From: Ruegeria marisrubri
GTDB lineage: Bacteria; Pseudomonadota; Alphaproteobacteria; Rhodobacterales; Rhodobacteraceae
Assembly: GCF_001507595.1 (NCBI RefSeq)
Contig: NZ_LQBQ01000012.1
Location: 62,001 to 126,000 of the forward strand
Reading direction: 5' to 3'
DNA length: 64,000 bases
The stretch's first letter is position 1. Each line of letters opens with the position of its first letter. A program made the translations under genes and the position numbers. Below, one piece after another: positions 1 to 64,000 of this stretch. The notes beneath the pieces are model-generated. The model searched no databases and was not told the DNA's origin. It saw only the letters and a list, made by a program, of their open reading frames with translations.

Positions 1-37
1 TAACGTCTGGTCAAGTAAACCAGAGAGGCAACTGCAC

Positions 38-667
38 ATGCTGTTCTACGATTGCTCGACCGCCCCCAACCCCCGCCGCGCACGCATGTTCATCGCGGAA
101 AAAGGGTTGGAGATCGAAACCCGCGACATCTCGATCGCGAAGGGCGAGCAGTTGAGCGATGAGTTCAAAAAGGTCAATCCGCGCGCGACCATCCCCGTGC
201 TTGTGACGGACGAGGGCACGGTTCTGACCGAGAACCTCGGCATCGCGGCCTATCTCGAGGCCCGGTTTCCCGAGCCACCGCTGATGGGGCGCACCCCAGA
301 CGAAAAGGGGCTCGTCCTGATGTGGAACGCCATCGTCGAGCAGCAGGGTGGTGCTCCGATTGCCGAGGCCTTGCGCAACACGCATCCGGCCTTCAAGGAC
401 CGGGCCATTCCGGGGCCTGTGAATTATGAACAGCTTCCTGCCTTGGCGGAACGGGGCATGGATCGGGCGAAACGGTTCTTTGGGTTTCTCGAGGAACGCC
501 TTGAGGAAAGCCCCTTCGTCGCCTGCGATCACTTCACGCTTGCGGATATCTCGACCTTCGTCTTTGTCGATTTCGCCCGCGTGATCAAGCTGCGCATCCC
601 CGAAGAGAACACGGCCACGTTGGCGTGGTACAACGCCATCAAGGAGCGCCCCAGCGCACAGCTATAG
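38..667 (+). CDS. Glutathione S-transferase family protein
   Basis: A 209-residue protein of the usual length for bacterial GSTs. The N-terminal thioredoxin-like half opens with a CSTAPNPRR stretch (residues 6-14), where Ser7 or Cys6 could serve as the catalytic residue, and has the cis-proline of the glutathione site in ATIPVL (Pro53). The second half is the all-helical GST domain, with the ADIS segment typical of its core helix. It probably conjugates glutathione to electrophiles or acts in sulfur transfer; the substrate cannot be read from sequence. The ATG at 38 has AGAGAGG about 7 bases upstream. The gene stands alone: 143 bases separate it from the next operon on the same strand. Confidence 0.88.
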   Translation: MLFYDCSTAPNPRRARMFIAEKGLEIETRDISIAKGEQLSDEFKKVNPRATIPVLVTDEGTVLTENLGIAAYLEARFPEPPLMGRTPDEKGLVLMWNAIVEQQGGAPIAEALRNTHPAFKDRAIPGPVNYEQLPALAERGMDRAKRFFGFLEERLEESPFVACDHFTLADISTFVFVDFARVIKLRIPEENTATLAWYNAIKERPSAQL

Positions 668-745
668 CGCATTTTCGGACATTGTCAGGTTGGTTTTTAG
701 CGGTTCGGACAGGGCTGCCGCTTTTTGGTGAAGAGTAATGGACAT

Positions 746-761
746 TTCTGTCTAGACAGAA
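746..761. promoter_or_regulatory. Perfect 16-bp palindrome, probable TetR operator
   Basis: The sequence TTCTGTCTAGACAGAA is a perfect inverted repeat with no spacer. It lies 50 bases before the ATG of the GcvT-domain dehydrogenase. The operon it precedes encodes a TetR-family repressor, and TetR operators are commonly palindromes of 15-20 bp near the promoter, so this is the best candidate operator. No second copy was noticed in the window. The assignment to the regulator is inference. Confidence 0.5.
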
Positions 762-810
762 GTGAACAGTGCTACTAGCGTCCTTTTGGAATCATCCAGG
801 GGAGGATCGG

Positions 811-3213
811 ATGAAATCCCAATATCGTGTTGTGGTCATCGGGGGCGGCGTCGTTGGTGCCTCGGTTCTGTATCATCTGGCCAAGTTCGGCTGGTCGGAT
901 GTGGTCATGCTGGAGCGCCGGCGGCTGGCCTCGGGGTCGTCGTGGCATGCGGCGGGGGGCATCCACGCGCTGAACGCCGATCCGAACATGGCGGCGCTGC
1001 AGGCCTATACGATCGACCTGCTGAGCGAGATCGAAAAGGAATCGGGCCAGAATATCGGCCTGCACATGACCGGCGGCCTGACGCTGGCCGGAACCCCCGA
1101 ACGGTGGGAGTGGTTGCAGGCGAATTACCGCATCTTCCAGTCCATCGGCATCGAGGATTGCGAATTGCTGTCCCCGGAAGAGGCGCAGAAACGCTGCCCG
1201 ATCATGTCCACCGACGGCATTTTGGGCGCGATGTGGGCCGACCGCGAGGGGTATATCGACACCACGGGCACCGTGCAGGCCTATGCCAGTGCCGCCAAAA
1301 AGCGCGGGGCGGAATACTACGAGGAAACCAAGGTCGAGGAACTGATCCAGACCGCCGATGGCTGGCAGGTGGTGACGGACAGGGGCACGATCACCTGCGA
1401 ACATGTGGTCAACGCCGCCGGCCTGTGGGCCAAGCAGGTGGGACGCATGGCAGGGGTCGAACTGCCGGTCTCTCCGCTGAAACACCACTATCTGATCACC
1501 GACACGGTGCCCGAGGTCGCAGCGGCCGATTTCGAGATGCCGATGACCGTGGATCTCGAGGGCTTCACCTACATGCGGCAGGACCAGAAGGGTGTTCTGG
1601 TCGGCATCTACGAGGTTGATCATGAACACTGGGCCATGGACGGCGCGCCGTGGAACTATGGCGAGGAGCTGTTTCAGGAACAGCTGGACCGCATCGAGAA
1701 CGAGCTGACGCTGGGCTTCGAACGCTATCCGGCGATCCAGAACGTTGGCATCAAGACATGGGTGAACGGCGCTTTCACCTTCTCACCCGACGGCAACCCT
1801 CTGGTCGGTCCGGTGCCGGGCAAGCGTGGCTATTGGACTGCCTGCGCAGTCATGGCCGGGTTCCTGCAGGGGGGCGGCGTCGGCAAGACGCTGGCCGAAT
1901 GGATGATCCATGGCGAGCCCGAGGCCGACGCCTGGCCGATGGACGTGGCGCGCTATGGCGATTATGCGCAGAACAAGCGCTACATCCGCGAGACCACCGG
2001 CCAGTTCTATTCTCGCCGCTTCGTAATGACCTATCCGAACGAGCAACTGCCCGCTGGACGACCGCTGAAAATGTCGCCGGCCCATGACGCCATGACCGAG
2101 GCGGGCTGCAAATGGGGCGTCAGCTGGGATCTCGAGGTGCCGCTCTATTTCGCGCCCAAGGGGTTCGAGGAAACGCCGACGCTCAAACGCTCGAACGCCT
2201 TCGACATCGTGGCCGAGGAATGCCGCACCATCCGTGAAGGCGTGGGGCTGATGGACATCACCGGGTTCTCGCGGTTCGAGGTCTCAGGGCCCAATGCGGA
2301 ACTGTGGCTTGACAAGGTGATGGCCTCGAAACTGCCGGGACCGGGCCGCGCGAAACTTGCGCCGATGCTGGGCGAGAACGGGCGGCTCAAGGGCGACCTG
2401 ACCGTACTGAACTGGGGCGATGGCACCTGGTGGATCATGGGCAGCTATTACCTGCGGGCCTGGCACATGCGCTGGTTCGACGATCACATGATCGACGGCG
2501 TACAGGTGCGCGACCTGGGCGAGGAGGTCTGCGGCTTTGCCGTGGTCGGCCCGAAATCGCAGGCGGTTGTCGAGAAACTGGCCGAGCAGGACATTTCCTC
2601 GCTCAAATTCATGGGCTGCGGCGATTTCGACATCGGCCTCGTGCGCGCCCGCGTGGCGCGCATGTCGGTCACCGGCGAGAAAGGGTATGAGATCAACTGC
2701 CGCTACGGCGACCACATCGCCCTGCGCCGCGCGCTGCTCGAGGCCGGGGCCAGCGAAGGCATCCGCGAATGCGGCTTCAACGCGATGCTGTCCACGCGGC
2801 TTGAGAAAAGCTTTGGCATCTGGTCGGCCGAGTTCACCCAGGCCTACACGCCCGGCATGACCGGCATGGACCGCTGGATCGACTGGACCAAGGACTTCGT
2901 CGGCAAGGACGCGGCTCTGGCCGAGCGTGAGGGCAACGGCCCGGCGCAGGTTCAGGTGACGCTCGAGGTCGACGCGCTGGATGCGGATGCCAGCGGGTAT
3001 GAACCCGTCTGGGCCGGCGGTCAGCGCGTGGGCTTCGTGACCTCGGGCGGGTATGGCCATTACACCGGCAAGTCGCTGGCCATGGCGCTGGTGGACCGCG
3101 ACAAGGCGCAGCCAGGCACCGAACTATCGGTGCACGTGGTTGGGGTCGAGCGGCCTGCGCGGGTGATCGCGCCGTCGCCCTATGACCCCGAGGGCAAGGC
3201 GATGCGGGGCTGA
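811..3213 (+). CDS. Dimethylglycine/sarcosine dehydrogenase-like FAD protein with GcvT domains
   Basis: An 800-residue protein built like the DMGDH/SARDH family: an N-terminal FAD oxidoreductase domain with the dinucleotide motif GGGVVGASV (about residues 11-19), then a short FAO_M-like region, then the folate-binding GcvT domain pair in the C-terminal half. The segment SGSSWHAAGG (His46) matches the site where SARDH/DMGDH attach FAD covalently to histidine. Family members oxidatively N-demethylate a methylated amine and pass the C1 unit to tetrahydrofolate. The ATG at 811 is chosen because GGAGGA lies 5 bases before it; a GTG at 769 in the same frame lacks this. Two bases separate it from the MttB-like gene, so the two are surely co-transcribed. 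The substrate is unknown. Confidence 0.88.
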   Translation: MKSQYRVVVIGGGVVGASVLYHLAKFGWSDVVMLERRRLASGSSWHAAGGIHALNADPNMAALQAYTIDLLSEIEKESGQNIGLHMTGGLTLAGTPERWEWLQANYRIFQSIGIEDCELLSPEEAQKRCPIMSTDGILGAMWADREGYIDTTGTVQAYASAAKKRGAEYYEETKVEELIQTADGWQVVTDRGTITCEHVVNAAGLWAKQVGRMAGVELPVSPLKHHYLITDTVPEVAAADFEMPMTVDLEGFTYMRQDQKGVLVGIYEVDHEHWAMDGAPWNYGEELFQEQLDRIENELTLGFERYPAIQNVGIKTWVNGAFTFSPDGNPLVGPVPGKRGYWTACAVMAGFLQGGGVGKTLAEWMIHGEPEADAWPMDVARYGDYAQNKRYIRETTGQFYSRRFVMTYPNEQLPAGRPLKMSPAHDAMTEAGCKWGVSWDLEVPLYFAPKGFEETPTLKRSNAFDIVAEECRTIREGVGLMDITGFSRFEVSGPNAELWLDKVMASKLPGPGRAKLAPMLGENGRLKGDLTVLNWGDGTWWIMGSYYLRAWHMRWFDDHMIDGVQVRDLGEEVCGFAVVGPKSQAVVEKLAEQDISSLKFMGCGDFDIGLVRARVARMSVTGEKGYEINCRYGDHIALRRALLEAGASEGIRECGFNAMLSTRLEKSFGIWSAEFTQAYTPGMTGMDRWIDWTKDFVGKDAALAEREGNGPAQVQVTLEVDALDADASGYEPVWAGGQRVGFVTSGGYGHYTGKSLAMALVDRDKAQPGTELSVHVVGVERPARVIAPSPYDPEGKAMRG

Positions 3214-3215
3214 TC

Positions 3216-4760
3216 GTGGCGGCGCGGGGCAGGGATCGCCGACGGCGCGGCCGGGGCGCGGAGGCCGCACCCGCGACCCAACGGAATGTGAATTATCGCC
3301 AGTTGCGCAACCCGTTTCCGGTGATGGAGGTCTTTCCGGCCGACCAGATCGCCGACATACACGAAACCGCGCTGCGCACATTGGAGGAGCTGGGCGTCAA
3401 GGTCCTGCTGCCCGAGGCGCGACGCCTCTTTGCCGCCGCCGGGGCGCGGGTGGATGAGGCCAGCGAGATGGTGTTCATCGGCCGCGATCTGGTCGAGGCC
3501 GCGGTGGCCTCGGCCCCGAAATCCATCGCCTGCCGGGCCGGGGCGCGGCATCGCGACTTCACGCTGGAGCTGGGCAGCCTTGTGTTCCAGCCCGGTGCGG
3601 GCGCGCCCAATGCCACCGATCTGGAGCGCGGTCGCCGCCCGGCCAGTGGACAGGATTACCTCGAGTTCCTGAAACTCACCCATCATTTCGACGTGTTCCA
3701 GATGATCTCGCCGCAGGTCGAGCCGCAGGACGTGCCCACACACCTGCGCCACTATTTCACCACGCAGGCGCAGATGGAACTGACCGACAAGTTCCCGTTC
3801 TTCTTCTCGCGCGGCACGCCTCAGGTGATGGACTGCTTCGAGATGCTGGCGGTCGCGCGGGGCCTGTCCGACGATGATTTCCGCGCCCGGCCGCATTGCT
3901 ACACCATCATCAACACCAACAGCCCGCGCACGCTGGACATTCCGATGGCGCAGGGGCTGATCGACTTTGCCCGCCACGGGCAGATGTCGATCATCACGCC
4001 GTTCACGCTGATGGGGGCGATGGCACCGATCACGGTTGCGGGCGCGATCACACTTTCGCATGCAGAAGCACTGGCGGCGCTGACCCTGACCCAACTGGCA
4101 AAACCCGGCGCGCCGGTCTGCTATGGCACGTTTACCAGCAACGTGGACATGAAATCCGGCGCCCCGGCCTTTGGCACGCCCTCGCATTTCCAGGCCTCGC
4201 TGGCAGCCGGGCAACTGGCCCGCCATCTGGGCCTGCCGTGGCGGTCGGCGGCTGGGTCGGCCTCGAACGCCAATGACGTGCAGGCCGCCAATGAAAACCA
4301 GTTCGGGCTATGGGGCTGCCTGATGGCAGGGGCCACGGTGATCATCCATTCGGCCGGGTGGCTCGAAGGCGGGCTGACCGTGTCCTTTGAAAAGCTGGTC
4401 TGCGATGCCGAGGTGTTGAACATGGTGGCCGAGCTATGCGCGGGGGCGCAGGCCGGGCGGGCCGAGATTGGCTTTGACACCGCCTTGCGCGAGGTCGAGC
4501 CCGGCGGCCATTTCTTTGCCACCAGCCAGACGATGGAGCGCTACACCACCGAATTCTATGAACCGCACCTGCATGACTATGCCAATTTCGGCACCTGGGC
4601 CGAACGCGGATCGGTCGATGCGAACCACCGGGCCACTGCGGTCTGGCGCGACATCCTGGCCAATTTCGAGCCACCCGCGCAGGACCAGCCTGGGCTGGAT
4701 GCCATGCGCGACTTCATTGCCCGCCGAACCGCCGAGGGCGGCGCGCCGCCGGAGAGTTGA
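3216..4760 (+). CDS. MttB-family (trimethylamine methyltransferase-like) protein, non-pyrrolysine
   Basis: A 514-residue protein of the COG5598/MttB family. Archaeal MttB proteins carry an in-frame amber codon read as pyrrolysine; here the frame is open throughout with no TAG, so it belongs to the non-pyrrolysine group, whose few characterised members move a methyl group from quaternary amines such as glycine betaine or carnitine to a corrinoid protein. No corrinoid protein gene lies in this operon. The GTG at 3216 follows the previous stop by two bases. The N-terminal ~25 residues are Arg/Ala/Gly rich and unlike the family, so the real start may lie slightly inside. The partner flavoproteins suggest methylamine-type demethylation in an aerobe. 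Confidence 0.85.
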   Translation: MAARGRDRRRRGRGAEAAPATQRNVNYRQLRNPFPVMEVFPADQIADIHETALRTLEELGVKVLLPEARRLFAAAGARVDEASEMVFIGRDLVEAAVASAPKSIACRAGARHRDFTLELGSLVFQPGAGAPNATDLERGRRPASGQDYLEFLKLTHHFDVFQMISPQVEPQDVPTHLRHYFTTQAQMELTDKFPFFFSRGTPQVMDCFEMLAVARGLSDDDFRARPHCYTIINTNSPRTLDIPMAQGLIDFARHGQMSIITPFTLMGAMAPITVAGAITLSHAEALAALTLTQLAKPGAPVCYGTFTSNVDMKSGAPAFGTPSHFQASLAAGQLARHLGLPWRSAAGSASNANDVQAANENQFGLWGCLMAGATVIIHSAGWLEGGLTVSFEKLVCDAEVLNMVAELCAGAQAGRAEIGFDTALREVEPGGHFFATSQTMERYTTEFYEPHLHDYANFGTWAERGSVDANHRATAVWRDILANFEPPAQDQPGLDAMRDFIARRTAEGGAPPES

Positions 4761-4761
4761 G

Positions 4762-5436
4762 ATGAGCAACAAACCCATCCTGCATCGTGACGACCCCAAG
4801 GCCGAGCCGCTGGTCGGCAACGTCAAGGTCACGCGCGACGACTGGCTGAACGTGGCGATGGACGTGCTGATCTCGGACGGGGTCGAGCAGGTCAAGGTGC
4901 TGAACCTGGCCGATCGCATGGCGGTGTCTCGGTCCTCATTCTATTGGTACTTCAAATCCCGGCAGCAGTTGCTGGACGCGCTGCTGGATCGCTGGCAGGC
5001 CACAAACACCGCCGCCCTGATCGCGCAGGCCGAGGCCCCGGCCGAGACCATCACCGCCGCCGTCTGCAACGTGCATCACTGCGTGGTCAATCCGGACCTG
5101 TTCGACACCGCCCTTGATTTCGCGGTGCGCGACTGGGCGCGGCGCTCGGGCAAGGTGCGCCGGATGCTGGATCAGTCCGACGCGCGCCGGCTGGAGGCGC
5201 TGAAACGGATGTTCATGCGCTTCGGCTACGAGGAGTTGGAGGCGGTCACCCGCGCCCGGGTGCTGTACTACATGCAGATCGGCTACGATCTGGCGCAACT
5301 GAACGAGCCGGTGGAATTCCGGCTCAAGCTGCTGCCCTATTACCTGCTGGTGTTCACCGGAGTTCAAGGGCGGCCCGAGGAAATCGAAGCGTTCACCAAC
5401 TATGCCAAGCGGTTCTGGGAGGGAGAAGAGACATGA
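4762..5436 (+). CDS. TetR-family transcriptional regulator
   Basis: A 224-residue repressor with an N-terminal helix-turn-helix at about residues 28-72 (MAVSRSSFYWYFKSR is the recognition-helix region typical of TetR) and a C-terminal ligand domain without a recognisable subfamily. The ATG at 4762 has GGAGAG 6 bases upstream and sits one base after the stop of the MttB-like gene; its own stop overlaps the next start (ATGA), so it is translationally coupled inside the operon. It most likely controls the operon it sits in, through the palindrome at 746-761, in response to the operon's substrate. That link is inference. Confidence 0.9.
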   Translation: MSNKPILHRDDPKAEPLVGNVKVTRDDWLNVAMDVLISDGVEQVKVLNLADRMAVSRSSFYWYFKSRQQLLDALLDRWQATNTAALIAQAEAPAETITAAVCNVHHCVVNPDLFDTALDFAVRDWARRSGKVRRMLDQSDARRLEALKRMFMRFGYEELEAVTRARVLYYMQIGYDLAQLNEPVEFRLKLLPYYLLVFTGVQGRPEEIEAFTNYAKRFWEGEET

Positions 5437-6737
5437 GCAAGCCGGATGCAATCATCATCGGAACCGGCGTGATCGGCGCGGCCGTCGCCTTCGAGATGGC
5501 CAAGGCCGGCTGGAAAACCCTCTCGCTGGACCGCAACGCGCAGGTGGGGCATGGCTCGACCGCCGGGTCCTGCGCGATCATCCGGATGCATTATTCCACC
5601 TTCGACGGCACCGCCTTTGCGTGGGAGGGCTATCACTACTGGCGCGACTGGGCCGAGTATCTGGGGCTGCCCGAAGGGGCCGATCTGGCGCAGTTCCGCG
5701 AGACGGGGTGCCTTGTGATGAAGACCGAGGCCAACGGCCACCTGGCAAAGCACATGAAATACAGCGCCGAGTTGGATTGCCCCTTCGAGGAATGGACGGC
5801 CGAGCAGATTCTCGACCGCCTGCCGATCTACTCTCTGGAAAGTTTTGCCCCTGCCAAGCGCATGGACGACCCGGAGTTCGGCCAGCCGAACGGGGCGCGG
5901 ATGGGCGGCGGGGTCTATTGGCCGCAGGCGGGCTATGTCACCGATCCGGCCCTGTCGGCGCAGAACCTGCTGGACGCGGCCAAGTTGCATGGGGCAGAGG
6001 TTCGCACCGGGGCGGAGGTCGTCGAAATCCTGCAGGAAGGTGGCAAGGTCGCGGGCGTCCGGCTGGCCTCTGACGAGGAAATTCATGCGCCCGTGGTGAT
6101 CAACGTGGCCGGCCCGGGATCGTCGATCATCAACCGCATGGCCGGGGTGCTGGATGACATGACCATCGAAACCCGCCCGCTGCGGCAGGAGGTCGTGCAT
6201 GTTCCCGCGCCCGAAGGGTTCGACTTCGAGCATGACGGAACGATCGTCTCGGACAGCGATATCGCCTGCTACTGCCGGCCCGAACACGGCAACCACATCC
6301 TGGTCGGCTCGGAAGATCCCGAATGCGACCCGCATCAGTGGTGCGAGGATGACATCCATTACAACCACGACTTCACCGACCAGTGGACGACGCAGGCGAT
6401 GCGCTATGCGCAGCGGGTGCCGTCGCTGGGTATCTCGTCAAGGATGCGAGGGGTGGTCGATCTGTATGACGCCTCGACCGATTGGATCCCGATCTATGAC
6501 AAATCCAGCCTGCCGGGCTTCTACATGGCCTGCGGCACCAGCGGGAACCAATACAAGAACGCGCCGATCGCGGGCAAGATGATGGCCGCGCTGGTCGAGT
6601 ATTGCGAGGGCGGGGCGGATCACGACGCCCAGCCCCTGCAATTCGAACTGCCCTATATCAAACGCACCATCGACGTGGGCTTTTATTCCCGCAAACGGCC
6701 CATCAACGCCGAAAGCAGCTTTTCGGTTCTGGGTTAG
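5433..6737 (+). CDS. FAD-dependent oxidoreductase (DAO superfamily)
   Basis: A 434-residue flavoprotein with the Rossmann dinucleotide motif GTGVIGAAVAFEMAKAG (about residues 10-26) and the glycine-rich C-terminal FAD segment GFYMACGTSGNQYKNAP. It resembles the beta-subunit/monomeric sarcosine oxidase and DMGDH catalytic domain but lacks GcvT domains. The start overlaps the TetR stop by 4 bases (ATGA), and GGGAGG is well placed upstream. With the first gene of the operon it gives two amine-type oxidases around one methyltransferase; it could act on the product of the first demethylation. Its stop overlaps the convergent IOR stop by four bases. Confidence 0.88.
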   Translation: MSKPDAIIIGTGVIGAAVAFEMAKAGWKTLSLDRNAQVGHGSTAGSCAIIRMHYSTFDGTAFAWEGYHYWRDWAEYLGLPEGADLAQFRETGCLVMKTEANGHLAKHMKYSAELDCPFEEWTAEQILDRLPIYSLESFAPAKRMDDPEFGQPNGARMGGGVYWPQAGYVTDPALSAQNLLDAAKLHGAEVRTGAEVVEILQEGGKVAGVRLASDEEIHAPVVINVAGPGSSIINRMAGVLDDMTIETRPLRQEVVHVPAPEGFDFEHDGTIVSDSDIACYCRPEHGNHILVGSEDPECDPHQWCEDDIHYNHDFTDQWTTQAMRYAQRVPSLGISSRMRGVVDLYDASTDWIPIYDKSSLPGFYMACGTSGNQYKNAPIAGKMMAALVEYCEGGADHDAQPLQFELPYIKRTIDVGFYSRKRPINAESSFSVLG

Positions 6738-9700
6738 GACAGAGCCTGGTCCACGACGGTGCGGGCCTTGCGCACAGCCTCTTCCCGCACGGGGCCATAG
6801 CCGCGGATTTCGTCCGCGGCCGCCAGAGCGTCGATCCATGCCGCCTGCCGGTCAGGCGTGAACTCACGCTCGGCGCGGTCCAACAGCGCCTGATACCAGG
6901 CCAGCGTTTCCCGGTGCATGCGTGCCTCGCCATGGTAGCCGAAGGGGTTCAGGGCCGTTCCGCGCAGCGACTTGAACCGGGCCAGATGCCCCATGGCGGA
7001 CCGCAGCCACGGGCCAAAGACCCGCTTTTCGGGCCTGCCGCGCGCGTCCTTGGGTCCGATCAGCAGCGGTGGTGCCATGTGGTATTTGATCTTGAAATCG
7101 CCCTCGAACTGCTCGGCCAGTTCCTTGGAGAAGGATTCACCGGTCATCAGCCGCGCCACCTCGAACTCGTCCTTGTAGGCCATCAGTTTGAACAGGTTGC
7201 GCGCGACGGCGCGGATCAGATTCTCGGGCACATCGGGCTGTGCCGCGCGGAACCTGGCGATACGGTCGGTGTATTGCTTGGCATAGGCCGCGTTCTGATA
7301 CTCGGTCAGGAAAGTGGCGCGCCGGTCGATCATCTGGTCGAGCGTTTCGACCTCGGGGCGCGGGTCCTTGTAGCCGTCCAGCCGCGCGGGGTCGGCCGCC
7401 ATGCAGCGGCCGATGGCAAAGGCCAGCCGGTTTTTCTCGATCGCCACACCGTTGAGCAGGATCGCCTGCCCAAGGGCAGCCTCGGACACCGGAACCAGCC
7501 CCTTCTGCCACGCGTAGCCCAGCATCATGACATTGGCGAACACCGCGTCGCCCAGCAACGCCTCGGCGGCTGCGTTGGCGTCAAAGCCGCTCACATGATC
7601 GGGGCCCACGACATTCGCGATGGCGGTCTCGCGCTTGTCCACCTTCAGTTGGGCGTCGCGGCGCAGCACCAGATCGCCCGTGGGCATCTCGGCCCGGTTC
7701 AACACGACCTGCGTGCCCTTTCGATAATGGGCCGAGGCCTTGGGCGCCGAACTGACGACGATGTCACAGCCGATCACCGCATCCGCGCTGCCCTGGTCGA
7801 TCCGCACCTGGTTCAGCGCCTCGGGCGCGGTGCCAAGACGGATATAGCTGAGAACGGTCCCGAATTTCTGCGCAAACCCGGTGAAGTCCAGTACCGATGC
7901 GCCCTTGCCCTCCAGATGGGCGGCCATGGTGATCAGCGCACCGACGGTGACGACGCCGGTACCGCCCACCCCGGTGACGAGCAGGTCGAACGGCTCGGTG
8001 AGTGGTGGCATTTCCGGGGTGGGCAGGTCGGCCTCGAGCGCGCTCAGCTCCAGCTTGACCGCGCGCTTGCGCCGCGTGGCGCCCTCGACGGTGACGAAAC
8101 TGGGGCAGAAGCCGCCCAGACAGGAATAGTCCTTGTTGCAGGTGGAAAGGTTGATCTTGCGCTTGCGTCCAAACGGAGTTTCGCGCGGCTCGACGCTCAG
8201 GCAGTTGGACTCGACCGAGCAGTCGCCGCAGCCCTCGCAGACCAGATCGTTGATCCAGACGAACCGCTTGGGGTCCTCCATCGTGCCGCGCTTGCGGCGG
8301 CGGCGCTTTTCGGTGGCGCAGGTCTGTTCATAGATCAGGACGGTGACGCCCGGCGTCTCACGCAGTTCGCGTTGCAGGCTGTCCAGTTCCGCCCGGTCGT
8401 GGAACGTGGTTTCCGACGGGAAGTCCGCGTGGTGGAATTTCGAGATGTCGTCCGACACGATGGCGATCCGTTCCACACCCTCGGCGCGGCAGGTCTGGGC
8501 GATGCCGGCGACGCTGACCGGGCCGTCCACCGGCTGGCCGCCGGTCATGGCCACGGCATCGTTGTAGAGGATCTTGTAGGTGATGTTGGTCCCGGCCGCG
8601 ACCGCCTGCCGGATCGCCAGCGAGCCCGAGTGATACCAGGTGCCCTCGCCAAGGTTCTGGAAGATGTGCTTGCCGCCGTTGAACTTGGACGCCACCACAT
8701 GCGGCACGCCCTCGCCGCCCATCTGGGCATAGCCGACGGTATGGCGGTCCATCCACGAGGCCATGACGTGGCAGCCGATGCCGCTGGCCGCGATCGAACC
8801 CTCGGGCACCTTGGTCGAGGTGTTGTGCGGGCAGCCCGAACAGAAATAGGGCGTGCGGGTCGCGCCGGGCACGTTGATCAGTTGCGGGGGGTGATCGGCC
8901 AGCGCCTTGGCCTTGGCGGGCAGGTCCTCTTCGGGGAAAAACCGGTGCAGGCGGTCGGCCACGATCGGCACCAGCATCAGCGGGCTGAGTTCACCCGTCC
9001 AGGGGATCAGCGGCTCTCCGTGGCTGTCGTATTTGCCCACCATCTTGTGCGGCTTGTCGCCGGGCCAGTCATAGAAATACTCCTTGAACTGGCTTTCGAT
9101 GATGCCGCGCTTTTCCTCGACGACCAGCACCTCGGCTTTGCCCTTCACGAAGCGCAGCGCGTTGCGCCGCGCCAGCGGCCAGACCATGCCGACCTTGTAG
9201 ATGTCGATGCCCAGACGGCGGCAGGCGGCCTCATCCAGCCCCAGCAGGCGCAGCGCCTCCATCAGGTCCAGATGCGCCTTGCCGGTGGTGACGAAGCCGA
9301 ACCTGGCCTTTTCGATGTCATAGATGCGCCGGTCGATCGGGTTGGCCTCGGCAAAGGCGCGGACCGCGCGCAGCTTGTGCTGGATGCGGGTCTCGATCTC
9401 GGGCGAGGGCAGGTCGGCGGCGCGCACATGCAGCCCGCCAGGGGGCAGGTCGATCTCGGGCCGGATGAACTGTCGGTCGGGGCGCAGCTCGACCGAGCGG
9501 GCGCTTTCGACGGTTTCCGAGATCGCCTTGAACCCGACCCAGGTGCCGGAAAACCGCGACAGCGCAAAGCCGTATTCGCCGAATTCCAGGTACTCCTCGA
9601 CCGAGGCCGGGTTCAGCGTGGGCATGAACCATGCCATGAAGGCCACGTCCGACTGGTGCGGCATGGACGAACTGACGCAGCCATGGTCGTCGCCGGCCAC

Positions 9701-10141
9701 GACCAGCACGCCGCCCTTGGGGGCCGAGCCATAGGCGTTGCCGTGCTTCAGCGCGTCGCCCGAGCGGTCCACGCCAGGGCCCTTGCCATACCACATTGAA
9801 AAAACGCCCTCGACCTCGCAATGAGGGTCCAGTGTTGCCTGCTGTGCGCCCAGAACGGCGGTCGCGCCCAGATCCTCGTTTACCGCGGGCATGAAGGTGA
9901 TGCGGTCTTGGGTCAGCCGGTCTTTGGCGCGCCACATTTCAAGATCCAGACCGCCGAGCGGAGAGCCGCGATATCCCGACACGAACCCGGCGGTGTTCAG
10001 ACCGGCATCCCGGTCGCGCCGCGCCTGATCCATCATGATCCGGACCAGGGCCTGCGTCCCGGTCAGGAATACCCTGCCTTGGGATAGATTGTAGCGGTCT
10101 TCCAACTGGTAGGTCCGGAAATCGGAAGCATGGCGGGTCAT
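6734..10141 (-). CDS. Indolepyruvate ferredoxin oxidoreductase, fused alpha and beta subunits
   Basis: A 1135-residue thiamine-diphosphate enzyme. The N-terminal part is the pyrimidine-binding and TPP region, the centre carries two cysteine-rich iron-sulfur segments (CEGCGDC and CNKDYSCLGGFC), and the C-terminal part is the gamma-type domain with VTGVGGTGVVTVGAL. Archaeal IOR has separate IorA and IorB; this fused form is typical of aerobic proteobacteria and converts aryl- or branched 2-oxo acids to acyl-CoA during aromatic amino acid breakdown. The frame stays open 57 codons further upstream, but the ATG at 10141 fits the family start (MTRHASDFRTYQLED) and has GGGGAT upstream. Divergent from an Lrp regulator, the usual context. 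Confidence 0.93.
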   Translation of the reverse strand: MTRHASDFRTYQLEDRYNLSQGRVFLTGTQALVRIMMDQARRDRDAGLNTAGFVSGYRGSPLGGLDLEMWRAKDRLTQDRITFMPAVNEDLGATAVLGAQQATLDPHCEVEGVFSMWYGKGPGVDRSGDALKHGNAYGSAPKGGVLVVAGDDHGCVSSSMPHQSDVAFMAWFMPTLNPASVEEYLEFGEYGFALSRFSGTWVGFKAISETVESARSVELRPDRQFIRPEIDLPPGGLHVRAADLPSPEIETRIQHKLRAVRAFAEANPIDRRIYDIEKARFGFVTTGKAHLDLMEALRLLGLDEAACRRLGIDIYKVGMVWPLARRNALRFVKGKAEVLVVEEKRGIIESQFKEYFYDWPGDKPHKMVGKYDSHGEPLIPWTGELSPLMLVPIVADRLHRFFPEEDLPAKAKALADHPPQLINVPGATRTPYFCSGCPHNTSTKVPEGSIAASGIGCHVMASWMDRHTVGYAQMGGEGVPHVVASKFNGGKHIFQNLGEGTWYHSGSLAIRQAVAAGTNITYKILYNDAVAMTGGQPVDGPVSVAGIAQTCRAEGVERIAIVSDDISKFHHADFPSETTFHDRAELDSLQRELRETPGVTVLIYEQTCATEKRRRRKRGTMEDPKRFVWINDLVCEGCGDCSVESNCLSVEPRETPFGRKRKINLSTCNKDYSCLGGFCPSFVTVEGATRRKRAVKLELSALEADLPTPEMPPLTEPFDLLVTGVGGTGVVTVGALITMAAHLEGKGASVLDFTGFAQKFGTVLSYIRLGTAPEALNQVRIDQGSADAVIGCDIVVSSAPKASAHYRKGTQVVLNRAEMPTGDLVLRRDAQLKVDKRETAIANVVGPDHVSGFDANAAAEALLGDAVFANVMMLGYAWQKGLVPVSEAALGQAILLNGVAIEKNRLAFAIGRCMAADPARLDGYKDPRPEVETLDQMIDRRATFLTEYQNAAYAKQYTDRIARFRAAQPDVPENLIRAVARNLFKLMAYKDEFEVARLMTGESFSKELAEQFEGDFKIKYHMAPPLLIGPKDARGRPEKRVFGPWLRSAMGHLARFKSLRGTALNPFGYHGEARMHRETLAWYQALLDRAEREFTPDRQAAWIDALAAADEIRGYGPVREEAVRKARTVVDQALS

Positions 10142-10288
10142 CGGAGTATCCCCTTCGAGCGCGCGTATTGGAAAGGAGAGGATAGCCGGATGCGAGTGGA
10201 AAAGTGATCCAAACTTGATTGCATTATTGCGGAATCGTGGTGAAAATAGCCAAATTTGTGGCGAAAAAAGAAAAAAGTGACCAGCCCT

Positions 10289-10747
10289 ATGCATCTCGAT
10301 GACCGTGATCACCGCATCCTCGCCTTGCTTCAGCAGGATTGCCGAATCTCGAATGCCGATCTGGCCGAGGCGGTGGGCATGTCGCCTTCGGCACTATGGC
10401 GGCGTGTCCGGAGTCTGGAAGAGGCGGGAGTCATCGAACGCTACGGCGCAGTGGTCAGTCCTTCGGCAATGGGGCTGCAATTCCAGGCGATCGTGCATGT
10501 TCACCTGACCCGCCACGACCCCGACGGGATCGTCGAGTTCATCAGGGCCGTCGAGAACAGCAAGGAGGTTCAGGAATGCTATGCCACGACCGGGCAGGCG
10601 GACTATCATCTGCGCGTGTTGTGTGCCGATCTTGCCGCCTACAACCGTTTTCTCGAAGGGTTTCTGTTTCGCCTTCCGGCGGTCGCAAGCGCCCAGACAA
10701 ACGTGGTGCTGCGCACCATCAAGCGGAACCGGCCGGTCGAGGTCTGA
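10289..10747 (+). CDS. Lrp/AsnC-family transcriptional regulator
   Basis: A 152-residue protein with an N-terminal winged HTH (NADLAEAVGMSPSALWRRV, about residues 20-38) and a C-terminal RAM ligand-binding domain (about residues 66-150), which in this family binds amino acids and forms octamers. It is divergent from the indolepyruvate oxidoreductase, across a 147-base intergenic region, and probably controls it in response to an aromatic amino acid. The start is uncertain: ATG at 10289 gives the canonical LDDRDHRIL beginning, while a GTG at 10277 in frame is also possible; neither has a strong ribosome-binding site. Confidence 0.9.
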   Translation: MHLDDRDHRILALLQQDCRISNADLAEAVGMSPSALWRRVRSLEEAGVIERYGAVVSPSAMGLQFQAIVHVHLTRHDPDGIVEFIRAVENSKEVQECYATTGQADYHLRVLCADLAAYNRFLEGFLFRLPAVASAQTNVVLRTIKRNRPVEV

Positions 10748-10760
10748 AGCGGCCCTAAGA

Positions 10761-11150
10761 TTAATGCGCGAATTCGACCCAGGCCCAGGCCATGGCGACA
10801 TAGGTGAGGTTGTGGAGCAACTGATCCAGCCCCGCCGTGCGCCAGAAGGCTGCCTGATCGGGTTGAAGCTGTTTCTTGTCTGAATAGTTGGCCTTGGCGA
10901 AATCAATGTTGAAATGGATCACCCATTCCAGAAATCCGATGACCAAAATGAACGACCACGGCGCACCGACGATCAGGAAAACAATCGCCGATCCAAGCGC
11001 GTGGACGATGGCATGTTGTGCCCGGCCCGCGTGAAAATACTCACCCCGACCGTCCAACATCTTGGGCGTCTGCAGGTAATAGTCGGCAAACATGTGCTTT
11101 ACCTGCAAAAGGCAAAGCAACAGCAACAGGCTGCCTAGCGTAGCCGGCAA
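10761..11150 (-). CDS. DUF3307 family membrane protein
   Basis: A 129-residue hydrophobic protein. It starts with a leucine-rich segment (LGSLLLLLCLLQVKHMFADYY) and has two further membrane segments around residues 50-75 and near the C-terminus; the HMFADYYLQT and HFNIDFAKA stretches are conserved in DUF3307. The function of the family is not known. The gene converges on the Lrp gene with 13 bases between stops. Nothing nearby gives it a role. Confidence 0.75.
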   Translation of the reverse strand: MPATLGSLLLLLCLLQVKHMFADYYLQTPKMLDGRGEYFHAGRAQHAIVHALGSAIVFLIVGAPWSFILVIGFLEWVIHFNIDFAKANYSDKKQLQPDQAAFWRTAGLDQLLHNLTYVAMAWAWVEFAH

Positions 11151-11353
11151 GGTGATCCTCCCGATATCATCCTATGGTTTAGACTAGGGGGATAATTCGC
11201 TTGGCGCAAATGAACTCGTTCACATAACGCGAATATCCGCACAAAAGGGAAACCATTTGCGTCGCATGGCGCGGTTGCGATAGCCTGAATTCGTTAAAGA
11301 TCCGTTGCCGACAAAGGGAAGGTTCAAAAGGTAATTCAACAGGGGCCGGTCCC

Positions 11354-14300
11354 ATAGAACGCACGCTTTTTCGCTTCATCTGGAAATATTCGAAACGCGA
11401 CCAGCTGATCCTTCTGGCCGTCACGGCGACGCTCTTTCCGCTTCTCTACCTGACGCTTGAACTTCCCAAGCGGATCATCAACGACGCGATCGGCGCAACC
11501 ACCGAGACCGTTCAGGTTCTGGGATACACTCTCGACCGCGTCACCTTTCTGATGGTTCTCTGTCTTCTCTTCCTGCTCGCGGTGCTGGCGCATGGGTTGA
11601 TGAAGATGCGGATCAACACCATGAAGGGCGTTCTGAGCGAAAGGATGCTGCGCCGCTTCCGCTACCAACTCATCAGCCGTATCCTGCTGTTTCCCCAGCC
11701 CTATTTCGAACGGGTCAGTCAGGGCGAACTGGTTTCGATGGTGACCGCCGAAAGCGAGCCGATGGGCGGCCTGATGGGGGACGCGATCAGCCAGCCGGTC
11801 CTGCAGGCCGGGCAGATGCTGACCATCCTGTCCTTCCTGTTCGTGCAAAGCCCCTGGTTCGGGCTGGCCGCGGTGGCGCTGATCCCGGTTCAGGCCTGGT
11901 TGATCCCAAAGCTGCAGCGCCAGATCAACCTGCTCAACAAGAAACGTATTCAGGAGGTCCGCGTTCTGGCCGCCCAGATCGGCGAGAGCGCGGCCGGAGC
12001 CTCGACGCTGCGCAGCAATGCCGGTTGGCGGTATCGTCGCGCGAAGATCTCGCATCAATTGGGGCGCCTGTTCGGCATCCGTTTCGAGATCTACCAGAAG
12101 AAATTCTTCATGAAGTTTCTCAACAACTTCATCTCGCAGCTGACACCGTTTCTGTTCTACTCGGTCGGCGGCTATCTGGTGTTGCAGGGCAGCGTCTCGC
12201 TGGGCGCTCTGGTTGCGGCGCTCGCGGCCTACAAGGATCTCAGCTCTCCGTGGAAAGAGCTTCTGACCTATTACAACCAGACGCAGGACATGTCGCTGCG
12301 GTGGGAGGTGGTGATCGACCGCTTTGCGCCGCCCGGCATGTTCGACGAGAACCTGCTGGAGGGCGAGCCAGAGGAGTACCCGCGTCTGAACGGGGACATC
12401 GTGCTGGATCACGTCTCGGTCCGCGATGCCGATGGCAATCATGTGCTGGACGATCTCGACATCACGCTGCCGGGCGGAGGCGTCATCGGTATTTCCGCCC
12501 CCAGCGAGGAAGACCGCCGGGCGCTGGGCGAACTGCTGCGGCGAGAGATACTGCCAAGTTCGGGGAAGGTGACGGTCGGGGGGCTGAACCTGTCCGAATT
12601 GCATCAGGCGGTTCTGGCTTTGCGGATTGGTCATGCCAGCTCGCGGCCAGTGATGTTCCAGGGCACTTTTGGCGACAACGTCATGATGCCCATGCGCTTC
12701 AAACCCGTTGGCGAAATTCCCAAGGACGACTTTTTTCTGGAAACTCTGCGGGCTGGAAACAGTCCCGATCCATTTGAGACGGAATGGCTTGATCCATCGC
12801 GCGCGGGGTTCAAGAACGTTTCCGAACTGCGGGACTGGTGGTTGAAACTGATCGAGGGGATGGGATCGGGCGCGGCCCTTCTGCGGCGCGCTGCCGATCA
12901 GGTCTTTGAGGCGAAGGAGCATCCGGAACTGGCCGCCAAGCTCGTAGAATTGCGTCCCGTGGTGCAGCAGGCGGTGCGCGATGCCGGATTGGAGCAGCAG
13001 GCCTTTGTCTTTGACTGGGACTCTTACAATCCGGCTCTGCCGGTGGCCGAGAACCTTCTGTTTGCAACGCCGCGCGTTCCTGTGACACAGGAATTGCTGG
13101 CGGAGCAGACGGTGTTTCTTGGGCAGTTGCGGGAACTGGGGCTGGATGAGACGCTGGTCGGTCTGACCAGTGATGTGATCGAGATGCTGCGCCAGATCTT
13201 TGGCCTGGACGGAACGGACCATCCGTTGTTCCGCAAGCTGGGGCTAGAGGCCAAGACTTATGAGGCGGCGGTTGAGCTGGTGGAGAGAACGCGCAGCGAT
13301 GGTGCCGCCGCGCTGGACGACGCCGAACTGGCGAGTTTCCTTGCGGTGCCATTCGTCATTTCGGCCGAACAGATCGGGCCAGCCTTTTCAGATGAGCTCA
13401 AGAGCCGCATCCTCGAACTGCGCCACTCGCATTCGGAAAAGTTGCTCGAAAGCCTGCATGGAGTGTTCGAGCCCCTGCATAGAGATGAATTTGCGCCCGG
13501 GTTGACCGTTCTCGAGAATGCATTGTTCGGCAAGGTCAGCCAGGTCGGTGGTGCCCGCGCCGACGAGTTGCGCAAGGTGATCGTCGAGGTGCTTTCGGAA
13601 CAGGGCGCCCGCCCTTACGTCGTGGAACTCATTTTCGATGTTCCGGTCGCGCTGGGTGGTCAGAACCTGCCCGCGGTCTTTGCAGAGCCCCTGTCCTTCA
13701 CCCGTGCCACGATCAAGAAACCCGACATCCTGATCTTGGACTCGGCTCTGGCCAGCTACGACATGGAAACCCAGGTTTCGGTCTACAAGAACCTGCGCGC
13801 CCTGTTGCCTGAGACCACCGTCATCTATCTCAACGACCAGTTCCAGTCTCCCGAGGCCTTCGATTTGCATATCGAGATCCGGCAGGGCAGGATCGTCAGC
13901 GAGGAGGCTCCCATGGAGTTCGAGGAAGAAAGTGCCGCCTCGGCGGACCTTGCGCGCAAGTTGAGGGCGCTGGAGCAGACGCCGCTGTTTTCTGGGCTGG
14001 ACCGCCGGCAACTGCGCCTGCTGGCCTTTGGTGCGCGCTGGTATTCGGCCAAGGCTGGCGAGGTCGTGTTCCTCAAGGACGACGAGCCGACGGATGGCGC
14101 CTACATGATCATCGAGGGCGAGGCCGCGCTGTATCTGCCCAAGCCGGAAGGCGAAGAGGATCAACTGGTCGCAAAGGTAGGCCCCGGAACGCTGGTCGGC
14201 GAGCTTGGTCTGATCCGCAAAGAACCGCGCGCGCTCAGTATGATTGCCGAAACCGACCTGACCTGCCTGCGCATCGGCGAAGAGGAATTTCTGGCGGTGG

Positions 14301-14365
14301 TCGAAAACGACGCCGCGACCGCTTTCAAGCTTTTGCAGGTTGTTGCAGGATACGTTTCGAGCTGA
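11354..14365 (+). CDS. Degenerate ABC transporter-like protein with C-terminal cyclic nucleotide-binding domain
   Basis: With an ATA start at 11354 the protein is 1003 residues. Order: six-helix ABC exporter membrane domain (about 15-330), nucleotide-binding-like domain (about 350-830), and a cNMP-binding (Crp-type) domain (about 865-1000; VGELGLIRKEPRA keeps the phosphate-cassette Glu and Arg). The ATPase motifs are gone: the Walker A position reads ISAPSEEDRR with no GK[ST], the LSGGQ position reads LSFTR, and Walker B reads ILILDSALASYD without the catalytic Glu. About 350 residues separate the Q-loop from Walker B, far more than usual. No ATG, GTG or TTG exists in frame between the upstream region and 11552, but the residues encoded before 11552 include the first membrane helix; AGGGG lies 8 bases before the ATA. 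Substrate and role are unknown. Confidence 0.82.
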   Translation: MERTLFRFIWKYSKRDQLILLAVTATLFPLLYLTLELPKRIINDAIGATTETVQVLGYTLDRVTFLMVLCLLFLLAVLAHGLMKMRINTMKGVLSERMLRRFRYQLISRILLFPQPYFERVSQGELVSMVTAESEPMGGLMGDAISQPVLQAGQMLTILSFLFVQSPWFGLAAVALIPVQAWLIPKLQRQINLLNKKRIQEVRVLAAQIGESAAGASTLRSNAGWRYRRAKISHQLGRLFGIRFEIYQKKFFMKFLNNFISQLTPFLFYSVGGYLVLQGSVSLGALVAALAAYKDLSSPWKELLTYYNQTQDMSLRWEVVIDRFAPPGMFDENLLEGEPEEYPRLNGDIVLDHVSVRDADGNHVLDDLDITLPGGGVIGISAPSEEDRRALGELLRREILPSSGKVTVGGLNLSELHQAVLALRIGHASSRPVMFQGTFGDNVMMPMRFKPVGEIPKDDFFLETLRAGNSPDPFETEWLDPSRAGFKNVSELRDWWLKLIEGMGSGAALLRRAADQVFEAKEHPELAAKLVELRPVVQQAVRDAGLEQQAFVFDWDSYNPALPVAENLLFATPRVPVTQELLAEQTVFLGQLRELGLDETLVGLTSDVIEMLRQIFGLDGTDHPLFRKLGLEAKTYEAAVELVERTRSDGAAALDDAELASFLAVPFVISAEQIGPAFSDELKSRILELRHSHSEKLLESLHGVFEPLHRDEFAPGLTVLENALFGKVSQVGGARADELRKVIVEVLSEQGARPYVVELIFDVPVALGGQNLPAVFAEPLSFTRATIKKPDILILDSALASYDMETQVSVYKNLRALLPETTVIYLNDQFQSPEAFDLHIEIRQGRIVSEEAPMEFEEESAASADLARKLRALEQTPLFSGLDRRQLRLLAFGARWYSAKAGEVVFLKDDEPTDGAYMIIEGEAALYLPKPEGEEDQLVAKVGPGTLVGELGLIRKEPRALSMIAETDLTCLRIGEEEFLAVVENDAATAFKLLQVVAGYVSS

Positions 14366-14371
14366 GCCCGT

Positions 14372-14713
14372 TCAGGTCTTGGGGCCGCAGAACTGCCGGT
14401 ACAGCAGCTCGATCAGTTCGGCGGTCTTGCCGTCTGTCAGGGAATAGTAGATCGTCTTGCCCTCGCGGCGTGTGCTGACCAACCCTTCTTCGCGCAGCCG
14501 CGCCAGCATCTGGCTGACCGCTGCCTGGCGCATGTCCATCAGGCTTTCCAACTCACCCACGGATTTCTCTCCTGCGCCGAGGTGGCACAGGATCATCAGC
14601 CGGCCTTCATGCGCCAGCGTCTTGAGAAAGGCCGCCGCCTGACAGGCACTTGCCTGCATGTCGGCAGGTGTGTCCGGGGACAAGGGATGGGAATCTGTCG
14701 GTTGGATCGTCAC
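14372..14713 (-). CDS. ArsR-family repressor, SqrR/BigR-like (persulfide-sensing type)
   Basis: A 113-residue winged-helix repressor; the HTH lies at about residues 52-85 (GELESLMDMRQAAVSQML). It has no metal-site CxC motif of the ArsR/SmtB metal sensors. Instead Cys43 and Cys109 are 66 residues apart, the same spacing as the two redox cysteines of Rhodobacter SqrR and of BigR, which form a tetrasulfide in the presence of sulfide-derived persulfide; Cys24 is extra. The sensing role is inference from this spacing. It converges on the ABC-like gene with only 6 bases between stops. No sulfur gene is adjacent, so its targets are elsewhere or are itself. Confidence 0.82.
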   Translation of the reverse strand: MTIQPTDSHPLSPDTPADMQASACQAAAFLKTLAHEGRLMILCHLGAGEKSVGELESLMDMRQAAVSQMLARLREEGLVSTRREGKTIYYSLTDGKTAELIELLYRQFCGPKT

Positions 14714-14772
14714 GGCTCATCCGCATAGCAATTTCAAGGTTGACGCAATATGCCCCAACTTCGGCACTAATG

Positions 14773-16005
14773 TCACCCCTCCCGTGCCGGGGCGCCCCCC
14801 TGAAACGCGTTTCCCTCCACATAGTTGCACGGGTCCTCCTGCATCTGCAGGTGCAGGCCTTCGCCGGTATAGGGATGGGCGCGGGCCAAATCCTCGTCAA
14901 CGTCGATTCCCAGCCCCGGAGCTTGGGGTGGCGACACGAAGCCCCCTTCGACCCGGATCGCCCCCTTGATCAGCCGGTCGTGGAAGGGGGTGTCGATGCT
15001 TTCCAGCAGCAGGATGTTCGGGACCGAGGCGGCCAGTTGGATGTTGGCCGCCCATTCCACCGGCCCGGCATAGAGATGCGGCGCCATCTGGGCGTTGTAC
15101 ACCTCGGCCATGGCCGCGACCTTCTTCATCTCCCAGATGCCGCCGGCGCGGCCAAGGGCAGGCTGCAGGATCTCGGCAGCGCCCGCGCGCAGGACGGCGC
15201 CGAACTCGGCCTTGGTTGTCAGGCGTTCACCTGTGGCGACCGGGATGCGGACATTGCGGGCGACGCGGGCCATGTCCTCGATCATGTCGGGGGGCGTGGG
15301 CTCTTCGAACCACAGCGGCGAGTAGGGCTCCAGCGCCTGACCCAGCCGGATGGCGCCTGCGGTGTTGAACTGCCCATGTGTGCCGAACAGCAGGTCGGCC
15401 TTGTCGCCCACCGCCTCGCGGATGGCCTTGCAGAATGCGACCGACATAGAGATGTCGGACATTGCCGGCATGTGCCCGCCGCGCATGGTGTAGGGGCCTG
15501 CCGGGTCGAACTTGACCGCCGTATAGCCGCGCCGGACCATTTCGGCGGCACATTCCCCTGCCTGTTCAGGGGACGTCCAGAAATCGGTCAGGTCATGCTG
15601 TGGCAGCGGGTAGAGATAGGTGTAGGCCCGAATCCGATCATTCATCCGCCCGCCGATCAGGGCGTGAACCGGGCGGTCGCGATCCTTGCCCAGAATGTCC
15701 CAGCAGGCGATTTCCAGCCCCGAGAACGCGCCCATCACGGTCAGGTCGGGGCGTTGCGTGAAACCGCTGGAATAGGCGCGACGGAACATCAACTCGATAT
15801 TCTCGGGGTTCTCGCCGGCCATGTGGCGTTCGAACACGTCGTGGATCACGTGCTTCATCGCCTCCGGCCCGACGGACGAGGCATAGCATTCGCCCCAGCC
15901 GGTGATGCCGGTATCGGTCGTCACCTTGACCAGTATCCAATAGCGCCCGCCCCATCCGGGTGCGGGTGGCGCAGTCACGATGACGTCGAGATCCTGCAGT
16001 TTCAT
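14773..16005 (-). CDS. Mandelate racemase/muconate lactonizing enzyme family (enolase superfamily) protein
   Basis: A 410-residue enolase-superfamily enzyme: an N-terminal capping domain (about 1-125) and a TIM-barrel domain. The barrel shows the KFDP segment after strand 2 and the EEP metal-ligand segment (WFEEPTPPD), followed by TGERL and a His-containing APHLYAGP end. These enzymes abstract the proton alpha to a carboxylate; the MR subgroup includes sugar-acid dehydratases and cycloisomerases. Which sugar acid is used cannot be told. ATG at 16005 has GGAGGAGAG just upstream. It follows the alcohol dehydrogenase gene by 23 bases in the same direction, so the two may act on one sugar or polyol. 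Confidence 0.85.
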   Translation of the reverse strand: MKLQDLDVIVTAPPAPGWGGRYWILVKVTTDTGITGWGECYASSVGPEAMKHVIHDVFERHMAGENPENIELMFRRAYSSGFTQRPDLTVMGAFSGLEIACWDILGKDRDRPVHALIGGRMNDRIRAYTYLYPLPQHDLTDFWTSPEQAGECAAEMVRRGYTAVKFDPAGPYTMRGGHMPAMSDISMSVAFCKAIREAVGDKADLLFGTHGQFNTAGAIRLGQALEPYSPLWFEEPTPPDMIEDMARVARNVRIPVATGERLTTKAEFGAVLRAGAAEILQPALGRAGGIWEMKKVAAMAEVYNAQMAPHLYAGPVEWAANIQLAASVPNILLLESIDTPFHDRLIKGAIRVEGGFVSPPQAPGLGIDVDEDLARAHPYTGEGLHLQMQEDPCNYVEGNAFQGGAPAREG

Positions 16006-16028
16006 AGGCTCTCCTCCCTCTCGCGAGG

Positions 16029-17132
16029 CTATTCCGCCGCATCCCGGTTGAACAGGATCACGTTGCGCTTGGCGCTGCCGGTTTTGGTGTCCTCGATCGC
16101 CTCGTTGATCTGGTCCAGCGTCCAGCGCCCCGAGATCAGTTCGTCCAGTTTCAACCGCCCCTGCTGGTAGAGGTCGATCATCCACGGAATGTCGCGCTGG
16201 ATCACCACGTCGCCCATCTTGGATCCGATCAGCCCCTGTCCGATGGCGGCAAGGATCACCGGCTCGTAACTCGCCTGCGCGCCGGAATGGGGCATGCCGA
16301 TCATGATCGCCTTGCCGCCGCGGCCCAGATAGCGCGGTGCCTGATCGTAGGCCGGGATCGCCCCAACGGTGATCAGAACGGCGTCGGCCCCTCGACCCCC
16401 GAGTGCCTTGTAGGCGGCCTTCCACGGGGCATCGAGTGTTGCCAGCACGCCGTGCGTCGCGCCGAATTCCTTGGCGATTTCCAGCTTTTCCTCGGTCATG
16501 TCCACCGCCACGATGCGACGTGCCCCGGCAAGCCGTGCGCCTTGGATCGCGTTCAGGCCGACCCCGCCCGCGCCGATCACGACGACATCCTGCCCGGGGC
16601 GCAGACCGGCGGCATTCACCGCCGCACCGACGCCGGTAATCACGCCGCAGGACAGCAGGCAGGCCACGTCCTTGGCCATGTCCTGGGGTATCTTGACGAT
16701 TTGCCTGTGGCTGACCACGACCTTTTCGGCAAAGGCCCCGCAGGCCATCGCCTGCTCCAGGGGGCCACCATCCGCCGTTTTCAGAGGGCCTTTGACCGTG
16801 TTGTAGGGGGTTTCGCAGATGGTCGGTTTGCCGCCGGCGCAGGACGGACAAGAACCGCAGGCCCGGATAAGAGTGACGACAACGGAATCGCCGACCTTGA
16901 AATCACCGGCGGCATCGCCCACCGCCGTGACTATGCCGGCGGCTTCGTGGCCATAGACGGCAGGCAGAAATCCTCCCCACGCGCCGCTGGCATAGGTTAT
17001 GTCGGAATGGCAGATGGCTACTGCGTCCAGCGTAACCTCGACCTCGCCGGTTCCAGGTGGCGCGATCTGAACCTCTTCGATCACCAGAGGCTTGTTGAAT
17101 TCCCGGCACACGGCCGCCTTGATGGTTTGCAT
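16029..17132 (-). CDS. Zinc-dependent medium-chain alcohol dehydrogenase
   Basis: A 367-residue MDR enzyme. The structural zinc lobe is present as C-x2-C-x2-C-x7-C (ACGSCPSCAGGKPTIC). The catalytic zinc site has AICHSD and the GHEAAG histidine-glutamate pair, and NAD(P) binds at VVIGAGGVGLNAIQGA. It oxidises an alcohol or reduces an aldehyde; the substrate is unknown. The ATG at 17132 is preferred over an upstream start in the same frame because it begins the conserved fold and has GGGGAGG upstream. It precedes the enolase-superfamily gene by 23 bases and follows the MFS gene by 82. Confidence 0.9.
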   Translation of the reverse strand: MQTIKAAVCREFNKPLVIEEVQIAPPGTGEVEVTLDAVAICHSDITYASGAWGGFLPAVYGHEAAGIVTAVGDAAGDFKVGDSVVVTLIRACGSCPSCAGGKPTICETPYNTVKGPLKTADGGPLEQAMACGAFAEKVVVSHRQIVKIPQDMAKDVACLLSCGVITGVGAAVNAAGLRPGQDVVVIGAGGVGLNAIQGARLAGARRIVAVDMTEEKLEIAKEFGATHGVLATLDAPWKAAYKALGGRGADAVLITVGAIPAYDQAPRYLGRGGKAIMIGMPHSGAQASYEPVILAAIGQGLIGSKMGDVVIQRDIPWMIDLYQQGRLKLDELISGRWTLDQINEAIEDTKTGSAKRNVILFNRDAAE

Positions 17133-17214
17133 GGTTTCCTCCCCTTGCTTGTGGCCACGGTGGCGCGGGGAGGGGGCGCTTCGCAAGGCGGAAAACGCCA
17201 CAACCTTGTCGTTC

Positions 17215-18414
17215 TTACGTCACGGAACGGGGTGCGCGTAAAAATATGACGAATCCCGCCAGCATCAGGACCAGCGCAACGAGGAACGGAGCGCCGGGCA
17301 GATAGACCGGCGCGTTCTCACGGGCAAAGTAGGCAAATACCGCCGTCATCCCGAGAGGTGAAATGATCATCGACAAGGCGTGTATGGCGGCCAGCACGCC
17401 CTGAAGCTCGCCCTGCTGGCTGTCGGGAACCGCTTTTGACATCATCGCTTGCAGCGCCGGAGTCACCGCCGCGCCCAGCGCGGTGACCGGAATCAGCATC
17501 AGGGCGATCATGCCATTGGTGAGAAAGGCCAGCACACCGAACCCGGCGATATCGAACATCTGCCCCCAAACGACTGTCCCGCGCTCTCCCAGGTAGCGGG
17601 TGGCGGGCCGGATCAGCCCGCCCTGCACGGCGGCCATGGCGATCCCGTAGATGCCCAGCGAAATACCGATGAGTTGCGGCGACCAGCCGAACCGTTCCTG
17701 CGTGAAATAGGACCAGATGGCGGGATAGACGTAGATCGCCACGGAATACAGGAAATAGACCCACAAAAGCGGCCGGATGCCGGGAAGTTGCGAAATAGCG
17801 CGCATCGCACCGAAAGGGTGCGCCCGGCGCCACTGGAACGGGCGGCGGGTCGCGTCCGTCACGGTTTCGGGCATGACCAGAACGCCGGCCCCAAAATTCA
17901 GCCCGGCAAGGGCCGCAGCAGCCCAAAAGGGCGCGCGGGTTCCGTATTCGCCCAGCAAGCCGCCGATCATCGGCCCCAGCACGAATCCGACCCCGAAGGC
18001 CGCACCGAGCAAGCCGAAATTGGCGGCCTTTTCTTGGGGTTCGGACACGTCTGCCATGAACGCGGCCGTGGTGGAGTGGGTGGCGGCCGTGATGCCTCCG
18101 ACGATGCGGCCGAGCAGCAGAAGCCAGATCGAGCCGGCGACGGCCATGACCACATAGTCCAGTGCCATCACGAACAGCGAAACCAGCAGAACCGGGCGCC
18201 TCCCGCAAGCGTCCGAGAGGTTTCCCAGCACCGGTCCGAACAGGAACTGCATGGCCGCGAAGGTCGTGGTCAGGATCCCGCCCCAGATCGCCGCATCGGC
18301 AATTGCGCCGCCCTGGACCTCGACGATCAGGCTGGGCATGATCGGCATGATGAGACCGATGCCCATGGCGTCGATCATCACGGTGGTCAGGACGAAGAGA
18401 AAGGGCAGGCGCAT
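17215..18414 (-). CDS. MFS transporter, tetracycline-resistance (TCR) type
   Basis: A 399-residue protein with about twelve hydrophobic segments. The loop between helices 2 and 3 has GNLSDACGRRPVLL, the MFS signature, and the N-terminus MIDAMGIGLIMPIMP is characteristic of the TetA/TCR1.2 subgroup of drug:proton antiporters. These are inner-membrane exporters; many family members have unknown substrates, and a tetracycline role should not be assumed. It lies 69 bases downstream of pcaB in the same direction and may be the last gene of that operon, where it could move a pathway compound. Confidence 0.88.
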   Translation of the reverse strand: MRLPFLFVLTTVMIDAMGIGLIMPIMPSLIVEVQGGAIADAAIWGGILTTTFAAMQFLFGPVLGNLSDACGRRPVLLVSLFVMALDYVVMAVAGSIWLLLLGRIVGGITAATHSTTAAFMADVSEPQEKAANFGLLGAAFGVGFVLGPMIGGLLGEYGTRAPFWAAAALAGLNFGAGVLVMPETVTDATRRPFQWRRAHPFGAMRAISQLPGIRPLLWVYFLYSVAIYVYPAIWSYFTQERFGWSPQLIGISLGIYGIAMAAVQGGLIRPATRYLGERGTVVWGQMFDIAGFGVLAFLTNGMIALMLIPVTALGAAVTPALQAMMSKAVPDSQQGELQGVLAAIHALSMIISPLGMTAVFAYFARENAPVYLPGAPFLVALVLMLAGFVIFLRAPRSVT

Positions 18415-18483
18415 GGGTTCACGTCTCGGTCTGGCCGGAACCCTAGCCGCGCCCAGTCAGGCAGGGAAGGGGGTGTTTCGAGG

Positions 18484-19821
18484 TCACTCCTTGGAACGTT
18501 CCGTCACCCTGCGGGCGAAACTCCGGGCCTCTTCCGGGGCAAGGCCAAGTTGTTCTGCCGGATCGAACAGGGTTGCCGTGTCGATCTGCGGCCATGCGCG
18601 CGCGACCACGTCGCGCAGCGGCGTGCCGGTTTCCACCGCTTCTCGGCAAAGTGCCTTGGTGGTGGCTTGCGCCTCGGGCCGGGGCATGTGCCGGGCCAGT
18701 TCGAAGCTCAGCGCCTCGGCGTGGATCAGGCCGAGATTCTGTTCCAGCGCCGCGCGCATGGCCTCGGCATTCGGTTCGATACCCTGAACCAATCGCAACG
18801 CAACCTGACCGGCTGCCCCCGCGCCCAGAACGATTTGCGGCAGGCACATCCATTCGGTGAACCACGCGGCGCCATCCCTTTGGTGACGGTGCATCGCAGC
18901 CCCCTGCAAGGTGCTGAACAAACCCGTCTGTTGCCGCGCCAAGGCGACAAGAACGGAGGGGCCGACCGGGTTCTGTTTCTGCGGCATCGTCGAAGACGCG
19001 CCGCTGCCGCCAAGACGAATCTCGCCGATCCCTGTCTGGGTCAGCTCGATCGCATCTTCTCCGAGTTTGCCCAAGGCCAGAGTCGCCCGCGTGAGCCAGT
19101 CGCCGATGCGCAGGACGGGTGTGCGGTCAGTGTGCCAGCTGCGGCCGGGATCCTGCAGGTTGAGCAGTCCGGCCAGCGCCTTGCGGGTTTCGGTGGCTTG
19201 CGGACCCAACGCGCCACTCGTCCCCGCCGCGCCGGAAAGCGAGACCAGCAGACAGGTCCGGCGCAGTTCCGGCAATTCGTCGAGAAGCCCCAGAAGCGGA
19301 GCGCCCCAACCGGCGACGACGGCGCCGAAACTGGTGGGCGTGGCGTGCTGGCCGTAGGTTCGGGCCGGCATCGGCAGGGCGGCATGCGCCTCGGCCAGTT
19401 CCGACAGCCGGGCAAGAACGGAGGTCAGGTCTTTTTCTACCAACGTCAGCGCCTGCCGCAGCCGCAGCATCAGACCGGTGTCGATGATGTCCTGCGATGT
19501 GGCCCCCCAATGCACGAAGGCTGCATGTTCGGGGGCCTGCATCTCGGCCCGGAAAGCAGCCACAAGGGCCGGAACGCTGACGCCGTTCTCGCCGGTGGCC
19601 TGCGCCAACGCGCCTGGATCAAGCTGCACCTCCATCGCGGCGCGGGTGATGGCCTGCGCGCTTTCCGCAGGGATCACGCCCAGATCACCCTGAACCTTGG
19701 CCAGCATCCCCTCGACCAGCAGCATCGCCCGTAATTCGGCGCTGTCGGTGAACAGGCGGCCAATCTCTCCGGTCGGAAAGAGTTTCGAAAACATAGCGCT
19801 GTCAAAGACGGAACCAGCCAT
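18484..19821 (-). CDS. pcaB: 3-carboxy-cis,cis-muconate cycloisomerase
   Basis: A 445-residue fumarase/aspartase-superfamily lyase. The signature of the active-site loop is present (GSGASSTMPQKQNP, about residues 270-283), as is the HWGATSQD segment of the first conserved block. PcaB closes 3-carboxymuconate to the lactone in the protocatechuate branch of the beta-ketoadipate pathway. The pcaGH, pcaC and pcaQ genes that usually accompany it are not in the window, so the assignment as PcaB rather than a related lyase rests on family resemblance and on the PcaD-like neighbour. Its ATG overlaps the stop of the upstream hydrolase by one base (TGATG). Confidence 0.82.
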   Translation of the reverse strand: MAGSVFDSAMFSKLFPTGEIGRLFTDSAELRAMLLVEGMLAKVQGDLGVIPAESAQAITRAAMEVQLDPGALAQATGENGVSVPALVAAFRAEMQAPEHAAFVHWGATSQDIIDTGLMLRLRQALTLVEKDLTSVLARLSELAEAHAALPMPARTYGQHATPTSFGAVVAGWGAPLLGLLDELPELRRTCLLVSLSGAAGTSGALGPQATETRKALAGLLNLQDPGRSWHTDRTPVLRIGDWLTRATLALGKLGEDAIELTQTGIGEIRLGGSGASSTMPQKQNPVGPSVLVALARQQTGLFSTLQGAAMHRHQRDGAAWFTEWMCLPQIVLGAGAAGQVALRLVQGIEPNAEAMRAALEQNLGLIHAEALSFELARHMPRPEAQATTKALCREAVETGTPLRDVVARAWPQIDTATLFDPAEQLGLAPEEARSFARRVTERSKE

Positions 19822-20534
19822 CAGAACTGTCTTTCGATCTTGCTCAGCAGTTGGGCCAACTGCCGCGGGTGAGAGAAAAAGGGCGAGTGCGAGCTGTCCA
19901 TGTCATACCGCCTGTCGCCAGGGAAGTCGCGGCACATTTCGGCCTGAAACTCGGGCGTTATGGTCCGGTCGTCGGTGGTGCGGATATAGGCCCGGGGCAC
20001 TCTGCCGTAACGCTCGGTCAGAAACAGCGGCTTTTCCTGCGGCCCGATCGCCTGCGGGCAGAGATGGGCCCGGGCGTAGTCCACGCATTCGTCGGAACAG
20101 TCGTGATAGAACAGGGGCCGGATCCGAGAGGGCTCGATCTCGTAGGACAGGCCGTCGGGGGACTTCACGACCGAACCGATCAGGGGTTGGCGGTCTGCGC
20201 GTCTGCGCATCTCGGCGATGGACAGGCCCGAGATCGGCACATAGGCGCACAGATAGACGAGACCGCGCATCATGCCCGGCTCGGCCTCGGCTGCGGCGGT
20301 GATGGGATAGCCGCCCCAGGAATGGCCGACGATGACGGTTTCCGGCGTCGAGGCGGCCAGAACAGCGTCCCGGCATCCCTCAAGAGTGACGTCGGCAATG
20401 GGGGTCTCGTCCTCGCCATGGCTGGGCATGTCGATGGCCCGGGCCGAGTGGCCCAGTGCGACGAGTTCGGGGATCAGGTCGCGCCAGCACCAGGCGCCGT
20501 GGCAAGAGCCGTGAACCAGAAGAAAATCGGCCAT
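19821..20534 (-). CDS. Alpha/beta hydrolase (salicylate-esterase-like)
   Basis: A 237-residue alpha/beta hydrolase. The opening LLVHGSCHGAWCWRDLIP is the oxyanion region typical of plant-type methyl esterases and their bacterial relatives; the nucleophile elbow is GHSWGG (Ser72), and the C-terminal SSHSPFFSHP carries the catalytic His. Such enzymes hydrolyse esters or lactones. The gene is coupled to pcaB (1-base overlap) and lies 13 bases after the PcaD-like gene, so it is part of the same operon and probably removes an ester group from a pathway intermediate. Confidence 0.85.
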   Translation of the reverse strand: MADFLLVHGSCHGAWCWRDLIPELVALGHSARAIDMPSHGEDETPIADVTLEGCRDAVLAASTPETVIVGHSWGGYPITAAAEAEPGMMRGLVYLCAYVPISGLSIAEMRRRADRQPLIGSVVKSPDGLSYEIEPSRIRPLFYHDCSDECVDYARAHLCPQAIGPQEKPLFLTERYGRVPRAYIRTTDDRTITPEFQAEMCRDFPGDRRYDMDSSHSPFFSHPRQLAQLLSKIERQF

Positions 20535-20547
20535 GATTTTTCGTGCC

Positions 20548-21345
20548 TCAGACGTGCCCGGTTTCTTTCAGGAATTTCGTCAGGATAGCCGCGTATTCCT
20601 CGGGCTTTTCCACGCAGGGCAGGTGGCCGGCCCGGCGGATCAGCTCGAAGCGCGACCCCGGCACAAGATCGACGGTCTCGCGCACCAGATCGGGCGGGGT
20701 GGCCCCGTCCTCGCTGCCGGCAATGCCGAGGGTCGGCAGCCGCAACCCGCTGGTCGGCGTATAGAAGTCGGTGCCCGAAATCGCGGCGGACACGCCGGCA
20801 TAGCCTTCGTCCGGCTGCCGCACCAGCATGTTGCGCCAGAGGGCCACTTCGGGCGTGGCAAGAAAGTCCTTCGAGAACCACCGCTCCAGAATGCTGTCCG
20901 CCAGCGCCTCTATCCCTCCTTCACGAACGGCGGCGATACGGTCGCTCCACATCTCGGGCGTTCCGATCTTGGCGCCGGTATTCGACAGAACCAGCGCACG
21001 GACCTGGTCCATCCGCTTGACGGCCAGCCCCTGACCGATCATCCCGCCGACCGACAGCCCCACGAAAACGCAGTCGCGGATTTCCAGCATGTCCAGCAGC
21101 GCCTCGGCATCACGCACCAGCGCACCCATGGAATAAGACCCCGGCGGCAGCGACGACAACCCGTGGCCCCGCTTGTCATAGCGAATGAGTTTCAGCCCCT
21201 TGGGCAGCAACGGCAGTATGTCGTCCCAAAGGCGCATGTCGGTGCCCAGCGAATTGGCAAAGACCACCGGCGCGCCATCCGGGTCGCCGTCGATCCTGTA
21301 GTGAAGCTGGACATTTCCAAGTTCGGCGATCTTCATGACACTCAT
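20548..21345 (-). CDS. pcaD: 3-oxoadipate enol-lactonase-like alpha/beta hydrolase
   Basis: A 265-residue protein with the PcaD pattern: nucleophile elbow GLSVGGMIGQG, oxyanion segment FANSLGTDMRLWD, acid in AGSEDGATP and catalytic His in RAGHLPCVEKPEE. PcaD hydrolyses 3-oxoadipate enol-lactone to 3-oxoadipate. The neighbouring pcaB supports the call, although sequence alone cannot exclude another lactone. Starts are possible at 21345 (chosen; GGAA upstream), 21336 and a GTG at 21366. There is a 108-base gap to the PLP lyase gene upstream, large enough to hold its own promoter. Confidence 0.8.
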   Translation of the reverse strand: MSVMKIAELGNVQLHYRIDGDPDGAPVVFANSLGTDMRLWDDILPLLPKGLKLIRYDKRGHGLSSLPPGSYSMGALVRDAEALLDMLEIRDCVFVGLSVGGMIGQGLAVKRMDQVRALVLSNTGAKIGTPEMWSDRIAAVREGGIEALADSILERWFSKDFLATPEVALWRNMLVRQPDEGYAGVSAAISGTDFYTPTSGLRLPTLGIAGSEDGATPPDLVRETVDLVPGSRFELIRRAGHLPCVEKPEEYAAILTKFLKETGHV

Positions 21346-21453
21346 CCATTTGTTCCGGGCTGGCACTCGAGCAGCGCCCGACCGTCGGTTTATTCCGGGT
21401 ATAAGGCAGCGCCCCCTTGTGATCCACTGCGCACGCGTGATTCACGGGCCCCA

Positions 21454-22428
21454 TCACGGTATGTGTTTCAGGGCACCGGCGAACAGTTCGGGGTCCACGT
21501 TGCCGCCCGAGGCGACCACGATGACCGTATCGCCTTCGATCTCGTCCCGCCGGAACAGGGCCGAGGCCAGGGCGACCGCCCCGCCCGGCTCGATCACGAT
21601 CTTCAGCCGCAAAAAGGCCAGAGCCATGGCTTGCAACGCTTCGCCTTCGGACACGCTCAGGCCCGGGCCGCAGAGGCGTTTCAGAATCGGAAAGGTGATC
21701 TCGCCCGGTTGCGGCGTCAGGATGGCATCGCAGATGTTGCCGGATGTCTCGGTGTTGCTCACGATCCGGCCGGACAGCAGCGAGCGTTTCGTGTCGTCGA
21801 ACCCTTCCGGCTCGCAGGGGCGGGCGCGCAGGCCCGGGGCGTGCCCTTCCAGCGCCAGCGCGATCCCCGAGGTCAGCCCGCCGCCGCCACAGGGGACAAG
21901 GACATCCGCCTTTTCAATGCCGAGCTCCTTGGCCTGCTCGGCGATTTCTAGCCCGACCGTTCCCTGACCCGCGATCACCAGCGGTTCGTCATAGGGCTTG
22001 ATCAGGGTCAGCCCGCGTTCGGCGGCCAGCGCGGCGCCAATCTCTTCGCGGCTTTCTGTAGCCCGGTCATACAGAACCACCTCGGCCCCCAGCGCGCGGG
22101 TGTTGTCGATCTTGAGCTGCGGCGCGTCCGAGGGCATGACGATCACCGAGGCAATCCCGTGTTTCGACGCCGCCAGCGCCACGCCCTGCGCGTGATTGCC
22201 CGAGGAATAGGCGATCACGCCACGCTTGCGGGTGTCAGGATCGAGCGCCGAAATGGCCGACCACGCACCGCGGAACTTGAAACTGCCGGTGTGCTGCAGG
22301 CACTCGGGCTTCACCAGCACGCGCCGTCCGGCGAGTTCGTCCAGAAAGGGCGAGTCCAGCAGCGGGGTGCGGCGGGCATGGCCCTTGAGCCGCCCGGCGG
22401 CGGCCTCGATCATTTCAAGGCTGCTCAT
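21454..22428 (-). CDS. Threonine/serine dehydratase-family PLP enzyme
   Basis: A 324-residue fold-type II PLP enzyme. The PLP lysine is Lys51 in TGSFKFRGA, the phosphate-binding loop is PCGGGGLTSG and the asparagine loop is SSGNHAQG, matching threonine dehydratase, serine racemase and hydroxyaspartate ammonia-lyases. It lacks the C-terminal ACT domain of biosynthetic IlvA, so it is catabolic. Its start overlaps the stop of the upstream hydrolase by four bases (ATGA). Together with a haloacid dehalogenase and hydrolases it may process a hydroxy-amino acid, but the substrate is not known. Confidence 0.85.
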   Translation of the reverse strand: MSSLEMIEAAAGRLKGHARRTPLLDSPFLDELAGRRVLVKPECLQHTGSFKFRGAWSAISALDPDTRKRGVIAYSSGNHAQGVALAASKHGIASVIVMPSDAPQLKIDNTRALGAEVVLYDRATESREEIGAALAAERGLTLIKPYDEPLVIAGQGTVGLEIAEQAKELGIEKADVLVPCGGGGLTSGIALALEGHAPGLRARPCEPEGFDDTKRSLLSGRIVSNTETSGNICDAILTPQPGEITFPILKRLCGPGLSVSEGEALQAMALAFLRLKIVIEPGGAVALASALFRRDEIEGDTVIVVASGGNVDPELFAGALKHIP

Positions 22429-23252
22429 GAGGCCTCCAGAATGCGGCGGATGATGTCGAGGGATTCGGGTTCGTCCAGAAACGGCGCGTGGCCACGGTTA
22501 GGAACGTCTGCCGAAATCAGACCCGGATGCCGCCGGTGCATCTCGGCCAGTGTATCTGCGCCAAGGATGTCGGAATTGGCCCCGCGTATCACGCCGGTGG
22601 GGACGTCCCTCAGAGCTTCGAAGAACAGCCACATATCCGGAATCGCGCCGGTGGCGGCCTGTTCCAGCAACGCCTTGTGCAGCGCGTCGTCATAGCGCAG
22701 GGCCAGACCGTCAGGGGTGGCTTCGTACTGGATTTCCGCCTGCTTGCGCCACCTTTCCAGAGGCACGCCGGGAAACTGCGGCTCCATCGCGTCCTTGAGA
22801 ACGCGTGCGGCCTGATCGTAGGTTTTCGAGACCGGCTTTTTGCCGACATATTCCATGATCCGCGCGATCCCCGAAGGTTCGATCACCGGCCCCACATCAT
22901 TCAGGACCACGCCGGCCAGTCGCTCGGGGTGGCTGGCGGCCAACGCCATGGCGATGAGACCACCCCGCGATGTGCCCAGAACCGTGACCCTGCCCAGCCC
23001 CAGGTGATCCAGCAACTCGATCGCGTCATGGGATTCGCGGAAGATATTGTAGTTCATGTAATCGGGGTCGTAATCCGACCGGCCTCGGCCGCGGTAATCC
23101 ATTGCGATCATGCGCAGGTCTGCCACATGCGGTGCAAGGAACGAGAAATCCCGGCTGCATCTTGTCAGCCCGGCAAGGCACAGCAGCGGCTGGCCCTCGC
23201 CGTTGTCCTCGAAATAGATCCGCCTGTCATCGGTGGTGGTGAAATACGGCAT
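22425..23252 (-). CDS. Alpha/beta hydrolase
   Basis: A 275-residue alpha/beta hydrolase with nucleophile elbow GTSRGG, DYRGRGRSDYD after strand 4, an acidic residue in GANSDILG and the catalytic His in NRGHAPFLDEPE. It belongs to the broad group with haloalkane dehalogenases, epoxide hydrolases and C-C hydrolases, but the nucleophile is Ser, so it is not a haloalkane dehalogenase (those use Asp). The ATG at 23252 overlaps the stop of the dehalogenase gene by one base, and its stop overlaps the next gene, so all three are coupled. Confidence 0.83.
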   Translation of the reverse strand: MPYFTTTDDRRIYFEDNGEGQPLLCLAGLTRCSRDFSFLAPHVADLRMIAMDYRGRGRSDYDPDYMNYNIFRESHDAIELLDHLGLGRVTVLGTSRGGLIAMALAASHPERLAGVVLNDVGPVIEPSGIARIMEYVGKKPVSKTYDQAARVLKDAMEPQFPGVPLERWRKQAEIQYEATPDGLALRYDDALHKALLEQAATGAIPDMWLFFEALRDVPTGVIRGANSDILGADTLAEMHRRHPGLISADVPNRGHAPFLDEPESLDIIRRILEAS

Positions 23253-23938
23253 CAGGCCCCTGCAAGTTCGGGTATCGAGGTCAGGTCGGACAGTACATGG
23301 ACAGGCCGCCACGGCAAGCGGTCCATCGGCTCGCCCGACCGATTGACCCAGGCCGTGACGAAGCCGTAGCCGCTGGCGCCCGCAGCGTCCCAGCCGTTGG
23401 AGCTGACGAACAACACCTCGTCCTTCGCGCAGCCGAACCTCCCGGGCACCAGGTCATAGACGCGGCTATCCGGTTTGAAGACACCCACGCTTTCGACCGA
23501 CAGAACGTCATCCAGAACATCGCCGATCCCGGCCGACTGCACCGCGCCATCAAGCATGGCAGGCGAGCCGTTCGACAGGATCGCCGTCCGCTTGCCCGCC
23601 GCCTTGAGCGCGCGCAGCATGTCAGGGACCTCGGGATAGGCCTGCAATTCCCAGTAGAGGTCCAGCAGGCGTTTGCGCAGGGCCGGCTTGCCGTCCAGAC
23701 CGGTCGCCTCCAGCGCCCAGTCGAGACCGTCTTGCGTGACCTTCCAGAAATCCGTGTGGGCATCGGTGATGGCCCGGAGCCAGGTGTATTGCAGCTGCTT
23801 CAGTCGCCAGTGATTGGCCAGATCCGGCCACTTGTCGCGCAGCTCTGAATGCTCCGGTTCCGCCGCGGCCTGTCGGGCGGCGGCGGCAACGTCGAAAAGC
23901 GTACCATAGGCATCGAAAATGCAGGTGGTGATCGCCAT
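23252..23938 (-). CDS. Haloacid dehalogenase, type II ((S)-2-haloacid dehalogenase)
   Basis: A 228-residue HAD enzyme. All residues expected of type II 2-haloacid dehalogenases can be seen: nucleophile Asp9 in FDAYGTLF, the QLQYTWLR segment, SNGSP, Lys in FKPDSRVYDL, and the SSNGWDAAGA motif specific to dehalogenases. The enzyme replaces the halogen of (S)-2-haloacids by hydroxyl with inversion. Marine bacteria meet such acids from halogenated natural products. First gene of the minus-strand cluster; ATG at 23938 has GGGAGG upstream. Confidence 0.9.
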   Translation of the reverse strand: MAITTCIFDAYGTLFDVAAAARQAAAEPEHSELRDKWPDLANHWRLKQLQYTWLRAITDAHTDFWKVTQDGLDWALEATGLDGKPALRKRLLDLYWELQAYPEVPDMLRALKAAGKRTAILSNGSPAMLDGAVQSAGIGDVLDDVLSVESVGVFKPDSRVYDLVPGRFGCAKDEVLFVSSNGWDAAGASGYGFVTAWVNRSGEPMDRLPWRPVHVLSDLTSIPELAGA

Positions 23939-24063
23939 CCTGTCCTCCCTCGTCCGGCGCAGGTTTGCACAGCGGAGCGCAGGGGGGAAGGGGGAGGGTT
24001 TACATTGGGGCGTCACGCTCTAGGGTGTTTTCTTCAATCCAATAGTAGAGGACCCCAATACCC

Positions 24064-24492
24064 ATGACCGAAATCAAGCAAGGCGACACGGTTCGCATCC
24101 ACTACACGGGGACTCTGCTGGACGGCAAGACCTTCGACAGCTCCGAAGGCCGTGATCCCCTTGAGTTCGTTGTCGGCTCGGGACAGATCATCGCAGGTCT
24201 GGATTCGGCCTTGCCGGGCATGGTGCTCGGCGAAAAGAAACGGGTCGAAGTGCCATGCGTCGAGGCCTATGGCCCGGTCAACCCGGCCATGCGCCAGGCC
24301 ATCCCGCGTGAGGGCATCCCCGATGACATTCCGCTGGATCTGGGAACGCAGCTTCAGATGCAGACCCCTGACGGGCACGCCCTTCCTGTGACCGTGGTCG
24401 AAGTGGACGAATCGACTGTCACGCTCGATGCCAATCACCCCTTGGCCGGGCAGGATCTGATTTTCGACATAGAGATCGTATCGATCAATTGA
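24064..24492 (+). CDS. FKBP-type peptidyl-prolyl cis-trans isomerase, SlyD-like
   Basis: A 142-residue protein with the FKBP core split by an IF (insert-in-flap) domain, as in SlyD: HYTGTLLDGKTFDSS at the start, GSGQIIAGLDSALPGM at the active site and NHPLAGQDLIFDIE at the end. There is no histidine-rich metal-binding tail. It catalyses prolyl isomerisation and acts as a cytoplasmic chaperone. It stands alone, divergent from the dehalogenase cluster. Confidence 0.93.
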   Translation: MTEIKQGDTVRIHYTGTLLDGKTFDSSEGRDPLEFVVGSGQIIAGLDSALPGMVLGEKKRVEVPCVEAYGPVNPAMRQAIPREGIPDDIPLDLGTQLQMQTPDGHALPVTVVEVDESTVTLDANHPLAGQDLIFDIEIVSIN

Positions 24493-24521
24493 GCCCGCCG
24501 ATCACTCGCGCGAGCATTTCT

Positions 24522-24544
24522 ACGGGGCGCCAAGGGTGCCCCGT
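24522..24544. terminator. Hairpin between FKBP gene and a convergent small gene
   Basis: ACGGGGCGCC-aag-GGTGCCCCGT forms a 10-bp stem with one G-T pair and a 3-base loop. It lies between two convergent genes and could end transcription from both sides, although the T-tracts are short. Confidence 0.5.
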
Positions 24545-24555
24545 GGCGTTTCCGG

Positions 24556-24795
24556 TCAGTAGTGCGGTGGCTGGCTCAGACTGCTGGCCGCCTGAGCCAT
24601 TCCGCTCAGCCAGTTGATGACCGCGGGCTGTGACAGAATGACAAGTCCTGCCACAAACATGCACAGACCCAAGGCGGCAAGGCGCAGTATGTCCTCCGGC
24701 CGAAGCGGCTCGCGTTCAGGCGCTTTCTTGGCCAGCACCCGTTTCGCTTTCGCCCGGCGTTCCGTCGCCGTGAGGATCAGATCGACTTTGCTCAT
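24556..24795 (-). CDS. Small single-pass membrane protein of unknown function
   Basis: A 79-residue protein: a charged N-terminus rich in Arg, Lys and Glu (about residues 1-38), one membrane segment (LRLAALGLCMFVAGLVILS, about 42-60) and a short tail. I do not recognise a family. A longer open frame extends upstream, but the ATG at 24795 gives a sensible protein; its ribosome-binding site is weak. It lies 58 bases downstream of fabI in the same direction. Confidence 0.6.
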   Translation of the reverse strand: MSKVDLILTATERRAKAKRVLAKKAPEREPLRPEDILRLAALGLCMFVAGLVILSQPAVINWLSGMAQAASSLSQPPHY

Positions 24796-24853
24796 GCCGG
24801 ATTTTTCGCCCCGAACTATGGTTAATTCTTGGCAGGGGCAGGGAAAAACCGGG

Positions 24854-25645
24854 TCACATGTAATCCGGCTGTGGCATCCCCAGAACATGGAAACCGCCAT
24901 CGACGCGGATGATTTCGCCGGATGTGCAGGCGCCGGCGTCGGACGCAAGGTAGACCGCGGTTCCGCCGACCGCTTCAAGCGTGGCGTTCGACCGCAGCGG
25001 CGCGTTCTGGTCGCAGAACTTGTAAGTCTTGCGCGCGCCGCCGATGGCCGCACCGGCCAGCGTCTTCATCGGGCCGGGCGAGATCGCGTTGACGCGAATC
25101 CCGTCAGGGCCGAGATCGTTGGCAAGGTAACGGGTGGCAGACTCCAGCGCCGCCTTGGCAACGCCCATCACGTTGTAGTTCGGAACCACCCGGTTCGACC
25201 CCTGGTAGGTCAGAGTCAGCAGGGTTCCGCCGTTGTCCTTCATCAACGGATAGGCGCGGCGCGCCACCTCGATGAAGGAATAGGCCGAAACATCCATCGA
25301 ATGCTTGAAGTTCGCGCGGGAGGTATTGAGGAACCGACCGGTCAGCTCGTTCTTGTCCGAATAGGCAATCGCATGCACCAGAAAGTCGATGGTGGGCCAG
25401 CGCGCCTCCAACTCGGCGAACGCCCGGTCCAGCGAAGCATCGTCGGTTACATCCGCATCGACCATGAAGTCACTGCCGACGCTCTCGGCCAAAGGCTCGA
25501 GACGCTTGCCGAAAGCCTCACCCTGGTAGGTGAAGGCCAGTTCAGCGCCAGCCTCGTGCATGGCCTTGGCAATGCCCCATGCGATCGATCGATCATTGGC
25601 CACGCCCATTATCAGGCCACGCTTGCCTTTCAGTAATTCCGACAT
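24854..25645 (-). CDS. fabI: Enoyl-[acyl-carrier-protein] reductase (NADH)
   Basis: A 263-residue short-chain dehydrogenase of the FabI group. The FabI-specific cofactor motif GVANDRSIAWGIA (residues 14-26) and the catalytic Tyr157/Lys164 (Y-x6-K) are present, with Tyr147 preceding. It reduces trans-2-enoyl-ACP in the last step of each fatty-acid elongation cycle. It follows fabB by 8 bases and so is the third gene of a fabA-fabB-fabI operon. Confidence 0.96.
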   Translation of the reverse strand: MSELLKGKRGLIMGVANDRSIAWGIAKAMHEAGAELAFTYQGEAFGKRLEPLAESVGSDFMVDADVTDDASLDRAFAELEARWPTIDFLVHAIAYSDKNELTGRFLNTSRANFKHSMDVSAYSFIEVARRAYPLMKDNGGTLLTLTYQGSNRVVPNYNVMGVAKAALESATRYLANDLGPDGIRVNAISPGPMKTLAGAAIGGARKTYKFCDQNAPLRSNATLEAVGGTAVYLASDAGACTSGEIIRVDGGFHVLGMPQPDYM

Positions 25646-25653
25646 CTCTACTC

Positions 25654-26883
25654 TCACCCGTGATACTTGGAAAGAACCATTGACCCATTCGTGCCGCCAA
25701 AGCCGAAGCTGTTGGTCATGACACTGTCAAGGCCAGCGTTTTCAACGACTTTCGTCGCGATCTCGCCGGGCAGGATGCCTTCGGCAAGCGTGTCGACATT
25801 GATCGAAGGCGCAATGAAGTCGTGTTCCAGCATCAACAGGCAGAAGATCGCCTCGAGTGCGCCAGCGGCCCCCTGTGCATGGCCGGTCATCGACTTGGTC
25901 GACGAGATCGGCGGCACTTTGCCCTCGCCGAAGATCCGGCGCACGGCCTCGACCTCGCCCACATCACCGACCGGGGTCGAGGTGCCGTGGGCGTTGATGT
26001 AGGAAATCTTCCGGCCCTCGGGCACGCTCTGCAGCGCCAGCCGCATCGCGCGTTCGCCGCCTTCGCCCGACGGGGCCACCATGTCGTGCCCGTCCGAGGT
26101 GGCGGCAAATCCGGTGACCTCGGCATAGATCTTGGCGCCGCGCGCCAGGGCGTGGTCCAGATCTTCCAGCACGACGATGCCCCCGCCGCCGGAAATGACG
26201 AAGCCGTCACGATCCTGGTCGAAGGCGCGCGAGGCTTTCTCGGGCGTGTCGTTGTATTTCGACGACATCGCACCCATCGCGTCGAACAGGCAGGACAGTG
26301 TCCAGTCCAGTTCCTCGCCGCCGCCAGCGAACATCACGTCCTGCTTGCCCATCATGATCTGCTCGGCCGCGTTGCCGATGCAGTGCAGCGAGGTCGAACA
26401 GGCCGAGGTGATCGAATAGTTGATGCCCTTGATCTTGAAGGCGGTGGCCAGGTTGGCCGAAATCGTCGAGCACATGCATTTCGGCACGGCAAACGGCCCG
26501 ATCCTCTTGGTCGCACCGGTTTTCAGAACGGTCTGGTGTGCCGTCAGCATGGCACTGGTCGACGGCCCACCCGAACCGGCGACCAAGCCGGTGCGCGGGT
26601 TCACGACCTGATCCTCGGTCAGGCCGGAATCGGCAATCGCCTGACTCATTGCGATATGGGCATAGGCCGCGCCCGGCCCCATGAACCGCAGGACGCGCTT
26701 GTCCACATGCTCGGCCACGTCGATCTTGAGCGACCCGGCCACCTGGCTGCGGAAGCCGTGTTCGACCATCTGCTGGTTGGCCTCGATGCCGGATTTGCCT
26801 GCCTTGAGCGATGCAAGGACTTCCTCGGCATTGTTCCCGATGGAGGACACGACCCCCAATCCGGTGACGACGACGCGACGCAT
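25654..26883 (-). CDS. fabB: 3-oxoacyl-[ACP] synthase I
   Basis: A 409-residue condensing enzyme with the Cys-His-His triad: Cys162 in TSACSTSLH, His in [11 protein letters not shown] and His in [12 protein letters not shown]. The association with fabA identifies it as FabB, which extends the cis-3-decenoyl-ACP made by FabA and so commits carbon to unsaturated fatty acids. ATG at 26883, 48 bases after fabA. Confidence 0.96.
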
Positions 26884-26931
26884 ATGCGGACTCCTGTATT
26901 CCGTTCCTTGCCTTTCGTCGGTCAGCTGAGG

Positions 26932-27441
26932 TCAGCTTTCCGACAATGCAACCTTCATGTCCTTGACCTGATAGATCAATTCGCCGTCAGCTTCGACCCG
27001 ACCATCCGCCACACCCATGGTCAGGCGGCGCGTCTGAACGGCCTTGGTGAAATCAACGTGATACGTCAGCATCTTGCGATCGGGGCGCACCATGCCGGTC
27101 AGCTTGACCTCTCCGACCCCCAAGGCGTAACCACGGCCCTTCCAGCCGCGCCAGCCGAGATTGAAGCCCGTCAACTGCCACAGGCCATCCAGACCCAGAC
27201 AGCCGGGCATGATCGGGTTGCCGGGGAAGTGGCACTCGAAGAACCACAGGTCGGGTGTGATGTCGAATTCGGCGACCACATGGCCTTTGCCATGAGCGCC
27301 GCCATCGGCCGAAATATCGGTGATCCGATCCATCATCAGCATCGGGGGCGCAGGCAGCTGGGCGTTGCCGGGGCCAAAAAGTTCGCCGCGGGCGCATTTC
27401 AGCAGATCGTCCTTGTCAAAACTGCTTGGGAATTGGGCCAT
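26932..27441 (-). CDS. fabA: 3-hydroxydecanoyl-ACP dehydratase/isomerase
   Basis: A 169-residue hot-dog-fold enzyme, two residues shorter than E. coli FabA. The catalytic His71 lies in [15 protein letters not shown] and Asp85 in LDGLWQL. It dehydrates 3-hydroxydecanoyl-ACP and isomerises the product to the cis-3 form, the entry to unsaturated fatty acids. The frame extends 10 codons further, but [12 protein letters not shown] at 27441 is the family start. Divergent from irr. Confidence 0.96.
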
Positions 27442-27555
27442 TCTGCCGCCTCTCCTGCCAGGTCCGTTCATCGTATCAGGCTCCCTCTAGCACCCACGCG
27501 CAAGGTCCTGCAAGAGCAGCCGCGCCACATCCCGGGCATGCAGGTTCTACTTGCG

Positions 27556-27568
27556 AATGAATTTCATT
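27556..27568. promoter_or_regulatory. 6-1-6 inverted repeat, possible Fur/Irr-type box
   Basis: AATGAATTTCATT is a perfect 6-1-6 inverted repeat in the fabA-irr intergenic region, 61 bases before the irr start and 115 from fabA. Size and A/T-rich arms resemble Fur-superfamily operators, so autoregulation of irr is plausible. No consensus match was computed. Confidence 0.35.
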
Positions 27569-27628
27569 TGAAAAACCCGGCTGTCAGCCCTTATATATGA
27601 ACCGCTAGCAAAACCGGGTATCCGAGTC

Positions 27629-28048
27629 ATGACGCCACAAAGCCAGGAAATCGCCACCAAGTGGTTGGCAGGTGCCGGTCTTCGACCGACACGGCAGCGC
27701 GTGGCCTTGGCCGAATTGTTGGTCGGAGACGGCAAGCATCGCCACGTCACCGCCGAAAGCCTGTTCGAAGCGGCCAAGGCAACCGGCGCGGCCGTGTCGC
27801 TTGCGACGGTCTACAACACGCTGCGCGCGTTCTGCGAGGCGGGTGTTTTGCAGGAAATCACCGTGGATGGCTCCAAGAGCTATTTCGACACCAACACCCA
27901 CGACCACCCGCATTTCTTCTGGGAGGACGAAGGACACCTGTCTGACGCCCCGTCGGACCAGTTGGTGATTCAGCGCCTGCCGGACGCGCCAGAGGGGGTC
28001 GAGATTGCGTCCGTTGACGTGGTGATCCGCCTGCGCCGCAAAGCCTGA
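27629..28048 (+). CDS. irr: Iron response regulator Irr (Fur family)
   Basis: A 139-residue Fur-superfamily protein: an N-terminal winged helix (RPTRQRVALAELL; VSLATVYNTLRAF is the recognition region) and a dimerisation domain with the histidine cluster HDHPHFFWEDE (His91, His93, His95). The CxxC pairs of Fur zinc sites are missing. This is the pattern of Irr, which in alphaproteobacteria senses haem status rather than Fe(II). It is divergent from fabA. Its stop codon directly abuts the stop of the convergent LysR gene (TGATCA). Confidence 0.92.
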   Translation: MTPQSQEIATKWLAGAGLRPTRQRVALAELLVGDGKHRHVTAESLFEAAKATGAAVSLATVYNTLRAFCEAGVLQEITVDGSKSYFDTNTHDHPHFFWEDEGHLSDAPSDQLVIQRLPDAPEGVEIASVDVVIRLRRKA

Positions 28049-28945
28049 TCACGCCTGCCCAAGCATTTCGGAAAGTATTGTCTGCGCCAGCGCGATCTGC
28101 GGATCGGCCGGACCCGTGCCGTGCCGGGCCAGTATGACCGACTCGGCGGCCTCGGGATCGGAGATCGGCAGGGTGATGATCGGTTTACCGTCGTAGCTGC
28201 GTGCGCTTGCCGGATTGGCGTAGCTGACGCCGACGCCTTCGCCATGCGCGGCAAGACTGCGCAGGATTTCCAGCGAAGCGGCCCTGTGGGCGACGAATGG
28301 GGTCAGGCTCTTGCGCCGGAACAGGTTCAGCATGTGTTGGGCCGATAGGCCCTCTTCGGAGAGAATCAGGGGGAACGCCGTCAGATCGGCCAGGGAAGCT
28401 CGTGCCGCACCGGCCATCGGGTGCTCGGGGTTCACGATGGCGCAAGGCCGGCTGTCATACAGTTTTTCCCGGGTGAAGCCGGCATCCATGCCCAGATCAT
28501 AGGTGATCGCCAGGTCGATCTGTCCTTTGATCAGCCCGGAGATCAGGGCCTCGAACCTGTCGGCACGGTAGGTCACGGTCACCTCGGGTATGGCCCCGCG
28601 CAGACCATGTAGAGCGCGGGCCAAAACAAATGGGGCCAGATCGACGAAACATCCCAGGTTCAGGCGACCGGCGCCCGGATGGGGGCGGGACGGGTCTTCG
28701 AGCCGAGCGGCTCGCGCGAGCAGCGCCTCGGCCTCTTCGATGAACGCACGACCTTGCGGCGTAACGGCCATGCCCGAGCCGCGTCGGCGGATGAACAGCG
28801 GGTGACCCAGGTGATCTTCGATCTTGGCGAGCGCCGCGGACAGGGCGGGTTGCGAGACATGGAGTTGCTGGGCTGCCGCCGACAGGCTGCCGGATCGCCC
28901 GATGGCGCAAACATATTCGTATTGGCGCAGGGAAAGATATAACAT
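28049..28945 (-). CDS. LysR-family transcriptional regulator
   Basis: A 298-residue LTTR with the N-terminal HTH (SAAAQQLHVSQPALSAALAK) and a periplasmic-binding-protein-like effector domain. The ATG at 28945 is used; a TTG seven codons upstream is in frame. It is divergent from the PhyH-type dioxygenase gene across 88 bases that contain a strong inverted repeat, so it probably regulates that gene. The effector is unknown. Confidence 0.9.
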   Translation of the reverse strand: MLYLSLRQYEYVCAIGRSGSLSAAAQQLHVSQPALSAALAKIEDHLGHPLFIRRRGSGMAVTPQGRAFIEEAEALLARAARLEDPSRPHPGAGRLNLGCFVDLAPFVLARALHGLRGAIPEVTVTYRADRFEALISGLIKGQIDLAITYDLGMDAGFTREKLYDSRPCAIVNPEHPMAGAARASLADLTAFPLILSEEGLSAQHMLNLFRRKSLTPFVAHRAASLEILRSLAAHGEGVGVSYANPASARSYDGKPIITLPISDPEAAESVILARHGTGPADPQIALAQTILSEMLGQA

Positions 28946-28961
28946 GAGGTTATTATTTATT

Positions 28962-28980
28962 TTCAAAGATATGATTTGAA
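28962..28980. promoter_or_regulatory. 6-7-6 inverted repeat, candidate LysR binding site
   Basis: TTCAAA-GATATGA-TTTGAA lies between the divergent LysR and dioxygenase genes, 16 bases from the LysR start and 53 from the dioxygenase start. Interrupted dyads of about 15-19 bp are typical LTTR recognition sites. The functional assignment is inference. Confidence 0.5.
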
Positions 28981-29033
28981 TAGAGGTTTTTCGACGGGCA
29001 TATCTCGGGCGAACGGATTGAACGGAGACGACG

Positions 29034-29831
29034 ATGCCCCATCCCCTCGTAACGCAGGAAATGATCGATAGCTACCAGCGCGATGGTGTCGTGCTGGTGC
29101 GCGGGTTGTTTGCGGATCATGTCGAAACGTTGCGGGCCGGCGTGGCGGCGAACATGGCCTCGCCGGGGCCCTACGCTTCGGAGAACGAGAAGCGGGGTGA
29201 GACCGGGCGCTTCTTCGACGACTACTGCAACTGGACACGCATTCCGGAATTCCGCGAGGCGGTGGAAACCTCTCCGGCGGCCGAAGTGGCCGCCGACCTG
29301 ATGCAGTCGGAAACGGCGCAGATGTTTCATGACCACGTGCTGGTCAAGGAGCCGGGAACCTCGATGGCGACGCCGTGGCACCAGGACGGGCCGTATTATT
29401 TCGTGGAAGGGCGGCAGACGATCAGTTTCTGGTCGCCGCTTGATCCCGTAAGGGAGGCCACCCTGCGCTGTGTCGCCGGCTCGCATATGTGGGAGAAAGA
29501 GGTTCTGCCCACGCGCTGGGTTTCGGAGGAGGGGTATTTCCCGGACGAGGGGCAATACATCCCGGTGCCGGATCCAGAGGCTGAGGGCATGACGATCGTC
29601 GAGTTTGAAATGGAACCGGGAGACGCAGTGGCTTTCAACTATCGCACCCTGCATGGGGCGCGCGGGAACACATCGGAGGCACGTCGCCGGGCGTTTTCTC
29701 TGCGGCTGGTCGGGGATGACGCGCGTTATGTCGAGCGGCCGGGCCGGACCTCGCCGCCTTATCCCGGGCATGAGATGAAGCCGGGCCAGCGTCTGCGCGA
29801 GGATTGGTTTCCGATCCTGTTCCGGCGTTGA
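29034..29831 (+). CDS. Phytanoyl-CoA dioxygenase (PhyH) family protein
   Basis: A 265-residue 2-oxoglutarate/Fe(II) dioxygenase. The iron triad is visible as His116-x-Asp118 (WHQDGP) and His207 (TLHGARGN), and an Arg about ten residues further on (RRRAFSLR) would bind 2-oxoglutarate. PhyH-family proteins hydroxylate varied substrates, including ectoine and halogenated or acyl compounds; this one cannot be assigned. GGAGA precedes the ATG. Regulated, probably, by the divergent LysR protein. Confidence 0.88.
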   Translation: MPHPLVTQEMIDSYQRDGVVLVRGLFADHVETLRAGVAANMASPGPYASENEKRGETGRFFDDYCNWTRIPEFREAVETSPAAEVAADLMQSETAQMFHDHVLVKEPGTSMATPWHQDGPYYFVEGRQTISFWSPLDPVREATLRCVAGSHMWEKEVLPTRWVSEEGYFPDEGQYIPVPDPEAEGMTIVEFEMEPGDAVAFNYRTLHGARGNTSEARRRAFSLRLVGDDARYVERPGRTSPPYPGHEMKPGQRLREDWFPILFRR

Positions 29832-29896
29832 GGGGGCTCTGCCCCCGCCGCGGCAAGCCGCGGCTCCCCCGGAGTATTTTCAGAAAAGATGAAGGG
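29832..29896. repeat. Roseobacter-type intergenic palindromic element
   Basis: Directly after the dioxygenase stop come GGGGGC-TCT-GCCCCC (29832-29846), then GCCGCGGC-AA-GCCGCGGC (29847-29864), then CTCCCCCGGAGTATTTT and AAAAGATGAAGG. The GC-rich hairpins with this fixed tail resemble an intergenic repeat I recall as common in Roseobacter genomes; it is the only copy I see here. It may also terminate transcription, because the hairpins are followed by a TATTTT run. Confidence 0.55.
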
Positions 29897-29905
29897 GCAG
29901 AGTGA

Positions 29906-30772
29906 TCAGAACCACTGTCCCGGCTCCATCAGTCCGAGGTCGAGCAACTGGCGGGAATTCCATTCAAAGGGAACCGAGTTGCGCCAGCGGAAGGTGGGGA
30001 TGTCGAAAGTGGAACCGGGATTGCGCTTCAGCGCCTTGGCGGTGCGGAACGAGCAGATGGCGGCCGTCAGGTTGTGATGCCACGGGCAGGAATAGGTGTT
30101 GTATTCCGGGTCATTGAACGTGTGGTGCGGCAGCAGCTTGAGGCCGGGCTTCGAGCGGAACAGCGCGATCCGGTCGATCCGGCGTCGGTCCTTCGGAATA
30201 TGTTCCTCGAACCGCCACCGCAGGCCGCCCGAAAAATCGAGTTGGCGTTCAAGCGGGTGGCCGTTTTCGGGATCTTTTCTGGCTTCTGCATAATAGCCGG
30301 ATCTGTCGAGCATGGCGCGGTCGCGTGAAACAGCGTTGGGAAAGCGATTCAGATCATCGGCATAGAGATCGATGACATAGCTCAGCATCGCATCGCGCCG
30401 TTCCTCCGTGTGGAAGGCGAGCATTTCGCCCACGGTCCTGTCCTCGCAGAAGGGATAGAACAGGTATTCCGAATTGTAGCAGTAGTACATCCAGATATCG
30501 GGCGCAGCCGCGATGATCCGGTTGATCGCGTCAAAGACCACGGTTCTCGGTTTGCAATTGAAGGTGATACGGTGGACGCGTTCCTGGACGTCTTCCGGAA
30601 GGGCGAATTCTGATGGCACCAGAGCCAGCATGGATTTGAAGCCAAGACCCAGATGGTGGCGCAGGGTGCTTTCCACTTCGACATCATCCTCGGCGAAGAT
30701 CATTGCGACCGGACCCTTGGCCAGCGCTGCAGTGCCGCGTTTGAGGAAATCGTCGAGGGAATCGTATCGCAT
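29906..30772 (-). CDS. Unknown protein, possibly a degenerate family 2 glycosyltransferase
   Basis: A 288-residue protein without a confident family. HHLGLGFKSMLALVPSEF and WMYYCYNSEYLFYPFCEDRT resemble in position the helix and the DxD-type segment of Glyco_tranf_2_4 proteins, where a D-x-D-E motif is expected; here it reads YNSEYL. The family call is therefore weak. The C-terminal CPWHHN segment could bind metal. No signal peptide. The ATG at 30772 is chosen because the fold starts there; the frame runs open 41 codons upstream. It faces miaB divergently across 121 bases. Confidence 0.6.
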   Translation of the reverse strand: MRYDSLDDFLKRGTAALAKGPVAMIFAEDDVEVESTLRHHLGLGFKSMLALVPSEFALPEDVQERVHRITFNCKPRTVVFDAINRIIAAAPDIWMYYCYNSEYLFYPFCEDRTVGEMLAFHTEERRDAMLSYVIDLYADDLNRFPNAVSRDRAMLDRSGYYAEARKDPENGHPLERQLDFSGGLRWRFEEHIPKDRRRIDRIALFRSKPGLKLLPHHTFNDPEYNTYSCPWHHNLTAAICSFRTAKALKRNPGSTFDIPTFRWRNSVPFEWNSRQLLDLGLMEPGQWF

Positions 30773-30893
30773 CGGTTGTTCTGAGCCGGCCCTTCTGGAA
30801 ATCGGGCCCAAACTCGGGTAATTGCGAAGGCATTGCAAGTGGTGCCCGATCCGTATAGATCGCGCCGGTCCAGCGAAAGCAAAGGCTCGCCCC

Positions 30894-32213
30894 ATGTCCG
30901 AACCTAAGAAACTCTACATCAAGACCTATGGCTGTCAGATGAACGTCTATGACAGCGAGCGCATGGCGGAGGCGCTGGGCGGCAAGGGTTACGTGGAAAC
31001 GCAAAGCCCCGACGACGCGGACATGATCCTGCTGAATACCTGCCATATCCGTGAAAAGGCCGCGGAAAAGGTTTATTCGGAACTGGGCCGGTTCAAGGGG
31101 CTGAAGGCGGAAAAACCCGACCTGAAAATCGGCGTGGCCGGCTGCGTGGCGCAGGCCGAGGGCGAAGAGATCATGCGCCGCCAGCCTCTGGTCGATCTGG
31201 TCGTGGGCCCGCAAAGCTATCACCGTCTGCCGGAACTGGAAGCCAAGGCGCGCTCGGGCGAGAAGGCGCTGGACACGGATTTTCCAGAAGAGGACAAGTT
31301 CGAGAAACTGAAAGGCCGGCCGAAGGCGCAGCGTGGGCCGACCGCCTTTCTGACCGTCCAGGAAGGCTGCGACAAGTTCTGCGCCTTCTGCGTGGTGCCC
31401 TATACCCGCGGGGCCGAGGTCAGCCGTCCGGCGGACCGCATTCTGGGTGAGGCACGGGAGCTGGTCGAGCGTGGCGTGCGCGAGATCACCCTGCTGGGGC
31501 AGAACGTCAACGCTTATCATGGCGCCGGTCCGACGGGCGACATGAGCCTGGCCGGTCTGATCTGGGAACTGAACAAGGTTGATGGGCTGGAGCGCATACG
31601 GTTCACCACGTCGCACCCCAACGACATGACCGACGACCTGATCGAGGCGCATGGCACCTGCGAAAAGCTGATGCCCTATCTGCACCTTCCGGTGCAGTCG
31701 GGCTCGGACAAGATCCTCAAGCGGATGAACCGGAGCCATACGGCCGAAAGCTATCTCCGCCTGGTCGAGCGGATCCGGGCCGCACGCCCGGATATCCTGA
31801 TGTCGGGTGACTTCATCGTCGGTTTCCCGGAAGAGACGGAAGAAGACTTTCAGGCCACGCTCGATCTGGTCGAGCAGGTCAAATACGGATACGCCTATTC
31901 GTTCAAATATTCGACGCGCCCCGGAACCCCGGCGGCAGAGCGTCCCCAGGTGCCGACGGAAGAAGCCGACGACAGGTTGCAGCGCCTGCAGACTCTGATC
32001 ACGCGGCACCAACGTGAAATACAGGACGGGATGGTTGGCCGCGAAGTCGGTGTTCTGTTTGAAAAGCCGGGCCGCCTGAAAGGCCAGATGGTGGGAAAAT
32101 CAGAGTATCTGCATTCCGTACATGTCGGAGACGCGGATGTTCAGGTCGGGGACCTGCGAAAAGTTCGCATAACGGCTTCGGCTGCGAACTCTCTCGCCGG
32201 CGTGCTCGTTTGA
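30894..32213 (+). CDS. miaB: tRNA-2-methylthio-N6-dimethylallyladenosine synthase
   Basis: A 439-residue radical-SAM methylthiotransferase. The N-terminal UPF0004 domain has the three cluster cysteines (Cys14, Cys50, Cys84), the radical-SAM domain has C-x3-C-x2-C (Cys159, Cys163, Cys166 in GCDKFCAFC) and the C-terminus is a TRAM domain. It adds the methylthio group to i6A37 of tRNAs. In many proteobacteria miaB precedes phoH-ybeY-corC-lnt, as here, though with an extra gene between. Confidence 0.97.
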
Positions 32214-32260
32214 TCGCGGCTGTCCGGCTTTCCCTAAGTGAGAAGGGAAATGTTTTTGGT

Positions 32261-32288
32261 GGCGGCCTTAAATTTGGGTCGCCCTTTT
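32261..32288 (+). terminator. Probable terminator after miaB
   Basis: GGCGGCC, a 9-base A/T-rich loop, GGTCGCC (7-bp stem with one G-T pair), then CTTTT. It lies 48 bases beyond the miaB stop and before the outer-membrane protein gene. Confidence 0.55.
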
Positions 32289-32397
32289 GTCATCGACAAT
32301 ACTGCCAAAATGAATGTTTGCCAGATGCGCATCACATTGTGTAGGGAAGCTTCATCTTTGTTGAGGCAGGTGGCAGGTGCCGAGATTGGTGGGCAGG

Positions 32398-33141
32398 ATG
32401 TTTTCCTATGTCGGGTGGCTGGTAGCGCCAGTGCTGGCGATCGCATTTGGAATGCTGAGCAGTTCGCGGTTACATGCAGGTAGTGTGACGCAACCGATCG
32501 CAGAACCGGAAATTATCGCTCCGAAGTCACTCACGCTCGATTTGGAAGGATTTTACGCAGGCGGCGATCTGGCCTATGCCTTTGGATCCCGCGATGACGT
32601 TGGCCACCGTGCGAGCAGCGGCCAACTTGTTGCCACTCCGGGGACTTTGGTGCCGGGAGGGCCCAATTGGGGGCTGAAGATCGGTTGGCGCGACAAAATT
32701 CAGTCCACGGGGCTGGCCTTCGTTTACGGGGTGGAACTGGGATATATCGCCGGGGGGATCGGAGATAGTTTCTCGACTGCGACGCATCAGGCCGAGATTG
32801 ACGTGAAGAGACATCTTGCGCTGCGCCTGAAGGGCGGCGTTGCCAGTATTCCGGGCGACATGCAGTTCTATGGAATCCTCGGATACGCGCGGGCCGATCT
32901 CGACTATTCGGTCGCGGGCACCGCCGGCGGTGATACGATCTCGGTTTCGGACCAGTCCGACTATGATGGCGTTCTTCTGGGGCTGGGGGTCGAACGCGCC
33001 CTGCGCGAGAACCTGTCGATGATGCTGGAATACGAGTACACGAGGTTCAGTTCGAAGACTGCGTATGATGCAGGCGGGTCTTCGACCGTCATTACGCCGG
33101 GATTTGGCAATCTTCGTCTGGGACTGAACTTTGCTTTCTAA
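32398..33141 (+). CDS. Outer-membrane beta-barrel protein
   Basis: A 247-residue protein with an N-terminal signal peptide (hydrophobic residues 5-20, cleavage probably after LHA near residue 27). The mature part has alternating strands with glycine and aromatic residues and ends in Phe (LRLGLNFAF), the usual outer-membrane insertion signal. It resembles the small OmpA/Lom-type 8-stranded barrels. GGGCAGG precedes the ATG at 32398; a GTG at 32377 is also in frame. It splits miaB from phoH. Confidence 0.8.
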   Translation: MFSYVGWLVAPVLAIAFGMLSSSRLHAGSVTQPIAEPEIIAPKSLTLDLEGFYAGGDLAYAFGSRDDVGHRASSGQLVATPGTLVPGGPNWGLKIGWRDKIQSTGLAFVYGVELGYIAGGIGDSFSTATHQAEIDVKRHLALRLKGGVASIPGDMQFYGILGYARADLDYSVAGTAGGDTISVSDQSDYDGVLLGLGVERALRENLSMMLEYEYTRFSSKTAYDAGGSSTVITPGFGNLRLGLNFAF

Positions 33142-33312
33142 CAAGGTTTTCTGCTTGCGTCGCGGCTAGTGTCCGGGCTCGCAAGATTCCGCCATTCCCG
33201 GTTGCAACAATGTGATGTTGGGTGCCCACTGCCGTGAATTTTCACCTTGGTGCTTGCGCTGGCTTGGACAATCTGGCTACGCTTGATTCAAACGCCAAGA
33301 CAGGAGAACGGA

Positions 33313-34329
33313 TTGGCCATCGGTGCCCTTACCCCACCGCAAGACGATACGCCCCCGCATGAGGTGCTTGTCGAGTTTCCAGACAACAGATTGCTGATTG
33401 ACCTTTGCGGCGAATATGACCGCAACCTGGCCGAGATAGAGCAAAACCTTTCGGTTCAGATTCTGCGCCGCGGCAACCAGTTGGCCATCCTCGGCGAAGA
33501 GGAGGGGCAGAAACAGGCGGCCGAAGTCCTGCACGCGCTCTATGAGCGGCTCGAGGCAGGCCGGGCGGTCGAGGCGGCGGATGTCGATCGCGAATTGCGG
33601 ATGGGCAATTCGGAAGAAGGTACCGGCGTTCGCGACGGCGACCAGCTCGAGATGTTCAAGGGCGGCACGGTAGAGATCAAGACGCGCAAGAAGCTGGTGG
33701 AGCCGCGCACCGACGCGCAGAAGGCCTATGTCCGGTCGCTGTTCGAAAACGAGCTGGCTTTCGGCATCGGTCCGGCCGGGACGGGAAAGACCTATCTGGC
33801 GGTCGCTGTTGGCGTGTCGATGTTCATCGGCGGTCACGTGGATCGGATCATCCTCAGCCGTCCCGCGGTCGAGGCCGGTGAAAAGCTGGGCTACTTACCG
33901 GGCGATATGAAGGAAAAGGTCGATCCCTACATGCAGCCGCTCTACGACGCGCTGAACGACTTTCTGCCTGGCAAGCAGCTGACCAAGCTGGTCGAGGAAA
34001 AACGGATCGAAATCGCGCCGCTGGCCTTCATGCGCGGACGCACCTTGTCGAACGCTTTCGTGGTTCTGGACGAGGCGCAGAACGCAACCACAATGCAGAT
34101 GAAGATGTTCCTGACCCGATTGGGCGAAGGCAGCCGCATGGTCATTACCGGCGACCGCTCGCAGGTGGACCTGCCGCGCGGCGTGCCGTCGGGGCTGGCG
34201 GATGCCGAGCGGCTGTTGAAGTCGATTCCCAAGATCGGGTTCAACTACTTCACGGCCAAGGACGTCGTGCGCCATCCGCTGGTTGCCGCGATCATCGAGG
34301 CTTATGATGCGGATGTGCAGGCAGGTTGA
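33313..34329 (+). CDS. phoH: PhoH-like P-loop ATPase
   Basis: A 338-residue PhoH/YbeZ protein. It has a short KH-like N-terminal region and the PhoH ATPase domain with Walker A GPAGTGKTYLA and Walker B VVLDEAQN. YbeZ works with YbeY, encoded two genes downstream, in RNA processing and ribosome quality control. The start is TTG at 33313, with AGGAG six to seven bases before it; the longer in-frame opening upstream has no such site and encodes residues foreign to the family. Confidence 0.93.
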   Translation: MAIGALTPPQDDTPPHEVLVEFPDNRLLIDLCGEYDRNLAEIEQNLSVQILRRGNQLAILGEEEGQKQAAEVLHALYERLEAGRAVEAADVDRELRMGNSEEGTGVRDGDQLEMFKGGTVEIKTRKKLVEPRTDAQKAYVRSLFENELAFGIGPAGTGKTYLAVAVGVSMFIGGHVDRIILSRPAVEAGEKLGYLPGDMKEKVDPYMQPLYDALNDFLPGKQLTKLVEEKRIEIAPLAFMRGRTLSNAFVVLDEAQNATTMQMKMFLTRLGEGSRMVITGDRSQVDLPRGVPSGLADAERLLKSIPKIGFNYFTAKDVVRHPLVAAIIEAYDADVQAG

Positions 34330-34810
34330 CGGGATTCTTGCGGCTCTGATCTTGTGTGTGACGATGTTTCCGGGAGTGGCCCGGGCAACCGACTATCACG
34401 TTTTGTTCGAAAGCCGCTGCGCCGGATGTCACGGACATTCCGGAGGGTTCGCGCGGGAACAGCTGGTGCTTGGCCCGAATGGCGTTGTCGGCCGGTCCGG
34501 TCGTGATCTCGCGCCGTTCCTTGTGAGCCATGCCGGCGGGTTGTCCGCGGACGAGATTCCGGGCCTGCTGGCGATGTTCGCCAGCCAGATCGAGTCGGAA
34601 GCCATGTTCGGCGAACGCTGCCGCATCTGCCATGACCGCGCCTACGAGTTCGTCCGTTTGAAGCTGATCGAGCGCGACGGCGCGCTATTGGGCCGCTACT
34701 CCGGCCGGGCTGTCGCGCCTTTTCTCTCGGCCGGTCACGCGCGCCTGACGCCGGATGAGGCGGCCGCAATGACCGAAGCGCTGACCCGGATTTTGCGGGG
34801 AAAGAGATGA
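34307..34810 (+). CDS. Exported di-haem c-type cytochrome
   Basis: A 167-residue protein with a signal peptide ([14 protein letters not shown], cleavage after ARA) and two haem-attachment motifs, CAGCH and CRICH, about 70 residues apart. It probably moves electrons in the periplasm. It has no recognised subfamily. It overlaps the end of phoH by 23 bases at the chosen ATG (GAGG upstream); ATGs at 34304 and 34313 are alternatives. A cytochrome between phoH and ybeY is unusual, because those two genes usually adjoin. Confidence 0.82.
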
Positions 34811-34859
34811 GCATGCGTATCTGCTTGACGGTATGCCGGATTTCCGCAGAAAGGCCGCG

Positions 34860-35363
34860 ATGACCATCGAGATTACCATTGAAGACGACAGGTGGGCGGC
34901 GTCCGATCTGTCTGCGCTGGCCGAGCGGGCCGTGGAAGAGGTGCTGCGGCATGTCGGTCTGGACCCCGATGACTGCGAGGTCAGCCTGATGGGCTGCGAC
35001 GACGCGCGCATCGCTGCCCTGAACGCCGAGTTCCGGGAAAAGCCCAAACCGACAAACGTGCTCAGCTGGCCAGCCCAGGATCTGTCGCCGGACGAGCCGG
35101 GCGCGATCCCGCAGCGGCCAGAGCCTGATTTCACTGGCGAAATCGCGCTTGGAGATATCGCGATCTCTTTCGATACCTGCCTGCGCGAGGCGGAGGATGC
35201 GAAAAAACCATTTGACGATCACGTCACCCATCTGATCGTCCACGGCCTGCTGCATCTGCTGGGGTACGACCACATCCGTGATCCCGATGCCACCCTGATG
35301 GAACGCGTCGAGGTCGAGATACTTGGCAAAATGGGGGTCGATGACCCATATATGGTTGAATAG
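34860..35363 (+). CDS. ybeY: Endoribonuclease YbeY (rRNA maturation factor)
   Basis: A 167-residue protein with the zinc motif H-x3-H-x5-H in [11 protein letters not shown] (His128, His132, His138). YbeY takes part in 16S rRNA 3'-end maturation and 70S quality control, with YbeZ/PhoH. The ATG at 34860 has AAAGG upstream; an earlier in-frame start at 34833 is possible. Confidence 0.95.
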
Positions 35364-35394
35364 GGCTTTTGGTCCGATCACTTGGAACAGGAAA

Positions 35395-36279
35395 ATGGGC
35401 GATATTGAAGGTAGTTCTATGGCAGCGCAAGGCGCGCGGTCCGAGAACGAAAACGAACAGAGCGAAGAGAAACACGGATTTTTTTCGAGAATCATCGACG
35501 CTTTCTCTTCTTCCGACGAGGATGATCCACAGGTCAACGGGCACGTGAGCCCGAGCGCGCAGCCACGCGGCATGATCAACCTGCACAGGATGCGGGTCGA
35601 GGACGTGGCGATCCCCGCAGCGGAAATCGTCGCGGTCCCAAGCACCATCACTAAGGAAGAACTCGTGCAGGTATTTCGCGACACCGGAATGTCTCGGATA
35701 CCGGTATACGAGGGCACGATAGATACACCGCTGGGTTTCGTGCATCTGAAGGATTTTGCGCTGACTCACGGGTTCGACGGAGACTCGACGGAATTCGACC
35801 TCCGGTCGATGTTGCGCCCATTGCTTTTCGTCCCGCCCTCGATGCCGATCGGAGTGCTGCTGACCAAGATGCAGACCGAGCGTCGCCACATGGCGCTGGT
35901 CATCGACGAATATGGCGGCGTGGACGGACTGCTGACGATCGAGGACCTGATCGAACAGGTGGTGGGCGAGATTGCGGACGAACACGACGTGGACGAAGAC
36001 CAGTTGTGGGTGCAGGAAAAGCCCGGCTGCTACGTGGTGCAGGCCCGCGTGCCGCTGAAGGATTTCGAAGCCGAGATCGGGCGTTCGCTGACCAGTCACG
36101 AGGACGTGGACGAAGAGGAAATCGACACGCTGGGCGGGCTGGTCTTCATGCTGTCAGGCCGGGTGCCCGCGCGCGGCGAGGTGGTAATCCACCCCGAAGG
36201 CCCGGAGTTCGAGGTGATCGACGCGGATCCCCGCCGTATCAAGAAGCTGCGGGTCTTGCTGCCGGACAGTGCTGCATGA
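35395..36279 (+). CDS. CBS-domain protein (CorC/YbeX-type)
   Basis: A 294-residue cytosolic protein: a low-complexity acidic N-terminus, two CBS domains (about residues 60-185) and a C-terminal CorC_HlyC transporter-associated domain (about 200-285, TLGGLVFMLSGRVPARGE). There are no membrane segments, as in YbeX. The likely role is in magnesium homeostasis or ribosome function, following the ybeZYX-lnt cluster. Start is ambiguous between 35395 and 35419, the latter with a good GAAGG. Overlaps lnt by four bases. Confidence 0.9.
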   Translation: MGDIEGSSMAAQGARSENENEQSEEKHGFFSRIIDAFSSSDEDDPQVNGHVSPSAQPRGMINLHRMRVEDVAIPAAEIVAVPSTITKEELVQVFRDTGMSRIPVYEGTIDTPLGFVHLKDFALTHGFDGDSTEFDLRSMLRPLLFVPPSMPIGVLLTKMQTERRHMALVIDEYGGVDGLLTIEDLIEQVVGEIADEHDVDEDQLWVQEKPGCYVVQARVPLKDFEAEIGRSLTSHEDVDEEEIDTLGGLVFMLSGRVPARGEVVIHPEGPEFEVIDADPRRIKKLRVLLPDSAA

Positions 36280-37781
36280 AGCCAATTGCCGGCTGGCCAT
36301 TGCGGTTTAGGGCGGCGATGGCGGCCCTGCTTGGGGTGGTCGCCGCTCTGGGATTGGCGCCCTACGGTTTGTGGGTCGCCACGCTGATTTCATTGACACT
36401 GCTTGCGGGCCTGTTCCTGTCAGCGGAAACCAGGCGCCGGGCCGCTTGGGTGGGTTGGGCCTATGGAACGGGCTATTTCGGTCACGCCCTGATCTGGATC
36501 GTCGAACCGTTTCTGGTGGACGCGGAACGCTATGCCTGGATGGCGCCTTTTGCGCTTGTGTTCATAGCGGGCGGACTTGCGCTGTTCTGGGCGTTCGCCT
36601 TTTGGCTGGCCCGCCGCCCCGGTTGGCGTGCAGCCCCGCAGGCATGGCTTCTGGCGCTGGCTCTCTCGCTGGTAGAAATGGCGCGCGGATACGTCCTGAC
36701 CGGGTTTCCCTGGGCTGGATTGGCCCAAGTTTGGGTCGAAACGCCTGTCGCGCAACTTCTGTCGCTGGTCGGTCCATACGGGCTGGGGGCCTTGACCCTC
36801 GCCATCACCCTGCCGATCGGGGCGGGGCTGGTGGCGGGGAGGGGCTGGCGCCGCTTGCCGCTTCTTGTCGCGCCGGTGATCCTGTTTTCGGTTTTGGCAC
36901 TCGGTTGGGCTGCCTCGCGTCCCCATGTTTCACTCTCTGGAAAGACCGTGCGCCTGGTCCAGCCCAACGCGCCTCAGCACCAAAAGTGGGACCCGGCTTT
37001 TGCACCGATATTCTTCGGTCGACAGATCGAGCTTACGGCAGCGGAACCTCGCCCGGACTTGATCGTCTGGCCCGAGACCTCGGTGCCGGTCTGGCTGGAC
37101 AACGCCGGACTCTATTTCGAGGTCATCGCCGATGCGGCGCAGGGAGCCCCGGTCGTGCTGGGCATTCAGCGCAGCGCAGGCAGCCGCATCTACAATTCTC
37201 TGGTCTATCTGGACAGCGAAGGTCGGCCGGCAGGCCTGTATGACAAGCACCACCTGGTTCCGTTTGGTGAATATGTTCCCTTTGGCGACGTGATGGCCCG
37301 TTTCGGGATATATGGGTTTGCCGCGACGGTGGGGCAGGGGTTTAGCGCGGGGCCTGGGGCAGCGGTTCTGAAACTGGAGGGGCTTGGACTGGCGCTGCCC
37401 CTGATCTGTTATGAGGCTGTGTTTCCTCAGGATGTCCGCGCTGCGCCTGAACGTCCGGCGCTGCTGCTCCAGATCACCAATGACGCCTGGTTCGGCACTC
37501 GCGCTGGCCCCTATCAGCACCTTGCCCAGGCGCAGATGCGCGCGATCGAGCAGGGGGTTCCGATGGTACGGTCGGCCAATACCGGCATATCGGCGGTGAT
37601 CGACCCGCATGGTCGCATTACCTCTTCCATCGCGCTCGGGCAGGCTGGGTATGTGGACGCCGATTTGCCGAACCCGTTGCCCCCCACCGTCTATGCCCGT
37701 CTGGGCGACTTTCCGGTTCTCTTGGTCCTGATCGTTCTGACTGCGCTGATTTTGCGCAACGGGCGCCACGTTCAGGGCTAA
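36276..37781 (+). CDS. lnt: Apolipoprotein N-acyltransferase
   Basis: A 501-residue inner-membrane enzyme: about six N-terminal membrane segments, then a periplasmic nitrilase-like domain, with the Glu-Lys-Cys triad seen in VWPETSVP, YDKHHLVPFGE and LICYEAVFP. It adds the third acyl chain to lipoproteins. Its start overlaps the CBS gene stop (ATGA). Confidence 0.96.
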   Translation: MKPIAGWPLRFRAAMAALLGVVAALGLAPYGLWVATLISLTLLAGLFLSAETRRRAAWVGWAYGTGYFGHALIWIVEPFLVDAERYAWMAPFALVFIAGGLALFWAFAFWLARRPGWRAAPQAWLLALALSLVEMARGYVLTGFPWAGLAQVWVETPVAQLLSLVGPYGLGALTLAITLPIGAGLVAGRGWRRLPLLVAPVILFSVLALGWAASRPHVSLSGKTVRLVQPNAPQHQKWDPAFAPIFFGRQIELTAAEPRPDLIVWPETSVPVWLDNAGLYFEVIADAAQGAPVVLGIQRSAGSRIYNSLVYLDSEGRPAGLYDKHHLVPFGEYVPFGDVMARFGIYGFAATVGQGFSAGPGAAVLKLEGLGLALPLICYEAVFPQDVRAAPERPALLLQITNDAWFGTRAGPYQHLAQAQMRAIEQGVPMVRSANTGISAVIDPHGRITSSIALGQAGYVDADLPNPLPPTVYARLGDFPVLLVLIVLTALILRNGRHVQG

Positions 37782-37825
37782 TTACCGATTGACCCCCCCA
37801 TTTCCTACGCGTATCCCATCCTTTG

Positions 37826-37873
37826 CCTGTCACAACGGCTTCCTGGCGTGGCAGGGGAAATCTTAATGGAGCG
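37826..37873 (+). ncRNA. SAM/SAH riboswitch in the metK leader
   Basis: CCTGTCAC (37826-37833) pairs with GTGGCAGG (37848-37855) in an 8-bp stem around the conserved loop AACGGCTTCCTGGC. Downstream, TAATGGAGCG (37864-37873) can pair with the loop GGCTTCC in a pseudoknot and includes the ribosome-binding site GGAG, seven bases before the metK ATG. The conserved loop and downstream GGAGC match the SAM/SAH riboswitch class described from Rhodobacterales metK leaders. Ligand binding should hide the ribosome-binding site and lower metK translation when SAM is plentiful. Confidence 0.9.
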
Positions 37874-37878
37874 CTTTC

Positions 37879-39060
37879 ATGTCCCGACAGAACTACACCT
37901 TTACTTCGGAGTCCGTTTCCGAAGGGCATCCGGATAAGGTCTGCGACCGTATTTCCGATGCTGTCCTGGATGCCTTTCTGAACGAAGAACCCGAAGCTCG
38001 CGTCGCATGCGAAACATTTGCAACCACGAACCGCGTGGTGATTGGCGGCGAGGTGGGTCTGTCGGATCAGGACAAGCTGCATGAATACATGGAGCGGATC
38101 GACCAGATCGCCCGTGACTGCATCAGGGACATTGGCTACGAGCAGGAAAAGTTCCACTGGAAAACCTGTGAAATCACCAACCTGCTGCACGAACAGTCCG
38201 CGCACATCGCCCAGGGCGTCGATGCATCCGAAAACAAGGACGAGGGCGCAGGCGACCAAGGCATCATGTTCGGATACGCCACCAACGAGACGCCAGCCCT
38301 GATGCCGGCGCCGATCCAGTATGCTCATGCGATCCTGCGCCGTCTCGCCGAGGTCCGCAAGAACGGCACCGAACCGGCGCTGGGACCGGACGCGAAATCG
38401 CAGCTTTCGGTGGTTTACCGCGACGGCAAACCTGTTGGCGTCAGCTCGGTGGTGTTGTCCACCCAGCATCTGGACGAGTCCCTGACCTCGGATGACATCT
38501 GCCGGATCGTCGAGCCTTACATCCGCGAAGTTCTGCCCGAGGGCTGGTTGACCGGAGAAACCGTCTGGCACGTCAACCCGACGGGCAAATTCGTCATCGG
38601 CGGCCCCGATGGCGATGCGGGCCTGACCGGGCGCAAGATCATCGTCGATACCTATGGCGGTGCCGCACCGCATGGCGGCGGCGCGTTTTCGGGCAAGGAC
38701 CCGACCAAGGTGGACCGTTCCGCGGCCTATGCCGCCCGTTATCTGGCCAAGAACGTCGTTGCCGCCGGAATGGCCGAACGGTGCACGATCCAGCTCAGCT
38801 ATGCGATCGGGGTTTCCAAGCCGCTGTCGATCTACGCCGACACGCATGGCACGGGAAATGTTCGCGATGCCGATATCGAAAAGGCCGTCGACCAGGTGAT
38901 GGACCTGTCGCCGCGCGGCATCCGTGAACATCTCGGCCTCAACAAGCCGATTTACCAGCGCACCGCTGCCTATGGTCATTTCGGGCGGGAACCCGAGGCA
39001 GATGGCGGTTTCAGCTGGGAGCGGACCGACCTGGTTGATGCGCTGAAGCGGGCTGTGTGA
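37879..39060 (+). CDS. metK: S-adenosylmethionine synthase
   Basis: A 393-residue enzyme with the signature segments [31 protein letters not shown] and [19 protein letters not shown]. It makes SAM from methionine and ATP. Translation should be controlled by the riboswitch directly upstream, and a strong terminator follows. Confidence 0.98.
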
Positions 39061-39090
39061 GTTTCCGTTCTTATCAAAGCACAAACGAAT

Positions 39091-39119
39091 CCCCGCCAAA
39101 CGGCGGGGGTTTCGCTTTT
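39091..39119 (+). terminator. Rho-independent terminator of metK
   Basis: CCCCGCC-AAAC-GGCGGGG, a perfect 7-bp stem with a tetraloop, followed by a T-rich run (GTTTCGCTTTT), 30 bases after the metK stop. Confidence 0.85.
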
Positions 39120-39138
39120 GGGGGCTGCTGATGTCGAG

Positions 39139-40104
39139 TCAGAAGCTGAGGCCAAAGCCCACGGAATAGGCCTCGAACTCCTCGCTTTTCGAGACGCCGA
39201 ACATCAACCGGGTTCGTTTCACCCAAGGCAGGCCGGTATTCTCGACATCCAGTTCGATCCCGGCCCCGGCCGACGCAATCCAGTCAAAGCCAAGCGCGTC
39301 GGCTTGATCCCCATGCAGGGCGGCGATACCGACTTGCCAGACTGACCTTACCGGCCGACCATAGGCCTGCCAGTTGCCGATCGGGTAACGGGCCCGGAAC
39401 CAGGCACTGGTTGCCGAGGCGTCGGCATCGGCGGACACTGTTGAATCACCCGTCGTCTTGATGGCCATCTGGGTGTGTCGCAGAAAGAAATCATATTCCC
39501 GCGCGGCTTCGCGAAGTTTGTATTCCAGCTCGAGCGCACCGCCATATCCAGTTGCCCACAACTCGCCATTGCGAAGGAAATTCAGCCCCGTTCCTGAACT
39601 GGCTGGCGGGATCGGTGTCGAGGTTTCTGCCTCGGCCTCGATCTTGCCGTAGGACAGGTTCACGATCGGCCGCAGGGTCCAGTTTTCGGCCAACTCGAAA
39701 TCCCAGCCAAAGCCCCCGGTCACCGAGGCGCTACGCCACTCCGCGTTGGCCTGCACGGTGCTGCTGCCGTCACTCAGGGTAATGACCGGTTCGAACCGCT
39801 GAAACCCCCCGTACAGCTCGACATAAAATGGCGACGTCTCGTAGGGGTTGAGGCCGCCGCCGATCTGACCGGACCAAAGCTTGTCCCCGCTGCTTTGGAA
39901 CCTGCTGACCGACACGAAGCGAGCGGCGCGGTTCGGCAGCGCCAGGAAACCCCACGCCGCAAGCGCTTCGCTGGCCAGCGCCTCTTCTCCGCCCGGATTG
40001 TCGAAACTTTGCGCCCGAGCAGGTGTTGCCGCGATGCTCAGCGCGGCGGCAATGGCAAGGCTTGCAAGCCAAAAATCCCTTGAAAAAACTCTGGCGCTTC
40101 TCAT
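39139..40104 (-). CDS. Outer-membrane autotransporter-type beta-barrel protein
   Basis: A 321-residue protein with a signal peptide (AAALSIAATPARA, then Gln) and a repeating amphipathic strand pattern ending in Phe (YSVGFGLSF). It has a barrel but no passenger, so it resembles the solitary outer-membrane autotransporter barrel proteins. Cargo or ligand is unknown. It converges on metK, sharing the terminator region. GGAGGA precedes the ATG. Confidence 0.75.
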   Translation of the reverse strand: MRSARVFSRDFWLASLAIAAALSIAATPARAQSFDNPGGEEALASEALAAWGFLALPNRAARFVSVSRFQSSGDKLWSGQIGGGLNPYETSPFYVELYGGFQRFEPVITLSDGSSTVQANAEWRSASVTGGFGWDFELAENWTLRPIVNLSYGKIEAEAETSTPIPPASSGTGLNFLRNGELWATGYGGALELEYKLREAAREYDFFLRHTQMAIKTTGDSTVSADADASATSAWFRARYPIGNWQAYGRPVRSVWQVGIAALHGDQADALGFDWIASAGAGIELDVENTGLPWVKRTRLMFGVSKSEEFEAYSVGFGLSF

Positions 40105-40275
40105 TCAGTGTCCTCCAAAGGGATAGAAATATGTCTATCAGCGCTAGAGCCGGGTCAGGCTTCTGTCAATTGGACGGCAAAACATGCCTGCTGATGTGTG
40201 TTGATTTGGCGGGACGAACGGGACGTTGGCATTGCCCCGTTGCGGAAAACGCGGGCAGAGGCTAGACCCCCGGCC

Positions 40276-40980
40276 ATGACCAATACTGACCGACCACATC
40301 GCAACTTCTATGGCCGCACGCGGGGCAAGACCCTGAAGCAGAGCCAGAGAACCTACCTGGCCGAGGATCTCGCCGCGCTGTCTCCGGGGGACGTTGACTG
40401 GGAAAGCAACCCGGAACGCAAGCCGCTGGATCTTGATGCCATGTTCGGGGGCAGGGATGTGTGGCTGGAAGTGGGCTTTGGCGGTGGCGAGCACATGGTG
40501 CATCAGGCCAGCCGCAATCCGGATGTCGGCATCATCGGAGCCGAGCCGTTCATCAACGGGGTCGCGATGCTGCTGGGCAAGATCCGGCGGGCAGGTGTCG
40601 AGAACCTGAGGGTGCATCCCGGTGACGTGCGCGACTTGTTCGACGTGCTGCCGGACAAGAGTATTTCGCGGGCCTTCCTGCTCTATCCCGACCCGTGGCC
40701 AAAGAAACGGCACCATCGCCGGCGTTTCGTCACCCCCGAACACCTGGAGCCGCTGGCGCGCGTGCTGAAACCGGGCGCGATCTTTCGGGTGGCGACGGAT
40801 ATTCCCGACTATGTGCGCCAGACCCTCGAAGAGGTGCCACGGGCCGGGTTCGAGTGGCTGGCCGAGCGCCCGTCCGACTGGCGCGAGCCTTGGGAAGACT
40901 GGATCTCGACCCGCTACGAACAGAAGGCCCTGCGCGAGGGACGGGTGCCGCATTACCTGACTTTCCGGCGCAAGGGCTGA
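40276..40980 (+). CDS. trmB: tRNA (guanine-N7-)-methyltransferase
   Basis: A 234-residue SAM-dependent methyltransferase with the TrmB signature YPDPWPKKRHHRRRF and the glycine-rich SAM loop LEVGFGGGEH. It makes m7G46 in tRNAs. The frame is open 26 codons upstream but the ATG at 40276 starts the family sequence. Confidence 0.96.
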   Translation: MTNTDRPHRNFYGRTRGKTLKQSQRTYLAEDLAALSPGDVDWESNPERKPLDLDAMFGGRDVWLEVGFGGGEHMVHQASRNPDVGIIGAEPFINGVAMLLGKIRRAGVENLRVHPGDVRDLFDVLPDKSISRAFLLYPDPWPKKRHHRRRFVTPEHLEPLARVLKPGAIFRVATDIPDYVRQTLEEVPRAGFEWLAERPSDWREPWEDWISTRYEQKALREGRVPHYLTFRRKG

Positions 40981-41071
40981 CGCGTCGGCGGCGCTTGCCT
41001 AGGCATTGCCGCTGGACCCTGTGCCGCCAATTCGCTAATCGGCTGATACCGATAGCGTAAAAGGAGCCCCC

Positions 41072-42418
41072 ATGTCCGGACACGGCACGCCCATCCCGAT
41101 GACTTCGCATCCCTGCGGCCCGCTGGTGGGAACGGCCGAGGTTCCCGGCGACAAGTCGATCTCGCACCGTTCGCTGATTCTGGGCGCCATGGCCGTAGGC
41201 GAGACGAAGATTTCCGGCCTGCTCGAAGGCGAGGACGTGCTGGACACGGCCAAGGCCATGCGCGCCCTGGGCGCCGAGGTGATCGATCATGGCGGCGGCA
41301 GTTGGTCGGTGCATGGTGTGGGCGTCGGCGGTTTCGCCGAGCCGGATCAGGTGATCGACTGTGGCAATTCGGGAACCGGCGTGCGGCTGATCATGGGCGC
41401 TGTCGCGACCTCTCCGATCACCGTCACGTTCACGGGCGATGCCAGCCTGAACAAGCGCCCGATGGCGCGGGTGACCGACCCATTGGCGCTGTTCGGCACT
41501 CGGGCGGTGGGGCGCTCGGGCGGGCGGCTGCCGATGACCCTCGTCGGGGCGGCTGACCCGGTTCCAGTGCGCTACGAGGTACCGGTGCCTTCGGCGCAGG
41601 TGAAATCCGCTGTGCTGCTGGCGGGGCTGAACGCGCCCGGCAAGACCGTGGTGATCGAGAAAGAGGCCACCCGAGACCATTCCGAGCGGATGCTGGCCGG
41701 TTTCGGTGCCGAGATCACGGTCGAGGATACTGACGAGGGGCGGGTCATCACCCTGACCGGCCGCCCCGAACTCAAGCCGCAGGTCATCGCGGTGCCGCGC
41801 GATCCCTCCAGTGCCGCCTTCCCCGTCTGCGCTGCCCTGATCACGCCGGGTTCGGACGTGCTGGTGCCGGGGATCGGGCTGAACCCGACGCGCGCCGGCC
41901 TGTTCACCACCCTGCGCGAGATGGGGGCCGATCTGACCTATGAAAACGAGCGCGAAGAAGGGGGCGAGCCGGTGGCCGATCTGCGCGCTCGCTACTCGCC
42001 GAACATGAAAGGGATCACAGTGCCGCCCGAACGTGCGGCCTCGATGATCGACGAATACCCGGTGCTGTCGGTGGTCGCCGCGAACGCAACCGGCAAGACG
42101 ATGATGGGCGGCGTAAAGGAATTGCGCGTCAAGGAAAGCGACCGGATCGACGCGATGGCCCGCGGTCTGCGTGCCAACGGCGTGACGGTCGAAGAGGGCG
42201 AGGACTGGTGGGCCGTCGAGGGCCTTGGCATCGACGGCGTGCCGGGTGGCGGAACCTGCGAGAGCTTTCTCGATCACCGCATCGCCATGTCGTTCCTTGT
42301 GCTGGGCATGGGCGCGCAAAAACCGGTGTCGGTGGATGACGGTGGGCCGATCGCCACCTCGTTCCCCGTGTTCGAGCCACTGATGGCGGGCCTCGGTGCA
42401 AAGCTGGAGCGCGCATGA
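41072..42418 (+). CDS. aroA: 3-phosphoshikimate 1-carboxyvinyltransferase (EPSP synthase), class II
   Basis: A 448-residue enzyme with two-domain EPSPS fold: PGDKSISHR at the shikimate-3-phosphate site (Lys28), [11 protein letters not shown], and LRVKESDR near the end. The [14 protein letters not shown] and [11 protein letters not shown] segments are those of the class II (CP4-like) enzymes. At the PEP-loop position where the CP4 enzyme has Ala100, this one has Gly101 (GNSGTGVRL). It makes EPSP in the shikimate pathway. Overlaps cmk by four bases. Confidence 0.97.
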
Positions 42419-43032
42419 GTTTCACCATTGCCATAGACGGCCCTGCTGCTGCCGGCAAAGGCACGGTCTCCAAGGGCGTGGCCGCGCATTTCGGCTTTGC
42501 GCATCTGGACACCGGCCTGCTCTACCGCGCCGTGGGACGGCGCGTGTTGGCGGGTGAAGAACCTGTCGCCGCGGCTCGCGCACTGTCGCAAGCGGATCTG
42601 GAACGCCAGGATCTGCGCAGCGCCGAAGTGGCGCAGGCGGCCAGCAAGGTGGCGGTGATCCCCGAGGTCCGCGCGGCCCTGGTGGATTTCCAGCGCGACT
42701 TTGCGCGACGCGAGGGCGGAGCAGTTCTGGACGGGCGCGACATCGGCACGGTGATCTGCCCCGATGCCGAGGTGAAACTGTTCGTCACCGCCAGCCCCGA
42801 AGTGCGCGCCGAGCGGCGCTATCTGGAACTGACAGGCAAGGGCGCGGACGTGACGCGCGATCAGATTCTGGCCGAAGTCAGGGAACGCGACGCGCGCGAC
42901 ACGGAGCGCAGCACCGCCCCCTTGAAACCCGCAGAAGATGCCGTTCTGCTCGACACGTCTGATCTGAGCATCGAAGAGGCGCTGGCCAAGGCCGTTTCGG
43001 TCATCGAAGAAAGGCTGGGCCAGCGCGGTTAG
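42415..43032 (+). CDS. cmk: Cytidylate kinase
   Basis: A 205-residue nucleoside monophosphate kinase with the P-loop [14 protein letters not shown] (residues 6-19) and [13 protein letters not shown]. It phosphorylates CMP and dCMP. The start overlaps aroA (ATGA); aroA-cmk-rpsA is a conserved proteobacterial order, but two extra genes come before rpsA here. Confidence 0.97.
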
Positions 43033-43048
43033 GGCGCGCTGCTCGCGA

Positions 43049-43429
43049 TCATGCGCTTTTCTTCGCCTGTTCGGCCTCGGCGTCATAGCGGGAGCGTGCT
43101 TCGTCGATCCGCGACAGGTTTTCCAAGGCCCACATTCCCAAGGCGCGCACCGGCTCGCGGAAAGACTGGCCCAGTTCGGTCAGGTCATATTCGACCTTGG
43201 GCGGAATCGTCGGATGGTAGGTGCGGCTGACCAGCCCGTCGCGCTCGAGCTCTCGCAGGGTCAGGCTGAGCATTCTCTGCGAAATCCCGAGATGGCGCTT
43301 CAACTGATTGAACCGCATCTTTCCGTATTGCGCCAGCGAGATGACGATCAGAACGCTCCAACGGTCTCCGACGCGTGACAGAACCTCGTTGATCCGTTTG
43401 CAATCTGCGCATTGGGGGGCGTTGGCCAT
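43049..43429 (-). CDS. HxlR-family transcriptional regulator
   Basis: A 126-residue winged-helix protein of the HxlR (MarR-like) family: an N-terminal Cys pair (CADC, Cys7 and Cys10), VGDRWSVLIVISL and the LGISQRMLSLTLRELERDGLV recognition region. Members with an N-terminal Cys can sense quinones, aldehydes or oxidants. The ATG at 43429 gives the family start; the frame is open 46 codons upstream. It is divergent from a nitroreductase and very likely controls it through two matching 13-bp boxes. Confidence 0.92.
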   Translation of the reverse strand: MANAPQCADCKRINEVLSRVGDRWSVLIVISLAQYGKMRFNQLKRHLGISQRMLSLTLRELERDGLVSRTYHPTIPPKVEYDLTELGQSFREPVRALGMWALENLSRIDEARSRYDAEAEQAKKSA

Positions 43430-43439
43430 GTCGGTTCCC

Positions 43440-43452
43440 TTTTTGTGACCGG
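43440..43452. promoter_or_regulatory. Left half of a 13-bp inverted repeat pair (HxlR operator candidate)
   Basis: TTTTTGTGACCGG, 11 bases before the HxlR start. Its exact reverse complement lies at 43502-43514, with 49 bases between. Binding here would cover the HxlR ribosome-binding region, giving autoregulation. Inference from symmetry and position. Confidence 0.6.
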
Positions 43453-43501
43453 GGCTCAGAAATGTGCCTTCTTGTGGCGGTGTCCGGTGCTGAATATATA
43501 G

Positions 43502-43514
43502 CCGGTCACAAAAA
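43502..43514. promoter_or_regulatory. Right half of a 13-bp inverted repeat pair (HxlR operator candidate)
   Basis: CCGGTCACAAAAA, exact reverse complement of 43440-43452, 40 bases before the nitroreductase start. It immediately follows an A/T-rich segment (AATATATA) that could be the -10 region of the nitroreductase promoter. Confidence 0.6.
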
Positions 43515-43553
43515 TATACCAGTTTGGGCAGACGCCCCGAAAGGACTACAGGA

Positions 43554-44195
43554 ATGACCAAAAGCACCCTGATCGAAAAGCTTAACTGGCGCTACGCCAC
43601 CAAGAAAATGGACCCGAGCAAGCCGGTTCCGCAGGAAAAGGTCGATCAGATCCTCGAAGCCATCCGCATGGCGCCGACGTCGAGCGGAACGCAACCCTTT
43701 GAAGTGTTCGTCGTCACCAACCCCGAGATTCGCGCGCAGATCCGCAAGGTGGCGTGGGATCAGGCGCAGATCACCGATGGCTCGCACCTTCTGGTGTTTG
43801 CGGCCTGGGACAACTACTCGGAAGAGCGGATTGATGCGGTCACCCGCCAGATGATCGAAGAACGCGGCGAAATTCCTCTGCTGAAGCAGTATTACGAGAA
43901 CCTCAAGGCGACCTACCTGCCGCGCGAGGCCGAGGTAAACCACGGCCATGCCGCGCGTCAGGCCTATATCGCGCTGGGCTTTGCCCTGGCCGCCGCGGCC
44001 GAGCTTGAAGTGGACAGCACGCCGATGGAAGGCTTTGACCCCAACGCCGTGGACGAGATTCTGGGGCTGCGAGAACGCGGCCTGCGCTCGGTCGTTCTGC
44101 TGCCGCTGGGCCATCGTCAGGCCGAAGGCGACTGGCTGCTGCCGATGAAAAAGGTGCGCAAACCCCGCGAAAACTTCGTCACCGAAATCTCCTGA
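43554..44195 (+). CDS. NAD(P)H-dependent nitroreductase family protein (FMN)
   Basis: A 213-residue nitroreductase-fold flavoprotein: RYATKKMDPSKPV and APTSSGTQPFEVFVV at the FMN site, and GLRSVVLLPLGHRQ near the end. These homodimers reduce quinones, nitro compounds or enones. AGGA precedes the ATG at 43554. The divergent HxlR regulator suggests induction by an electrophile such as a quinone. Confidence 0.9.
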   Translation: MTKSTLIEKLNWRYATKKMDPSKPVPQEKVDQILEAIRMAPTSSGTQPFEVFVVTNPEIRAQIRKVAWDQAQITDGSHLLVFAAWDNYSEERIDAVTRQMIEERGEIPLLKQYYENLKATYLPREAEVNHGHAARQAYIALGFALAAAAELEVDSTPMEGFDPNAVDEILGLRERGLRSVVLLPLGHRQAEGDWLLPMKKVRKPRENFVTEIS

Positions 44196-44205
44196 GGCTT
44201 GGCAC

Positions 44206-44245
44206 TTGCTTAGACAGGGGAAACTGGTATAAGCCAGCCCCTGTC
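44206..44245 (+). promoter_or_regulatory. rpsA promoter with overlapping inverted repeat
   Basis: TTGCTT (44206-44211), a 16-base spacer and TATAAG (44228-44233) form a good sigma-70-type promoter. GACAGGGG (44213-44220) and CCCCTGTC (44238-44245) are perfect inverted repeats, and CTGG/CCAG nest inside, so the -10 box sits in the loop of a possible cruciform. Start-site and function are inferred. Confidence 0.6.
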
Positions 44246-44407
44246 AACAAGGCGATTTGAGCCATAAAACAAAGAGACGAGCAGGGTCGGACTCAACCGG
44301 CCCTCTTTGTTTTGTGGCAAGAGACGCAGGTCGCCTGACCAACTCCAAGACCGGCGGAGACAACCGCTCGGCCAGCAAAAACGTTATGTAAAGGAAAACA
44401 ACGCCAC

Positions 44408-46084
44408 ATGGCTAACGCATCCATGGAGGAATTCGAAGCCCTCCTTAACGAAAGCTTCGAAATGGACACGCCCCAAGAGGGTTCGGTTGTCAAAGGCAAG
44501 GTCATCGCGATCGAAGCGGGCCAGGCCATCATCGACGTCGGCTACAAGATGGAAGGCCGCGTCGATCTGAAAGAATTCGCAAATCCCGGCGAAGCCCCTG
44601 AAATCGCTGTCGGCGACGAGGTCGAAGTTTACCTGCGCGCCGCAGAAAACGCCCGTGGCGAAGCCGTCATCTCGCGTGAGATGGCCCGCCGTGAAGAGGC
44701 ATGGGACCGTCTGGAAAAAGCTTATGCGGACGACCAGCGCGTCGAAGGCGCGATCTTTGGCCGCGTCAAGGGTGGCTTCACCGTCGATCTGGGCGGTGCC
44801 GTGGCCTTCCTGCCCGGCTCTCAGGTTGATGTGCGCCCCGTGCGCGACGCCGGCCCGCTGATGGGTCTGAAGCAGCCCTTCCAGATTCTGAAAATGGACC
44901 GTCGCCGCGGCAACATCGTTGTTTCGCGCCGCGCGATCCTGGAAGAATCGCGTGCCGAACAGCGCGCCGAAGTCATCGGCAAGCTGAAAGAAGGCGACGC
45001 AGTCGAAGGCGTGGTCAAGAACATCACCGAATACGGTGCCTTCGTTGACCTCGGCGGCGTTGACGGCCTGCTGCACGTCACCGACATGGCATGGCGCCGC
45101 GTGAACCATCCGTCGGAAATCCTGTCGATCGGCGAGACCGTCAAGGTTCAGGTCATCAAGATCAACAAGGAAACCCACCGCATCAGCCTGGGCATGAAGC
45201 AGCTGCAGGAAGATCCGTGGGACCTGGTCGGCGCCAAGTACCCGCTGGGTTCGGTCCACAAGGGTCGCGTCACCAACATCACCGACTACGGTGCGTTCGT
45301 CGAGCTGGAGCCCGGTGTCGAAGGTCTGGTGCACGTGTCCGAAATGTCCTGGACCAAGAAGAACGTCCATCCCGGCAAGATCGTTTCGACCAGCCAGGAA
45401 GTCGACGTCATGGTTCTGGAAATCGACAGCGCCAAGCGCCGCGTTTCGCTGGGCCTCAAGCAGACCATGCGCAACCCGTGGGAAGTCTTTGCCGAGACAC
45501 ACCCGGTCGGCACCGAGGTCGAGGGCGAGGTCAAGAACATCACCGAATTCGGTCTGTTCATCGGTCTGGAAGGCGACATCGACGGCATGGTTCACCTGTC
45601 CGACCTGTCGTGGGACGAGCGTGGCGAAGATGCCATCCAGAACTACCGCAAGGGCGATGTGGTCAAGGCGGTCGTTTCGGAGGTTGACGTCGAGAAAGAG
45701 CGTATTTCTCTGTCGATCAAGGCACTGGGCGGCGACAAGTTCGCCGAGGCCGTTGGCGGCGTGAAGCGTGGCTCGGTCATCACCGTGACCGTCACCGCGA
45801 TCGAAGACGGCGGCATCGAGGTGGAATACGAAGGCATGAAATCCTTCATCCGCCGTTCGGACCTGTCGCGCGATCGCGCCGAGCAGCGCCCCGAGCGTTT
45901 CTCGGTCGGTGACAAGGTCGACGTCCGCGTTACCAATGTCGACAGCAAGACCCGCCGTCTGGGCCTGTCGATCAAGGCACGCGAGATCGCCGAAGAGAAA
46001 GAGGCCGTGGAGCAGTACGGCTCGTCCGACTCGGGTGCTTCGCTGGGCGACATCCTCGGAGCGGCCCTGAAATCGGGCGAATAA
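44408..46084 (+). CDS. rpsA: 30S ribosomal protein S1
   Basis: A 558-residue protein with six S1 (OB-fold) repeats; the repeats recur as VKNITEYGAFVDLGGVDGLLHVTD and related segments. S1 binds mRNA and brings it to the 30S subunit. AAAGGAAA lies upstream of the ATG. A 212-base leader region with a promoter precedes it, and a strong terminator follows. Confidence 0.98.
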   Translation: MANASMEEFEALLNESFEMDTPQEGSVVKGKVIAIEAGQAIIDVGYKMEGRVDLKEFANPGEAPEIAVGDEVEVYLRAAENARGEAVISREMARREEAWDRLEKAYADDQRVEGAIFGRVKGGFTVDLGGAVAFLPGSQVDVRPVRDAGPLMGLKQPFQILKMDRRRGNIVVSRRAILEESRAEQRAEVIGKLKEGDAVEGVVKNITEYGAFVDLGGVDGLLHVTDMAWRRVNHPSEILSIGETVKVQVIKINKETHRISLGMKQLQEDPWDLVGAKYPLGSVHKGRVTNITDYGAFVELEPGVEGLVHVSEMSWTKKNVHPGKIVSTSQEVDVMVLEIDSAKRRVSLGLKQTMRNPWEVFAETHPVGTEVEGEVKNITEFGLFIGLEGDIDGMVHLSDLSWDERGEDAIQNYRKGDVVKAVVSEVDVEKERISLSIKALGGDKFAEAVGGVKRGSVITVTVTAIEDGGIEVEYEGMKSFIRRSDLSRDRAEQRPERFSVGDKVDVRVTNVDSKTRRLGLSIKAREIAEEKEAVEQYGSSDSGASLGDILGAALKSGE

Positions 46085-46111
46085 GCCCGGCCTTCAAGGC
46101 AAGCAGAATTC

Positions 46112-46141
46112 GGCCCCATGCATGCGCATGGGGCCGTTTTT
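46112..46141 (+). terminator. Rho-independent terminator of rpsA
   Basis: GGCCCCATGC-ATGC-GCATGGGGCC, a perfect 10-bp stem with a 4-base loop, then GTTTTT. It starts 28 bases after the rpsA stop. Confidence 0.92.
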
Positions 46142-46297
46142 GTTCCGAATCAATAGGTTCCGAAATCTCTTGCGTGGGGGCTTGCAGATGCAAAACTGCG
46201 GCCAGTTCCCGGCCCGCTGACGTTAAACAGGCACGTTAACCCCAAAAATGCGGTTGCTACGGCCAGAGATTGCGTTCCCCCGAACCCGATTTTTCCC

Positions 46298-46303
46298 TAT
46301 ACT
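46298..46303 (+). promoter_or_regulatory. Probable -10 box of the ihfB promoter
   Basis: TATACT, 47 bases before the ihfB ATG, is one base off the -10 consensus. The -35 region at the right distance (TTCCCC) is weak. The rest of the 266-base rpsA-ihfB gap shows only the rpsA terminator. Confidence 0.4.
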
Positions 46304-46350
46304 CCCAGACAAATAGACGAGAACAATCTGCCGCCTGGGAGGACGAACGA

Positions 46351-46635
46351 ATGATCCGTTCAGAACTGATTCAGAAAATCGCCGATGAAAACCCGCATCT
46401 TTATCAGCGCGACGTCGAGCGGATCGTGAACACGGTGTTCGAAGAAGTCACGAACGCCATGGCGCGAGGAGACAGGGTTGAACTGCGCGGTTTCGGCGCG
46501 TTTTCGGTCAAGAAGCGGGACGCGCGGATTGGTCGCAATCCAAGAACCGGCGAAACAGTGCATGTCGAAGAAAAGTACGTGCCGTTCTTCAAGACCGGCA
46601 AGTTACTCAGGGATCGATTGAACGGAAAAGCCTGA
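46351..46635 (+). CDS. ihfB: Integration host factor subunit beta
   Basis: A 94-residue HU/IHF-fold DNA-bending protein, with the beta-arm signature [22 protein letters not shown] (about residues 46-67) and the proline at the arm tip. It pairs with IHF-alpha. ATG at 46351 has GGGAGGA eight bases upstream; the longer frame upstream is not conserved. rpsA-ihfB is the usual order. Confidence 0.97.
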
Positions 46636-46639
46636 ACTC

Positions 46640-46993
46640 ATGATGCGCTATCTTCGCTACGCCTTTCTGGGGACCTTGGGGGTCGTCCTGATCTCCGTCT
46701 CGCTTGCCAACCGCGCACCGGTTGAACTGAAACTGATGCCAGATGATCTCGCCGATCTTCTCGGGTTCAACCTGTCAGCCTCCTTGCCTTTGTTCCTCGT
46801 CGTTCTGGGCGGGGTCGTGGCAGGGTTGGTCATCGGTTTCGTCTGGGAATGGCTGCGCGAGCACAAGCATCGGCGCGAGGCTGGGGCGAAGACCCGCGAG
46901 GTGCGCCAGCTTGAACGCGAAGTGAACAAGCTCAAGAAGAAGCAGAACGAAGGCAGGGACGAGGTGCTGGCCTTGCTGGACGAGGCAGGCTGA
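46640..46993 (+). CDS. LapA-family inner-membrane protein
   Basis: A 117-residue protein with two membrane segments (about 7-22 and 49-72) and a charged, probably coiled-coil cytoplasmic tail (REVRQLEREVNKLKKKQNE). This matches DUF1049/LapA, which in E. coli works with LapB in controlling LPS synthesis. It follows ihfB by 4 bases, the usual place. Confidence 0.85.
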   Translation: MMRYLRYAFLGTLGVVLISVSLANRAPVELKLMPDDLADLLGFNLSASLPLFLVVLGGVVAGLVIGFVWEWLREHKHRREAGAKTREVRQLEREVNKLKKKQNEGRDEVLALLDEAG

Positions 46994-47002
46994 GGCCGGT
47001 CG

Positions 47003-47650
47003 ATGCCGCAGGATGTCAGGGTCAAGATCTGCGGGCTGACCGCGCCCGGGCAAGTGCTGGCCGCCGCGGAGGCCGGCGCTCGCTATGTCGGGTTCGTCTT
47101 TTTTCCAAAATCGCCAAGGCATCTCGAGGTGGGCATCGCCGCAGAACTGGCCGCCGCAACGCCGATGGGGATCGCCAAGGTCGCGCTGACGGTGAATGCG
47201 TCCGATGACGAACTGGACCGGATCGTAGATACCGTGCCGCTCGACATGTTGCAGTTGCACGGAAAGGAAAGCCCCGAGCGTGTGGCCGAGGTGAAAGAGC
47301 GGTATGGCCTGCCGGTCATGAAGGCGCTGGGTGTCGCGGAAGAGGGAGATCTGGCGCAGATCGACCTCTATTCCGACGTGGCCGACCAGTTGCTCATCGA
47401 TGCCAAGCCTCCGAAGAACGCTGAACTGCCCGGCGGTCTGGGACTGGCTTTTGACTGGCGGTTGCTCGCAGGGCGCAAGTATTGGAGACGGCCGTGGATG
47501 CTGGCCGGGGGGCTGACGCCGGACAACGTCGGCGAAGCCATCCGCATGACAGGCGCGCGGCAGGTCGACGTGTCGTCTGGGGTGGAATCTTCCCCGGGTG
47601 TCAAGGATGCCGAGTTGATCCGCAGATTCATCGAAGCGGCGTCGGCTTAA
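47003..47650 (+). CDS. trpF: Phosphoribosylanthranilate isomerase
   Basis: A 215-residue TIM-barrel enzyme with KICGLT at the start (general base Cys in KICG), LQLHGKE in the middle and [14 protein letters not shown] at the phosphate site. It converts PRA to CdRP in tryptophan synthesis. It follows the lapA gene by 9 bases and is probably co-transcribed with ihfB-lapA. Confidence 0.96.
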
Positions 47651-47685
47651 CCACTTGTCAACCGGGCTTGCGCAAGGCTTCCGGC

Positions 47686-47916
47686 ATGGCGGTACTTCCT
47701 GATCATCTTACCCCGAAAAAATGGCTGGCGCAGGTCTTTTCATCGGCCGAGGCGCAGCGTGGTGGTGTGGTCAAGCGCAAGGTGCGCGATGTCGAACGGT
47801 TGGTCGGGCGCGAGGCATTCTTGCGAGAGGCGTCCTGGCGAGGGTTTCAGGTACTTCAGAACAACCAGCACTTTGTCGTTTTCTGCAACGGCCTGCCGAT
47901 CAGGCATTGCCGCTGA
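47686..47916 (+). CDS. Small conserved protein of unknown function between trpF and trpB
   Basis: A 76-residue basic protein (RGGVVKRKVRDVERLVGREAFL... ending VFCNGLPIRHCR). It has no membrane segment or known motif. I recall similar small genes at this site in other Roseobacter genomes; that is memory, not a search. The stop codon lies within the first of three hairpins. Position and coding character support it as real. Confidence 0.6.
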   Translation: MAVLPDHLTPKKWLAQVFSSAEAQRGGVVKRKVRDVERLVGREAFLREASWRGFQVLQNNQHFVVFCNGLPIRHCR

Positions 47917-47986
47917 CAAGGGCTTTCAAAAGCCCTTGTCACGCGGTTTTGAAACCGCGTTTCCAAGGCATTTCGAAATGCCTTGG
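47914..47986. repeat. Three back-to-back perfect palindromes
   Basis: Hairpin 1 (47914-47941): 13-bp arms, loop CA. Hairpin 2 (47941-47960): 9-bp arms starting ACGCGGTTT, loop TG. Hairpin 3 (47963-47986): 11-bp arms starting CCAAGGCATTT, loop CG. All three have TTT-NN-AAA at the centre but different arms. They sit after the small gene and immediately before a candidate trpB promoter. No T-tract follows, so they are not a classic terminator. Confidence 0.85.
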
Positions 47987-47987
47987 C

Positions 47988-48016
47988 TTGCCCTTGCCGC
48001 CCGTGCGCACTAGGAC
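47988..48016 (+). promoter_or_regulatory. Candidate trpB promoter
   Basis: TTGCCC (47988-47993), a 17-base spacer and TAGGAC (48011-48016), 28 bases before the trpB ATG. GACAGGGGAAA, which overlaps the -10 box, also occurs at the rpsA promoter (44213-44223). Modest match to the consensus. Confidence 0.35.
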
Positions 48017-48043
48017 AGGGGAAAGCCAACAGGGGGCGCACTC

Positions 48044-49291
48044 ATGTCCAACGACCTTTTCAATTCCTTCATGTCCGGTCCGGATGAAAACGGACGCTTC
48101 GGCATCTTTGGGGGGCGGTTCGTCAGCGAAACGCTCATGCCGCTCATCCTGTCGCTGGAGGAGGAATACGAAAAGGCCAAGCACGATCCGACCTTCTGGG
48201 CTGAGATGGACGACCTGTGGGCGAACTATGTTGGGCGTCCGTCACCGCTCTATTTCGCCGAGCGCCTGACCGAGCATCTGGGCGGCGCCAAGATCTACAT
48301 GAAGCGCGACGAACTGAACCACACAGGCGCACACAAGATCAACAACGTGCTGGGCCAGATCATCCTTGCCCGCCGTATGGGCAAAACCAGGATCATCGCC
48401 GAGACCGGGGCCGGTCAGCACGGCGTCGCAACCGCGACCGTCTGCGCCAAGTTCGGCCTGAAATGCGTGGTCTATATGGGTGCCCATGACGTGCAGCGTC
48501 AGGCCCCCAACGTGTTCCGCATGCGCCTGCTGGGCGCCGAGGTGATCCCGGTGACGTCCGGCCGCGGCACCCTGAAGGATGCAATGAACGACGCCCTGCG
48601 CGATTGGGTGACCAATGTGCGCGATACCTTCTACTGCATCGGCACCGTGGCCGGCCCGCACCCCTATCCGGCGATGGTGCGTGACTTCCAGTCGATCATC
48701 GGCAAGGAAGCCAAGGAACAGATGATGAAGGCCGAAGGCCGTTTGCCCGACACCATCATCGCCGCCATCGGGGGCGGCTCGAACGCGATGGGGCTGTTCT
48801 ATCCCTTCCTCGACGACAAATCGGTCGACATCATCGGCGTCGAAGCCGGCGGCAAGGGTGTCAACGAAAAGATGGAGCATTGTGCTTCTCTGACCGGTGG
48901 CCGTCCCGGTGTGCTGCATGGCAACCGCACCTATCTGTTGCAGGACGACGACGGCCAGATCCTCGAGGGCTACTCGATCTCGGCCGGTCTGGATTACCCG
49001 GGTATCGGCCCCGAGCATTCCTGGCTGCACGAGGTGGGCCGGGCCAAGTATGTCGCGGTCACCGACAAGCAGGCGCTGGAGGCGTTCCAACTGTGCTGCG
49101 CGACCGAAGGGATCATACCCGCGCTCGAACCCAGCCATGCGCTGGCGCATGTGATGAAGATCGCGCCGGACCTGCCCAAGGATCACATCATCTGCATGAA
49201 CATGTGCGGCCGGGGAGACAAGGACATCTTCACCGTTGCCAAATACCTGGGCTTTGACATGTCGGATACCGAAGGTCGGGAAGCCGACTGA
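48044..49291 (+). CDS. trpB: Tryptophan synthase beta chain
   Basis: A 415-residue PLP enzyme with the PLP lysine Lys98 in HTGAHKIN, the [10 protein letters not shown] phosphate loop and [11 protein letters not shown]. It joins indole to serine. The beta chain is here without trpA directly after; trpA is 6.7 kb away on the other strand. Confidence 0.98.
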
Positions 49292-49371
49292 TCCTGGCGA
49301 GCGGCCAACGCAGGCTGTTGCCTTTCAGGGCGGTGCATCCGGGCATCGCCCTGTTTCGGTCCGGGCTGAGT

Positions 49372-49746
49372 TCAGTCTTCGGCGTTGTAGCCGGCTAGGA
49401 TGCTGAGCGGCACGATCTCGAGCGCACGCCGGTGCGTGGCGGCCAGATGGACATTCGGGGCACACCCTTCGTCGTGTGCCTGCAAGAACCGGGCCGCACA
49501 CAGGCACCAGCGGTCTCCGGGTTTAAGTCCGGGGAAATCGAATTCGGGTCTGGGCGTGCTCAGATCGTTGCCCACGTATTTCGAGAACGCCAAGAACTCG
49601 GCGGTCATGACCGCGCAGACCGTATGACTGCCCCGGTCCTCGGGGCAGGTGTTGCAGGCCCCGTCACGAAAGAACCCGGTCAGGGGATTTCTGGAACAGG
49701 GCTCGAGAACGCCGCCCAGGACATTGACGCTGTCTTCCTTCTGCAT
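49372..49746 (-). CDS. DUF2237 family protein
   Basis: A 124-residue cysteine-containing protein with the family motifs NVLGGVLEPCSRNPLTGFFRDG, HTVCAVMT, FSKYVGNDLSTP and PGDRWCLCA. Function of the family is unknown; the clustered Cys and His residues suggest metal binding. It lies 9 bases downstream of the beta-lactamase-fold gene on the same strand. Confidence 0.9.
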   Translation of the reverse strand: MQKEDSVNVLGGVLEPCSRNPLTGFFRDGACNTCPEDRGSHTVCAVMTAEFLAFSKYVGNDLSTPRPEFDFPGLKPGDRWCLCAARFLQAHDEGCAPNVHLAATHRRALEIVPLSILAGYNAED

Positions 49747-49755
49747 GCGCCCATT

Positions 49756-50919
49756 CTACAGGTTTTGCGCGATCTTGCGGAACATTTCGATGTTGGCGTC
49801 GTTCACGCCCTCTTCCCGGAACTTCCGGTCGGCACCGGTGGTCACGATCAGAACTCCGCGGGGCTGGTCAAAGTAGAGGTATTGCCCATAAACCCCCCGC
49901 GCCATGAACTCGCCATCATGCGCGCCGACCGGCACCCACCATTGGTAGCCATAGCCGATCTTGCCGGGCGCGGTGGGGGCGCTGGGCTTGGTCGCTTCGG
50001 CGATCCATTCTGCGGGGACGATCCGGGTGCCGTTGAACTCTCCGTTCTGCAGGATCATCTGGCCGAACCGGGCATAGTCCCGCGTGGTGAAGTTGAGGCC
50101 GCCCAGAACGAAGGCGACCCCGGCTCCGTCGGTGATGTAGTATCCATCCCGTTCAAGCCCCAATGGTTCGAGCACTTTTTCGGTCATCAATTCGGGAACA
50201 CTGCGCCCGGTTGCGCCTCGGATGACCATGCCGATGACATGGGTATCGATCGAAACATACTGCCAGGTCGCGCCCGGCTCGGCGAAACTGTCCTTAAGAG
50301 ATGCCGCGAAATCGTCCAGTTCGCCACCAAGGGCCACCACGCGGCCCATGCGGTTGATGTCCGAGTTGTAGTCCAGGTAATCCTCGTTGAAGGTCACGCC
50401 GCTGGCCATGTTCAACACGTTGCGGATCGTCGCGCCTTCATAGGCGCTGCCCTCGAGCTTGGGGGCGTATTTGACAACGGGGTCGTCCAGAGACTCGATT
50501 GCGCCTTCTTCAAGCAGAATTCCGAACAAGGTTGCGAGATAGCTCTTGGCGATCGACCATGAAATCCGCCGATCCTCGGGGCTGGTGTCCAGGAAATACT
50601 CTTCGAAACGGATCTGCCCGTCCTGCATGATCAGCAGCGATGTCACAGCGCGTTCGTCGATCCAGTCCGCAGTGCCTTCGGGCAGTTCGTAGTCCTCACC
50701 GTAGGGGAGTTCGGACGTGGGGCCGTTGCCGCGCGGCAGAGGCACCGTCAGAAACGCGGCGTCCATGTTCGAGAAATTCGCGACGATCTTTTCCTCGGAA
50801 AAGAGCGTGTTCACCGCCCACAGGCGCTCGATCTCTTCCTTTTTGGCGATGCCGACGACCGCTGCGGCCAAAACCAGCGCCAGCAGGATTCGGGCCATCC
50901 ATTTTCCGATTGTTCGCAT
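49756..50919 (-). CDS. Serine hydrolase of the beta-lactamase (class C-like) fold
   Basis: A 387-residue protein with an N-terminal membrane anchor or signal (ARILLALVLAAAVVGIA). The catalytic Ser122-x-x-Lys125 (SWSIAKSY) and Y-x-S (QYVSIDTH) motifs are present. It resembles EstB/6-aminohexanoate-oligomer hydrolases and other penicillin-binding-protein-like esterases more than true beta-lactamases. Probably acts in the periplasm; substrate unknown. Confidence 0.85.
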   Translation of the reverse strand: MRTIGKWMARILLALVLAAAVVGIAKKEEIERLWAVNTLFSEEKIVANFSNMDAAFLTVPLPRGNGPTSELPYGEDYELPEGTADWIDERAVTSLLIMQDGQIRFEEYFLDTSPEDRRISWSIAKSYLATLFGILLEEGAIESLDDPVVKYAPKLEGSAYEGATIRNVLNMASGVTFNEDYLDYNSDINRMGRVVALGGELDDFAASLKDSFAEPGATWQYVSIDTHVIGMVIRGATGRSVPELMTEKVLEPLGLERDGYYITDGAGVAFVLGGLNFTTRDYARFGQMILQNGEFNGTRIVPAEWIAEATKPSAPTAPGKIGYGYQWWVPVGAHDGEFMARGVYGQYLYFDQPRGVLIVTTGADRKFREEGVNDANIEMFRKIAQNL

Positions 50920-51003
50920 GTCTTTCCTCCCAGATCGCCCGCATTGGACAGTCCGAGACGGAAAAGCGCAATCTCTACGTGGCGGAAGGCGGGCAGGCGG
51001 CCG

Positions 51004-51696
51004 CTACTTGAACTTGTCCAGCAGCTTCTGCATGGCCGAGTGCGTATCGGGTTCGGATTCCTGCTGGGGTTCGGGGCGCTTCGTCTGCGCGGCCTTCTCC
51101 GCGGGCTTCTGCGTCGCAGAGGATCGCGGCGGTGCGGTGCGCAGCGCGACCGCGTTCATGAATTTGCCACCGTCGCCGGAGGCGAGGTAGGGCGCCCCGT
51201 CCGAGACACCGCGCAGAACATCCTCCAGCCATTCGGCGTCCGCCTTGGCAAAGTCGCTCAGCACATAGGCTGACACCATCTCCTTGCGGCCGGGATGCCC
51301 GATCCCCAACCGCACCCGGTCATAGGCCGCCCCGATATGTTCGTGGATCGAACGCAGCCCGTTGTGGCCCGCGTGCCCGCCGCCCGCCTTGACCCGGACC
51401 TTGCCGGGGGCGAGGTCGAGCTCGTCATGCAAAACGGTGACATCGGTCGAGTCCAGCTTGTAGAACCGCATGGCCTCGCCCACGGATTGGCCCGAGCGGT
51501 TCATGTAGGTCATGGGCTTGAGCAGCAGCACCTTTTCATTGCCCAGACGCCCTTCGGATATCTCGCCCTGGAACTTTGATTTCCAGGGGCCAAAGCCGTG
51601 GTCCTCGGCGATCCGGTCCACGGCCATGAAGCCGATATTGTGCCGGTTGCGGGCGTATTTCTGCCCCGGATTTCCCAGCCCGACAAAGAGTTTCAT
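51004..51696 (-). CDS. pth: Peptidyl-tRNA hydrolase
   Basis: A 230-residue Pth with the active-site His19 in [17 protein letters not shown] and the [23 protein letters not shown] stretch. It frees tRNA from prematurely released peptidyl-tRNA. The last ~45 residues (Pro, Ala, Gln and Glu rich) extend past the normal end and look disordered. It is downstream of the DUF3604 gene; pth and rplY are usual partners, separated here by that gene. Confidence 0.96.
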
Positions 51697-51764
51697 ACGG
51701 CAGCCCCGCACAGGTCAGTTTGCTCGGGCGCCTACATGCACCGATTTCAGGCAGAAATCCAGAT

Positions 51765-51789
51765 GGGCCGCCGGCAGAATTGGCGGCCC
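51765..51789 (-). terminator. Hairpin after the DUF3604 gene
   Basis: GGGCCGCC (51765-51772) and GGCGGCCC (51782-51789) form a perfect 8-bp stem 10 bases beyond the stop. No T-run follows on the minus strand, so termination is uncertain. Confidence 0.35.
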
Positions 51790-51799
51790 GCCGGATGGA

Positions 51800-53722
51800 T
51801 CATCCTTTCGGCGTGTACCAGATGGGCGAGGTATAGGCCCGTTCGGTTGTGGTCATGGGCACGGTTTCGTCCATCTGCACGTTGAAGCGCTTGGCCTCGT
51901 AGGCCGTCCAGCGCGGCGTGGGGATCTCGATCACGCGGACATAGTAGAAGGCGCGCAGGGCCGGGTCGAAATCCGGGTCCTGCCAGACGGTTATCAATTC
52001 GGGCGCTCCGATCGTGTTGGTCCAGGTGGCATTTGCAACATCCACCGTGTCTCCGACCGGCGGCAGCTTGCCATCGTCGCCCGGCTGGCGGTCGCCGCTC
52101 CATGCTACGTCATAAACCTTTTCGCCGCGCGTTCCGTCGGCGTTCAGCCACCCCTTGATCACCTGTACACGATCCAGGTTGCCACTGAACGGGTCTTTCA
52201 GAGCAGCAATCAGGAAATTCGGTGCCCCTTCGCCACTGGGCGCGGGCAGATCGCCGCCCATCGGAACGCCCTTGGCATAGCCGATATCCGCCGGCAAACG
52301 CGAAAGCGCATCTTCCTTGGTGAAGTCCCAGCCGCCGAAGAAACGCACCATGATGCGAGAGCCAGTGGTGGCATAAACCTCGCGCCGCTCCAATGCGTCA
52401 AAGATGGCTTCGCGCGTGTTCATGGTGGCCCAGACTGCGGCATAGCCGCCCGAGGCCTGTTTCCAGCCATAGATCGAAAGCTCGGGGTCCGGCGCCTCGA
52501 TCACCAGATGTTCCCAACGGTTCGGTTCCGGTTCGACGCCGGAATGCTTGCCAAAGAAGTTGTCCTCTTCGACGGCCGCCATTCCGGTATGCGCGTCTGT
52601 CGAGCCGATCTGGCCGACCTTGTATGGGTTGACGCCCAGTTGCTCTTCCAGCATCAGCCCCGTCTTGTAGGCTTCGCGGGTGTATTCGTATTGCAGCATG
52701 TCCTGGGTCTTGACCTCGGTCCCGTTGAGGTTCGAGGCATCCCATGTGTCGAAATCCGCGAACTCGTCATCCGGGCTGAGGAAAGGATGAGCTTCGCTGT
52801 CGCCCTTGATCTGGGTGGTTTCGATCACCGGCTCGAAGCGGACGCGCAACTCGGCCAGTTCCTTGGTCAAAGGTGTGCCGTCGAAATTCGACACCGAGAA
52901 GAGACGGCCGTTGGACAGGTTGCCGTTGTGGGGGATGGCCAGAACATCGCCACCGGTTCGGCTCTCGTAGTCCGCCAGGTGCGCCCACAGATCTTCGGGG
53001 TTCTTGCTGTCGAATTGTGAGAAGGGCAGCACTTGGTTGGTCAGGTCGGCACCATCCCGGAATATGACGTTGCGATGGATGTTGTCGCCGCCTTCGGACG
53101 TCCACTCATATCCAATGAGCGCGGTAAAGATGCCCGGGTCGTTGTAGCGGTCGGCGAGAGCCGTGTATTGCTGCCACGCCTTCTTGGTCGCCTTGGGGTT
53201 GTCGATCGGAGGCACGTCGCCGGAAAGCGAAGCCACGATTTCCATTGCCGTGTTGAACACGAGGTCATCGTCGCCGCTGGTCAAAGCGTCATACCACACT
53301 CTGCCTTGCTCGGTCGCCAGTATCTCCTGATCGCCGCCCAGAAGCTGTGGCATCAGGCCATACATCTCGGCATGGTCCGAGATTACAAGCCAATCCAGCG
53401 GCCGCCCCAACCGGGCCCGAAGGCCGTGGGTGGTCGTGACCTCTTCGCCCCGGGCAAAGCGGAACGCGTCCTCTTGACTGAGGCGGGTCATGGTCCCGGC
53501 GTCTACCGAGACCTGCGTATGCAGGTGTGTGTCGCCCCATAGCAACTTGGTCGGAAAGGTTCGGCCCGCATATGGCGAGAAATGGTCAGAGGTGAATTTC
53601 TCGGCGACGTCTTCCTTGCTTGGCAGCATGTCCTGCACCTGCTGTGCCAAGGTGGTTGTAGATACGGAACTCAGCAGGATTGCACCAAGAATGACTTTCG
53701 TTTTTCCAACAGGCTGGAACAT
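51800..53722 (-). CDS. Exported DUF3604 protein with a PHP-like metal site
   Basis: A 640-residue protein with a signal peptide (VILGAILLSSVSTTTLA, cleavage near residue 27). WGDTHLHTQVS (Asp64, His66, His68) and SDHAEMYG resemble the metal-binding motifs of PHP phosphoesterases. The family is widespread and uncharacterised; some members accompany secreted hydrolases. It sits between rplY and pth, which suggests an insertion in that pair. ATG at 53722, with 145 bases to rplY. Confidence 0.85.
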   Translation of the reverse strand: MFQPVGKTKVILGAILLSSVSTTTLAQQVQDMLPSKEDVAEKFTSDHFSPYAGRTFPTKLLWGDTHLHTQVSVDAGTMTRLSQEDAFRFARGEEVTTTHGLRARLGRPLDWLVISDHAEMYGLMPQLLGGDQEILATEQGRVWYDALTSGDDDLVFNTAMEIVASLSGDVPPIDNPKATKKAWQQYTALADRYNDPGIFTALIGYEWTSEGGDNIHRNVIFRDGADLTNQVLPFSQFDSKNPEDLWAHLADYESRTGGDVLAIPHNGNLSNGRLFSVSNFDGTPLTKELAELRVRFEPVIETTQIKGDSEAHPFLSPDDEFADFDTWDASNLNGTEVKTQDMLQYEYTREAYKTGLMLEEQLGVNPYKVGQIGSTDAHTGMAAVEEDNFFGKHSGVEPEPNRWEHLVIEAPDPELSIYGWKQASGGYAAVWATMNTREAIFDALERREVYATTGSRIMVRFFGGWDFTKEDALSRLPADIGYAKGVPMGGDLPAPSGEGAPNFLIAALKDPFSGNLDRVQVIKGWLNADGTRGEKVYDVAWSGDRQPGDDGKLPPVGDTVDVANATWTNTIGAPELITVWQDPDFDPALRAFYYVRVIEIPTPRWTAYEAKRFNVQMDETVPMTTTERAYTSPIWYTPKG

Positions 53723-53809
53723 GGGTTTTCCCCCCAAATCAAAAAAATTCTTTCAGACATCGAAATTCGGTCGGCCATCGCAGCATAGGCGCAATTTCCC
53801 CGCAGCGGT

Positions 53810-53839
53810 AAAAAAAACGGGGCCCCGAAGGACCCCGTT
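53810..53839 (-). terminator. Rho-independent terminator of rplY
   Basis: On the minus strand the hairpin AACGGGG...CCCCGTT (7-bp stem plus inner pairs) is followed by a run of eight T, 28 bases after the rplY stop. Confidence 0.9.
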
Positions 53840-53867
53840 CGAAACATGTTCGAAGATGAGAGGCGGA

Positions 53868-54512
53868 TTACTCTTCCGCGGGCGCTTCGGCGACCTCGAC
53901 GGCCTCCTCTGCAGCTTCCTCTTCCTCGTCGCTTGCCGCCAGACCCGAGGGCGCCGAGATGTTGGCGATCACGAAGTCACGATCGATGGTCGGCTTGGTG
54001 CCCTTGGGCAGTTCAACCGACGAGATGGTGACCACGTCGTTGATGTTCAGGCCGGTCAGATCGACGGTGATCTTTTCCGGAATGTCGCCCGCGGTGCAGA
54101 CCAGCTCAACCTCGGGGCGGACAACGGTCAGAACGCCGCCCTTCTTGATGCCGGGTGCTGCGCCCTCGTTCACGAACTCGACCGGGATGAACAGGTTGAT
54201 CTTCGAGGTGCGGCGCAGGCGCATCAGGTCGAGGTGCGTCGGCAGATCCTTGACGACGTCACGCTGCACGTCGCGGCAGATCACGCGCACGTCTTCGTGG
54301 CCTTCGACCTTCAGGTTCCACAGGGTCGACTTGAAGCGACCTGCTTTCAGGCGCTTGAGCAGTTCGTTGAACGGAATCTGGATCGGCAGCGGGTCTTTGT
54401 CGCCGCCAAACACAATGCCCGGAACCATGCCGTCGCGGCGTGCCTGACGAGCGGCGCCCTTGCCCGTCCCCGTCCGTTCCAGAGCTACGAGATCAGGAAT
54501 CTCACCAGCCAT
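53868..54512 (-). CDS. rplY: 50S ribosomal protein L25/general stress protein Ctc
   Basis: A 214-residue protein of the TL5/CTC type: N-terminal L25 5S-rRNA-binding domain (about 1-95) and a C-terminal beta domain, ending in an acidic Ala/Glu-rich tail. The segments [16 protein letters not shown] and [20 protein letters not shown] are typical. In many proteobacteria rplY directly precedes pth. Confidence 0.96.
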
Positions 54513-54670
54513 GATATATCTCCACTGTTAGGGCGGGGTGCCTCCAAGGCTGTCACCCCGCGTGAAGCGCTGCCCATACAGCGGATTGGCGGAATTGAAA
54601 AGAGAGATTCGTTATTTTCCGCCACTTTCCCCAATAGCGCCCGTTTCCGGCCGGTCGCGGGCGTTTGGAG

Positions 54671-55837
54671 TCAGGTTTGCCAGCGGCCTCCGAAATCCTC
54701 GGGCACCAGCAGGTTGTGGCGACCGAGATCGTTTACGTTCTTCTCACCACACAGCGCCATCGTGGTGTCCAATTCCTTTTGGATGATCTCCAGAGCGGTG
54801 GTCACGCCCTTTTGCCCCATCGCGCCCAGCCCATAGACAAAGGCGCGCCCGATGTAGGTGCCCTTGGCACCCAGCGCCAGGGCTTTGAGAACATCCTGCC
54901 CGGACCTGATGCCGCTATCGAGATGCACCTCGACGTCGCCACCAACGGCATCCAGAATCTCGGGCAGCATTCGGACCGAACTCAACGCGCCGTCCAACTG
55001 GCGGCCACCGTGATTGGAAACGACAATCGCGTCTGCGCCCAGCTTGGCGGCCATCTTGGCATCCTCAGCGTCGAGAATGCCTTTCAGGATCACCTTGCCG
55101 CCCCACTGTTCCATGAGTTTCTCGATCTTTTTCCAGTCGAGCGACGGGTCAAACTGTTCCGCAGTCCAGGCGCCCAGAGAGGACGCGTCGGAAATGCCTT
55201 CCACATGGCCGACGATATTGCCGAATTCCCGCCGCTTGGCGCCCAGCATCTCGATGCCCCAGGCCCACTTGGTCATCAAGTTGGCGATTGTCCGGGCGGT
55301 CAGTTTCGGCGGGGCCGAAAGGCCGTTTTTCAGGTCCTTGTGGCGCTGGCCGAGGATCTGAAGATCAAGCGTGATCACCAGGGCCGAACATTTGGCGTCC
55401 TTGGCACGTTGGATCAGGCGGCGGACATAGTCCTCGTCCTTCATGGTATAGAGCTGGAACCAGAAGGGTTTGGTTGTGTATTCCGCCACATCCTCGATCG
55501 AATTGATCGACATGGTCGAGAGAGTGAAAGGCACGCCGAACTCCTCGGCGGCCTTGGCGGCCTTCATCTCGCCATCGGCGTGTTGCATGCCCGTCAGCCC
55601 GACCGGAGCCAGAGCAACCGGCATCGTCACATCCTGACCGATCATCTGCGAGGCGGTCGATCGGCCCGACATGTCGACGGCGACCCGTTGGCGCAGGCGG
55701 ATCTTTTCAAAGTCAGAAGTGTTCTCGCGGAAGGTCTGCTCGGTCCAGCTGCCGCTTTCGGCGTAATCGTAGAACATGCGCGGAACGCGGCGTTCGTAGA
55801 TGCGCTTGAGGTCCTCGATGTTGGTGATCACGGGCAT
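54671..55837 (-). CDS. lldD: L-lactate dehydrogenase (FMN, LldD type)
   Basis: A 388-residue FMN-dependent alpha-hydroxy-acid dehydrogenase. The active-site signature SNHGGRQLDGALS and the segments LAPVGLTGM and VRRLIQRAKDA fit LldD, which oxidises L-lactate to pyruvate at the membrane. Glycolate or mandelate oxidases share these motifs, so the substrate is inferred. GGAG lies upstream of the ATG at 55837. Confidence 0.9.
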   Translation of the reverse strand: MPVITNIEDLKRIYERRVPRMFYDYAESGSWTEQTFRENTSDFEKIRLRQRVAVDMSGRSTASQMIGQDVTMPVALAPVGLTGMQHADGEMKAAKAAEEFGVPFTLSTMSINSIEDVAEYTTKPFWFQLYTMKDEDYVRRLIQRAKDAKCSALVITLDLQILGQRHKDLKNGLSAPPKLTARTIANLMTKWAWGIEMLGAKRREFGNIVGHVEGISDASSLGAWTAEQFDPSLDWKKIEKLMEQWGGKVILKGILDAEDAKMAAKLGADAIVVSNHGGRQLDGALSSVRMLPEILDAVGGDVEVHLDSGIRSGQDVLKALALGAKGTYIGRAFVYGLGAMGQKGVTTALEIIQKELDTTMALCGEKNVNDLGRHNLLVPEDFGGRWQT

Positions 55838-55937
55838 GTCTGGCGGCTCCTGCAAGATTGGTTAAGTTTCTTTACCAATTTTTCCTGCGCGGCGCAATAC
55901 GTCCGATGCTCCGCACTTCAAAAAGGCGCGGCCAGTC

Positions 55938-55976
55938 AAAAAAGAAAGCCCCAGCAGCCGCTTGGGCTGCCGGGGC
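55938..55976 (-). terminator. Rho-independent terminator of trpA
   Basis: GCCCCAGCAGCC (55948-55959) pairs with GGCTGCCGGGGC (55965-55976): 12 positions including one mismatched G-T. On the minus strand it is followed by TTTCTTTTTT, 32 bases after the trpA stop. Confidence 0.93.
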
Positions 55977-56007
55977 CGTGACAAAAAGAAGACTGCCTTG
56001 GACGGAG

Positions 56008-56799
56008 TCAGGCCGAGTGCGCCCCCTCGGCCAGCCCACGGACGAAATCGAGAACTTCCGCCACCGGTTTGCCCGCGCCGATCTTGCTGACGATGGCCGA
56101 ACCGACGACGGCGCCATCGGCAACACCTGCAATGGCGCGGGATTTCTCGGGCGTGTTGATGCCGAAGCCCACGATCACGGGCAGATCGGTGGCTGCCTTG
56201 ATCCGCGCCACGTCCGGCGCAACATCTTCGGCATTCGCTTCGCCCGCGCCGGTGATGCCGGTGATCGATACGTAGTAAACGAAGCCAGAGGTGTTCTGCA
56301 TCACCCGCGGCAAGCGAACGTCATCGGTCGTGGGCGTGGCCAGTCGGATGAAGTTCAGTCCGGCCTTTTGCGCCGGAATGCACAGCTCTTCATCCTCTTC
56401 CGGCGGCAAATCCACCACGATCAGCCCATCGATTCCCGCGGCCTTGGCCTTGTCCAGGAACGCATCGACGCCGCAGTTGTAGATCGGGTTGTAGTATCCC
56501 ATCAGCACGATCGGCGTGGTGTCGTCGGTTTCGCGGAAGCTGCGCGCCAGTTCCAGCGTCTTGTCGAGGGTCATGCCCCCGTCCAGGGCGCGCTGCCCCG
56601 CAGCCTGGATCGTCGGACCATCCGCCATCGGGTCGGTGAAGGGCAGGCCAAGCTCGATCACGTCGACCCCTGCGCCCGGCAATCCCTTGACCACCTCCAG
56701 CGAGGTTTCATAGTCGGGATCGCCCGCCATCACGTAAGCGACAAAGGCTTTCTTGCCCTCGGCTTTCAGGGCGGCGAACTTGGCGTCGATACGGGTCAT
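56008..56799 (-). CDS. trpA: Tryptophan synthase alpha chain
   Basis: A 263-residue TIM-barrel protein with the catalytic Glu49 and Asp60 ([19 protein letters not shown]) and the [12 protein letters not shown] loop. It cleaves indole-glycerol phosphate and hands indole to TrpB. It stands alone on the minus strand, away from trpF and trpB. AAGGA precedes the ATG at 56799. Confidence 0.97.
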
Positions 56800-56879
56800 C
56801 GGTGATCCTTGCATACAGGGTTTCGACCCGATGTGCAGAAACTCGGGTCGAAAATCAATCCCGCTGCCGCCAAGTGCCC

Positions 56880-57365
56880 TCAGAAAGATTTGTGGAACCG
56901 GACCAGAGTCGTGTTTACCCCGGGGTTGAAGTCATTCGTGCTGGCGTTCGATTTGTGCGTGATCGCAAGCGACAGGCGATTTCCGTTGTCAAAGGCGTAC
57001 CCGACTGCCAGCAGGCTGCGAATCTGGAAGCTGCCCCCGATTTCGTTCTCGGGTTTCCCGGCATCGTAGTAACCGGGCATGACGCTGATTTCCGTGAACC
57101 ACCGATTGTCGAAATCATAAATCCCGTAAAGGCCGATCCCAATGTGGAAATCGCTCGCCCCATCCACGGATGCGGCCGCGCCCCAGCCGGCGCTGAAATG
57201 CGTGGCCTCGTGGAAGGGCCTGTGCTGATACTCGAGCGAGACGATTGCCTGATCGTCGCCCATTTCATGCGAATAGTCGGCATAACCGGCGCCAAAGATC
57301 AGGGATTGGGCGTTCGCGACCGAGGCGCTCGCCAGCATTGCAAGGGAAACGATCAAGGGTTTCAT
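56880..57365 (-). CDS. PagL-like lipid A 3-O-deacylase / acyloxyacyl hydrolase
   Basis: A 161-residue outer-membrane protein with a signal peptide ([14 protein letters not shown], then Gln20). The near-C-terminal ITHKSNAST places the PagL catalytic His137 and Ser139, and the protein ends in Phe as barrels do. PagL removes the 3-O acyl chain of lipid A. The overall size and His-x-Ser-Asn motif are the basis for the call; activity is inferred. Confidence 0.82.
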
Positions 57366-57563
57366 CGGTATCTAACTACGTTTGCTTCAGGTCGAATTTA
57401 ATTACTGGTCGATCCGCGCAACTATCAATGCGCGTGAAGGCGCAGTCTTTGCACAAATTCAGGATAAGTCAAAGACAACCTTCCGGCCATCGTCCTCGTG
57501 CCCGCTTGCGTATCGCGCGCGACCTGCCTAGAAGCAGCCGTCGAATGGCATCAGGAGGCCGCA

Positions 57564-58661
57564 ATGGGTTTCAAAATGGGTATCGTGGGTCTGCCGAATG
57601 TCGGCAAATCGACCCTGTTCAACGCGCTGACCAAAACTGCGGCGGCGCAGGCGGCGAATTTCCCGTTCTGCACGATCGAGCCCAATGTGGGCGACGTGGC
57701 GGTGCCGGACGCGCGCCTGGACAAGCTGGCCGCCATTGCCAAGTCGCGCCAGATCATCCCGACCCGGATGACCTTCGTCGACATTGCCGGCTTGGTCAAA
57801 GGCGCCTCGAAGGGTGAGGGGCTGGGCAACCAGTTCCTGGCCAATATCCGCGAGGTGGACGCCATTGCCCACGTGCTGCGCTGTTTCGAAGACGGTGACG
57901 TGACCCATGTCGAGGGCCGCGTCGATCCGGTGGCCGATGCCGAGACCATCGAGACCGAGTTGATGCTGGCCGATCTGGAAAGCATCGAAAAGCGCCGCGC
58001 CAACCTGGTGCGCAAGCTCAAGGGCAACGACAAGGAAGCCCAGCAACAGGACCGCCTGCTGGCCGCCGCGCAACAGATGCTGGAAGACGGCAAGCCCGCC
58101 CGCATGGTCGAGGTCAGCGACGAGGACGCGAAGGCCTGGAAAAACCTGCAGCTGCTGACGACCAAGCCGGTTCTCTATGTCTGCAACGTGTCCGAGGAGG
58201 ACGCGGCCACAGGCAACGAATATTCCGAACGCGTCGCCAGGATGGCCGCGGATCAGGGTAATGCGCATGTCATCATCAGCGCCAAGATCGAGGAAGAGAT
58301 CAGCTTGCTGGAGCCCGACGAGGCACAGATGTTCCTGCAGGAGATGGGGCTGGAGGAGCCCGGCCTCGATCGGTTGATCCGCGCGGGTTATGACCTTCTC
58401 AAACTTGAGACCTATTTCACCGTCGGTCCGAAAGAGGCACGCGCCTGGACCATCCGTCGCGGAACACTGGCCCCGCAGGCCGCAGGCGTGATCCATGGCG
58501 ATTTCGAAAAGGGATTCATCCGCGCCGAGACCATCGCCTATGACGACTACATCGCCTGCAATGGTGAACAGGGCGCCAAGGAAGCCGGCAAGATGCGGGC
58601 AGAAGGCAAAAGCTATGTCGTCAAGGATGGCGACGTGATGCACTTCCTGTTCAACACCTGA
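57564..58661 (+). CDS. ychF: Ribosome-binding ATPase YchF (Obg family)
   Basis: A 365-residue P-loop protein with [15 protein letters not shown], the TGS-domain end and the NVSEEDA nucleotide-base region. YchF binds ATP rather than GTP and influences stress responses. AGGAGG precedes the ATG at 57564. Confidence 0.97.
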
Positions 58662-58733
58662 TCGCGAAACGTCTTTTCCCGTCGGGCATTCCCGGTATCC
58701 TGCGGGCATCATCCGCAACCCCGAGGCCCGCCC

Positions 58734-59615
58734 GTGTTCGACCTTCGCGACCTGCACCTGCTGTCCGCGCTTGCGCGCCATCGCCATTTCGCCAAGGCGG
58801 CCGAGGAATGCGGCATCTCGCAACCCGCGTTCTCGATGCGTATCCGCAACCTCGAGGATCGGCTGGGCGTGTCCATCGTGCGCCGGGCCAACCGGTTTCA
58901 GGGCCTGACCGAAGAGGGCGAGATGATCGTCCGCCGCGCCCGCCGGATACTGGATGACGCCAAGGCTCTGGAGCAGGAGGTGCTGGCCTCGCGCGGGGAG
59001 ATCTCGGGCACGCTGATCCTCGGCGTGATCCCGACGGCCATCGCTTTTACCGGCCGCCTGATCAAACATCTGCAGGCTGCCCATCCCCGTATCCTGTCCC
59101 GGATCGAGACCATGTCGGCCACCGCGATCCAGTACCGGCTGGACGAGGGCAGCATCGATGCCGGCGTGACCTATGGCGACAGCATCGGCACCGATCTGCG
59201 CCATGTTCATCCCCTGTATGAAGAGACATATGTGCTGCTCGTCCCCCAGCACATGACCCAGGAAACCGGCCCGATCCCCTGGGCGCGGGTTGCCGAGTTC
59301 CCGCTCAGCCTGCTGGAACCGCAGATGCAGAACCGGCGCATTATCGACAGGATTTTTGCCGAACAAGGGCTACATCCACATGTAGTGGCCGAAACCAGCG
59401 GGTTCACCGCCTCGATGGTCATGGCGCGCGAGGGGCTGGCGGCGACGGTCGTGCCGCGCGTTCTGGTGCGGGCGCTGGGCGATCTTGCGGGGACGCGGGT
59501 TCTGCCGCTGGTGGACCCGGTGGTCAGCAAGCCGATCTGTCTGGCGACTCTGGCACGCGACCCGGAACTGCCTACGGTCGATGCCTTGCGACGGGTGGTG
59601 ACGTCTTTGCGGTGA
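58734..59615 (+). CDS. LysR-family regulator adjacent to formate dehydrogenase genes
   Basis: A 293-residue LTTR with HTH at about 15-45 (HFAKAAEECGISQPAFSMRI) and an effector-binding domain. It starts with GTG (58734); no nearby ATG gives the family beginning. It precedes the formate dehydrogenase operon in the same direction by 86 bases and probably regulates it; it is not divergent, unlike most LTTRs. Confidence 0.88.
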   Translation: MFDLRDLHLLSALARHRHFAKAAEECGISQPAFSMRIRNLEDRLGVSIVRRANRFQGLTEEGEMIVRRARRILDDAKALEQEVLASRGEISGTLILGVIPTAIAFTGRLIKHLQAAHPRILSRIETMSATAIQYRLDEGSIDAGVTYGDSIGTDLRHVHPLYEETYVLLVPQHMTQETGPIPWARVAEFPLSLLEPQMQNRRIIDRIFAEQGLHPHVVAETSGFTASMVMAREGLAATVVPRVLVRALGDLAGTRVLPLVDPVVSKPICLATLARDPELPTVDALRRVVTSLR

Positions 59616-59701
59616 TAAACCGTCGTTATCGTGCCATTCGGTTTTGCGATTTGACGATATGAATTGCTGATGAGAGACGGGGCCTCAATTCGGAGGGCAT
59701 C

Positions 59702-61405
59702 ATGGCACCATTGGACACCAAGCCATCAGGCGCACCTAAGGGCGTCTGGAAGTCAGGGAAAGGCAAGGGGCGGCACACGCCCAAGGGCCGTCAGTTCACG
59801 GACGCGGCACAGGCCGAGATTCAGCGCCTGCTGGGCGACCGCCCGCGCCGCCGCGACCTGCTGATCGAGTTTCTGCACCTGATCCAGGACACGCACGGCC
59901 ACATCAGCGCCGACCACATCGCCGCGCTGGCCGTCGAAATGCGCATCGGTCAGGCCGAGATCTACGAGACCGCGACCTTCTATGCCCATTTCGACGTGGT
60001 CAAAGAGGGCGTAACACCGCCCCCCGCCCTGACGATCCGCGTCTGCGATTCCCTGTCTTGCGAAATGGCCGGCGCGCAGCAGTTGAAAAAGGCGCTGGAG
60101 GATGGGCTGGACCCCTCCGAGGTGCGCGTTTTGCGCGCGCCCTGCATGGGGCGCTGCGACACCGCGCCGGTGCTGGAAATCGGGCACAACCATATCGACC
60201 ACGCGACCCCCGACAAGGTGCAGGCCGCCATCGCGGCCGGCGACACTCACGCCCATCTGCCTGACTATGAGACCTTCGCGGCCTATGTCGAAAACGGCGG
60301 ATACGCCAAGCTGAAAGAGCTGCGCGAGGGCGGCGACTGGGAAGCGGTCCAGGAACAGGTTCTGGCCTCGGGCCTGCGCGGCCTGGGCGGTGCCGGTTTC
60401 CCGTCGGGCAAGAAATGGGGCTTTGTCCGCATGAATGACGGCCCGCGCTATCTGGCCGTGAACGGGGACGAGGGCGAGCCCGGCACCTTCAAGGACCGCT
60501 ATTACCTGGAGCGCACTCCGCATGTCTTCCTGGAGGGCATGCTGATCGCCGCCTGGGCGGTCGAGGCGGAAACCTGCTTCATCTACATGCGCGACGAATA
60601 CCCGGCGGTACTGGAAATCCTGCGGCGCGAGATCGCGGCGCTGGAACAGGCCGGGATCGTCGAGAAAGGCTATATCGACCTGCGCCGCGGTGCGGGCGCC
60701 TATATCTGCGGCGAAGAATCCGCAATGATCGAATCGATCGAGGGCAAAAAGGGCCTTCCGCGCCACCGTCCGCCCTTCGTGGCGCAGGTCGGCGTATTCG
60801 GCCGCCCGACGCTGGTGCACAATGTCGAGACGCTTTATTGGGTGTCCAAGATCTGCCGGGAAGGCCCGGAAGTTCTCAATTCAGTTGAAAAGAATGGCCG
60901 CAAGGGTCTGCGCAGCTATTCGGTCTCGGGCCGGGTGGCCAAGCCGGGGGTCTACCTGCTGCCGGCAGGCTCGACCATTCTTGACGTGATTGATGCCGCC
61001 GGGGGCATGGCCGAGGGCCACGTCTTCAAGGCGTATCAACCGGGCGGGCCGTCGTCGGGTCTTCTCCCCTCCAGTATCGACGACGTCCCGCTCGACTTTG
61101 ACACCCTGCAGCCGCTGGGCACCTTCATCGGGTCCGCCGCCGTGGTGGTCCTGTCCGATCAGGACACCGCGCGGGATGCGGCGCTGAACATGCTGCGCTT
61201 TTTCGAGGACGAAAGCTGTGGCCAGTGCACACCCTGCCGGGCAGGCTGCGAGAAAGCGGTGAAGCTGATGCAGGCCGACAAGTGGGACACCGACCTGCTG
61301 GAAGATCTGTGCCAGGTGATGGGCGACGCCTCGATCTGCGGTCTGGGGCAGGCGGCCCCGAACCCGATCCGCCTGGTCATGAAACATTTCGCCAATGAGA
61401 TCTGA
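59702..61405 (+). CDS. fdsB: Fused NuoE/NuoF-like subunit of NAD-dependent formate dehydrogenase (FdsG-FdsB fusion)
   Basis: A 567-residue protein. The first ~170 residues are NuoE-like: a helical part, then the [2Fe-2S] cysteines C-x4-C (VCDSLSCEMAG) and C-x3-C (APCMGRCDTA). The rest is NuoF-like: the GRGGAGFP-type NADH/FMN loop here as GLGGAGFPSGKKWGF, GDEGEPGTFKDR, GAGAYICGEESA and the [4Fe-4S] motif SCGQCTPCRAGC. In Rhodobacter these are separate FdsG and FdsB. It passes electrons from formate to NAD+. GGAGG precedes the ATG. Confidence 0.92.
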   Translation: MAPLDTKPSGAPKGVWKSGKGKGRHTPKGRQFTDAAQAEIQRLLGDRPRRRDLLIEFLHLIQDTHGHISADHIAALAVEMRIGQAEIYETATFYAHFDVVKEGVTPPPALTIRVCDSLSCEMAGAQQLKKALEDGLDPSEVRVLRAPCMGRCDTAPVLEIGHNHIDHATPDKVQAAIAAGDTHAHLPDYETFAAYVENGGYAKLKELREGGDWEAVQEQVLASGLRGLGGAGFPSGKKWGFVRMNDGPRYLAVNGDEGEPGTFKDRYYLERTPHVFLEGMLIAAWAVEAETCFIYMRDEYPAVLEILRREIAALEQAGIVEKGYIDLRRGAGAYICGEESAMIESIEGKKGLPRHRPPFVAQVGVFGRPTLVHNVETLYWVSKICREGPEVLNSVEKNGRKGLRSYSVSGRVAKPGVYLLPAGSTILDVIDAAGGMAEGHVFKAYQPGGPSSGLLPSSIDDVPLDFDTLQPLGTFIGSAAVVVLSDQDTARDAALNMLRFFEDESCGQCTPCRAGCEKAVKLMQADKWDTDLLEDLCQVMGDASICGLGQAAPNPIRLVMKHFANEI

Positions 61406-61416
61406 GGGAGACAGCC

Positions 61417-64000
61417 ATGCTTGACGCAAGCGAAACCAAGACCGTCACCTTCAACCTGAACGGCGAAGACGTGACCGTGCCTCAGGGCACCACGATCTGG
61501 GAAGCGGCCAACGGCAAAGGCCTGGTCATCCCGCACCTGTGCCACAAGCCCGCGCCGGGCTATCGCCCTGACGGCAACTGCCGCGCCTGCATGGTCGAGG
61601 TCGAGGGCGAACGCACGCTGGTCGCCTCGTGCATCCGCCCGGCGGCCGAGGGGATGGTGGTGAAGACCGACACCGACCGCGCCGAGAAATCGCGCGCGCT
61701 GGTGATGGAACTGCTGGTGGCCGACCAGCCCGAGCAGCCGCACGATGTATCCAGCCATTTCTGGGACATGGCCAGGCTGACCGATGTCAGCGACAGCCGC
61801 TTTCCGGCGAAAGAGCCCGAGAAGATCCCGCTGCTGGATGACAGCCATGTGGCGATGCGGGTCAATCTGGATGCCTGCATCAACTGCAACCTGTGCGTCC
61901 GCGCCTGCCGCGAGGTGCAGGTGAATGACGTGATCGGCATGGCCGGCCGCGGGCACACCGCGCAGGTGGTGTTCGATCAGAACGACCCGATGGGCGAGTC
62001 GACCTGCGTCGCGTGCGGCGAATGCGTTCAGGCCTGCCCGACCGGCGCGCTGATGCCCGCCACCGTGCTGGACGACCAGCAGCGCGGCGACAGCAAGGAT
62101 TACGATTCCGAGACCGAAAGCGTCTGCCCCTTCTGCGGGGTGGGCTGCAAGGTCAGCCTCAAGGTCAAGGACGGCAAGGTCAAATATGTCGAGGGCATCA
62201 ACGGCCCCGCCAACGAAGGCCGCCTGTGCGTCAAGGGCCGGTTCGGGTTCGACTATATCCACCACCCGCACCGCCTGACCAAACCGCTGATCCGGCGCGA
62301 GGACGCACCGCCCAAGGGACTGAATGTCGATCCCGCTGACTGGAGCACCCATTTCCGCGAGGCAACCTGGGACGAGGCGCTGGATCTGGCCGCGAAGGGC
62401 TTGATGAAGCTGCGCGAAGAAGACCCGCGCAGCGTTGCGGGCTTTGGTTCGGCCAAATGCACCAACGAAGAGGCCTATCTGTTCCAGAAGTTCATCCGGC
62501 AGGGCTTTGGCCACAACAACGTGGACCACTGCACGCGGCTGTGCCATGCCTCCTCGGTGGCGGCGCTGATCGAGAACGTGGGCTCGGGCGCGGTGACCGC
62601 GACCTTCAACGAAATCGAGAACGCCGATGTGGCGATCATCATCGGCGCCAACCCGATCGAGAACCATCCCGTCGCGGCGACCTACTTCAAGCAGTTCGCC
62701 AAGCGCGGCGGCAAGCTGATCGTGATGGACCCGCGCGGCGTCGGCATGCGCAAATTCGCGACCGAGATGCTGCAGTTCCGGCCCGGTGCCGATGTCTCGA
62801 TGCTGAACGCGATCATGAACGTGATCGTCGAGGAAGAACTGTATGACAGCCAGTACATCCACCGCTGGACCGAGAACTGGGAGGCCGAGAAGGAACATCT
62901 GCGCCAGTTCACGCCCGAGAAGATGGCGCCGATCTGCGGCATCGAGCCCGATCAGCTGCGCCGCGTGGCCCGGATCTTCGCCAATGCCAAGGCGGGGCTG
63001 ATCTTCTGGGGCATGGGCGTCAGCCAGCATATCCACGGCACCGACAACTCGCGCTGCCTGATTTCGCTGGCCCTGATGACGGGCAACGTCGGCAAGCCGG
63101 GCGCGGGCCTGCACCCGCTGCGGGGGCAGAACAACGTGCAGGGGGCCTCGGATGCCGGACTGATCCCGATGTTCCTGCCCGACTACCAGTCGGTCACCGA
63201 CGACGCCGTGCGGGCCAAGTTCAGCCAGGTCTGGAACTCGGGCGATTTCTCGAACGAGAAGGGCCTGACCGTGACCGAGATCATCGACCACGCCTATGCG
63301 GGCAAGATCAAGGGCATGTACATAATGGGCGAAAACCCGGCCATGTCCGACCCAGACGTGAACCACGCCCGCAAGGCGCTGGCCAAGCTGGACCTGATGA
63401 TCGTGCAGGACATCTTCCTGACCGAAACGGCGAACTATGCCGACATCATCCTGCCGGCCTCGGCGCTGTATGAAAAGAACGGCACGGTGTCGAACACCAA
63501 CCGCCAGGTGCAGCGCGTGCGCCCCGCGGTGCCACCACCGGGCGAGGCGCGCGAGGATTGGGCGATCACCGTCGACCTGGCGCAGCGCATTGAGTTGAAC
63601 TGGGATTACACCGACGTTTCCCAGGTCTTTGCCGAGATGAAACAGGTCATGGCTTCACTGGACAACATCACTTGGGAGCGGCTCGAGACCGAGACGATCA
63701 CCTATCCTTCGCTGTCCGAGACCGATCCGGGCCAGTCCATCGTGTTCGGCCATGGGTTCCCGCGTCCGAATGGTCGCGCGAAATTCACCCCGGCCAGCAT
63801 CATCCCCCCGGATGAGGCGCCGGACGAGGAATTCCCCATGATCGCCACCACCGGGCGGCAGCTGGAACATTGGCACACCGGCTCGATGACACGCCGCGCC
63901 AAGGTTCTGGACGCGGTCGAGCCGGAAGCGAACTGTTCGATGAACCCGCGCACGCTCAAGCTGATGGGGATCGAGCCCGGCGAGATGGTGCGTCTGACCA
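61417..64000 (+). CDS. fdsA: Formate dehydrogenase alpha subunit, molybdenum-type (partial, runs off the window)
   Basis: 861 codons are visible and the frame is still open at 64000. Order: a NuoG-like N-terminus with a [2Fe-2S] motif (CHKPAPGYRPDGNCRACM), a [4Fe-4S] His-Cys cluster region, two ferredoxin-like clusters (CINCNLCVRAC; CVACGECVQACP), a further cluster (CPFCGVGC) and the bis-MGD domain. The active-site ligand lies in DHCTRLCHASS and is Cys; no in-frame stop suggests selenocysteine. Oxidises formate to CO2. GAGGGAG precedes the ATG; 11 bases from the fused subunit. Confidence 0.95.
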   Translation, partial: MLDASETKTVTFNLNGEDVTVPQGTTIWEAANGKGLVIPHLCHKPAPGYRPDGNCRACMVEVEGERTLVASCIRPAAEGMVVKTDTDRAEKSRALVMELLVADQPEQPHDVSSHFWDMARLTDVSDSRFPAKEPEKIPLLDDSHVAMRVNLDACINCNLCVRACREVQVNDVIGMAGRGHTAQVVFDQNDPMGESTCVACGECVQACPTGALMPATVLDDQQRGDSKDYDSETESVCPFCGVGCKVSLKVKDGKVKYVEGINGPANEGRLCVKGRFGFDYIHHPHRLTKPLIRREDAPPKGLNVDPADWSTHFREATWDEALDLAAKGLMKLREEDPRSVAGFGSAKCTNEEAYLFQKFIRQGFGHNNVDHCTRLCHASSVAALIENVGSGAVTATFNEIENADVAIIIGANPIENHPVAATYFKQFAKRGGKLIVMDPRGVGMRKFATEMLQFRPGADVSMLNAIMNVIVEEELYDSQYIHRWTENWEAEKEHLRQFTPEKMAPICGIEPDQLRRVARIFANAKAGLIFWGMGVSQHIHGTDNSRCLISLALMTGNVGKPGAGLHPLRGQNNVQGASDAGLIPMFLPDYQSVTDDAVRAKFSQVWNSGDFSNEKGLTVTEIIDHAYAGKIKGMYIMGENPAMSDPDVNHARKALAKLDLMIVQDIFLTETANYADIILPASALYEKNGTVSNTNRQVQRVRPAVPPPGEAREDWAITVDLAQRIELNWDYTDVSQVFAEMKQVMASLDNITWERLETETITYPSLSETDPGQSIVFGHGFPRPNGRAKFTPASIIPPDEAPDEEFPMIATTGRQLEHWHTGSMTRRAKVLDAVEPEANCSMNPRTLKLMGIEPGEMVRLT

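Follow-up and report, generated by a model that had tools for sequence, protein, structure and literature searches.

Gene content and layout of the operon

The window, i.e., the whole stretch of DNA that we analyzed, is 64,000 nucleotides long and corresponds to C12:62001-126000 of the Ruegeria marisrubri source genome (G000; 4.0 Mb in 39 contigs). Near its start, four genes are packed together on the forward strand. The first (811-3213, + strand) encodes a DMGDH-like flavoprotein in which profile search recognized DAO, FAO_M, GCV_T, and GCV_T_C domains in this order, placing it in the DMGDH/DMGO family. It is followed by a non-pyrrolysine MttB-superfamily methyltransferase gene with a GTG start (3216-4760, +; PF06253, 656 bits) and, both assigned by profile search, by a TetR-family regulator gene (4762-5436, +), which is a member of the conserved three-gene core described below, and a DAO-type FAD oxidoreductase gene (5433-6737, +; FAD oxidase hereafter). 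The successive junctions are a 2-base gap, a 1-base gap, and a 4-base overlap, the window mttB has zero in-frame TAG codons, and no corrinoid protein gene was found within the four-gene operon. The sequence-only reading that we followed up had described the four genes, their spacing, and the missing pyrrolysine codon correctly; of its layout only the start of the first gene at 746 has to be changed, as the ATG is at 811 and 746 coincides with a perfect 16-bp palindrome (746-761; strand not applicable), a candidate TetR operator 49 bp 5' of that ATG. Our searches of the open-licence PMC literature gave no description of this operon, in keeping with the earlier view that the substrate and the MttB-like reaction of such operons are undescribed.

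A convergent gene, encoded on the other strand from 10141 to 6734, faces the end of the operon; it has POR and DUF6537 domains, and we take it to be of the indolepyruvate-oxidoreductase type. Divergently upstream (L013:9966-17191) are oligopeptide-type ABC transporter and CoA-transferase genes; the transporter recurs by the operon in Ruegeria loci. We considered the transporter and a GST gene as members of the system and set them aside: GST and the transporter's binding protein, which adjoin the operon in Ruegeria, did not turn up in the other loci. The upstream CoA-transferase and an ATPase were likewise dropped, their matches elsewhere being weak and general (23-38%).

Among solved structures, the DMGDH-like protein is closest in sequence to mammalian DMGDH (482 bits), followed by the dimethylglycine oxidase of Arthrobacter (252 bits), and it matches them over nearly the full length. 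It carries the motifs WHAAG at residue 45 and GDLTV at residue 528, which would mark covalent FAD binding and folate binding, respectively, and relatives of this protein have been solved with folates. The source genome encodes seven other FAO_M proteins, 31-47% identical to it. Two of these DMGDH paralogues are encoded at a locus of their own, together with a GbdR-like regulator (115 bits) and a homocysteine-methyltransferase-like protein (141 bits), both of which score under their cut-offs; this locus is probably the ordinary glycine-betaine lower pathway, and SPO3400 and SPO3396 are named for steps of this pathway in the available text of PMC4744692.

Conservation of the gene set

In a genus sample of 37 genomes, the source genome included, MttB is present at an identity of at least 87% in 33 and at 69-70% in three (G002, G017, G030), and G018 has merely a 42% paralogue. 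The DMGDH orthologue (at least 85%) occurs in 36 of the 37, the same 36 as MttB, with G027 matched partly, and by coordinates the two genes are neighbors in all 36 genomes having either orthologue. The FAD oxidase is found in 33 of the 37; it is missing in G003, G014, G022, and G027 and retained in G018, where DMGDH, MttB, and TetR are jointly missing and 336 bp separate the GST gene from that of the FAD oxidase (L156:9674-11944).

A wider sample comprised the best 80 of a longer list of MttB relatives, 57 of them with MttB at 60% identity or more. Of the 56 such loci that extend far enough upstream, 49 have DMGDH directly before MttB, or 50 when L104 with its partly duplicated MttB is counted in; seven of the 56 have no DMGDH by the rule of our script among the matches listed, L104 being one of them only on account of that duplication. 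With room downstream, TetR follows within 400 bp in 41 of 55 loci and the FAD oxidase occurs in 17 of 55 (MttB at least 60%, among the matches listed). In the 23 more distant loci among the matches listed, DMGDH at 60% or more is upstream in two, and several have a 46-47% DMGDH relative beside MttB. The same gene order recurs beyond Ruegeria among the loci listed, and in an Acidimicrobiales MAG (L128) an FAD oxidase (48%) and a TetR (47%) are divergent from a 49% MttB. The conserved core is DMGDH-MttB-TetR, and the FAD oxidase stands outside it. The earlier view that these genes form a unit is thus supported, and the set is found in other Rhodobacteraceae as well; the core of the proposed four-gene unit holds, whereas the FAD oxidase is no constant member. 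The MttB-like gene, whose absence from most homologous operons had been named as fatal to the proposal, is adjacent to DMGDH wherever the latter occurs in the genus sample. That the genes are chance neighbors with no common pathway is scarcely credible: it could draw on the FAD oxidase missing in four of 37 genus genomes, and it is contradicted by the 36/36 adjacency, by adjacency across genera, and by the joint absence in G018.

In G002 (L158), DMGDH is 95% identical to that of the window and nested among Ruegeria, and MttB is 70% identical and groups with those of R. pomeroyi and R. spongiae; judged from these placements, it seems that mttB was exchanged in place inside an otherwise conserved operon. 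Ruegeria as one clade is rejected for MttB (AU p 1.3e-4) and also for DMGDH (p 2e-6), and therefore the observation of a foreign mttB rests on G002. Besides this clearest case, the mttB genes of L093 and L086 also come from another lineage, the rest of the operon being conserved. MttB relatives at about 80-82% identity are found on Leisingera plasmids (H1-H11). In a MAG locus (L104:8019-10299), a partial tandem duplication has left MttB as two overlapping partial pieces (query residues 1-351 and 70-490), flanked by DMGDH and TetR.

The MttB-like protein and its altered loop

The window MttB covers profile positions 3-500 of the 500 in PF06253, as a superfamily member does, and scores 280 bits against TIGR02369 (pyrrolysine trimethylamine methyltransferase; cut-off 525), well outside that family. 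Its closest named relative among the matches listed is from Ruegeria arenilitoris HKCCA0515 (97% identity over 490 residues), and 22 relatives among the matches listed, at 49% identity or more, come from Alphaproteobacteria, Gammaproteobacteria, unplaced Proteobacteria, and Acidimicrobiales. The predicted model (mean pLDDT 74, loop 348-355 under 50) superimposes on 9yce and 4yyc with a TM of 0.81 and on Methanosarcina barkeri MttB chains with 0.78-0.80. In a quick maximum-likelihood tree of 38 rows, for which the program gave long-branch warnings, the window MttB falls in a clade with its paralogue C34_17k and with Rp_L146 (SH-aLRT 100), separate from Desulfitobacterium hafniense MtgB, from Sinorhizobium meliloti 4YYC with C1_801k, and from C1_604k with Rp_L147. 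It groups neither with D. hafniense MtgB nor with the Ruegeria paralogue near mtgC (C1_604k/Rp_L147 type), which is probably SPO2134, and by this phylogeny it would be a member of an uncharacterised clade.

At the pyrrolysine loop of MttB, the window clade has a one-residue gap, and none of its 25 rows has a lysine (24 have Asn, one has Pro), in contrast to the 13 of 13 non-clade rows compared, which have Lys four columns past the Pyl334 column; this loop lysine is a trait common to the compared non-clade rows rather than an established definition of the MtgB type. Asn351 is invariant across our 23-sequence MttB alignment. In a clade without the loop lysine, the chemistry or the partner contact of the window MttB may therefore differ. 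A stronger version, in which the protein with its altered loop has lost or changed its methyltransferase chemistry and plays another role in the operon, would account for the gap and for the lysine lost from all 25 clade rows; we regard it as unlikely, given that the 22 listed relatives of several phyla or classes, Acidimicrobiales included, retain the protein at no less than 49% identity, that it co-occurs with MtgC (see below), and that the columns of MttB Tyr364 and Gly372 align with His378 and Gly386 of the window MttB. Tyr364 and Gly372 are residues named in the available text of PMC9842639.

In R. pomeroyi SZCCDBG043, the window-MttB orthologue is at C1:808228 and mtgC at about C1:2100326-2101021, i.e., ~1.3 Mb apart. 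According to the accessible part of PMC12478193, two R. pomeroyi MttBs, SPO2108 and SPO2134, are increased on glycine betaine, choline, or carnitine; together with SPO2160 (mtgC) they span no more than 52 gene numbers. Because of this difference in distance, the orthologue is probably neither SPO2108 nor SPO2134, if the gene order of DSS-3 matches that of SZCCDBG043. Rp_L147, 28 kb from mtgC, fits SPO2134, and by distance no MttB in SZCCDBG043 fits SPO2108.

A corrinoid protein encoded elsewhere in the genome

PF06253 matches eight stretches of the source genome, which amount to seven MttB genes since two of the stretches fall in one C23 gene; up to seven PF06253 ORFs per genome are given in the available text of PMC12478193. 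PF02310 (B12-binding) matches three places, and PF02607 lies alongside in one only, a free-standing MtgC-type corrinoid protein of 232 residues (C1:576768-577355) with both B12 domains and the sequence DIHDIG at the DxHxxG motif. The other two matches are inside frames of 726 and 774 residues. The sole notable neighbor of the MtgC-type gene, one gene away, encodes a DUF1638 protein of 217 residues. C1 also encodes the only RACo/RamA-type protein of the genome (matched at 847723). The match of a 354-residue pterin-binding protein starts 1.8 kb from it (C1:850301), and a second pterin-binding match (C1:286895) is presumably FolP. A partner-type corrinoid protein, as a corrinoid-dependent quaternary-amine system requires, is encoded in this genome; the sequence-only reading had pointed out that the operon itself has none. 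Its proposal of a quaternary-amine demethylation operon is supported, and its mechanism without a corrinoid is not.

For co-occurrence, MtgC was searched in 45 genomes from the best 80 MttB loci and in 24 class-level control genomes. It is present (E 2e-107 or better, at least 73% identity) in 43 of the 45 genomes with a relative of the window MttB among the matches listed; in the other two no match of this grade was found, G065 (L069) giving no hit and G099 (L124) weaker hits only. Among the controls, G037 and G051 have an MtgC-grade protein, ten have weaker hits only (E 5e-37 to 8e-23; for nine of these the hit falls in a frame of at least 880 residues, as in MetH), and twelve have none. PF06253 was detected in three of the 24 controls (G037, G051, and, as fragments, G043), and an MtgC-grade protein in none of the 21 controls without MttB. 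As the 45 genomes were picked by window-MttB hits and both fully searched Ruegeria genomes have further MttBs, the test ties MtgC to the family and not to this gene alone.

Several MttB paralogues relying on one common, separately encoded corrinoid protein are described in the available text of both PMC12478193 and PMC8604678, so that an operon with no corrinoid gene of its own is what one would expect. In R. pomeroyi, mutants demonstrated MtgC and MtgD to be a shared hub of glycine-betaine demethylation and methionine synthesis, MtgC serving the demethylation from a separate locus by genetics (PMC12478193, accessible text). Most likely, the corrinoid partner of the present operon is likewise a shared protein encoded elsewhere in the genome. 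The proposal of the sequence-only reading, that methyl or formaldehyde units go directly to folate through the GcvT domains, can point to the absence of a corrinoid gene from the operon and to the GcvT domains of a protein whose relatives are solved with folates. However, the GcvT domain is accounted for by the DMGDH architecture, MtgC is encoded in the source genome and recurs in 43 of the 45 with MttB relatives, and the predicted MttB fold is that of corrinoid-dependent enzymes; we consider direct transfer highly improbable. According to the available text of PMC12366255, homocysteine can receive a methyl directly from betaine or DMSP, cobalamin-free, by the action of purified Phaeobacter inhibens Bmt, and therefore the cobalamin route is not the sole possible one in this family of bacteria.

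An exchangeable third oxidase

In five of the loci among the matches listed (L072, L073, L076, L087, L106), soxB occupies the position of the FAD oxidase, starting 20-32 bases past the TetR match. Overall, soxB occurs in nine of the best 80 loci (also L100, L103, L127, L132); none of the 26 control loci, a small set all from Ruegeria, has it. In L106, soxB scores 647 bits, soxD 95 (under the cut-off), and soxA 1041 (under the cut-off), and the fourth gene has no family match; in L104, gcvT, gcvH, and gcvP are among the genes after TetR. The window FAD oxidase lies far outside the sarcosine oxidase families (soxB 45 bits, cut-off 529; soxA_mon 48 bits, cut-off 480), and its model (pLDDT 56) is unusable beyond the general fold. 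The slot after TetR can be filled by an FAD oxidase or a sarcosine oxidase, and the soxB and glycine-cleavage genes of homologous loci suggest a last step that gives glycine or a similar amino acid.

The candidate TetR operator

The palindrome TTCTGTCTAGACAGAA at 746-761 is the sole match in the window at up to three mismatches, with 0.07 expected. Of 49 loci tested, 26 carry its decamer core TGTCTAGACA, at no more than one mismatch, within the 120 bp that precede DMGDH, versus 0.2% of shuffles. The core is found in 24 of 40 TetR-bearing versus two of nine TetR-less loci (Fisher p 0.064; L108, an incomplete locus, left out), and in 10 of 26 versus two of nine if Ruegeria is excluded (p 0.45). 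These Fisher tests are not significant; therefore, the conservation of the motif is statistically supported and its link to TetR is not, and we rejected operator presence as a proof of TetR binding. We also rejected the operator as a mark of co-regulation of mtgC, an outcome that the earlier reading had named as one that would refute it, since there is no copy within one mismatch in the 19 kb around mtgC. Between the GST and FAD oxidase genes of G018, no good operator match was found, the best remaining one having four mismatches; short pieces of its surroundings may persist there. The TAGACA half of the palindrome may double as a -35 element.

A model of stepwise demethylation

We observed which genes are present and how far they are conserved, that MtgC is encoded in the genome and co-occurs with MttB, that the third oxidase is exchangeable, and that there is an operator motif; the reactions, the MttB-MtgC contact, the substrate, and the binding of TetR are inferred. 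In our favored reading, to which we give a probability of roughly 0.7, the operon is a TetR-controlled cassette for the stepwise demethylation of a glycine-betaine-like trimethylammonium compound via the shared cobalamin hub of the cell. MttB would transfer one quaternary-amine methyl to Co(I)-MtgC supplied in trans, an MtgD-like pterin-binding protein would hand the methyl of MtgC on to tetrahydrofolate, and cobalamin would be re-reduced by RamA with DUF1638. The DMGDH-like protein would then oxidize the dimethyl product, its GcvT domain trapping the one-carbon unit on folate, and the FAD oxidase (SoxBDA in other genomes) would take the last methyl, so that the remaining amino acid would most likely be glycine or a close analogue. 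TetR would repress the operon from the palindrome at 746-761.

We favor this cassette because a single free-standing MtgC is encoded beside seven MttBs, together with DUF1638, RACo/RamA-type, and pterin-binding proteins; because MtgC is found in 43/45 genomes versus 0/21 controls without MttB; because the predicted fold of MttB matches MtgB and MttB; because DMGDH and MttB are adjacent in 36/36 genus genomes; because SoxB follows TetR in five loci and gcvTHP lies downstream in L104 (among the matches listed); because G018 loses DMGDH, MttB, and TetR together, has no good operator match, and keeps its FAD oxidase; and because there are precedents (PMC12478193 and PMC8604678, as far as their available texts go). 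Against it stand the absent loop lysine, an R. pomeroyi orthologue that is apparently not among the MttBs increased on betaine, choline, or carnitine, the separate GbdR-like locus with two DMGDH paralogues already in the genome, the lack of MtgC in 2/45 genomes, of DMGDH in 7/56 close loci, and of an operator copy near mtgC, and, by analogy, the demethylation of betaine without cobalamin by P. inhibens Bmt (PMC12366255, available text).

In a rival reading, the same machinery acts on neither glycine betaine nor a glycine-type betaine, and its substrate is a further N-methylated osmolyte such as a different amino-acid betaine, the clade being a new specificity within the MttB superfamily. The supported clade apart from D. 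hafniense MtgB, the 4YYC-like paralogue, and the probable SPO2134 paralogue, the loss of the loop lysine, the orthologue apparently outside the set increased on the three compounds (PMC12478193, available text), and the foreign-lineage mttB in the otherwise conserved G002 operon all speak for this; the sarcosine oxidase and glycine-cleavage genes by homologous operons point to a glycine product instead, and a true DMGDH is the nearest solved structure to the DMGDH-like protein. We hold this version to be a serious contender, a little short of an even chance. We are similarly tentative, and would rather bet slightly against it, about the window MttB being the founder of an uncharacterised branch of aerobic corrinoid-dependent methyltransferases, with a rebuilt loop and a non-glycine-betaine substrate, in which the DMGDH-MttB-TetR core plugs variable third oxidases and its own MttB variants into a single methionine-synthase corrinoid hub.

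If the cassette reading is true, the operon is a complete regulated cassette, and one cobalamin protein, common to methionine synthesis, serves several Ruegeria demethylation cassettes. Marine N-osmolyte turnover would then gain a substrate or a second glycine-betaine route, and the clade would be a natural test of the role of the MttB loop lysine.

Relation to known systems and further MttB paralogues

The closest known system is MtgB/MtgC/MtgD of R. pomeroyi, of the same genus, with the PF06253 family, an MtgC-type corrinoid protein with DUF1638, and RamA-type and MtgD-like proteins in trans (PMC12478193, accessible text); unlike there, the window MttB is in another clade than the probable SPO2134 and 4YYC-like paralogues and shares its operon with DMGDH, TetR, and a third oxidase. 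In Eubacterium limosum, the substrate-specific MtpB, MtcB, and MtyB share one corrinoid protein, MtqC, from a separate cluster; this organism is, however, an anaerobe, and the available text of the report describes no DMGDH-type or oxidase partner genes (PMC8604678). D. hafniense MtgB (2QNE, 9YCE) has the same fold by the predicted model (TM 0.81) at about 31% identity, its loop reading NDSK versus SASN with the one-residue gap in the window MttB.

The MttB paralogue on C23 (C23:155688-156857; L019:8617-9876) has 419 residues and is without ~112 profile positions (225-336) that are present in its R. pomeroyi relative L144; its barrel is therefore probably incomplete. It adjoins a divergent TetR gene and an FMN oxidoreductase. 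A further paralogue (L018:6176-9857) adjoins transporter genes and a large FMN oxidoreductase, which we take to be of the trimethylamine-dehydrogenase type, and is a candidate second demethylation cassette.
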